Positions 1 through 33,421 of a stretch of 33,421 nucleotides of DNA are shown piece after piece. Both the position numbers and the translations under genes were made by a program. The stretch's first letter is position 1, and each line of letters starts with the position of its first letter. The stretch is taken from NCBI GenBank assembly GCA_009776995.1, contig WRMR01000002.1, forward strand, positions 1-33,421, in the 5' to 3' direction. The stretch is from Planctomycetaceae bacterium (GTDB taxonomy: Bacteria > Planctomycetota > Planctomycetia > Pirellulales > Thermoguttaceae). The notes under the pieces are model-generated. The model saw nothing but the letters and a program-made list of their open reading frames with translations. It searched no databases and was not told the DNA's origin.

Positions 1-104
1 ACCGACGGGTCCCACTTCGGCACCAGCACGTCGCTCGGACGACGCACACAGCCCCGGCTTTCAAAAAATTCAAGATACTTTTCGCGGAGTTCGTTCGTTT
101 GCAT
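1..104 (-). CDS. alaS: Alanyl-tRNA synthetase, N-terminal 34 codons (runs off left edge)
   Basis: The minus-strand frame starting at the ATG complementary to 102-104 reads [19 protein letters not shown] and continues through [11 protein letters not shown] to the window edge. This is the class II alanyl-tRNA synthetase N-terminus, which charges tRNA-Ala. It lies 25 bp downstream of the DUF4276 gene on the same strand, so it may be read from the same transcript. An almost identical sequence lies at 2215-2318, with three differences in 104 bases, one of them changing Q2 to K2. That second copy is truncated, so this left copy is presumed to be the functional gene. Only its start is visible and intactness cannot be verified here. 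Confidence 0.85.
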
Positions 105-129
105 GGGTTATGGCTTGATATGATGCTTG

Positions 130-828
130 TTATTGTTGGTGCAAGTTTGGCTTCAGTTGTTCCAGTTTTTTCAACCACTCGTCAAAATGCGGACATTTGC
201 TCCTGATGGCATTGATGCCGATTCTTTCGACTGTGTTGACTCCGGCGATCGGTTTATTGTAATCGGCGATGATTTTGAGTATCCGCTTTGATGGTGCCGT
301 TTCTTCACCCTCATCAATCAACTCCGGATTGTTTTTGATGTTTTTCTCGTCCAACACTCGATTGAGTTTTTCGATTTTTGATTCCATGTCGGGATACTCA
401 AACACCAATTGTCCCGGTTCAACAAAAATCATCGCTTCAAATTCATGTAACTGAATATATGGTATAAAACGGTTGTCGCCGACATCATCGGCAAGAGCGT
501 TTTCAAACTGTTTTACCCTTTGATAAGAATCAATGATCATTTGTAATTCGGAAAATCCCGGAAAATCCATTGGCAACGCATACAAATCGAACATCGTTGT
601 AAAACAATGCCCGGCTCCATGATGTTGTTTGAGGCGGCGTACAATATCTTTTTTGACTTTTTGATAATTACCCAAACCACCTTTATAACGTCTTCCCCGA
701 CTCAAATCTTTGCTTGTCATAACCAGGGAAGTATCAACACAATAATCGTAGCCGAGATAAGGGGCAAGGAGATGATCGACAAAACGTTTTTCGGTCTGAC
801 CTTCGGCGATTACATGGAGGTAAATCAT
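130..828 (-). CDS. DUF4276 family protein (TOPRIM-like), partner of the upstream ATPase
   Basis: The ORF track starts at 873, but the better start is the internal ATG at 828 (protein MIYLHVIAEGQTEKRFV). It overlaps the ATPase stop by ATGA and has a strong GGGAGGG Shine-Dalgarno a few bases upstream. That gives 232 residues. The start matches DUF4276: an acidic EGQTE motif after the first beta-strand, an FDLYALPMDFPG motif in the middle, and a QLHEFEAMIF motif with two Glu residues. These acidic positions resemble the metal-binding residues of TOPRIM nuclease domains (OLD, DUF4435/AriB). The family is commonly found beside AAA15 ATPases. The inferred role is the nuclease or effector half of an ATPase-controlled defence module. 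Chemistry and target are not established from sequence. Confidence 0.8.
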   Translation of the reverse strand: MIYLHVIAEGQTEKRFVDHLLAPYLGYDYCVDTSLVMTSKDLSRGRRYKGGLGNYQKVKKDIVRRLKQHHGAGHCFTTMFDLYALPMDFPGFSELQMIIDSYQRVKQFENALADDVGDNRFIPYIQLHEFEAMIFVEPGQLVFEYPDMESKIEKLNRVLDEKNIKNNPELIDEGEETAPSKRILKIIADYNKPIAGVNTVERIGINAIRSKCPHFDEWLKKLEQLKPNLHQQ

Positions 829-1961
829 GGTTGCCCTCCCAGAATATTCTTCTCCCAGAGTTCGGAAAGACAATAATCTTCAATCCAATCGTTGAGTTCC
901 CCTGAATTTAACCGCTTCAATATGCTGCACTGGTTGCGTTTATCTCGTTCGGCAACGATAATATCTTCAGGCGCAAACTCGTCTAAAAGTCGTGGCGATT
1001 GCGTGGCCAGAATCACCTGGCAATGTTGGGATGCTGTTTGCACCATTCCAGCCAATGCGCCGACCGCTGCCGGGTGCAATCCCAGTTCGGGCTCGTCAAT
1101 AATGAGCAAATTCGGAAGCAAATCCGGCGGTTGCAACAAAAGCGTTGCCAGTGCCATAAACCGCAACGTACCGTCGGAAATTTGATGTGGCCCGAAAACG
1201 TACTCGCTCCCTTTTTCCCGCCAGTTGAGCATCGTTATATTGGGGTAAAACGGCGACGGTTCCAAAGCAAAATCGCCAAACAACGGAAAGATATTTCTTA
1301 TCCACTGGACGATGCGTTTGTAGTAAGGCAAATAGGACTCTGCGGACTTCATTCCCAAAAGATAGGCCGCGAGGTTGCCGCCATCGGAATATAAGTAATA
1401 ATTGTTTCCTGTTGATGTCTTGTTTCGAATGTATGACTTTGCTGTCGTATCATGAAACTGATAAACTTGGCATTTTTTCAATATCATGCCCATAATACGG
1501 AGCGAGTTGGTTTGTTTTGCGTCATCACTTAATAATTTCGATTCTTTATGTCCGACGCCAAGATCAATTTTTTTGTGTGACGTTCCAGGCTTGAGACGAT
1601 AAGTTGTGTTTTCTTCTGTGAAAATCAACGTATCCGGGCTCGCATGAGCAAGTCGAAAAAAATAAGCATTCTCTTTGTTTTTTTCATCTCGAAAATCAAG
1701 AGCCCCTTCAAGGATTGGTGTTTTTTTGAAACCATAATGCAAAAGCGAATTCGCTCCACCTTGCTGCCCGATGTATTCTTGTAATGCTCCAGTCGTCATC
1801 ATATTGAGCATTTTAAAAAACGAAATGAAGTTGCTTTTTCCAGCACCATTAGCTCCGATAAGAATATTGATGTCACCAAACATCACTTCCAAAGGTTCAT
1901 TTCCAGGAAAAGACTTGTAACCGCCAATGGTGATTTTCTTTAATTTTGTTATCATATCCAA
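825..1961 (-). CDS. AAA15/OLD-type ATPase of a two-gene defence-like module
   Basis: This is a 378-residue SMC/ABC-like ATPase. Near the N-terminus it has FGDINILIGANGAGKSNF (Walker A). Later come the signature-like QISDGTLRFMALATLLL, Walker B LLIIDEPELGLHP, and an ILATQSPRLLDEF sensor/H-loop-like segment. These are the hallmarks of AAA_15/AAA_21 ATPases found in OLD, Gabija and PARIS systems. The listed start is a TTG at 1961 with GGAG seven bases upstream; an ATG two codons in (1955) is the alternative. It is translationally coupled by ATGA to DUF4276. The likely role is a sensor or scaffold ATPase that controls its partner; this is inferred from architecture. All nucleotide-binding motifs look intact, so the module may be functional. 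Confidence 0.85.
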   Translation of the reverse strand: MDMITKLKKITIGGYKSFPGNEPLEVMFGDINILIGANGAGKSNFISFFKMLNMMTTGALQEYIGQQGGANSLLHYGFKKTPILEGALDFRDEKNKENAYFFRLAHASPDTLIFTEENTTYRLKPGTSHKKIDLGVGHKESKLLSDDAKQTNSLRIMGMILKKCQVYQFHDTTAKSYIRNKTSTGNNYYLYSDGGNLAAYLLGMKSAESYLPYYKRIVQWIRNIFPLFGDFALEPSPFYPNITMLNWREKGSEYVFGPHQISDGTLRFMALATLLLQPPDLLPNLLIIDEPELGLHPAAVGALAGMVQTASQHCQVILATQSPRLLDEFAPEDIIVAERDKRNQCSILKRLNSGELNDWIEDYCLSELWEKNILGGQP

Positions 1962-1981
1962 TCAGCAACTCCGCCTAAACG

Positions 1982-2013
1982 ATTTTATTTTTGGTCTTAA
2001 TTTGTATTGTCAA
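1982..2013 (-). promoter_or_regulatory. Possible promoter for the ATPase/DUF4276 module
   Basis: On the minus strand a perfect TTGACA (complement of 2008-2013) is followed by a very AT-rich stretch (AAAATAAAAT) before the ATPase start. It lies in the short spacer between the truncated alaS fragment and the ATPase. The -10 is poorly defined at standard spacing, so this is tentative. The module could instead be read through from the alaS promoter. Confidence 0.3.
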
Positions 2014-2042
2014 ACTGTCCACAGAAGGAATTTTTTGTGACA

Positions 2043-2318
2043 TTAAATTCTGCCGAGCATTTCGAAAAACGTGTGATGGTACGCCGTGCGTCCGACGTTG
2101 TCGATGTCGCCGGTTCGCAGGCATTTCTGGCAGGTCGTCGTACGGGTGAACTCCAGTTTGCAACGACCGAGAAAATGGTCTTTGAACTGGTTCATCCCCG
2201 CCGGCGTGAACAACACCGACGGGTCCCATTTCGGCACCAGCACGTCGCTCGGACGACGCACACAGCCCCGGCTTTCAAAAAATTCAAGATACTTTTCACG
2301 GAGTTCGTTCGTTTTCAT
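2043..2318 (-). pseudogene. alaS: Truncated duplicate of the alaS 5' end (91 codons)
   Basis: The minus-strand frame starts [19 protein letters not shown] and continues [15 protein letters not shown] to [11 protein letters not shown] and a stop. It aligns with the first ~90 residues of alanyl-tRNA synthetase and breaks exactly in the conserved FFEMLGNxSFGDYFK block, after GGC A. The rest of the aminoacylation domain, the tRNA-binding part, the editing domain and the C-Ala domain are missing, so it cannot be an active enzyme. The sequence overlapping the window's left-end alaS start is 101/104 identical. Upstream of the ATG similarity falls, but a GCTTGTT block 17-20 bp upstream is shared, so the copied segment probably included part of the leader. 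It lies directly upstream of the ATPase gene on the same strand. Confidence 0.88.
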
Positions 2319-2371
2319 GAGTGGATGTGATTGAAGCTTGTTTGATTGATGTCTTATAAATTGGTAACTTT

Positions 2372-2485
2372 TTACTTATTGCCTTTTGCTTGATTACGCA
2401 GCTTGCAAAGCATTTGGCAATTTTTGACGTCCGTCGTGCCGCCTTTGCTCCATGCCGTTACATGATCGGCGTCCATATCCTTCAT
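2372..2485 (-). pseudogene. HNH endonuclease C-terminal remnant
   Basis: A minus-strand frame, shifted relative to the methylase ORF, reads MDADHVTAWSKGGTTDVKNC followed by [14 protein letters not shown] and a stop. This fits the C-terminal HNH (beta-beta-alpha metal) core: DH, W..GG.T, NCQMLC, N..K. Only about 37 codons remain, joined directly to the methylase fragment. It is too short for the ORF track. It is best explained as the tail of the restriction endonuclease that once followed the methylase. The DH and final N..K residues are present, but a stand-alone protein this small is unlikely to act as a nuclease. Confidence 0.72.
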
Positions 2486-2948
2486 CTCTCAGTTTTTTTA
2501 CCTCTTCGCTTCGAAAATCCCCATCGCCTTTCAGTCGGGTGAGATGGTTTCTATCACTGGCAAGAAGCAATTCCACATCGGCCAAGTCCACCGCTCCATC
2601 GCGATTCAGGTCAGGAATTTCCGTGATTTCAATTTTGTGTGGATTTCTTGTGGTTTTATTGTCTTCGCTTTCATCGTCAAATAAAGAAAGCTGCGTGTTG
2701 GCAATGGGAGAGCCGGCGTAGCAGGTGGCAATCAGTTTTTTGAGCTGAAACTCGCCAAATTTCAAAGCAAAATACTTGAAAAACTTGCTTTCGTAAGGAT
2801 CGTCGCAAGGGCATAAAACCGTTTTGTCCCGGAAAACATCGGGATCGAACTCCTGGTACGCCTGAACCTCTCTTTCGATGTCCGCCCACTGCGTATAGAA
2901 TTCATCGTTCTTGGCGTTTTTCGCCTGCGTTAAATTCTTGTTCGCCAT
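2394..2948 (-). pseudogene. EcoRI-family adenine methylase, 5' remnant fused to HNH tail in the wrong frame
   Basis: The ORF track begins at 3005. The family-typical start is the ATG at 2948 (MANKNLTQAKNAKNDEFYTQ). The protein then follows the EcoRI-type adenine-specific methyltransferase pattern: a KTVLCPCDDPYESKFFKYF motif, a YAGSP segment, a DLNRDGAVDLADVELLL loop, and GDGDFRSEEVKKLRDE. In this family the catalytic NPPF motif follows immediately, but here the homology ends abruptly around 2486. The frame continues as GYGRRSCNGMEQ, an out-of-frame reading of an HNH endonuclease tail, and stops at 2394. A deletion between the methylase and the adjacent HNH gene explains both halves. Without NPPF it should not methylate DNA. 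Confidence 0.78.
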
Positions 2949-3133
2949 GATTGACTTATTCTCCCGTACAAAATCTTTTTCTATTTCCTGCCGATGGCGG
3001 AACATAAATCATTGTACTCTCCCTTCACGTTTTCGATAGAGACGGTTGCCAGGAGTTTTGCCGTGTCACTAAGAACTCGCACAGAAATAACATGGTTTTT
3101 TCCGCTCGTTTTTCTGCGCGAGTCCCTGGATTT

Positions 3134-3226
3134 CTTTTTTTAGCGCGAACCACGTCAACCATCCCGAAATACACGAAAAACATTTCTATATTTCACGATA
3201 TTATGAGTGGTTCGCGTCAAAAAAAG
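3134..3226. repeat. 93-bp segment bounded by 20-bp imperfect inverted repeats
   Basis: Left arm 3134-3153 (C, seven T, AG, CGCGAACCAC) and right arm 3207-3226 (GTGGTTCGCG, TC, seven A, G) are inverted repeats matching at 18 of 20 positions, with ~53 AT-rich bases between. This lies in the 326-bp gap between the EEP-like gene and the methylase remnant. It could be a bidirectional terminator (the T and A runs are on the outer ends), an operator, or a small MITE-like element. No further gene was seen in the gap. Confidence 0.5.
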
Positions 3227-3331
3227 AGCCGGAAAGAATGTCAACTTGAAATCGGGGATGAGCCATCCCCTTTTACGAAATCCCGATTGTGCAAATATTT
3301 CACTGCAATGGAATATATTTCCGATCAGATT

Positions 3332-4354
3332 TCATTGAGGCGGGAGTGCTTCAAAAACGCTGAAATCCGTACAAATGGGAAAGTGTCTGGCGATGGAAGC
3401 CGCTTCGGACAGTTTCAAGTCGAATAACTTAATGAAATCCACCTGTCTGGTATTACCGATACATTCCACGTGAATGACGGTGCGCATTCGGTCAAAAACG
3501 ATGTTTGTCGTCGAATCCATCCCGTCAATGGTCGTTGTCACGTTATCGTGCGCTATTGCCATATACGGAACATCGCACAGGGACTGGATTTGTTGCACAG
3601 GCAACCCGAAATTCCCCAGCATGATGACGTCATCTTCCGTCGGGTCGTCATCCCGAACCTGGCGGAAAACCCGGCCAAGAACCTTCGTTTCAATCTCTTT
3701 TCTGTCATCGGGAATCTTGACATTGACCAAATTGAAAGTAAACGCTTTTTCCGGAGGGGGCTGTACTGCACAAAACAGGGCTACCAACGGTCGGTAGGAG
3801 AGGGACGACTCAACGATTTCACGGGTTTTGTCCGGGTCATACTTGACCGTTTCCGTGTTGAAAAGAAACGCAACATATTCGGGCACATTTCCGATATGAT
3901 TCGGAATGACGTAAGCGTACTTTTTTCCTTTGGCGTTGATTCGGCGGATGATTTCATCCAGCGGCCGCGTTGTCTGCGCAACTCCCTGGACTGCAATCAG
4001 GTCGAACAGGGCGATGACGTCGGAAATTTGTTGCGCCCTTGTGTCATCCGTCAGTTTCTCAACATTGAGCGGCGTCAAATCCCATGTCGCAATCGACATG
4101 GTGGTCATCGGTGTCACTTCATTCGTCGCAGTTGGTTGTGGTGACGGTTGTGCAGTTTCGCTGTCCACCGCGTTCTGCGGCGGAGGATTATCCAACGGTG
4201 TTTTTTCACCGCGCCGGGCGAAAACGATCCCTTGATCCTGATCGAAACGAATTTGAAAATTTTTCCAAAAATAGAACCCGCCAATGATAATCACTACAAA
4301 AATGACCGGCCAGGGTAATGAGAACTTTTTTTTCGCTTGATCTTCGTCTGCCAT
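3332..4354 (-). CDS. Membrane-anchored EEP (DNase I-like) domain protein with degenerate active site
   Basis: 340 residues. Residues 14-30 form one hydrophobic helix (PWPVIFVVIIIGGFYFW). A Pro/Thr-rich linker follows to ~85, then an endonuclease/exonuclease/phosphatase-like domain: MSIATWDLTPLN (~86-97), FDLIAVQGV (~117-125), YVAFLFNTETVKYD (~160-173), NLVNVKIP, VIMLGNFG (~243-250), TTNIVFD and IARHFPI (~321-327). In active family members these blocks read WN, QE, GDFN and SDHxP; here they read WD, QG, GNFG and ARHFP. Most metal and catalytic residues are therefore replaced, although the fold signature remains. A binding or structural role outside the membrane is more likely than nuclease activity. 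It lies downstream of two tatA genes on the same strand and may share their transcript. Confidence 0.65.
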   Translation of the reverse strand: MADEDQAKKKFSLPWPVIFVVIIIGGFYFWKNFQIRFDQDQGIVFARRGEKTPLDNPPPQNAVDSETAQPSPQPTATNEVTPMTTMSIATWDLTPLNVEKLTDDTRAQQISDVIALFDLIAVQGVAQTTRPLDEIIRRINAKGKKYAYVIPNHIGNVPEYVAFLFNTETVKYDPDKTREIVESSLSYRPLVALFCAVQPPPEKAFTFNLVNVKIPDDRKEIETKVLGRVFRQVRDDDPTEDDVIMLGNFGLPVQQIQSLCDVPYMAIAHDNVTTTIDGMDSTTNIVFDRMRTVIHVECIGNTRQVDFIKLFDLKLSEAASIARHFPICTDFSVFEALPPQ

Positions 4355-4481
4355 GACATCAGAACCGGAGATTTTTTACCCGCTGAAAAAACTCACAAAA
4401 AAGATTGGACTGGACACAACTGAACACAATAGCAAAAATACCGCCTGCTCCATTTTCTACCGCGTATTCCGCGTTGAAAAA

Positions 4482-4739
4482 TCACTCGGCAGGCGGTTCG
4501 AATTTGGGGGCGGAGGTTTCCTGCGGTGCCGGTTCAGGCACCGGAACGGGGTCGTCCTTGTCGACGGTTTTCGATGTTGTTTCGTCGAAAATCGTCTTTT
4601 TCGCCTCATTGCCCCATTCGTTCATGCCGCGCTGAAATTCGAGCAGACTTTTCCCGATGTCGCGTGCCATTTCCGGCAACTTGCCGCCGAAAAGCATCAC
4701 GCCAAGCAATAAAAGCACGATGATTGTCACAGGAGACAT
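4482..4739 (-). CDS. tatA: Twin-arginine translocase subunit TatA/TatE family
   Basis: 85 residues: one N-terminal transmembrane helix (TIIVLLLLGVMLFGG), the LFGG-hinge-LPEMARDIGKSL amphipathic helix typical of TatA/B, and a charged Pro/Glu-rich tail. TatA oligomers form the path for folded proteins with RR signal peptides across the cytoplasmic membrane. The start is supported by GAGGAG five bases upstream. It is the second of two adjacent paralogues on the same strand (66-bp spacing). The longer tail could suit a TatB-like role, but TatB features are not clear. Confidence 0.85.
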   Translation of the reverse strand: MSPVTIIVLLLLGVMLFGGKLPEMARDIGKSLLEFQRGMNEWGNEAKKTIFDETTSKTVDKDDPVPVPEPAPQETSAPKFEPPAE

Positions 4740-4805
4740 GGTTACTCCTCAAAGGAAACGATGGCGATCACAACGAGACCGACCTGACTTCGGTTCAAGT
4801 GGGAA

Positions 4806-5030
4806 TTATTCGTGCTTGTCAGACGCATCAACGGATTTTTCCGCCTTGGCAACGGCTTCGTTGATATCGTCTTCGATACCGGCAACTCCTTTTTTGAATT
4901 CCGTCACACTGCGTCCAAGTGAGCGCATAACACTCGGCAGTCGATTTCCGAACAACAGAAATGCAATCGCGGCAACGATAATCAGCGTTGTCGGACTCAT
5001 GGCTGGACCAAACGCAAAAAGCGGGCTCAT
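4806..5030 (-). CDS. tatA: Twin-arginine translocase subunit TatA/TatE family (second paralogue)
   Basis: 74 residues. A hydrophobic segment (TTLIIVAAIAFLLFGN) is followed by RLPSVMRSLGRSVTEFKKGV, the conserved LFG-x-x-x-LP hinge and F(K/R)KG amphipathic helix of TatA. A GAGAGG Shine-Dalgarno lies ~8 bases before the first ATG; the internal Met11 (MSPTTLI) would give a protein starting right at the helix and remains possible. It is first in a run tatA-tatA-EEP on the minus strand. No TatC is in the window. Confidence 0.85.
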   Translation of the reverse strand: MSPLFAFGPAMSPTTLIIVAAIAFLLFGNRLPSVMRSLGRSVTEFKKGVAGIEDDINEAVAKAEKSVDASDKHE

Positions 5031-5235
5031 ATTTTCAACCTCTCATATCACGGGGAACAGGGGAAATATTTCCAGAAAACACACGCTGTGGGCAAAAATA
5101 ACCAAAAAACCGCCATTTTAACGATTCGGCCATTTTGCCTACTGTTATTGTAAACGAATTGTCTTCAAGAGTCAAACCGATGTGGAAAAAAAGATGGTTT
5201 TTTCTTGAAAAATCTGGTGAGGCTACTCTGGAACA

Positions 5236-5260
5236 GCGCGTGACAGGCTGACGCGGCGAA
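5236..5260. repeat. Dispersed palindromic repeat, CGCGT(C/G)ACAGG-TGACGCGGC family, copy 1
   Basis: GCGCGTGACAGGCTGACGCG followed by GCGAA is a short imperfect palindrome. Near-identical copies are at 12065-12090 and, inverted, at 14133-14156, each outside coding sequence. Here it is followed by a GC-rich hairpin (CCCCGC...GCGGGG) at about 5268-5290. It is in the 453-bp non-coding stretch 5031-5483, whose left half is AT-rich tatA upstream sequence. Confidence 0.6.
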
Positions 5261-5329
5261 ACTCTTCACCCCGCATCCAAGACGCGGGGCGAAACTGTCC
5301 CAAGCCAATCATTTGGTATTTTAAGCAGG

Positions 5330-5410
5330 ACAGCAACCGGGAACGTAAGTGACCGGTTCAACGGTAGCGCACCCGAAAAACCCGTCGCTTACGCTCCGGG
5401 CTGCTGTTTT
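5330..5410. repeat. Long palindromic repeat, CAGCaaCCGGGAACG family, copy 1
   Basis: The left arm ACAGCAACCGGGAACGTAAG pairs with the right arm CTTACGCTCCGGGCTGCTGT at 17 of 20 positions around a ~40-base loop. Related elements occur at 18390-18460 and 20786-20921, with a lone arm at 32816-32833. All are intergenic and near gene 3' ends, as REP-like elements often are. It sits just downstream of the GH29 gene end (5484, minus strand). Confidence 0.7.
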
Positions 5411-5483
5411 AAAACTTCACTTTCCTGACGTTGTGCGGTAGAGTCCGGTCAGACCTCCGAACGGTTGACAGCGAGGCGGGGTT

Positions 5484-6962
5484 TTATGGGGTCGTCGACG
5501 GTTCGTACACTTCCACTTCGGCAACCGACATTTGCGTTCCCGGTTGATCGGGACCGTCCGGTTTGTGTGCGCGAACACGAATCCATCGGGATTCCTTCGG
5601 TTCGAACTTCAGATCAAGGCTTTCGCCTTTCTGATCAGTGAACCGTCCCAGGGAAGTTTCCCGGTTTTGAGGATCGACGACACATACCTCCAGATCGGTC
5701 GCATAGCCGGAGCCGAAGTGAACGACAACCCGGGAAATCGTCACCGGTTCCAAAAGATCGATTTCGTAAGTCCACGCCCAATTGCCGGCCCCGATGGCCG
5801 TGGTTCTCCGGTTCCCATCGTTTCCGTATCGGGCGGCATGGACCGGTCCCACGCTTGGAATCAGAAAACGCTGACCGTCGTTGCTTTTCAGCGCAGCGGG
5901 TTTCCTCCAGGCGATATTGTTCGCCGGAATCGCTTTGCCTTCCTTCCAGGCATAACGAATGGCGTCCAACGCGGCGATGTTTTGCCGCAACGGTTTCAAA
6001 ACCTCGAGTTGCGAACGGTCCATTTCGCCGTCGCGGTACAACAGCACGTCGATGGACACGACGCCGCCGAGCGAATTGACCTGCCAGACATATTCCGCCA
6101 GTTCCTGCTTGCCTTGACAGGTTCCCGGCTGGCCCCAACTGGCGGAGATGTTGCCCGCACTGGTGCCAAGAAAAGAGAGAATGTGCCACTGTGTCCCGTC
6201 AAGAAAACGACCGTTCGGCGGAAACAACTCGAACGAATTCATCTCGCCCGCCGTGAAATCGTCATGAACCGAATAGGCACGCATCTCCACGCCGGGGTTG
6301 AAAGCAAGAATCCGCTCCGGGTATCCAGCCCGCAGCCCCTCAGCGAAAATCCCAAGCAGGTGATCATTGTAACCAATGAATTCATAAGAACCATCAACCC
6401 AGTACCCTTTGATCTTGTCTTTGTAGCGCTCCCCATATTCGGCGGCGACGGAAGCCCATTTTCGCACAAATTCCTCTTGAACGGGAAAAGAGATGCTCAA
6501 CCCCTGGCGGGCTTTCGGATCGTCAACGGCGGAGTCCCCGGTGAAGTAGAGCATCAGGTCGATTCCCCGTTTGTTCAAGGCTTGATAAAGCTCTTCGATC
6601 AAATCCCGGCCGGCACAGGCTTCCCCTGTTTGATAACCGGTCAATTGATTAAAGGTCTCGTTCGGGGCGATCAAGAACCGTTCTCGTTGCAAGACCGTGA
6701 AGATGACGTAACCGGCTCCGGTTTCCTTCATCCGGTCGGCGAACAGTTCGACGTTAAATTCGTTGACGCATTCGTCCCAGGACGTTGACTTGCCGAGGCT
6801 GGCGACGTGTTCGGGATTGTTTTGAAGTTTGTTCAAATAATGAACGAATACACCATAACCGTGTTTCACGAACCAATCGGTCCGCTCCGGTTGCGGTTCC
6901 CGTGCAAAAGTTGCCACGCTGACGAAGGCCATCAACACGATCGAAAAAATAAAATGTTTCAT
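5484..6962 (-). CDS. Secreted GH29-like alpha-L-fucosidase with C-terminal discoidin (F5/8 C) domain
   Basis: 492 residues. A signal peptide is clear (MKHFIFSIVLMAFVSVATFA). Residues ~28-330 follow the GH29 barrel: WFVKHGYGVFVHY, FADRMKETGAGYVIFTV, RDLIEELYQALNKRGIDLMLYF and GYWVDG (~186-191), whose Asp occupies the position of the GH29 nucleophile. Conserved GH29 trp/his positions vary, so substrate specificity is uncertain. The C-terminal ~130 residues (WAWTYEIDLLEPVTISRVVVHFGSG...SRWIRVRAHKPDG) look like an F5/8-type C / CBM32 carbohydrate-binding domain. It probably acts outside the cytoplasm on fucosylated glycans. It appears to be a single-gene unit with an extended -10 motif about 75 bp upstream. 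Confidence 0.78.
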   Translation of the reverse strand: MKHFIFSIVLMAFVSVATFAREPQPERTDWFVKHGYGVFVHYLNKLQNNPEHVASLGKSTSWDECVNEFNVELFADRMKETGAGYVIFTVLQRERFLIAPNETFNQLTGYQTGEACAGRDLIEELYQALNKRGIDLMLYFTGDSAVDDPKARQGLSISFPVQEEFVRKWASVAAEYGERYKDKIKGYWVDGSYEFIGYNDHLLGIFAEGLRAGYPERILAFNPGVEMRAYSVHDDFTAGEMNSFELFPPNGRFLDGTQWHILSFLGTSAGNISASWGQPGTCQGKQELAEYVWQVNSLGGVVSIDVLLYRDGEMDRSQLEVLKPLRQNIAALDAIRYAWKEGKAIPANNIAWRKPAALKSNDGQRFLIPSVGPVHAARYGNDGNRRTTAIGAGNWAWTYEIDLLEPVTISRVVVHFGSGYATDLEVCVVDPQNRETSLGRFTDQKGESLDLKFEPKESRWIRVRAHKPDGPDQPGTQMSVAEVEVYEPSTTP

Positions 6963-7031
6963 GGGAGTTTAATCCTTGATTCTTGTTGTTGAATCGTTTT
7001 CGGAATCCGTAATTCTCCAGCCAACCTTGTC

Positions 7032-7040
7032 ATTCTACCA
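7032..7040 (-). promoter_or_regulatory. Extended -10 motif upstream of the GH29 gene
   Basis: The minus strand reads TGGTAGAAT about 70 bp before the GH29 start. The same TGG(TATAAT-like) pattern precedes hrpA, the TIM-barrel gene, the type ISP remnant and the DUF5010 gene. The rest of 6963-7218 shows no convincing gene. Confidence 0.4.
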
Positions 7041-7218
7041 AAAATCCCTGCCGGGAAAACCTTTACTATACCGTACTCCGCCACAAACCGGTCGTTTATG
7101 AAGACCTGAAGTCTTATGTGTATGCCTGGATAATTTCTGAAAAATCCATAAAATCCATTTTGTGGCAGGGTTATGTACACCTCATGTGTCTCGTGTTCCG
7201 ATTCAGTGAAAGGCACGC

Positions 7219-8796
7219 TCAGAGCAACTGCCGGGCTTTGATTTCGAGGTATTTGTTGATCAACGGGGCGGTCATGTCTTCGGGGAACGTGTCGAGCGTC
7301 AGCGTTCCCTGGTGCTTGAGGTCGTTGATGACCTTGTGACGCCAGTTCAAAATATCAGCGGCGGCACCGGCACGCCAAAATTCGTGGGCTTCCGACTTCA
7401 GGCTTCGGACTTCAGCAGAGAGTGCCAAAGCGGAATCTGAAGCCTGAAACCTGAAGCCTGAAGCCTCCCGCGTCTTGAAAAAATTTGTGAGCGGGTCGAA
7501 AATCTCGTGGTCGCGCAAGAACACCCCCAGTGGAAGATGACGCCCCGTGATGTTGGTCAGGTGATTCTGGATGGCCTTTGCGTTGACCAGGTCGGCAACG
7601 TTGGTCACGAGAACGACCAGCGAACGCTTGCGGCACCGTGAGGCCAGATACGCGAAGGCCTCATCGTAGCGGGACTCAACCGGTTCGGGGAACAGGTTGA
7701 AAAAGCCGTGCAACAGCCGGCTCATCTGCCGCTGTCCCGAAGTCGGCGGGATGTAATTGATGATGCGATTGGAGAAACAGAGCATCCCCACCGCGTCGAA
7801 TCGCCGGATGGCCACGTAACTGAGCATCAAGGCCGCATTGAGCGAATGATCGAGCAGCGTCAGGCCGTTGCGTGACAGGTTGGTCATCATCCGGCCGCAA
7901 TCGACCAGGAACATGATGCGCTGGCTGCGCGACATTTGAAAATCCTTGACCGTCAGTTTCTGCCGCCGGGCGGTCGCCGACCAGTCCATGAACTTGTATT
8001 GATCGTCAAGCTGGTAATCGCGGAGCCGCTCGAAATCGTTGTCATGCCCGACGCGCCGGGCCACCCGCACGCCGAGTTGATGCAAGCGGTCGGTGCGGGC
8101 GAGCAGGTCGTATTCGGTCATTTGCCGCAGGTTCGGGTAAACGCAGATTTCGCTCTCGCAGGGAATCGTGATGTCGCGATGCCAAAATCCGAGCAGGCTG
8201 CGGACACGTAACGCAACTTCTTCAAGGCGGAACAGCCCGCGTTCTTTCGGTTTGATTTCATATTCGAATGTTTCGGCGGAACGTCCCGGCAATGTACGTT
8301 CGGAAAACGCCTCCGTATCGGGGCAAAGCGTCGGCGGCACATCATCCTTGACCGTCAGACGAAATTTCCGCCGGGTGCGGTTTTCGATGCGCAACCGGAT
8401 CAAATGCGGTCGTGCGAGCGAGGCAATGCGGTCCACATCGCGCCGCACACGAAACGGTTGCCCAATGACGGGCAGCGTCGCGAAACCATCGAACAGCAAA
8501 ATCAGTGCGATGGCCGCATCGGCAGTCAACAAGACGTACCAAAAATCGTCGTAAGCATAAAGGAGCGTTGAGAAAAATGTTGCCGCAAGAATCGTCACGA
8601 ACAGCAACCTGGTCGGGTAAACGCGCCGTAACAGTGCCGGCAAAAGAAAAACGAGTAATGCCGCCGGAAAAATCAGCATCACACGGCGGTCAAACACCTG
8701 CCCGATTTCATCTGCGGCTTGGGCGAAAAGCAATACGTTTGAAAAAATATCTCTCATGACGCTCATTCTTCTCTTGTTGTCACCCCATCGCTTCAT
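7219..8796 (-). CDS. DUF58 domain membrane protein
   Basis: Up to 525 residues. Two hydrophobic segments near the N-terminus (RVMLIFPAALLVFLLPALL; LLFVTILAATFFSTLLYA) plus a third (ADAAIALILLF) are followed by a beta-rich region and the DUF58 hallmark RLRDYQLDDQYKFMDWSATA. A vWA-like IMFLVDCGRMM follows. DUF58 proteins are usually encoded with MoxR ATPases and vWA proteins; no MoxR gene is adjacent here. The start is ambiguous: 8796 overlaps the upstream ORF by 17 bp, while in-frame ATGs at 8766 and 8757 avoid overlap and have AAGAGAAG-type purine stretches. Residues ~443-470 (SGFRFQASDSA...EVRSLKSEA) come from an in-frame repeat insertion (see 7387-7467) and are not part of the domain. Confidence 0.82.
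   Translation of the reverse strand: MKRWGDNKRRMSVMRDIFSNVLLFAQAADEIGQVFDRRVMLIFPAALLVFLLPALLRRVYPTRLLFVTILAATFFSTLLYAYDDFWYVLLTADAAIALILLFDGFATLPVIGQPFRVRRDVDRIASLARPHLIRLRIENRTRRKFRLTVKDDVPPTLCPDTEAFSERTLPGRSAETFEYEIKPKERGLFRLEEVALRVRSLLGFWHRDITIPCESEICVYPNLRQMTEYDLLARTDRLHQLGVRVARRVGHDNDFERLRDYQLDDQYKFMDWSATARRQKLTVKDFQMSRSQRIMFLVDCGRMMTNLSRNGLTLLDHSLNAALMLSYVAIRRFDAVGMLCFSNRIINYIPPTSGQRQMSRLLHGFFNLFPEPVESRYDEAFAYLASRCRKRSLVVLVTNVADLVNAKAIQNHLTNITGRHLPLGVFLRDHEIFDPLTNFFKTREASGFRFQASDSALALSAEVRSLKSEAHEFWRAGAAADILNWRHKVINDLKHQGTLTLDTFPEDMTAPLINKYLEIKARQLL
7387..7467 (-). repeat. Palindromic repeat inserted in frame inside the DUF58 gene
   Basis: The minus strand reads GAGGCTTCAGGCTTCAGG, then TTTCAGGCTTCAGA, a short centre, then CTGAAGTCCGAAGCCTGAAG and TCCGAAGCC. 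The two halves are imperfect inverted repeats of GGCTTC(A/G)G(G/A)(T/C)TTC units. No frame is broken; the element encodes SGFRFQ...AEVRSLKSEA. The same element, in the same orientation and frame relative to its host gene, is in hrpA at 16153-16229. Confidence 0.85.
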
Positions 8797-9364
8797 CCAC
8801 TTCCAGCATGATGTTCCCGGTTTCTTTCAGCGCGCGGATGATTCGCTGGTAATGCGAGATGTCGTTATAAGTCAGTTTGCGGCCTTTGCGGTCTTTCAGC
8901 CACTTTTGCGCGGGTTGGTAACCGCCGATGGAAAACTCCCACGTTTCCGGCGGAACATGCCCGAAATACTGCGCTTCGTTGATATGGACATCGTTGCCGG
9001 AATGTTGCCACTTTTCATAACGCAGGAAATCGAGGTAGTCGGTAAAGATAATGTTGTCAAGCGAGCGTTTGTAACGGTCGAACTGCTCTTGATTGGCTTT
9101 GCGTCCGGTCAGGTCGGGATCGTCAATGTCTTTGGCTTCGACGAAAGAAACAGGAATAGTGTCCTCCTTGCGCAACAGAATCAGGTCCGGCGCACCGCAA
9201 GCCTGACGTGCCGGTTCGTTCGACACGATGAGATGCGACAACATCGCGGCCAGCAGTTGTTGCAACGCAGGCCGGTACGTATGCTCCCGCGCAAAGCCGG
9301 TTTCATACTGACGCTCGAGTTCAGTGAGGTAATCCGAAATGGATGAAGTAATTTCGTTTTGCAT
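8780..9364 (-). pseudogene. Internally deleted type ISP restriction-modification enzyme
   Basis: The ORF track begins with GTG at 9385, but the ATG at 9364 (MQNEITSSISDYLTEL) is the likelier start. Residues ~1-115 match the N-terminal PD-(D/E)XK domain of type ISP enzymes: REHTYRPALQQLL, NEPARQACGAPDLILLR, VSFVEAKDID and LDNIIFTDYLDF. The catalytic D and E-x-K residues are present. The remainder (VHINEAQYFGHVPPETWEFS, IGGYQPAQKWLKDRKGRKL, HYQRIIRALKET) matches the extreme C-terminus of the same enzymes. The central methyltransferase and much of the recognition region, normally many hundreds of residues, are absent. The junction is in frame near LRYEKWQHSGNDVHIN. It is a relic, although a small nuclease-domain protein could still be made. 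Confidence 0.75.
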
Positions 9365-9390
9365 AGTGGTTTCGCACGAAGGCACAACAA

Positions 9391-9420
9391 ATTAGAGCCG
9401 CGACGGTCACGGAACGGCCA
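9391..9420. repeat. Dispersed AGAGCCGYGACGGT repeat, copy A
   Basis: ATTAGAGCCGCGACGGTCAC then GGAACGGCCA matches intergenic copies at 10989-11019 and 29857-29883 (consensus AT(C/T)AGAGCCG(C/T)GACGG-nAC-GGA(A/G)CGGTCA). It lies in the 9365-9777 gap, which otherwise holds only two promoter-like motifs and no credible gene. Confidence 0.6.
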
Positions 9421-9455
9421 CACTGCGTTTCGCCCCAACTCCGGCAATTGTTTGC

Positions 9456-9464
9456 ATTATACCA
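9456..9464 (-). promoter_or_regulatory. Extended -10 motif upstream of the type ISP relic
   Basis: The minus strand reads TTTTGTGGTATAATGC, a perfect TGnTATAAT extended -10, about 92 bp before the relic's ATG and pointing toward it. Confidence 0.5.
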
Positions 9465-9597
9465 CAAAACCGTAGCCCGGTGAATCCGTTTTGCCCCGCG
9501 TCCCGGACACGGGAAATCTTTTGAGAAGACGTGCCACGGCAAGTCGGATGGCCATGAAAACGAAATGTCCGCCCCCTTGCGTCCGAAGTTGGGGATA

Positions 9598-9606
9598 TGG
9601 TAAAAT
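9598..9606 (+). promoter_or_regulatory. Extended -10-like motif upstream of yjbQ
   Basis: TATGGTAAAATACTT on the plus strand is 170 bp before yjbQ. It has the TGG + TAAAAT form seen before other genes in the window. The distance is long, so assignment to yjbQ is tentative. Confidence 0.3.
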
Positions 9607-9777
9607 ACTTGTTGTCCTTGTGTCACCTTGACGACCGACGCCACGGGGGTATGGTTGACCGTCAGCGGCAAGCGGATGCACCGGGAGCCGATAATTTCTC
9701 AAGACCGGTGTTTTATTGAATAGCGTTAAACGAGTTCCAGGAAAGGGCAGGTTCCCAGTGAACCTCTTGTCGCAACG

Positions 9778-10245
9778 ATGACTGTTTGGTACCAACGTCA
9801 CATTGTTCTTGAACCGTCGTCACGGCGGCGTTTGACGCCCATCACGCGGGAAATCCTCAACGCGATGCCGGAAATTGCGGAAATCAAGGTTGGCTTGCTG
9901 CATCTTTTCCTGCAACACACATCCGCATCGCTGACGATCAACGAAAACGCCGATCCTGACGTCCTGACCGACCTCGAAATGGCGGTTGACCGTCTTGCGC
10001 CGGAATCGTTGCCTTACACGCACACCATCGAAGGCCGTGACGACATGCCCGCGCACGTCAAAACGTCGCTTTTCGGCGTCTCATTGACCGTACCCGTCGG
10101 CGGGGGACGGTTACTGCTTGGCACCTGGCAGGGGATTTACCTCTGCGAACATCGTCATGCCAAACACCGGCGTTCGCTCGTGCTGACGCTCACGGGCGAA
10201 TCATTGCGTTTTTTTCATTTCATCGGGGATAAAGAAAAATCATGA
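9778..10245 (+). CDS. yjbQ: YjbQ/UPF0047 family protein (secondary thiamine-phosphate synthase family)
   Basis: 155 residues, about the usual family length (~140). Diagnostic blocks are LLHLFLQHTSASLTINENAD, EGRDDMPAHVKTSLFGVSL and GRLLLGTWQGIYLCEHR, which contain the conserved His and Cys/Glu positions of YjbQ. Some members show weak thiamine-phosphate synthase activity; the physiological role is unsettled. The stop overlaps the next gene's start by ATGA, so the two are very likely co-translated. No clear Shine-Dalgarno is seen before the ATG. Confidence 0.9.
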   Translation: MTVWYQRHIVLEPSSRRRLTPITREILNAMPEIAEIKVGLLHLFLQHTSASLTINENADPDVLTDLEMAVDRLAPESLPYTHTIEGRDDMPAHVKTSLFGVSLTVPVGGGRLLLGTWQGIYLCEHRHAKHRRSLVLTLTGESLRFFHFIGDKEKS

Positions 10246-10979
10246 GTTTGATTTCCGACATGAAGGTGCTGTACCATATGGCTGTTCGACCGGTTCGCGG
10301 CAAGACGCACGCTTCACGCATGGAGAATTTTTACGGCGGTCAGGCGGGGGATTACGATGCGTTTCGCAAACGGCTGCTGAAAGGCCGTGAGGAACTTTGG
10401 CAACAACTTGGCACGAACGAGGGCGAAGTCTGGCTCGACATGGGCGGCGGTACCGGTGCAAATCTGGAAGCGTTTGGCGACAGCATAGCCAAGTTGAAAA
10501 AAGTGTATGTCGTCGATTTGGCCGGGTCGCTTTTGAAAATGGCCGAACAACGGGCGGAATCACACGGTTGGAACAATGTTGTCACAGCCGAGGCGGACGC
10601 GACGCGGTTTGTGCTCGAAGAACAGCAGGCGGACGTCATCACCTTTTCCTACTCGCTGACGATGATCCCGGACTGGTTCGCCGCGATTCGACACGCCCAC
10701 GCACTGCTCAAGCCGGGCGGACGCATCGGCGTGGTTGACTTTTACGTTTCGCGCAAGCACCCGGACGAAGCGTTCCGCAAACACGGTTGGGCCACGCGCT
10801 CGTTCTGGCCGGTTTGGTTCGCTTCGGACAACGTGTTCCCGTCGCCGGACCACGTCCCGTACCTGCACAAACTGTTCGAGCCGGTGTATTTCGACGAACG
10901 CAAAACCCGTCTGCCCTGGTTCCCGCTCCCGTTTTTCAAGACGCCGTATTATCTGTTCGTTGGGAAAAAACGGGATTGA
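10242..10979 (+). CDS. BtaB-like SAM-dependent methyltransferase (betaine-lipid type)
   Basis: 245 residues. SAM motif I is VWLDMGGGTGANLEAFG (~63-79), followed by VYVVDLAGSLLKMAEQRAE, FSYSLTMIPDWFAAI, LLKPGGRIGVVDFYVSRKHP and a C-terminal KTPYYLFVGKK. The GGGTGAN motif, SYSLTMIPDW and VVDFYV blocks match the BtaB methyltransferase of diacylglyceryl-trimethylhomoserine (DGTS) synthesis and the equivalent half of eukaryotic BTA1. BtaB adds three methyl groups to diacylglycerylhomoserine. Its partner BtaA, which makes that intermediate, is not encoded on either side, so the gene may act with a distant BtaA or on another substrate. The start overlaps yjbQ by 4 bp. Confidence 0.68.
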   Translation: MSLISDMKVLYHMAVRPVRGKTHASRMENFYGGQAGDYDAFRKRLLKGREELWQQLGTNEGEVWLDMGGGTGANLEAFGDSIAKLKKVYVVDLAGSLLKMAEQRAESHGWNNVVTAEADATRFVLEEQQADVITFSYSLTMIPDWFAAIRHAHALLKPGGRIGVVDFYVSRKHPDEAFRKHGWATRSFWPVWFASDNVFPSPDHVPYLHKLFEPVYFDERKTRLPWFPLPFFKTPYYLFVGKKRD

Positions 10980-10988
10980 CCGGCGGAA

Positions 10989-11019
10989 ATCAGAGCCGTG
11001 TCGGTAACAGAGCGGTCAA
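10989..11019. repeat. Dispersed AGAGCCGYGACGGT repeat, copy B
   Basis: ATCAGAGCCGTGTCGGTAAC then AGAGCGGTCAA lies just after the btaB-like stop and is related to copies at 9391 and 29857. The rest of 10980-11115 shows no gene. Confidence 0.55.
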
Positions 11020-11115
11020 TGGCATTTCGCCGTCGTGGTTTTATCGACAGATGATGCCAAATTTCGCAGAGGGTTTTGAGAAAAAAACAAATTTTCACCT
11101 CGATTTGACCAATCC

Positions 11116-12045
11116 ATGAAAAACTTCGACGACACAAAAACGTCTGATCGTGCATTGAAAAGACGATCCCTGTTTGCAATGATCACGGGATTGATTGTCA
11201 TCGGTTTCTGTCTGCTTTGGGTAACTGCGGTCATTGCCCCATTCTTTTTTCCTTGTGGTCCTTCATTGGGTTCGGTAGTGGGAGCTCCTTTTGTTCCCCC
11301 GTTTATCTGGTTGGCCTACAAACAATATTCCGCCCTGTTTTGCCGTGAACCTGTTGTGTCGAGAGCTTACCACGAAGTATGGATTGGATTCGGCATTTTT
11401 CTGGTTGTCTCCACAGTTGGCAGTTTACTGCAACATAATACTGAAATCATGAAAGACACGGATGCCTGGAAATACCAAGTCGGAATACCGACTTGCGGCT
11501 TACTATTTCTCGTCATCGGCTGTCTGATACGAATACAAACCATCCGGCGGCAAAAACCGTTTTTGCCTGAAGGACGGAAATTTCTCAAGAATCAATCCGG
11601 TAGCAAGTTTCGGCACAGGAAGATCATGGGAATCATTCTCATGACCGGGTGCGTTACTTTGCTTTCGGCATACCTTGTCTCTACGGAACGTCAATATCCC
11701 GCACTTGGTGAACATTTCTCGTATGAGCAGCTTCCGCGAAAAGGCGGATTTCCGCCGGAAGGCTCCGATTTTTCCTGGCGTCGTGGTTATCGCGGGACAA
11801 GCTATTACGAATTTACCATATCGGAAGAAGCGTTCCAACGTTGGATTTCATCTCAAAGTCGTTGGGAATACTGCGAACCCATTACCGGAAATGTCACCAT
11901 CCAGGGTTCCATACACCCGCGTAAAGAAGAGGAAGAGAGACCATCTGTCACCGACGGTCTTTCCGCAGGGTATGGTGAACATTCAGGAGGCTGCGCGGTT
12001 TTCGACCGTTCGACAAATCGCGCTTATTATTGGACCTATTATTGA
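11116..12045 (+). CDS. Hypothetical membrane protein (four predicted TM segments)
   Basis: 309 residues, not recognised. Hydrophobic stretches are LFAMITGLIVIGFCLLWVTA, a segment around SVVGAPFVPPFIWLAY, IGFGIFLVVSTVGSLL, CGLLFLVIGCLIRI and MGIILMTGCVTLLSAYLV. They are followed by a soluble C-terminal ~110 residues rich in Tyr, Trp and Ser (FSYEQLPRKGGFPPEG, YYEFTISEEAFQRW, WEYCEPITG). The C-terminal part, with YEFTISEEAF and a WxYC motif, would be outside the bilayer. There is no obvious Shine-Dalgarno. It is not clearly linked to either neighbour. Confidence 0.6.
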   Translation: MKNFDDTKTSDRALKRRSLFAMITGLIVIGFCLLWVTAVIAPFFFPCGPSLGSVVGAPFVPPFIWLAYKQYSALFCREPVVSRAYHEVWIGFGIFLVVSTVGSLLQHNTEIMKDTDAWKYQVGIPTCGLLFLVIGCLIRIQTIRRQKPFLPEGRKFLKNQSGSKFRHRKIMGIILMTGCVTLLSAYLVSTERQYPALGEHFSYEQLPRKGGFPPEGSDFSWRRGYRGTSYYEFTISEEAFQRWISSQSRWEYCEPITGNVTIQGSIHPRKEEEERPSVTDGLSAGYGEHSGGCAVFDRSTNRAYYWTYY

Positions 12046-12064
12046 AGCGTGACCGCCCAACCAC

Positions 12065-12090
12065 TTCGCGTCACAGGATGACGCGGCGAA
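12065..12090. repeat. CGCGTCACAGGATGACGCGGC palindromic repeat, copy 2
   Basis: TTCGCGTCACAGGATGACGC then GGCGAA is a short palindrome matching 5236-5260. It is followed at 12100-12120 by CCCTAACCCCAGCCCCCTCT, a low-complexity phrase seen repeatedly in many bacterial intergenic regions. The whole interval between the membrane protein and terC is repeat-derived. Confidence 0.6.
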
Positions 12091-12121
12091 CCATACTCAT
12101 CCCTAACCCCAGCCCCCTCTC

Positions 12122-13111
12122 ATGGAAACAATCTGGCTTTGGATCGGTTTTATCGCATTGGTCATGGTTTTTCTCGCCCTCGATTTGGGGGTGTTCAACC
12201 GCAAGGCGCACGTCATCGGTATTCGCGAGGCGGTCCGTTGGACAATCGTATGGATCGTCATGGCCATGCTGTTCAACGTTGCCGTTTATTTCATGTACGA
12301 ACACCACCTGTTCGGCATCGGCACACACCACGGTCATGTCGATCTGGACGGCACACAGGCGGCGGTCAAATTTTTCACCGGCTACATCATTGAAAAATCG
12401 CTGAGTCTCGACAATATTTTCGTCATCAGCATGGTGTTCACGTTTTTCGGCGTTCCGGCGATTTACCAGCACCGCGTCCTGTTCTGGGGCATTCTCGGCG
12501 CGCTGGTCATGCGCGGGGTGATGATCGGCATTGGCACAACCGCCCTGCATTGGTTCAGCGGATGGATGAATTACGTGTTCGGGCTGATCCTGATTTTTAC
12601 CGCCCTGAAAATGATGTTCGTCAAACATGAGGAAGTGCACCCGGAAAAGAATCCCCTCGTCAGACTGGCCAAACGGTTTTTTCCCGTCACGGGCGATTAT
12701 CACGGCGAAAAGTTTTTCGTCCGGCTTGACGGACGGCTGTTTCTGACGCCGCTGTTTCTCGTGCTGTTGGTCGTCGAAAGTATGGATGTTGTGTTCGCCG
12801 TTGATTCCATCCCTGCGATTTTCGCGATCACGACGGACCCGTTCATCGTGTTCACATCGAATATTTTCGCCATTCTCGGATTACGGTCGCTGTATTTCGC
12901 GCTGGCCGCGATGATCCGGCAATTCCGTTACCTCAAGCAAAGCATCATTGTCATTCTGCTTTACGTCGGCTGCAAGATGATGGTTTTGCACCACATTGAA
13001 GCACACGGCCTTTCGAACACCATGACCTGGGTTTCGCTCGGCGTCATCCTTTGCGTGATGGGCATTGGCGTCGTCGCGTCGCTTGCCAAAGGCAGAACGA
13101 CCTCACCATGA
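12122..13111 (+). CDS. TerC/Alx family membrane protein (probable Mn2+ exporter)
   Basis: 329 residues with about nine hydrophobic helices. TerC-family signatures are GYIIEKSLSLDNIFVISMVF (acidic D in TM), GILGALVMRGVMIGIG, LFLVLLVVESMDVVFAVDSI and TSNIFAILGLRSLYFALAAM. Conserved acidic residues in the DN and ESMD/DS motifs line the predicted ion path. Alx and related proteins export manganese; TerC itself is linked to tellurite resistance and to metalation of secreted proteins. No Shine-Dalgarno is seen before the ATG, which abuts a repeat-like CCCTAACCCC stretch. The repeat may have changed the leader. Confidence 0.88.
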   Translation: METIWLWIGFIALVMVFLALDLGVFNRKAHVIGIREAVRWTIVWIVMAMLFNVAVYFMYEHHLFGIGTHHGHVDLDGTQAAVKFFTGYIIEKSLSLDNIFVISMVFTFFGVPAIYQHRVLFWGILGALVMRGVMIGIGTTALHWFSGWMNYVFGLILIFTALKMMFVKHEEVHPEKNPLVRLAKRFFPVTGDYHGEKFFVRLDGRLFLTPLFLVLLVVESMDVVFAVDSIPAIFAITTDPFIVFTSNIFAILGLRSLYFALAAMIRQFRYLKQSIIVILLYVGCKMMVLHHIEAHGLSNTMTWVSLGVILCVMGIGVVASLAKGRTTSP

Positions 13112-13157
13112 ACGACGCAACATTTTCCGGCATGTTCTTTCTTTCAGAACGGAATTG

Positions 13158-13166
13158 TGGTATGAT
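13158..13166 (+). promoter_or_regulatory. Extended -10 motif upstream of the TIM-barrel isomerase
   Basis: GAATTGTGGTATGATACAAT contains TGGTATGAT about 100 bp before the 13264 start. No good -35 is visible, as expected for extended -10 promoters. Confidence 0.45.
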
Positions 13167-13263
13167 ACAATCGTTTCGGACAGACATGGCATGGGTTGTC
13201 ATGCGAAACAAGTTTCCGTTTATCTGACAAACAGTTCAATGACAGTATTGGGAGTGACACACT

Positions 13264-14109
13264 ATGGAAAAATGGCCTGTTGGAGTATTTGCCAGTATTG
13301 ATGCCGGTCTTGGCGTACAACTGGACGTGGTTCGCGAGTTGGGCATCAAGACGATTCAGTTGCACACGCCGCACCCGCAATCGCGGACGCCGGAAAAAGC
13401 GAAGGAGTTTCTCGACAAGCTGGCCGGGTACGGTATCGAAATCTCAGTCGTCTTTTGCGGCTTTGAAGGCGAAAGTTACGAGTCGATCAAGATCACCGCC
13501 GAGACGGTCGGGCTGGTTCCGAAAGCAACCCGTGCCGCGCGTCTCGCCGAGTCGAAGGACATTGCCGACTTCGCCAAACTGCTGGGCGTCGATGCGATCG
13601 GTTCGCACATCGGTTTCGTGCCGCACGACACGGGTTCCGACGAGTACAAAGAGATGGTCGCTTGTGTCAGGGACCTGTGCGAACATCTCAAAGCGAACGG
13701 ACAGCGTCTGCATCTTGAAACCGGCCAGGAAAGCGTCGAAGGTTTGCTCACATTCATCAGCGACGTGGGAACGGACAACCTTTTCATCAACTTCGACCCG
13801 GCCAACCTGATTCTGTACGGTATCGGTGATCCGCTGGGTGCGCTGAAAAAAGTCGGGGCTTACGTGCGGAGCGTCCATTGCAAGGACGGCACTGCGACGA
13901 AAGGCAAGCCCGGCGTCGATTGGGGGGCTGAAGTTCCCTTTGGGACAGGCGAAGTTGATGCCGAAGCGTTCCTTCGCACGCTCAAGGACATCGGCTACGA
14001 CGGCCCACTGACCATCGAACGCGAAATCCCGCAGGAACCCGCCCGGCAGAAAGAAGAAATCGGTCAGGCGGTCAGCTTGATCAACGCGATCAAGGCGAAA
14101 ATCCTGTAA
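13264..14109 (+). CDS. Sugar phosphate isomerase/epimerase (AP endonuclease 2-like TIM barrel)
   Basis: 281 residues of the xylose-isomerase-like TIM-barrel superfamily. Metal-ligand positions are visible: GSHIGFV (His), LHLETGQE (Glu), NFDPAN (Asp), VRSVHCKD (His) and LTIEREI (Glu). LDVVRELGIKTIQLHTPHP marks the first barrel strand. Members isomerise or epimerise sugars or inositol derivatives, and planctomycete genomes have many of unknown specificity. It stands alone with its own promoter-like motif. A related but distinct gene starts at 33163. Confidence 0.85.
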   Translation: MEKWPVGVFASIDAGLGVQLDVVRELGIKTIQLHTPHPQSRTPEKAKEFLDKLAGYGIEISVVFCGFEGESYESIKITAETVGLVPKATRAARLAESKDIADFAKLLGVDAIGSHIGFVPHDTGSDEYKEMVACVRDLCEHLKANGQRLHLETGQESVEGLLTFISDVGTDNLFINFDPANLILYGIGDPLGALKKVGAYVRSVHCKDGTATKGKPGVDWGAEVPFGTGEVDAEAFLRTLKDIGYDGPLTIEREIPQEPARQKEEIGQAVSLINAIKAKIL

Positions 14110-14132
14110 AGCGCAGAGCACAAAGACACGTT

Positions 14133-14156
14133 AGCCGCGTCACCCTGTAACGCGGC
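14133..14156. repeat. CGCGTCACAGG-TGACGCGGC palindromic repeat, copy 3 (inverted)
   Basis: GCCGCGTCACCCTGTAACGC followed by GGC is the reverse complement form of the 5236 and 12065 elements. It follows the isomerase stop and a GTGTCTTTGTGCTCTGCGC-like phrase (reverse strand), another common intergenic repeat. Confidence 0.6.
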
Positions 14157-14241
14157 TGTGAATTGACAATTTCACTCTGTTGCTTACAATAAGCCATTCT
14201 ATTCCACTGGAACATCATCCTCAAGGCCCGAATCCATTGTG

Positions 14242-14250
14242 TGGTATAAC
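14242..14250 (+). promoter_or_regulatory. Extended -10 motif upstream of hrpA
   Basis: ATTGTGTGGTATAACAAG has TGGTATAAC 51 bp before the hrpA ATG. It matches the TGTGGTAtaAT motif found before several other genes. Confidence 0.5.
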
Positions 14251-14301
14251 AAGATCATTGTCTTGGACTGTTATGCCTTGCCCCTCAGGGCATAGACTCT
14301 C

Positions 14302-17300
14302 ATGCCCGACTTCTCAAAATTGAAAAAGGAAATTTCGCACGTCATGCTGGCCGACCGTTTTCGGCTGGGCAACCGGTTGCGGCAGTTGGAACGGAAATCG
14401 CTCGACGGGTGGGGCGGTGGGCGTGACTTATCCGCGCGGCGGGAGACGCTCGAAAACGACATTGCCGTTTCGTACCAGAAAGTCGAACAACGGCGGAAAC
14501 ATTGGCCGAAGCTCGCGTTTGACGAAACCTTGCCGGTCAATGAGCGTCGTGCGGAAATTGCGGAAACGCTCAAGACCAACCAGGTCGTCGTGATTTGCGG
14601 CGAGACCGGTTCGGGCAAGTCAACGCAATTGCCGAAAATCTGCCTCGACATCGGGTGCGGCTTGTATGGCATGATCGGTCACACGCAACCGCGACGCATT
14701 GCCGCGCGTTCGGTTGCTGCGCGCATCGCCGAAGAACTCGGCACGCCGCTTGGAAAGCATGTCGGTTACAAGGTTCGATTCTCCGATCAAACCTCGTCCG
14801 AAACGCTCGTCAAACTGATGACCGACGGCATTTTGCTCGCCGAATCGCAAAACGACAAGTTTTTCGAGCAATACGACACGATCATTATTGACGAAGCCCA
14901 TGAACGCTCGCTGAACATTGACTTTTTACTCGGCATGATGCGTCGTCTTGTCAAGCAACGTCGTGACCTGAAACTGATCATCACCTCGGCCACCATTGAT
15001 GCCGCACGCTTTGCCGAACATTTTAGTATGGGCAACAAAAAGGTGCCGGTCATTGAAGTGTCCGGACGCACTTACCCGATTGAAATCCGCTATCGTCCGA
15101 TGCTCACGGAGGATATTGACGAGACGGAGAGTGACGATGCAGACGAATCGGACCCGTTGCGGGCAGTGCTGAAAGCGGTGGACGAACTTGCGGCGGAAGG
15201 CCCCGGTGACATGCTCGTGTTTATGCCGACCGAGCGCGACATTCTCGAAACGGCGAAACTGCTCCGTTCGCACACATTGCCTGGTGACCCCTTGCGCAAG
15301 ACGGAAATTTTGCCGCTTTATGCGCGATTGCCCGTCGAGCAGCAACAGCGCATTTTCAAAACCTCGGCTCACCGCCGGATTGTCATTGCGACCAACGTTG
15401 CGGAATCGTCGCTCACTGTGCCGGGCATCCGCTTCGTTATTGACACCGGCACGGCACGCATGAGCCGCTACTCGGCGCGGTCCCGCACGCAACGACTGCC
15501 GATTGAAGCCGTCTCACAAGCGTCCGCAGACCAGCGTGCCGGACGTTGCGGACGTGTCGGACCGGGCGTTTGTGTGCGGCTGTATTCGGAATCCGATTAC
15601 AACAAGCGCGACCGTTACACGACACCGGAAATTCAGCGGACCAACCTTGCGTCGGTCATTTTGCAAACGAAATCACTCCAGTTGGGTGCCGTCGAAAAGT
15701 TCCCGTTCATCGATCCGCCACGTTCGGCGGCAATCACAGACGGTTACAAAACGCTGTTCGAAATTGGAGCCATCGACAACGAGAAAAACCTCACGTCCAT
15801 TGGTCGGCAGTTGGCGCAACTGCCGGTTGACCCGCGTATTGGACGCATGATTCTTGCGGCGAACGAAAACGGTGCATTGCGTGAGATGCTGATTATCGCG
15901 GCGGCACTCGAAATCCAGGACCCGCGCGAACGACCACACGAATTGCAGGAAAAAGCGGACGCGGCCCATCAGAAATTTCTTGATCCGCAGTCTGATTTTC
16001 TCGCTTACCTCAAGATGTGGGAGTTTTACCACAACCTGAAAGACAAGATTTCGCAAAACCAGCTTCGCAAGGCACGTGCGCAGAATTTTCTTTCGTACAA
16101 CCGGATGCGCGAGTGGTCGGATATTCATTTGCAGCTCAAGAGGCTTCTGGGTGAGACTTCAGGTTTCAGGCTTCAGAATGAAGTATCAAATGACAAACCT
16201 GAAGTCCGAAGTCCGAAGTCCGAAGCCTTATATGACAACTTGCATTGTGCGATTCTTACAGGGATGTTGTCGGGCATTGCGCAGCGGGATCAGAAATATG
16301 AGTACAACGTGACCGGCGGCGGCAAGTTTTTTCTCTGGCCGGGCAGCGGGGTTGCCAAGAGAGTGGCGAGTGGCGAGGGGCTAGTGGCTAGTGATTGCCA
16401 AAATGTGACTGGCCGCTCACCACTCGCCACTCGCCACCTAAATTGGATCGTTGCAACAGAACGTGTCGAGACGACACGGAAGTATTTGCGGACGGTCGCG
16501 CGTATTGAGACTGATTGGGTTGAGCCGTTGGCCGGGCACCTGATCAACAAGAGTTACAACGAGCCGCATTGGTCGCCGGAAACGGGGTATGTCAACGCTT
16601 ACGAAAAAGTGTCGCTGTTCGGACTGACGCTCGTGCCGAGACGCCGTGTCAATTACGGCACCGTCAATCCGCAGGAAGCCCGCGAAATTTTTATCAACTG
16701 CGCGTTGGTGGATGGCGAGCTTGACACGAAAGTCGAGTTTTTTCGGCATAATCAGGCCATTCGTGAAGAGGCGATTGCATTGCAGGCAAAGTTGCGACGG
16801 CACGATTTCCTGCTCGGTACCCGGGCGATTTACGATTTTTACCAAAGCCGTATTCCCGACACGGTGTATGACAGGCCGACGCTCGAACGCTGGCACAAAA
16901 CGCTTGACAACAACGGACGGCGCAACCTTTTGATGACGCTCGGCGATGTCGCACGGGAGGAAATCGACGAAGCAACGGCGGCACAGTTTCCCGATGCGCT
17001 GGCGACACTGCACGGCACCGAAGCCCGTATTGAATACACGTTCAAACCCGGCGAAGCGGACGACGGTCTCACTGTGATTGTGCCGATTGAAAGTTTGCGC
17101 GAAGTTGAGCCGTCGCGACTCGGCTGGCTTGTTCCGGGGTTGCTTGAGCAAAAAGTCGAGGCGATGTTACGGGCATTGCCCAAAACGTTACGACGACCGT
17201 TGGTGCCGATTCCCGACACGACCAAAGCGATTGTCTCGCAACTGCGATTCGGCGAAGGCAGTATCGAGGAAACAGTTGCGCGGCACGTCAGTCGCCTTGC

Positions 17301-18354
17301 AGGCGAACGGGTGACGATTGCCGATTTCGCGGGCGAACGGCTGCCAAGCGAACTGGTGATGAATATTCGCGTCGTCGGTAGCGATGGCAAACCAATCGCC
17401 GAAGGACGGCAACTTGAAACGTTGCGTAAAGAACTCGGTGTACAGGCGGCGGCGTCCGTTGCGGCGATTGACGATCCGACCTGGAGCCGCGACAAAGTGA
17501 CAACATGGGACTTTGGCGACTTTCCTGAAACGCTCGAAGTGCGTCGGGGCAACATGGCGATCACGGCGTATCCAACGCTGGTCGATCATCGCGATTCGAT
17601 TTCGCTGCGACTGGCTGACTCGCCGGACAAATCGCGGCGGCAGTCGCGGCACGGTCTGTTGCGGCTGTTTCAACTTGCCAACCGCAAGGAACTGAACACC
17701 CAGGCACAGTGGCTGCCGGGTTTCGACAAACTCAAGGTGTATGCCCAGGGCTTGCCTGAATTTGAGTTGAAACGTGACATCGCCGACCTGCTTGCCGCCC
17801 GCGCACTGGAGTTGGACACCCAATCTCTTCCCCGCTCGGAAGGCGCTTACAACGCCCGGGTGCAACAGGGGAAGACGCGCATCGGTCTTGCCGTGCAGGA
17901 CGTAACTCGCGTGATGACGCCGTTACTCGAAAACTTTCAAGCGGTGCGGTTGCTCGTCGAGCAGCATAAAAACTCGCGGTACCAGACGACACTCACCGAT
18001 GTCAAGGCACAGGTCAATCGGCTGTTCCCGCCCGGCTTTTTGACGGAAACCAACTGGCAATGGCTGAAGGAATACCCACGCTATTTGAAGGCAATCACGC
18101 AACGCTTCGACAAACTCAAAAGCGGCGGCGAGCGGCATGACAGTGAATCGACGGCCATACTCAACGAATGGTGGTTACGTTACGAAGACCGGCTCGCACT
18201 GCACGAAACGATGGGCATCATGGACCCGGAACTGGAAACGCTCCGCTGGATGCTCGAAGAATACCGCGTTTCGTTGTTTGCTCAAAAACTCGGCACGTCG
18301 GTCAAAGTGTCCGAAACAAGGCTCGAAAAGCAGTTTGAAAAAACAAGGGCGTAA
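14302..18354 (+). CDS. hrpA: ATP-dependent RNA helicase HrpA (DEAH box)
   Basis: 1350 residues, close to E. coli HrpA (~1300). Helicase motifs in order are VVICGETGSGKSTQLPKICL (Walker A), GHTQPRRIAARS (Ia), IIIDEAHERSLN (DEAH), LIITSATIDAARFAEHFS (III), VIATNVAESSLTVPGI (V) and QRAGRCGRVGPGVC (VI). A helicase-associated domain follows, then the long HrpA-specific C-terminus. HrpA acts in RNA processing and rescue of stalled ribosomes. Two repeat elements are inserted in frame: residues ~617-643 (GFRLQNEVSNDKPEVRSPKSEA) and ~687-712 (VASGEGLVASDCQ...PLATRHL). Both fall in loops outside the conserved motifs, so activity is probably kept. It has an extended -10 promoter, and a hairpin follows the stop. 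Confidence 0.95.
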   Translation: MPDFSKLKKEISHVMLADRFRLGNRLRQLERKSLDGWGGGRDLSARRETLENDIAVSYQKVEQRRKHWPKLAFDETLPVNERRAEIAETLKTNQVVVICGETGSGKSTQLPKICLDIGCGLYGMIGHTQPRRIAARSVAARIAEELGTPLGKHVGYKVRFSDQTSSETLVKLMTDGILLAESQNDKFFEQYDTIIIDEAHERSLNIDFLLGMMRRLVKQRRDLKLIITSATIDAARFAEHFSMGNKKVPVIEVSGRTYPIEIRYRPMLTEDIDETESDDADESDPLRAVLKAVDELAAEGPGDMLVFMPTERDILETAKLLRSHTLPGDPLRKTEILPLYARLPVEQQQRIFKTSAHRRIVIATNVAESSLTVPGIRFVIDTGTARMSRYSARSRTQRLPIEAVSQASADQRAGRCGRVGPGVCVRLYSESDYNKRDRYTTPEIQRTNLASVILQTKSLQLGAVEKFPFIDPPRSAAITDGYKTLFEIGAIDNEKNLTSIGRQLAQLPVDPRIGRMILAANENGALREMLIIAAALEIQDPRERPHELQEKADAAHQKFLDPQSDFLAYLKMWEFYHNLKDKISQNQLRKARAQNFLSYNRMREWSDIHLQLKRLLGETSGFRLQNEVSNDKPEVRSPKSEALYDNLHCAILTGMLSGIAQRDQKYEYNVTGGGKFFLWPGSGVAKRVASGEGLVASDCQNVTGRSPLATRHLNWIVATERVETTRKYLRTVARIETDWVEPLAGHLINKSYNEPHWSPETGYVNAYEKVSLFGLTLVPRRRVNYGTVNPQEAREIFINCALVDGELDTKVEFFRHNQAIREEAIALQAKLRRHDFLLGTRAIYDFYQSRIPDTVYDRPTLERWHKTLDNNGRRNLLMTLGDVAREEIDEATAAQFPDALATLHGTEARIEYTFKPGEADDGLTVIVPIESLREVEPSRLGWLVPGLLEQKVEAMLRALPKTLRRPLVPIPDTTKAIVSQLRFGEGSIEETVARHVSRLAGERVTIADFAGERLPSELVMNIRVVGSDGKPIAEGRQLETLRKELGVQAAASVAAIDDPTWSRDKVTTWDFGDFPETLEVRRGNMAITAYPTLVDHRDSISLRLADSPDKSRRQSRHGLLRLFQLANRKELNTQAQWLPGFDKLKVYAQGLPEFELKRDIADLLAARALELDTQSLPRSEGAYNARVQQGKTRIGLAVQDVTRVMTPLLENFQAVRLLVEQHKNSRYQTTLTDVKAQVNRLFPPGFLTETNWQWLKEYPRYLKAITQRFDKLKSGGERHDSESTAILNEWWLRYEDRLALHETMGIMDPELETLRWMLEEYRVSLFAQKLGTSVKVSETRLEKQFEKTRA
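16153..16229 (+). repeat. Palindromic repeat inserted in frame in hrpA (same family as DUF58 copy)
   Basis: GAGACTTCAGGTTTCAGGCT, TCAGA, a 22-base centre, then CCTGAAGTCCGAAGTCCGAA and GTCCGAAGCC. Left and right arms are imperfect inverted repeats, and TCCGAAG is present in tandem. The length is about 77 bp with no stop and no frameshift; the encoded peptide is SGFRLQNE...PEVRSPKSEA. It lies between LKRLLGE and YDNLHCAILTG, where other HrpA proteins have a short variable loop. Confidence 0.85.
16361..16438 (+). repeat. Second palindromic repeat inserted in frame in hrpA (GTGGCGA family)
   Basis: GAGTGGCGAGTGGCGAGGGG, CTAGTGGCTAGTG, a centre, then CCACTCGCCACTCGCCAC. The end arms GTGGCGAGTGGCGAG and CTCGCCACTCGCCAC are perfect inverted repeats. 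It encodes RVASGEGLVASDCQ and SPLATRHL in frame, interrupting the block that normally runs from the PGSG motif to (K)WIVATERVETTR. Confidence 0.85.
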
Positions 18355-18356
18355 GT

Positions 18357-18403
18357 GTTACTGCTACCTGCCAAGCCTTGTTTTGTGAGTAGCAGCAACC
18401 GGG
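18357..18403 (+). terminator. Stem-loop just after hrpA
   Basis: GTTACTGCTAC and GTAGCAGCAAC, 3 and 36 bp after the stop, form a 10/11-bp stem around ~22 bases. No T-run follows directly, so it may be an RNA-stabilising hairpin or part of the following repeat and not a true intrinsic terminator. Confidence 0.35.
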
Positions 18404-18460
18404 AACGGATGTAACCGATTTTTGATCCTTCACCCGTCGCTCACGCTCCGGGCTTCTCTT
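18390..18460. repeat. Long palindromic repeat, CAGCaaCCGGGAACG family, copy 2
   Basis: AGCAGCAACCGGGAACGGAT ... CCCGTCGCTCACGCTCCGGG CTTCT shares both arms and the CCCGTCGCT-ACGCTCCGGGCT block with 5330-5410. The remaining 18461-18833 interval shows no convincing gene; the ORF-track entries there have no recognisable features. Confidence 0.7.
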
Positions 18461-18833
18461 GGAAAACCGCATTTTTGAGTTTGGCCGGGTAATACTCGCC
18501 TGCAAAATATTCGTCTTGACAGATTCGCAGAAATAGGGAACAATCATGGCCGCAGTCAGCAAGAAATAATGCGTTGAAATTGAAAGTTTTACACAAGATA
18601 CGCAATACGGGTAAAGATCGATGATTGTTCACTCTGTACTTGATGCCCTGGAAACTTTTTATCAATCTTTGCGAAATCAGTCCATTTCGATTGGATTCTT
18701 TTTTGCGGCTGCGTATGATAGGACTTAATCATTGTCGCAGAATGAGGCTTATTGATTATCCCTAACGCTTGAAACGGAACGACAACAGGCAATTTCGTTG
18801 CTTTGACAACGAGGCCGCAAGGAAGCCAACCCC

Positions 18834-20330
18834 ATGCTCGGATTTACAGGAAACGGAAAACCGCTTGCACTTCGACAGACATTGAAAATTGCCTCAACTT
18901 CGGCAAAAGAGGAAGTTTGGGTCAACTCATGCACTTGTGACGTGCGCACGCTTCGTCCCGGCGATCTTTTTGTCGCATTGGTCAACGATCATTTTGACGG
19001 ACATAACCACATCGATGAGGCACAGCGGCTCGGTTGCAAAGCGATTGTGGCCGAGCGGTCGATTCCGGGTATTCGGGTTCCGCTGTTTCTCGTGGCCAAC
19101 TCGCGTGAGGCTTATGGCATTCTGTGCCAAAAGCTGTACGACAGCCCTGCCGAAAAACTCAAGATCGTTGCCGTGACCGGCACCAACGGCAAAACCTGCA
19201 CGGCATTCCTCATTGCCGGTGTTTTGGCCGAGGCCGAACATCCGGTCGGCATTATCAGTTCCATCGGTATTTTTGACGGTGAACGGATGTACCCTTCGGT
19301 GGTGACAACGCCACCGGCCAACGAATTGGCGTACTGGCTTTCACGCATGGTCCTCAACGGTTGCACGCATTTGGTCGTTGAGGCTTCCAGTTACGCCATT
19401 GACCAGTATTATTTCTCCGGCATGGAGTTCGATGCCGTTTGCCTGACCGACATCCGCAACAATCACCTGGATTACCACAAGACGACCGAGCATTACCGAC
19501 GCACCATGCAGGGCATTTTCCGTTTCGCAAAAAAAGAAGCGATTGCCATCTGTAACGCCGACGATCCGGTCACACGCGCGATGATCCCTTTAATTGACAA
19601 CCCGCTGCTGACGACCGGCATCCGGCAGGAATGCGAAGTCAACGGGATACTCATCGACAAGTGCCGTAGCGAACAGACGTTTTACATCATGGCCGGTTCC
19701 GAAATGGTGCCGACCGCCACGCGCATCATCGGCGAATCGCACATCCGCAACGCGCTCACGGCAACGGCCTTCGGTATCAGCCAGGGCATTGATCTCAGGC
19801 AAGTGGTGCGCGGAATTGAACGCGTCGAGAGTATTCCGGGGCGAATGGAGCGCATCGAATGCGGACAACCGTTCGGCGTGTTTCTTGATTCGGCGCAAAC
19901 GCCCGAATCGCTGGCCGCCAACTTGTCAACGCTCCGCGATGTCACCGACGGCGGGGTTTATTGCATTTTCGGTTCAACCGCCGACGGGGGGACTCCCAAA
20001 AAACGCTTGCAACTCGGCCAAACGTTGCACCGGTTGGCCGATCATGTGATACTGACCGCAGAATCGCTGACCACCAAACGACCCGACCGTGCCATTCGCG
20101 AAATGTTGCGCGGGGTCAGCGGAATGCAGAAAGTGCAAATCATCCGTAATCGCGCCGACGCAATTTCGTCAACACTGGCGAAAATGCAGCCGGAAGATTG
20201 TGTGCTGATCGTCGGCAATGGCCGCGAAATCGAACCGGCCTGCTCCGATGACTCACTGCCGATGGACGAGCGAACCTACGTCAAAGACTGGCTCTATGAA
20301 AACCAACCACACTCTGTCCCTGCGTTTTGA
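18834..20330 (+). CDS. MurE-like Mur ligase family protein with altered signature residues
   Basis: 498 residues, preceded by AAGGAAG at good spacing. The layout is the Mur ligase three-domain one: an N-terminal UDP-binding-type domain (DVRTLRPGDLFVALVNDHFDGH), the ATP domain with VAVTGTNGKTCTAF (~113-125), VVTTPPANEL, VVEASSYAID (Glu183) and NNHLDYHKTTEHY, and a C-terminal domain. Several MurE hallmarks differ. The carbamylated Lys in the HLDYHxxxxxYxxxK block is Met225 (YRRTM). DYAHTPD is DSAQTPE (~352-358). The GGDRDxxKRP block reads GSTADGGTPKKR. No DNPR meso-DAP recognition motif is seen. It may be a specialised paralogue with a different amino-acid substrate or reduced activity. It is adjacent to acpS. 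Confidence 0.75.
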   Translation: MLGFTGNGKPLALRQTLKIASTSAKEEVWVNSCTCDVRTLRPGDLFVALVNDHFDGHNHIDEAQRLGCKAIVAERSIPGIRVPLFLVANSREAYGILCQKLYDSPAEKLKIVAVTGTNGKTCTAFLIAGVLAEAEHPVGIISSIGIFDGERMYPSVVTTPPANELAYWLSRMVLNGCTHLVVEASSYAIDQYYFSGMEFDAVCLTDIRNNHLDYHKTTEHYRRTMQGIFRFAKKEAIAICNADDPVTRAMIPLIDNPLLTTGIRQECEVNGILIDKCRSEQTFYIMAGSEMVPTATRIIGESHIRNALTATAFGISQGIDLRQVVRGIERVESIPGRMERIECGQPFGVFLDSAQTPESLAANLSTLRDVTDGGVYCIFGSTADGGTPKKRLQLGQTLHRLADHVILTAESLTTKRPDRAIREMLRGVSGMQKVQIIRNRADAISSTLAKMQPEDCVLIVGNGREIEPACSDDSLPMDERTYVKDWLYENQPHSVPAF

Positions 20331-20364
20331 GTTGACAAGATTTTCCTTCGAATGATCGACTGTC

Positions 20365-20748
20365 ATGCGTATTATTGGAATCGGAACGGACATCACCGAA
20401 TGCGAACGGATTGCCCGGATGCTTGAGCGGCATCCGGAATCGTTTGCCGGGCGCGTATTCACCAATGCGGAGAACGCCTATTGCTCGCGCGGCAAGCGGC
20501 AGTCGGCGGAACACTACACCGGACGTTGGGCGGCCAAAGAAGCGGTTCTCAAGGCACTTGGCACCGGCTGGTCGGCGGGCATTACCTGGCGGGATATCGA
20601 AATTCTCAACGAACCGGGCGGGAAACCGTTTGTCCATCTGACCGGTGCCGCAGCGGAAATCGCCATGGAAAAAGGCATTACGGAAATTCAAATCAGCATT
20701 TCCCACTGCGTTTCCCATGCGGTGGCCTTTGCCGTCGCGGTGGGATAA
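20365..20748 (+). CDS. acpS: Holo-[acyl-carrier-protein] synthase
   Basis: 127 residues, the normal AcpS length. It has the family start MRIIGIGTDITECERI (metal-binding Asp) and the central YTGRWAAKEAVLKALGTG (catalytic Glu/Lys), with ISISHCVSHAVAFAVAV at the end. It transfers 4'-phosphopantetheine from CoA to ACP for fatty-acid synthesis. It starts 34 bp after the MurE-like gene on the same strand and is probably co-transcribed. No strong Shine-Dalgarno is seen. Confidence 0.93.
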   Translation: MRIIGIGTDITECERIARMLERHPESFAGRVFTNAENAYCSRGKRQSAEHYTGRWAAKEAVLKALGTGWSAGITWRDIEILNEPGGKPFVHLTGAAAEIAMEKGITEIQISISHCVSHAVAFAVAVG

Positions 20749-20752
20749 GAAA

Positions 20753-20771
20753 GCGTTTTTTCCGAAAACGC
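20753..20771 (+). terminator. Short hairpin right after acpS
   Basis: GCGTTTT-TTCCG-AAAACGC, a 7-bp perfect stem 5 bases after the acpS stop. There is no trailing T-run on the plus strand. It lies in the convergent gap before the DUF11 gene. Confidence 0.35.
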
Positions 20772-20785
20772 AGTCGGATAGGTAC

Positions 20786-20921
20786 GGCAACCGGGAACTC
20801 GGACAGGTACAGCAGCCGGGAACGCAGAGAGGTCACATCGTGACCGAACGGAGTGACCGAATCACACGCCCCAATCCGGTCACTCCGTTCGCCTTTGGCG
20901 AACTTCGTTCCCGGCTGCTGT
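20786..20921. repeat. Compound palindromic repeat, CAGCaaCCGGGAACG family, copy 3
   Basis: Two tandem left arms (GGTACGGCAACCGGGAACTC and GGTACAGCAGCCGGGAACGC) face one right arm (CGTTCCCGGCTGCTG). Nested inside is a perfect 15-bp inverted repeat (CGAACGGAGTGACCG / CGGTCACTCCGTTCG). It fills the convergent acpS/DUF11 gap and could also serve as a bidirectional transcription stop. Confidence 0.75.
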
Positions 20922-20969
20922 TTCTTGTGCCAAATCTTGGGACGAAATACATTTCCGCCAGGCGTCATG

Positions 20970-23816
20970 TCAATCCGTCGTACCAATCGCAGGCGGCGGC
21001 GAAAGTGCGGGAACGCCGGTTGTTCGTTGCAATCGTCCGGGCGATGCACTGAGAGACGGCGTGGGAGCCGTGATCGGCTGTTGGTTGAAATTCATGTCCG
21101 GTATCTGCATGACGGGAACGGTACTTCCGCCGCCATCAACCGTTGCTCCCTGCATCCGGCTTGAGGGCAATCCGGTGTTGGAACCGGCCGACGGACCGGG
21201 ATTTGCCAGCGGATTGACAGCCGTGGGAGCCATCGCCAGGGAGCCTTGCGGATTTGGTCCCGGTCTCGACATGCTTGGGACTCCCGGTGCAGTTGCTGAC
21301 GTATTGGTCGGAGGAAGCGTGTTCCTGTCATCCCGCAACGGATTTCCCTGTGCTATGGCAGATGTGCTGTCGCGCAGGGGCGGAGTGTCGCGTGCCAGTG
21401 CGCTGGGAGTTGTCTTGCTGTTGCGTTGATCCTGATAAAACCGTGACGTGATCTGGGTGTTCAGTTCCGTTTCAGCCGATTGGCATACGAGGATCGCGTT
21501 GACCTTGTGCCTGCCGGACTCCAATCCGCGTCCCTTGATTTTGTAAGTCAGCTTTTCACGGGCGGATAGGATAGGGATACGATCCAACACGACTTCACGA
21601 CCTTCCACGTCAATTTTTGCCCGCCCGCCGATCACGTCAATCGGCTCGATGGCACTGGCGAAATAGACGCCAACCTCAATGTTGTCCGCCGCTTTGGAAC
21701 CCCGGTTGGTGATGGTTACCACATACTCCGTCGTTGCCCCCACTTCGATGGGGTCTTGCGGTTTGTCGATTTCCAGGATGATGTCCGCGATGGCGTCCAC
21801 GGATGTGACGGCATTTGCCGTTTGCGCCAACCCGGTTTTTTCGGTGACTCTTGCGTCAAGCCGGCATTCGCCCTCGCGTTTCGCCTCGCAGATGACCGTG
21901 CAGACGAATTCGCCATTGATGGGAAGCGTTCCGGCATCCCATTGAACACGATTCGTATCGGAGTCATACTCGCCGTTGTGCGTGCAGGAAACGAATTTGA
22001 CGCCCAGCGGCAGTGACGCTTCAACCACCGTGTTCAGGGACGCGGTGGTTCCCGTATTGCGGGCAATCAGCACATAGTCAAGCGTGTTATCGACATACTG
22101 CATTCCCGGGGCGTCAATATCCAACTCCAGAGCGGCACGTTTGATCATGACGCGTTTTACCGTTTCTTCCGACAAACCGTAGAGACCGGTGGCCTCGACC
22201 TTGATTTGCAACTCGTCCATTTCCTGGGCTTCGACGATCACTTCCAGAACTTTCTCCTCGCCCACTTTCAGGGAAGGGATAATGGTTTCCGCCTTGACCA
22301 CGCCGGAGGTTGAAAGTCTTAAATCCAGATCGGTTGCGTCGCCGTTGCCGATGTTCCTGATTTTGAGTCGGTACGATTCTTCCGCCCCCCAAATCACTTC
22401 GTCAGCCCCTTCAAATTCCATTTTGATGACGGGCTGTTGCACGTCAATTTTGGTGTGGGACGCCCGATTCTTGAAATCGATATTGTATTTTAGTTCGAAG
22501 GGACGTTTATCGCTAAGCATGATATGGAGCTTGAGTGTTTCCGACTTGTTTGGCGCGATCGGGCCGACCTGCCATTGAAAAATCTCGTAATCGTCATTCT
22601 GTGATTCCGACAGCACTCTGGTCGAACCGGTTGACAATTCCGGCGGCTGAGTGTTTTGCGCCCAGCGCGGCAGGTCAATATTGAGAACCACTCCTTCCGC
22701 CGGAACCGAACTGCTGTTGGCCACGACAAACTTGTAGGTCTCTTCCTTGCCGACGATCATGGCTTTCGGGCCTTGGAGGTCAACAGACAACACTGGACTT
22801 TGCAACGTGATCAAACCCCCATCGTTTTTGGACACACTCCTTGAATCCTCCTGTCTGGGAATCGGCGTGGGACGGGATTGGGAAAGGGGTTGAGGTGCCC
22901 GTTGGGATGTCTGCTCTTGGGTAACCGGCTCGCGAACCGCTCCACTTCGTTTTTCGGAATCGGCTTCGGACGTTTTGTCGTCGGACGGAACAACAGGAGG
23001 CGTTGCAAGGCTGCCTGACAGACTTCTTGTCGGTGGGGTTTCCGTGGAAAGGCTTTTGCTGTCGGTGGAAATGGAATTGCGGCTGGCGACTTTTGTGCCG
23101 GTCTCGGTATCGGTGGAAATGGATTTTTCGTTGTTTGCAGTGACACTTTGCCTCGAGGTTTCCCGTGTCTGCGCTGGTTCCGGATCGCTACCCGCCACCG
23201 GAGGCGGTGACGGCAGACCGCTCGCCGACGAACGCGCCGCGTTTGTATTGGGCGGGCTAATCTCCGGGACCCGGTCCTGCAACTCTCTCATGCGTGACAG
23301 CGTACTGGAGGGCGTGGTTCCCTGACTGCCGACAGTGGAACCGGAGATGGCTTGTGACAAAGGCGGACGTTGATTGAGTGACTGGGTTGTCCCGTACTGT
23401 TGCGACGCCGAGACCGACGTGACCGGTTGGTAACTTGGCGATGTTCTTGCTCCCGTTGCGGAACCGGTCGCCGGATAACCTCCGCTTTTCGGACGGGGAG
23501 GCTGCACCGGTTGACTGTACTGCTGTTGCGGCACCGGCTGTGATTGCGGCATCGGCTGTGCCGCATTGGCCGGGGCCACATGCTGATTCGTGTTTTTAGG
23601 GCTGTCGCTACTGCCAAAGAGTTTGCCGAATAGAGTGCCGCCCGACTTTTGGTTGGCGGATTGTTGTTGGGACTGAGCCTGGATTTGTTCCTGAGTTTGG
23701 GGAACCGCCGTCGCATTATACTGTGCTTGAGCCAGGACATAAGAGTACGTTCCCAGAGCGATCAGAGTGACGACACTCATCCGAAATACACGCTGTAATT
23801 GTTTTGAACTCAACAT
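20970..23816 (-). CDS. Large secreted DUF11-repeat protein with Pro/Gln/Ser-rich N-terminal region
   Basis: 948 residues. A signal-like N-terminus (VFRMSVVTLIALGTYSYVLA) is followed by ~300 residues of low-complexity Gln/Pro/Ser/Thr sequence. Several ~110-residue beta domains follow: GPKAMIVGKEETYKFVVANS, EVIWGAEESYRLKIRNIGNG, YVDNTLDYVLIARNTGTTAS and PIEVGATTEYVVTITNRGSK. These are DUF11/CARDB-type Ig-like repeats typical of cell-surface proteins and abundant in planctomycetes. A final ~150 residues are again Pro/Ser-rich. It is probably an exported envelope or surface protein with no enzymatic motif. It is transcribed toward acpS and separated from it by repeats. Confidence 0.82.
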   Translation of the reverse strand: MLSSKQLQRVFRMSVVTLIALGTYSYVLAQAQYNATAVPQTQEQIQAQSQQQSANQKSGGTLFGKLFGSSDSPKNTNQHVAPANAAQPMPQSQPVPQQQYSQPVQPPRPKSGGYPATGSATGARTSPSYQPVTSVSASQQYGTTQSLNQRPPLSQAISGSTVGSQGTTPSSTLSRMRELQDRVPEISPPNTNAARSSASGLPSPPPVAGSDPEPAQTRETSRQSVTANNEKSISTDTETGTKVASRNSISTDSKSLSTETPPTRSLSGSLATPPVVPSDDKTSEADSEKRSGAVREPVTQEQTSQRAPQPLSQSRPTPIPRQEDSRSVSKNDGGLITLQSPVLSVDLQGPKAMIVGKEETYKFVVANSSSVPAEGVVLNIDLPRWAQNTQPPELSTGSTRVLSESQNDDYEIFQWQVGPIAPNKSETLKLHIMLSDKRPFELKYNIDFKNRASHTKIDVQQPVIKMEFEGADEVIWGAEESYRLKIRNIGNGDATDLDLRLSTSGVVKAETIIPSLKVGEEKVLEVIVEAQEMDELQIKVEATGLYGLSEETVKRVMIKRAALELDIDAPGMQYVDNTLDYVLIARNTGTTASLNTVVEASLPLGVKFVSCTHNGEYDSDTNRVQWDAGTLPINGEFVCTVICEAKREGECRLDARVTEKTGLAQTANAVTSVDAIADIILEIDKPQDPIEVGATTEYVVTITNRGSKAADNIEVGVYFASAIEPIDVIGGRAKIDVEGREVVLDRIPILSAREKLTYKIKGRGLESGRHKVNAILVCQSAETELNTQITSRFYQDQRNSKTTPSALARDTPPLRDSTSAIAQGNPLRDDRNTLPPTNTSATAPGVPSMSRPGPNPQGSLAMAPTAVNPLANPGPSAGSNTGLPSSRMQGATVDGGGSTVPVMQIPDMNFNQQPITAPTPSLSASPGRLQRTTGVPALSPPPAIGTTD

Positions 23817-24127
23817 CGCGTTGTCTTTCTTTTGAAACCGGAACTGAAAAACCGGACTGCTTGTTATGGTTTCCCAGTTGCAGTTGTGATAGCACCGAAC
23901 GCTTGGGTGTCAATTAAAATCGTGCTTTTATCAAAAAATCAACTGTTGGCAAAATGATTCCTGAAAATTTCACCAAACCCCGTATTTTACAAATCATGGA
24001 AGCGATCAACGGACAAAGCCGTTTCATCATCATGTTGTATCGAACAATCTCAAAAGAAAGATTAAGAAAAAATTGCCGATTGTCCGGTTTTTGCAGAATA
24101 GCCGGAGAGCCGAGGCAATGTATTGGT

Positions 24128-25279
24128 TTAAAGCCGCGTTTTTCTGGACTCACCGGGAACATCGCGAACATATTTCGGCACGGCGTAGCCGGGCAAAGTC
24201 GCGCTCAGTTTCGAGGCCAGCACCTGCCCCTTGACTGTCGGAACTTCAAAATGCGCGGCACCTTGAACCTTGTCAAGCTGGTGCAGATAATATGGGATCA
24301 TTCGGCTGTTTGCGAGTTTTTCACAAAGATCGAAAAGTGTCTCAAAACGGTCGTTGACGTGTCGCAACAGGACCGTTTGGCTCAAAACCGGAATTCCCGC
24401 GTCAACGATTGCGGCAATCGCGTTGACCACTTTGTCGGACAGTTCGTTCGGATGATTCACATGCAGAACAACATAAACGGCCCCCCCAGCCGGGGAGAAT
24501 CGAAAAGCTTGGAGTGACTCAACCAGTTGCGGCGTCACCCGTTCGGGCAAAAAGATCGGCATTCGGGTATGCACTCTGACCCTATTCCCAGGATACAAGT
24601 CTTTGATATAATTGAACATCCCGTGGAGTGTGGCGTCGTCCAGCATGAGAGGGTCGCCGCCGCTGAGAATGATTTCGCGGACGTCACTGATTTCCTCATT
24701 GTTCTTGGAAGAGTCCGTTGAGTTTTGAATAGAAAAGTGTTTGGTATCCATCCTGCGGAGCGGGGACAAAATCGACTTTTTTTTCAAAGAATGGCGGCGA
24801 AAACAGAAGCGACAATGGCTGGCACAGTGGTCTGTGGCTAAAACCAGTTCGCGTCCCGGATATTTTTGCAACACCGGCAGGTGGAAGAATTTTTCATAAG
24901 CGGAAAGATCACTTTTTGTACAATTCGGGGTTAAAATACAGGAACCCGGTAGCGGAGTTTGTTTGATGTAACTTGATTCTTCGAGTGGGTCGTTGGAAAA
25001 TCCCGGAATTGTTTCCAGTTCCTCTTGACGAGGCAGAATTTGCAACAAAAGCGGATCGTTGGGATTGCCTGGTTCGATGCGGCTGAGAAAATCACGAGTG
25101 ACGTTCAGCGGTTGGATGGTTGCGGATTCCGCAGAAACGGCAGAAGCTGGTAGTTGCAATTTTTCGCAGAGTTCCCCGGGTTCGGTTACATTATCGCGCA
25201 AGAGGGACTGCCAATCAGAGTGGTGGGAATTCGAACGCGACGTATTGTTTGGCTGTTGAAGTTGCGTCATGGGGATCAT
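24128..25279 (-). CDS. epmB: EF-P beta-lysylation protein EpmB (radical SAM lysine 2,3-aminomutase family)
   Basis: 383 residues. The radical SAM cluster motif CASHCRFCF (Cys152, 156, 159) is followed by REIILSGGDPLMLDD, VRVHTRMPIFLPERVT, AVYVVLHVNHPNELS, VLSQTVLLRHVND and YYLHQLDKVQGAAHFEV. It ends GYAVPKYVRDVPGESRKT, where Lys380 matches the PLP-binding lysine of EpmB/KamA. EpmB converts alpha-lysine to (R)-beta-lysine for attachment to EF-P. It is divergent from efp across 136 bp, which supports this role over lysine degradation. An unusual stretch between ~105 and 150 (SCILTPNCTKSDLS) carries two extra Cys. The ligase partner EpmA is not in the window. Confidence 0.87.
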   Translation of the reverse strand: MIPMTQLQQPNNTSRSNSHHSDWQSLLRDNVTEPGELCEKLQLPASAVSAESATIQPLNVTRDFLSRIEPGNPNDPLLLQILPRQEELETIPGFSNDPLEESSYIKQTPLPGSCILTPNCTKSDLSAYEKFFHLPVLQKYPGRELVLATDHCASHCRFCFRRHSLKKKSILSPLRRMDTKHFSIQNSTDSSKNNEEISDVREIILSGGDPLMLDDATLHGMFNYIKDLYPGNRVRVHTRMPIFLPERVTPQLVESLQAFRFSPAGGAVYVVLHVNHPNELSDKVVNAIAAIVDAGIPVLSQTVLLRHVNDRFETLFDLCEKLANSRMIPYYLHQLDKVQGAAHFEVPTVKGQVLASKLSATLPGYAVPKYVRDVPGESRKTRL

Positions 25280-25415
25280 TAAATATGCCTGTCCGGAACA
25301 GGATGAATCTCATCAAGTTGAAAACTTTACATTCCCGGCAATTGAAGTTCATCATCGCAGTAGAATCACAACCACTCATCGACAACAGATATTATTATAA
25401 TAAGGAACAGGTTCT

Positions 25416-25985
25416 ATGGCCAGCTACAGCACAAGTGATTTTCGCAAAGGCCTCAAAGTGCAAATTGACGGCGACCCGTATATCATGGCCGAGTGCAATT
25501 TTGTCAAGCCGGGCAAGGGACAGGCTCTTTACAAATGCAAGTTGCGTAACCTCCTCAAAGGCACGGTTCTCGACCGTACCTACAAAAGCGGTGATTCGCT
25601 TGACGCGGCGGACATCGAAGAAATCGAGGCGACGTTTCTGTACTCGCAGGGCACGCAATTCATTTTTATGGATGCCAAAACCTACGAACAGTATGAACTG
25701 GAAAAAGACGCCATCGATGACGCCTGGAAATACCTCAAGGAAGGCATGGCCTGCAAGATGATGTTGTTCAATAACAACCCCATCGGTATGACGCCGCCCA
25801 ACCACGTTGTGTTGCTCATCACTTACACCGAACCGGGTGTGCGGGGTAATACAGCGACCAATCTGACGAAACCCGCGACGGTCGATACAGGCGCGGAAAT
25901 CATTGTTCCCAATTTCGTCGAAATGGGCGAGTCTATCCGCGTTGACACCCGAACCGGCGAATACATTGAACGTGTCAAAGAATAA
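25416..25985 (+). CDS. efp: Translation elongation factor P
   Basis: 189 residues, full length. The N-terminal KOW-like domain contains VKPGKGQA, with Lys34 at the E. coli modification site. Two OB domains follow (FIFMDAKTYEQYEL; VVLLITYTEPGVRGNTATN), ending IRVDTRTGEYIERVK. EF-P relieves ribosome stalling at polyproline. AAGGA lies ~10 bases before the ATG. The adjacent divergent epmB and the KPGKG tip suggest beta-lysylation at Lys34. The 25280-25415 interval is AT-rich and presumably holds both promoters. Confidence 0.97.
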   Translation: MASYSTSDFRKGLKVQIDGDPYIMAECNFVKPGKGQALYKCKLRNLLKGTVLDRTYKSGDSLDAADIEEIEATFLYSQGTQFIFMDAKTYEQYELEKDAIDDAWKYLKEGMACKMMLFNNNPIGMTPPNHVVLLITYTEPGVRGNTATNLTKPATVDTGAEIIVPNFVEMGESIRVDTRTGEYIERVKE

Positions 25986-26031
25986 CGTGTCGCTGTTTTT
26001 TCCTGCCTTTTTTTGTGGAAACGGCATTGTG

Positions 26032-26040
26032 TGTTAAAAT
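26032..26040 (+). promoter_or_regulatory. Extended -10 motif upstream of the adenylate-forming enzyme
   Basis: GTGTGTTAAAATTGACATG has TG-T-TAAAAT 58 bp before the next gene's ATG. No Shine-Dalgarno is evident before that ATG. Confidence 0.4.
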
Positions 26041-26097
26041 TGACATGAGGGATGGAGATTGGTGTTTTCACTTTAATAATAACAATCATCACATATC

Positions 26098-27480
26098 ATG
26101 TCACTTTACAAGGTATTTCTCCAGAATGTTCTTTTTCCGATTGACGCCTATCTGTCGGGAAAAGGAAAACTGTTCCAATACCGCCGCGAATTTGAAGCGA
26201 CGCAGTATTTGCCGCCGGACGAAATACGCCGGTTGAATTGGCAGCGTCTCCAGGCGATTTTGTACCACGCTTATGCCAAAATTCCGTTTTACCGCAAGAG
26301 TTTCGACGCGGCTGGCGTGACTCCCGACGATGTGCAGGCGGAAAGTGATTTATTGCGGTTGCCGATTCTCGAAAAATATCAGGTGCAAGATCATCTCGAC
26401 GAACTTGTTGTGCCGGATTGGCCGAAACACGACCTGATGATCGATCAAACCGGCGGTTCGACCGGCACACCCGTGCGATATTACCGTAGCATGGATCGTA
26501 ACATCTCGCGTGAAGCGGCAACCTGGCGGCACAATCACTGGGCAGGCTGGGATATTTGCGACAAAGCCGCCGCACTCTGGGGAGCCCGTCGCGACATGGA
26601 ACAGCCAACCAGGTTGTTAAGTCGTTTCCGTTCCTTCTTTCTCGACCGAACAATTCTTTTGAATACGGCCGTTTTCAACGAGTCGGACGCACTGGCTTTC
26701 AACGAGCGGCTCAAAACGTATCGCCCCAAGTGCATTTTGGGTTATGCCAACGCGCTGGTCGTGTTCGCGTTCATACTGAAGGAGAGAAATGTCACGGCTT
26801 ACACGCCGTTTTCGATCATCTCGTCCGCTGAAATGCTGTCCCCGGAGAACCGCAAAATCATCGAAGACGTGTTCGGGTGCAAGGTATACAATCGCTACGG
26901 CTCGAGGGAAACGTCGATCATCGCCAGTGAGTGTGATCGACACGAAGGCATGCACCTGATGGCCGAAGGGTTGCATGTCGAACTGCTGGTCAACGGTCGT
27001 CACGCCCAGCCCGGCGAGATGGGAGAGGTCGTCGTCACGGATTTGCTCAATCTGCCGATGCCGCTTGTACGATACCGCATTGGCGACACGGCACGCTGGT
27101 ATGACAAGCCGTGTTCCTGCGGTCGCGGACTGCCAATGCTGGCCGAGCTGACCGGACGTGTGACCGATTTTCTCGTGACCGACAACGGCTCGCTGTGTTC
27201 CGGTGCTTCGCTCACGGCACTGGTGGTCGCCTGGCGTCCAACGCTTAAGCAAATTCAAATTTACCAGGAACGGCAGGGGGAAGTCGTTTTCCGCATCGCT
27301 TCCGGGCAGGGGAACCCCTTGCCGGACGACGATCTGGATTTTGTCCGTGAAAAATCGGCGATTTACCTCGGCAAAGGAACGAAAGTCGAGTTCGAGTTCG
27401 TCGATGAAATTCCCAAGACGGCTTCGGGCAAGTCGCTGTTCTCCATCTCGAAAGCCGCACCGTACCAATTCGCGGAATAG
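26098..27480 (+). CDS. Phenylacetate-CoA ligase/CapK-like adenylate-forming enzyme
   Basis: 460 residues. The adenylation P-loop is DQTGGSTGTPVRYYRS (~120-135). It is followed by CILGYANALVVFA, FSIISSAEMLSP, CKVYNRYGSRET (motif A5-like), GEMGEVVVTDLLNLPMPLVRYRIGDTA and a C-terminal PKTASGKSLFSIS. This order matches the PaaK/CapK/coenzyme F390 synthetase branch of acyl-adenylating enzymes, many of which work in surface polysaccharide or secondary metabolism clusters. Two Cys in CSCGRG are typical of the branch. The substrate cannot be told. The neighbours (efp upstream, unknown membrane protein downstream) give little help. Confidence 0.82.
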   Translation: MSLYKVFLQNVLFPIDAYLSGKGKLFQYRREFEATQYLPPDEIRRLNWQRLQAILYHAYAKIPFYRKSFDAAGVTPDDVQAESDLLRLPILEKYQVQDHLDELVVPDWPKHDLMIDQTGGSTGTPVRYYRSMDRNISREAATWRHNHWAGWDICDKAAALWGARRDMEQPTRLLSRFRSFFLDRTILLNTAVFNESDALAFNERLKTYRPKCILGYANALVVFAFILKERNVTAYTPFSIISSAEMLSPENRKIIEDVFGCKVYNRYGSRETSIIASECDRHEGMHLMAEGLHVELLVNGRHAQPGEMGEVVVTDLLNLPMPLVRYRIGDTARWYDKPCSCGRGLPMLAELTGRVTDFLVTDNGSLCSGASLTALVVAWRPTLKQIQIYQERQGEVVFRIASGQGNPLPDDDLDFVREKSAIYLGKGTKVEFEFVDEIPKTASGKSLFSISKAAPYQFAE

Positions 27481-27531
27481 GGGCTTCCACTCATAGCTTT
27501 TGAAAAATCACCTTTTTCAGAATCGACACGC

Positions 27532-28548
27532 ATGACAACCCGGGAAGACGCATTTTCGACGAACAGATGGAACCTGCTATCGATCTTCTTGTGTATTGAA
27601 GCGATGGCACTGTTGTTGACCAGCCCGATCGTTTTGGCCGCGACCTGGGGCATCACGCGGCACACGCTTTTCGCCTTTGCGGGCGTGTTCGTAATCACGT
27701 TGCCGTTTTGCCTGCTTCTGGCCTGGTCACATAACCTTTACGTACGGAAGCGGAGCGGCTTCGTCGAACTGGACGACGGCACGTTGCACTACTACGAGAA
27801 CGAAAACGAGTCACCGGTTTATTCCGCGCCGCTGGAAGATTGTCTCTGGTTTGAAGGGTATCGCACTTGGGCAACGCTTCCCCGCCTGGACAAGGTCAAT
27901 GTATTCCAAATCGTGGTCGGTCCCCAAGTGATTTTGCTACAATTTCCCGAATGGTGTTACATCCCCGAACACAAATCGCGAAAAACGACCATGGCCGAAC
28001 AGCCTGTCATTATCGCGGTTGGTCAATCGCGGGAACCCCGCGAACAATGGTTGACCGTCCTCGAAAGCATGGGAATCGCGTGTGACATGACGCGACACCA
28101 ACGTCCGCTGGCCCCGATTTCCAACGGTTTGGCAACATGCTGGTTTCTTTTGTGCGGTATGGTTGCCTTTCTCAAGTTACCCGAAGCGGCAAGAGGAATC
28201 ATAAGTGTGCTGAACCATTGGAACGTTCCTGCTGACGTCGCTGAAGCAATTGGTTTTTCAGTATTTTTTCCCGGGATTGTTTTCCTGTTGTTATGGATGT
28301 GCGTTTTTCCATTGCTCTGGATCAGTCTCAGAACAAATGTCGGCAAAGTCAAAGTGACATGGTATGAACTTGTCATAAGTGGAGCGGCAATTCTTGTGTT
28401 CATTCTTGGTGCTATATGGTTTGGTATGGATGCCAAAACCTTTGACTGGAAAATGACCTACACGATCAGTACGGTTGTGATGTGTACCGTGACTTTTTTG
28501 TGTTATTGTCTGAACATACGCTCACCTCACCCACGCCGACGCCCATGA
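27532..28548 (+). CDS. Hypothetical multi-pass membrane protein
   Basis: 338 residues, family not recognised. Two N-terminal hydrophobic segments (LLTSPIVLAATWGI; LFAFAGVFVITLPFCLLLAW) are followed by a ~130-residue soluble part containing SGFVELDDGTLHYYENENES and PRLDKVNVFQIVVGPQVILL, then four C-terminal segments (TCWFLLCGMVAFL, FFPGIVFLLLWMCVFPLLWI, LVISGAAILVFILGAIWF, STVVMCTVTFLCYCLNI). The soluble part looks like a small beta domain, as in bacterial PH-like proteins, but this is only a structural guess. It overlaps the next gene by ATGA and probably works with it. Confidence 0.65.
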   Translation: MTTREDAFSTNRWNLLSIFLCIEAMALLLTSPIVLAATWGITRHTLFAFAGVFVITLPFCLLLAWSHNLYVRKRSGFVELDDGTLHYYENENESPVYSAPLEDCLWFEGYRTWATLPRLDKVNVFQIVVGPQVILLQFPEWCYIPEHKSRKTTMAEQPVIIAVGQSREPREQWLTVLESMGIACDMTRHQRPLAPISNGLATCWFLLCGMVAFLKLPEAARGIISVLNHWNVPADVAEAIGFSVFFPGIVFLLLWMCVFPLLWISLRTNVGKVKVTWYELVISGAAILVFILGAIWFGMDAKTFDWKMTYTISTVVMCTVTFLCYCLNIRSPHPRRRP

Positions 28549-29756
28549 ATTTTACCTTCACGAATTTTCGACCACAGATTGTCACGCCGGAGTTTTTGGA
28601 AGAGCGTGAGCATTTCCTGCCGATCCGCATTGAAGTCCTCCTGGAACGCATGGTGCAGGAGGAGCGACTCGACGACATGGAACGGGAACACTTTCGTGTT
28701 CTTCGGCGGTTGCTGGCCGACCGTTTTCATTATGAATACCACAGGGATCTCGAATCGCTGAAAAACGATTTTGTGCCCTTTGATCCGGATTGCGAAACAC
28801 TCTGCGAACCGGAATACACGGACGGGCAATTGCGCGAAATCCGGTTGCGGCTCTATGACTCCATCCGTGAGGTGCTGCAAATCGGCAACTACCGCGAGAT
28901 GACACCGGAACAATTTGCCGAGTGCCTCGAATTGCAGCCGATCGGCGGGTTGAGCGTCCGTGTCGATACCGGCGATTTCGACCAGTTCCACGTTTATTAC
29001 CGCGGCGTCCGGCAACGTGAGGAAACCGAACGCATCCTCTTTTTCTGGAAGCGGACTCGACCGGTGGCCAGTCTGAACCGCGTGTTCGTCATCGCGCGTT
29101 TCAAGCCGGAATACGGCGGTCGGGTTTTGGTCAAAATGTTCAAGGACATCCCCGTCGAAAACATCAAGATCATCGCCCCGAAGGTCAAACTCGGAATGCC
29201 GGTCTTCGCGCGGGTCAAGATCGGCGGCAGTGTTGCCGGTTCGCTGATTACCCCGCTTTCAAAACTTGTGTTTGCGTTCACCATGTCGTGGATTTACTTC
29301 TGCATTATTCTCGGCGGTTTGCTCCTGGCCGCGTTCAAAGGCACGATGAGTTTTCTCAACAGCCGCACGAAGTACATGCAGGTGTATTCGAGCAACCTGT
29401 ACTACCGGAACCTGTCGAACAACACCGCCGCCCTGACCACGCTGCTCGACGCGGCGGAAACGCAGGAACTGAAAGAGACGCTGCTCGGCTATTTTATTCT
29501 GTACCTCAACCGGGACCGCGACATGACGGAGGAAGAACTCGACACGGCGACCGAACGCTGGATCGACGAGCAGTTCGGTCACCATTTCGATTTTGAGGTC
29601 GTTGACGCCATCCGCAAACTGGTCGAAAAGGAGATCGTGCATGTCACGGAGCTGTCACCCGGTCAATTCGGTTATCGCGTTCGCAGTTTACCAGAAGCCC
29701 TGGTACAACTCGACCAGGCCTGGGATGATTTCAACACCTTTCCCAACGTGGCGTAG
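28545..29756 (+). CDS. DUF3754 (TMEM143-like) family protein
   Basis: The ORF track starts at 28482, inside the previous gene. The ATG at 28545 overlaps the previous stop as ATGA and gives 403 residues beginning MNFTFTNFRPQIVTPEFLEE. The DUF3754 pattern is visible: REHFLPIRIEVLLERMVQE, VYYRGVRQREETERILFFWK, RFKPEYGGRVLVKMFKDIP, one or two hydrophobic helices (LVFAFTMSWIYFCIILGGLLLAA), and KYMQVYSSNLYYRNLSNNTAALTTLLDAAETQELKETLL. The family occurs in bacteria and, as TMEM143, in mitochondria; its function is unknown. It is translationally coupled to the preceding membrane protein. Confidence 0.78.
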   Translation: MNFTFTNFRPQIVTPEFLEEREHFLPIRIEVLLERMVQEERLDDMEREHFRVLRRLLADRFHYEYHRDLESLKNDFVPFDPDCETLCEPEYTDGQLREIRLRLYDSIREVLQIGNYREMTPEQFAECLELQPIGGLSVRVDTGDFDQFHVYYRGVRQREETERILFFWKRTRPVASLNRVFVIARFKPEYGGRVLVKMFKDIPVENIKIIAPKVKLGMPVFARVKIGGSVAGSLITPLSKLVFAFTMSWIYFCIILGGLLLAAFKGTMSFLNSRTKYMQVYSSNLYYRNLSNNTAALTTLLDAAETQELKETLLGYFILYLNRDRDMTEEELDTATERWIDEQFGHHFDFEVVDAIRKLVEKEIVHVTELSPGQFGYRVRSLPEALVQLDQAWDDFNTFPNVA

Positions 29757-29856
29757 TTGTTCTCGAAACCAGAACAGTATTTTCGCCACAAAGAAATTCA
29801 GAGATGAGAGTTCAAAGTGTTCTTGGGGCTCACAAAAAAAATCCGTTGTTCGATCG

Positions 29857-29883
29857 ATCAGAGCCGTGACGTGGAACGGTCAT
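29857..29883. repeat. Dispersed AGAGCCGYGACGGT repeat, copy C
   Basis: GATCAGAGCCGTGACGTGGA ACGGTCA is a slightly shortened relative of the copies at 9391 and 10989. The 29757-30110 interval has no other recognisable feature. Confidence 0.5.
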
Positions 29884-30110
29884 TCCATTCGATGACTCTT
29901 ACGGCTCCGATTGAAATGTCCATGTGATATTTCACCTTGCAATCAACCAGCCTTTTCACAAACAGCGAAAAGGTACGCAATCCAGTGGTTTAACGACTTC
30001 AAAACGACCGGTTCATGCTAAAGTGAAGGTGAATGATTATATGACAAATTCATTCTTTTTTATGTTTCCCCGTGAAGAAATCCGTTGCACTGTGGATTTA
30101 CGGAATCGCG

Positions 30111-31709
30111 TTATTTTCGCAACGAGACGCTTTTGACGATGATGTCTCCGCCGTGGACGAACAACCGGAAATCGGAACCGTTTGCGCGGTTCTCAAAACG
30201 CGGTTCCGGCAAATGAAACACGGCGGTATTCCAGCCATCTTTCTGTTCCACACTCCGTGGTTTCATTCCGCGAAACGCCTGGTCGAGACCTTTCAACGTC
30301 GGGTGATATGAATCGTAATGCACGGCAAACGAGTCGGGGTCGGCATTTGGGCCAAGCCGGAAAACGACGGTCAATTCCACGGCAGCCGCCTGTTCGATCA
30401 AAAACATTGAATCGTCGTCAAATTAGAAAAAACGTTCGTTGGGATTGCCGACGTTTTGCTTGGGGATGGTCGTCCAGACTTTCGTTTTGACCCCGTTGTC
30501 ATCCACTTCGGTCACCTTGATCGGACCGTCGCCCGGCGGGGCAAAATTGACCGCCGTGACACCCAGCTCTGCGTCGGGAGTTGCCGAAGGCACCGGGTAT
30601 TTCGGGGCAATGGAGATCGCCCGGATGCGTTCCTTTGCGTGAAACAGCGTTGTGAATTTTTTCGTCAATTCCAGGTATAAGGTTCCGTACTCTTTCGATT
30701 TCCCAATATCGGTTCCCTCGTGAAACTCATTCCAGGTTTCCAAATGCACGAGAAAGGGGCGTGTTTTCGTGTCCATCTTGAGGAGCCGTTCCCAGCCGAG
30801 CGTGTAAAAATCGCCGTTGTCGCGGGTGCGTACCAGCGGCGTGCGGCCGGGAACGGCACTGTGATCGTAACCGGCACCAATGGCCGCAACATCCAGGACG
30901 ATGAAATTGAGTGCCGCGCCCCATTGATAGACCGAATCGGCGTCGCCGGGCCATTCCGCCGCTTTGACAATGTAAAGGTCACTGCCGAAATCTTTGCGGA
31001 ACATCTCGCGCACCGCCGGGAACAAGGTGTCGTCCACATTTTTCGCAAATGCGGAGGCGTAAAGGAACACGAGTGGTTTGCCATCGATGGTCGCGCGGTA
31101 CTTCGGCGGCACCAGGGAGAAAAAGTTGCGAATGGTTGCGTAAAACCAGCGTTTTCCGGCGTCCGTTGTCAGATCAATTTGATAGCGGCCGGCATTGTGC
31201 CCGCCAAGTGTACTGGTGTCGTAAAACAAGCCCAGTACCGGAGTCTTTTCGCCGTTCGAGGTCATGGTCTCCAGGGCTTCGATCATGGGCGGGATTCCTT
31301 CGTCACTGAAGCGAAATGCGTCCGATTGCCGGGCTGTCGGCGCACCCCAATAAACGGGAATGGCAATATCAATTCCCGCTTCGGCCATTTGCCGGAACTG
31401 CTTTTCATGCCACCGGGGATTTTTCCAACTCATTCCCGCAGTCGAGACCGGATGGGTGGTCAGCGCGTCGCTACCGTCGTGATTGAGAATATGGGCTTTC
31501 GAGTCAATGTCGTACCAGTAAAAATACGATGTCGCAACGACAGGATCACCGGTACGAAAAGGTTGCAAGCTTGTTTCACCCGGTTCGGGGGCGAAAAACG
31601 TTCCAGGTGCCGGAGACGGCTGATAATCCCGTGGAAGATCGGCGGCCAGGGTAGAGGAAGCAAACACCAGCAACGGAATCGCAAAACAGCATTGGATGGT
31701 TCGTGACAT
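30111..31709 (-). pseudogene. Secreted DUF5010-type protein interrupted by one in-frame TAA
   Basis: The main ORF (31709 to 30423) has a signal peptide (IPLLVFASSTLA) and a GH-like barrel of the DUF5010 type: VVATSYFYWYDIDSKAHILN, WHEKQFRQMAEAGIDIAIPV, YWGAPTARQ, PVLGLFYDTSTLG, and FLVHLETWNEFHEGTDIG with the Glu/Asn positions expected of a glycosidase-like site. It stops at TAA after NPNERFF. The next five codons (FDDDS) and the 98-aa ORF starting at 30407 (FLIEQAAAVELTVVFRLG...HYDSYHPTLKGLDQ, WNTAVFHLPEPRFENR, FRLFVHGGDIIVKSVSL) continue in exactly the same frame as a beta-sandwich carbohydrate-binding-like module. One nonsense change thus splits a ~533-codon gene, cutting off the C-terminal module. 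The catalytic domain could still be secreted. Confidence 0.8.
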
Positions 31710-31776
31710 GAGATTCTCCTTTCAAAACAGGTTTCAGGGATGGAATCATCCGACATGAGCAAAAATGACGGGATTC

Positions 31777-31785
31777 ATTTTACCA
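31777..31785 (-). promoter_or_regulatory. Extended -10 motif upstream of the DUF5010 gene
   Basis: The minus strand reads CTTTGTGGTAAAATGAAT, i.e. TGGTAAAAT about 70 bp before the start codon. Confidence 0.45.
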
Positions 31786-31827
31786 CAAAGGCGCGAAGAT
31801 GTTTAGCCTCGGTTCCTGGAACCGGGA

Positions 31828-31945
31828 AGGATGGCAGGGCGGCCACGCCGTGCCATCCGCGACGTGGCGTTTGATTGTCAATTTGCATCAATCAAAGTGA
31901 TTGGCAAATCCAACGGTGTTCAGAGTCTGGCCACCCTGCCTTGAA
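31828..31945. repeat. Structured intergenic palindromic element
   Basis: GGATGGCAGGGCGGCCACGC CGTGCCATCC folds on itself with GGATGGCA/TGCCATCC arms. GGCAGGGCGGCCA at its start is also the inverse of TGGCCACCCTGCC at 31929-31941. Inside, TTTGATTG/CAATCAAA form a further hairpin. It lies in the 31710-32110 divergent gap; no gene is seen there. Confidence 0.55.
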
Positions 31946-32026
31946 ACCCATTTGTGATTCTTTGTGTCTTCGAGGTGAAAAATATATGCCCATGAACAGA
32001 TACCTTCATTTGAAGGGATTTTTGAG

Positions 32027-32032
32027 TATAAT
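32027..32032 (+). promoter_or_regulatory. -10 box upstream of the phosphatase gene
   Basis: A perfect TATAAT (TTTTTGAGTATAATTAG) is 79 bp before the phosphatase ATG; the -35 is weak (TTCATT at 16-bp spacing). Confidence 0.45.
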
Positions 32033-32110
32033 TAGAGAAGTGCTTGTATTGATACTGGAAACCGGCATGGTGGTATTTCAATCCCAAAGTCTGAAATTCA
32101 ACATTCATTT

Positions 32111-32791
32111 ATGGAACAACGCGTGATTGCAATGGGTGACGTTCATGGCTGTCTGGCGGCACTGGATGCCGTTGTGGACGCTATTGACCCGCAACCTTCC
32201 GATTCACTGATCCTTTTGGGCGATTTTGTTGACCGTGGGCCGGATTCGGCGGGGGTGATTGACCGTCTGATTGAGCTGCGCGAACGCTGTTTTCTCTTCG
32301 CCATCCTGGGAAACCACGATGAACTGATGCTCGACGTCGTTGAGGAACGCTCCTGGAATTTGGGACAATGGCTCATGTACGGCGGTGAGCAAACAATGCG
32401 AAGTTACGGTACGGACAAGGTTTCCGACATCCCGAAAGCACACGTCGGGTTTCTGAGAGACTGCATCCCTTTTTGTGAAACGGAACATCACTTTTTTACG
32501 CATGCCAATTATCTTGAAAACGAACCGCTTGCAAAAACAGAAGGGCAGGTTCTTCGTTGGGAATCACTCAAGGCACGAATGCCCGGCCCGCACAATTCAG
32601 GCAAAATGGCCGTTTTGGGCCATACGGCACAAAAAGACGGACAGATTCTCTATTCCGGCCATGTTCTCTGTCTTGACACTTATTGTTATGGTTCAGGTTG
32701 CCTGACTGCGTTCGAGGTCAACACCGGCGAGTACTGGCAAGCCAGTCGCGGCGGTCGTCTGCTTAAAAACACAATTTTTCGTCCCCGCTAG
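32111..32791 (+). CDS. PPP-family metallophosphoesterase (PrpA/ApaH-like phosphatase)
   Basis: 226 residues. The full PPP metal-binding set is present: AMGDVHGC (~7-14), LLGDFVDRGPDS (~35-46), AILGNHDELM (~65-73), FFTHANY and VLGHTAQKDG, ending with LCLDTYCYGSG. This order and size match bacterial Ser/Thr protein phosphatases (PrpA/PrpB) and small ApaH-type enzymes. Protein phosphatase versus diadenosine polyphosphatase activity cannot be separated by eye. It has its own TATAAT box and appears monocistronic. Confidence 0.9.
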   Translation: MEQRVIAMGDVHGCLAALDAVVDAIDPQPSDSLILLGDFVDRGPDSAGVIDRLIELRERCFLFAILGNHDELMLDVVEERSWNLGQWLMYGGEQTMRSYGTDKVSDIPKAHVGFLRDCIPFCETEHHFFTHANYLENEPLAKTEGQVLRWESLKARMPGPHNSGKMAVLGHTAQKDGQILYSGHVLCLDTYCYGSGCLTAFEVNTGEYWQASRGGRLLKNTIFRPR

Positions 32792-32815
32792 GATCCGGCC
32801 AAAGCGAATTATGCA

Positions 32816-32833
32816 AATGGTAACCGGGAACGA
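32816..32833. repeat. Solitary arm of the CAGCaaCCGGGAACG family
   Basis: TGGTAACCGGGAACGAAA matches the arm core ACCGGGAACG but has no visible partner arm. The rest of 32792-33162 shows only promoter-like TTGACA sequences near 33091-33106 and no gene. Confidence 0.4.
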
Positions 32834-33162
32834 AACATGCGGATCGAATACGGGCATACCCGCAGTTTTAAGGTCGTCCGGGAAATAGTATCCTGTCTGA
32901 GCGGATTGGTAACATACTCCGGCCTGGAAAATAGGATTGGCTTTGATATTCTGGTGTTTTTTTTGGTTGAATCATTGAAATTTGCCGACAGGCTGGGTAA
33001 AATGCCAATATTGTCCCCACTGTGGTGACGTTTTCATCTCCTTCGGAGCGACAACGGCCATGCATAGCCGGGAGAAACAACCAATAATTTTTGACACAAC
33101 TTGACAACCGATGTGGCACGCTAAGTTTCGTGCCGTCACCACTTTTTTAAGGAGAGTACATC

Positions 33163-33421
33163 ATGGGACGACCAGTCACCCTCTGCTCCGGACAATGGGC
33201 CGATTTGCCTCTTGAAGTTTTGCTGGACAAAGCCAAGTCGTTTGGTTACGACGGCATCGAGCTTTCCTGTTGGGGCGATCATTTTGAGCTTGACAAGGCG
33301 ATGTCGCAAGACGATTATTGCGCCAAAAAATGGGAGTTACTCAAAGCCAAGGGGATGAAGTGTTTTGCGATCAGCAATCACCTCATTGGCCAGGGCGTTT
33401 GCGACCTCATTGACGACCGCC
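33163..33421 (+). CDS. Sugar phosphate isomerase/epimerase, N-terminal part (runs off right edge)
   Basis: It is missing from the ORF track because the window ends before its stop. ATG at 33163 with AAGGAG eight bases upstream opens [20 protein letters not shown], then [45 protein letters not shown]. This is the first two strands of an AP-endonuclease-2/xylose-isomerase-like TIM barrel; [11 protein letters not shown] and ISNHLIGQ are typical of planctomycete members. At least 86 codons are present. Specificity is unknown. Two TTGACA boxes lie 57-72 bp upstream. Confidence 0.85.

Follow-up and report, generated by a model that had tools for sequence, protein, structure and literature searches.

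Two genes of the window, by which we mean the whole 33,421-nucleotide stretch of planctomycete DNA analysed here, each contain a short palindrome with arms of tandem CTTCRGR heptamers (Table 1). One gene encodes a DUF58-domain protein and the other an HrpA-type DEAH RNA helicase, whose product is matched by Escherichia coli HrpA structures in the PDB with an E value of 1e-299. The window is contig 2 of a metagenome-assembled genome (MAG) of 599 contigs and 4.66 Mb that is 81% complete with 5% contamination. Among named genomes it is closest to the Planctomycetaceae MAGs of isolates Nc350_bin95 and Gsp477_bin66, whose names might, at a guess, indicate a termite-gut origin.

Table 1 Features of the two host genes and of the palindromes within them (window coordinates)
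Feature	Position	Strand	Basis
Gene for DUF58-domain protein, 525 aa	7219–8796	−	Pfam PF01882, E 2e-25
CTTCRGR heptamer palindrome, copy 1, within the DUF58 gene	7387–7467	−	Sequence; HMM 67.5 bits
Copy 1 ascending arm, heptamers CTTCMGR	7387–7415	+ (plus-strand reading)	Sequence
In-frame CGA codon (DUF58 frame) where the heptamer consensus is the stop TGA	7405–7407	−	Sequence, CDS frame
Copy 1 loop, 19 bp, with core AAAGCGGAA	7417–7435	+	Loop comparison
Copy 1 descending arm, TCTGAAGCCTGAAACCTGAAGCCTGAAGCCT	7436–7466	+	Sequence, HMM
hrpA, gene for HrpA-type DEAH RNA helicase, 1350 aa	14302–18354	+	Pfam PF11898, PF00271, PF07717, PF21010
CTTCRGR heptamer palindrome, copy 2, within hrpA	16153–16229	+	Sequence; HMM 55.7 bits
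Copy 2 ascending arm	16154–16177	+	Sequence
Copy 2 loop, 20 bp	16178–16197	+	Loop comparison
Copy 2 descending arm	16198–16228	+	Sequence
In-frame CGA codon where the heptamer consensus is TGA	16207–16209	+	Sequence
Additional palindrome within hrpA, with heptamers of the GAGTGGC/TAGTGGC family, lying in frame in the variable linker that follows	16359–16441	+	

An earlier note on this DNA had placed palindromic repeats at 7387–7467 and 16153–16229, and both are present there. Their arms are GGCTTCCGACTTCAGGCTTCGGACTTCAG and TCTGAAGCCTGAAACCTGAAGCCTGAAGCCT in copy 1, and AGACTTCAGGTTTCAGGCTTCAGA and CCTGAAGTCCGAAGTCCGAAGTCCGAAGCCT in copy 2. The encoded peptides, EASGFRFQASDSALALSAEVRSLKSEA in the DUF58 protein (minus-strand reading) and ETSGFRLQNEVSNDKPEVRSPKSEAL in HrpA, are also as that note had read them. 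Both copies have a predicted hairpin (z −4.5 on the coding strand for copy 1 and z −3.8 for copy 2), and the loop core AAAGCGGAA of copy 1 recurs in some other copies of the family. Copy 1 is missing from the DUF58 orthologues of the same-genus genomes G001 and G002, and copy 2 from four relatives (L031, L032, L033 and L034) and from E. coli HrpA. A low-confidence AlphaFold fragment (pLDDT 44.6) hints that the element in HrpA may lie between two helices. The second palindrome in hrpA (the SGEGLVASDCQNVTGRSPLATRHL region), which the earlier note did not mention, is one of the few genic copies of its family; its RNA fold is predicted at −55.9 kcal/mol with z −8.1. Separately, positions 1–108 and 2215–2322 of the window form a 108-nucleotide direct repeat of 96% identity, one copy of which is at the contig end.

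The CTTCRGR unit is about 77–82 bp long and consists of three to four YTTCRGR heptamers, a loop and a complementary arm of YCYGAAR heptamers. An HMM of the unit, run over 1.60 Mb of the window's own genome, a fragmented MAG, gave 52 whole or partial matches; some of this sequence had been chosen because it matches the window copy, and contigs C1–C95 were chosen by size, except for the window itself and a few of C83–C95. Contigs chosen by size and totalling 1.24 Mb contain 86 period-7 tandem runs compared with 1 in shuffled sequence, and other tandem periods number about 10 or fewer, with the exception of 14 and 21, which are multiples of 7. With these runs and the roughly 50 HMM matches, the repeat is beyond chance. 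The genome has several heptamer families, GCRRART, [GT]AGTGGC and CTTCRGR among them; inverted pairs are frequent, and some of the repeats are compound arrangements built around a common core. Two near-alike compound repeats made of GCAGAGT-type heptamer arrays (L069, G000:C29, 13696–13922, and L084, G000:C44, 3515–3735) have the core AATCAGAGCCGCGACGGTNACGGAGCGGTCGAAGC in common, and a shorter relative lies at C10:12316–12459.

The same-genus relatives yielded none of these heptamer families. No period-7 runs occur in 256 kb from three same-genus genomes, and GCRRART triples number 384 in the window's own genome versus 0 in three congeners. Of 392 genomes from the phylum, 10 have CTTCRGR in tandem and two have the palindromic pattern, namely the window's own genome and that of a distant planctomycete (G078), in which all three inspected copies are outside open frames. 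A check for viral carriage turned up a single viral contig with the palindromic pattern, and there an ORF ends at the repeat. The CTTCRGR palindromes are a multi-copy family restricted to one lineage.

Genes around the copies were called from hexamer bias and an open frame in the flanks alone, a procedure that can register elements interrupted by an in-frame stop. Of the 42 copies that reach 25 bits, 25 lie in genes with the frame open, none lies in a gene with a stop, 16 are non-genic and 1 is at a contig edge; this is the tally of genic and intergenic copies that the earlier note had proposed. Within the contigs chosen by size (C1–C95), 14 copies are genic and 8 are not. In an independent period-7 search, genes hold 10 of 15 CTTCRGR loci, 7 of the 60 GCAGAGT loci and 1 of the 13 GAGTGGC loci, and the genic share of random 78-bp segments is 58%, so CTTCRGR is the only one of the three main families that is not depleted in genes.

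The earlier note had been struck by the same orientation, frame and peptide in the two window copies. Identical orientation is partly trivial for the arms of a palindrome, and genic copies lie both ways (10 sense and 15 antisense by best HMM strand). The shared peptide is real, and it is largely forced by the 7-bp unit: because 7 is coprime to 3, each heptamer arm yields a single cyclic heptapeptide whichever frame is read, LQASGFR from the CTTCAGG arm and PEVRSPK or PEARSLK from the descending arm, with PEVRSLK also arising from the latter when CGA replaces TGA. The common frame is not trivial. Relative to the descending arm it is shared by 15 of the 19 complete genic copies, in all 15 of which the in-frame triplet belongs to the second heptamer counted from the loop.

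No frame of the ascending arm contains a stop, and the TGA in the descending arm (CYGAAG) is therefore the only possible block to translation; arising from CCTGAAG, it recurs once per 21 bp in every frame unless the base is C. In the genic copies the in-frame YGA is TGA in 0 cases and CGA in 23, whereas out-of-frame YGA triplets of the same arm are TGA in 31 and CGA in 37 (Fisher p=1.8e-5, an approximate value because heptamers within one copy are not independent). On the opposite arm the corresponding position, TTC[A/G]G, is A in 74 cases and G in 7. Frames set by hand give like counts (0/22 in frame, 28/36 out of frame and 94/14 on the opposite arm). On the sense descending arm C is enriched even out of frame, whereas on the opposite arm it is nearly absent. 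Pooled over the unconstrained sites, the fraction of C in genic copies (44/149) is near that in non-genic copies (22/82). For these two reasons, sorting of pre-existing asymmetric copies by orientation and frame would fit the data better than mutation after insertion.

All 19 complete genic copies have the common frame open on their sense strand, and 13 of them have a second frame open as well. These 13 use the common frame in 10 cases, the other open frame in 2 and the third in 1. Stop avoidance therefore explains much of the frame bias, although perhaps not all of it. A stricter form of protein-coding palindrome would have an open frame in fixed register on one strand, inherited by the family; in genes that register would be inserted or kept beyond what stop avoidance requires, and genic life would be the main mode. 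We judge this stricter form to be quite unlikely.

Hosts assigned at equivalog level are Dxr, Dxs, Der, PurL and PyrG. Further hosts are a ParB-family protein, a YoaA/DinG-type helicase, a class II tRNA synthetase, an RNB exoribonuclease (its copy lies at a contig edge), an ABC-F-type ATPase, an SNF2-type helicase and an exosortase, besides HrpA and DUF58. Orthologues were compared in three same-genus and three same-family genomes, none of which contains the element peptide. In the alignments the element sits in a variable linker from which most of the ancestral linker is gone, in agreement with the variable loop that the earlier note had recognized in hrpA. A full element codes for 23–29 residues, and the net gain between conserved anchors relative to the same-family outgroups is about +6 in Dxr, +8 to +21 in Dxs, +18 in Der, +18 to +23 in the DinG-like protein, +10 in GT4 and +17 in PyrG. 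The ParB and glycerate-kinase-like genes say little, because in the outgroups, too, these linkers are long and variable. Simple insertion of a whole unit without loss is rejected, as the expected gain of 23 to 29 residues is missing in most genes. In the PyrG with the element (L057, G000:C17, 1757–1827), the otherwise conserved GGTM before RLG is gone. Congener G001 has a second pyrG-like gene of lower identity.

Such linkers are marked as recurrent landing sites for repeats by the PurL of a genome from another genus (G007, L230, 1845–1942), in which the same linker holds a REP-like palindrome in frame, together with in-frame AGTGGCC and AATCCCY heptamers. In the SNF2-type helicase of a congener (L160, G001:C372), the linker that holds the element here contains a 7-residue (21-bp) repeat, APSTPQA.

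We consider it likely that the two window repeats belong to a dispersed palindromic family whose copies have increased in number within one planctomycete lineage. Copies lie both between and within genes, and those within genes occupy linkers of conserved proteins; there they replace part of the ancestral linker and are presumably translated as part of the host protein. Two properties probably underlie this tolerance, namely that a 7-bp unit, coprime to 3, gives the same cyclic heptapeptide in every frame, and that genic copies carry CGA wherever the hazard triplet falls in frame. The peptide is probably translated and tolerated, not useful. Insertion and loss of linker residues may have come in one event or in successive events. 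The earlier note had suggested a mobile, protein-tolerated repeat family. Its picture of a tolerated, lineage-specific, multi-copy family holds, with copies both between genes and, in frame, inside many unrelated ones; mobility as such is only a candidate trait, with no target-site duplication or associated transposase seen, and the insertion is not a clean one, the linker being partly displaced. The copies appear to have spread by a copy-and-insert process and not by separate local growth.

A narrower form of this explanation, possible but doubtful, is a non-autonomous element, of the MITE or REPIN type, that a transposase encoded elsewhere in this genome mobilizes in trans. The element is indeed short, dispersed and palindromic, and the genome has five matches to Y1 transposase genes of the REP-associated type. 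However, the immediate flanks of these genes carry CGCCCC...GGGGCG palindromes and not CTTCAGG, arms of which occur farther out at two of the loci (C75 and C31), and same-genus genomes have Y1 genes but no CTTCAGG elements. Three of the Y1 loci (L172, L177 and L181 of G000) are flanked by short palindromes of their own, CGCCCC...GGGGCG in two, and the Y1 genes with these palindromes likely constitute a separate REP system. Inspection of the listed flanks by eye revealed no evident target-site duplication, and a terminal tag was not seen either. Mobilization by a RAYT thus finds no support in the Y1 flanks.

Returning to the dispersed family as a whole, it has to be weighed against local growth of heptamers by polymerase slippage, made palindromic through template switching and involving no mobile unit. 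This process accords with a genome that holds several unrelated heptamer families and strongly prefers period 7, with the over-representation of heptamers in bacteria, for which slippage has been proposed (PMC4692102, PMC4679880), and with the inverted heptamer pairs common in Xanthomonas (PMC4692102). But it does not readily produce one heptamer, one arm size and a 19–20-bp loop (16 of 25 complete copies) at dozens of unrelated sites, and some loop sequence is common to copies: AAGCGG is present in 7 of 25 loops, whereas the most shared 6-mer of shuffled loops is present in 3 on average and 6 at most. We therefore hold local growth to be unlikely, while the sharing among loops is limited enough that common descent of all copies is not proven.

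Two further readings give the hairpin a role of its own. A functional RNA or DNA hairpin, presumably regulatory, could lie in genes by chance, as heptanucleotide elements in and between genes of Geobacter metallireducens have been proposed to be regulatory RNAs (PMC2700814). The window has no Rfam match, the hosts are unrelated in function and pairing is not kept within copies. At variable positions the two arms of one element have a complementarity of 0.502, compared with 0.583 for swapped arms, and 1,997 of 2,000 arm shuffles are at or above the observed value. Preserved hairpin pairing is rejected by this reversed outcome, which arises because the coding filter acts on one arm, and we regard a regulatory hairpin as very unlikely. 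It is still less credible, to the point of being highly improbable, that the element is spliced from the mRNA or skipped by ribosomes. The predicted hairpins are strong, but full in-frame stop avoidance and a kept frame are unnecessary for an insert that is removed, and the lower complementarity of an element's own arms is the opposite of selection for pairing. That the peptide is an ancestral conserved motif, as its recurrence across many proteins might suggest, has a negligible chance of being correct and is rejected by the orthologue comparison: no orthologue at 50–80% identity has it in any of the genes compared, it is missing as well from E. coli HrpA, E. coli Dxr and solved CTP synthases, and the host proteins have unrelated folds. 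The earlier note had named the peptide's presence in orthologues as the outcome that would overturn its reading, and the comparison did not give that outcome.

The best-known protein-coding palindromes are those of Rickettsia, a lineage with an obligate intracellular life. The Rickettsia palindromic elements (RPE; Ogata et al. 2000, 2002; reviewed in PMC10969869) are short palindromes of about 150 bp dispersed in and between genes, in frame in unrelated genes (metabolic genes in Rickettsia and 25 genic copies here), with a recurrent peptide in both systems. The present family also has the RPE-type traits of absence from host-gene orthologues and of non-genic copies (16). It differs, as far as the RPE are described in that review, in its size of about 77–82 bp, roughly half, in arms made of tandem heptamers, in a peptide that follows from the 7-bp unit in any frame and in its planctomycete host. 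The parallel with Rickettsia drawn in the earlier note stands as the closest comparison for the way of living in genes, and membership in the Rickettsia families is unsupported by size and build. The open-access literature searched yielded no description of in-frame heptamer palindromes or of planctomycete ones, consistent with the suggestion that the family was undescribed for this lineage, and the heptamer sequences were not found as literals in papers.

Another related system is that of the heptanucleotide elements of G. metallireducens, with GGACCGG four times in 49 copies and MTYCTGA five times at 16 sites, the latter class depicted as a hairpin (PMC2700814). Like CTTCRGR they occur both within and between genes, but the heptamers are different and a regulatory role is proposed, and accommodation in reading frames appears not to be the topic of that account. 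Heptameric simple sequence repeats of Xanthomonas and Nostoc (PMC4692102), Beggiatoaceae (TAACTGA; PMC4679880) and Chloroflexus ((GATAGRA)n; PMC6749651) likewise have period 7, many arrays per genome and lineage-specific sequences, with inverted pairs in Xanthomonas. The Xanthomonas repeats are depleted in coding sequence, as are the other families of this genome (7/60 and 1/13), whereas the genic frequency of CTTCRGR is about random (10/15 versus 58%). REP and REPIN sequences with Y1 (RAYT) transposases are also short dispersed palindromes in inverted pairs, but the copies inspected here have no GTAG/CGTC end tag and the palindromes flanking Y1 differ. Inverted repeats in coding sequence are known from Nematomorpha mitochondria, where, as reported, they are longer and do not form a dispersed heptamer family (PMC6649704). 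Set beside these systems, the planctomycete elements are an independent case of protein-coding palindromes, with an arithmetic reason for their tolerance: a unit coprime with 3, a single hazard triplet and a visible sorting of TGA to CGA. They offer a clean natural experiment on repeat DNA entering essential proteins, in which, given strains, an insertion filter or selection for the peptide can be tested by sequence alone.
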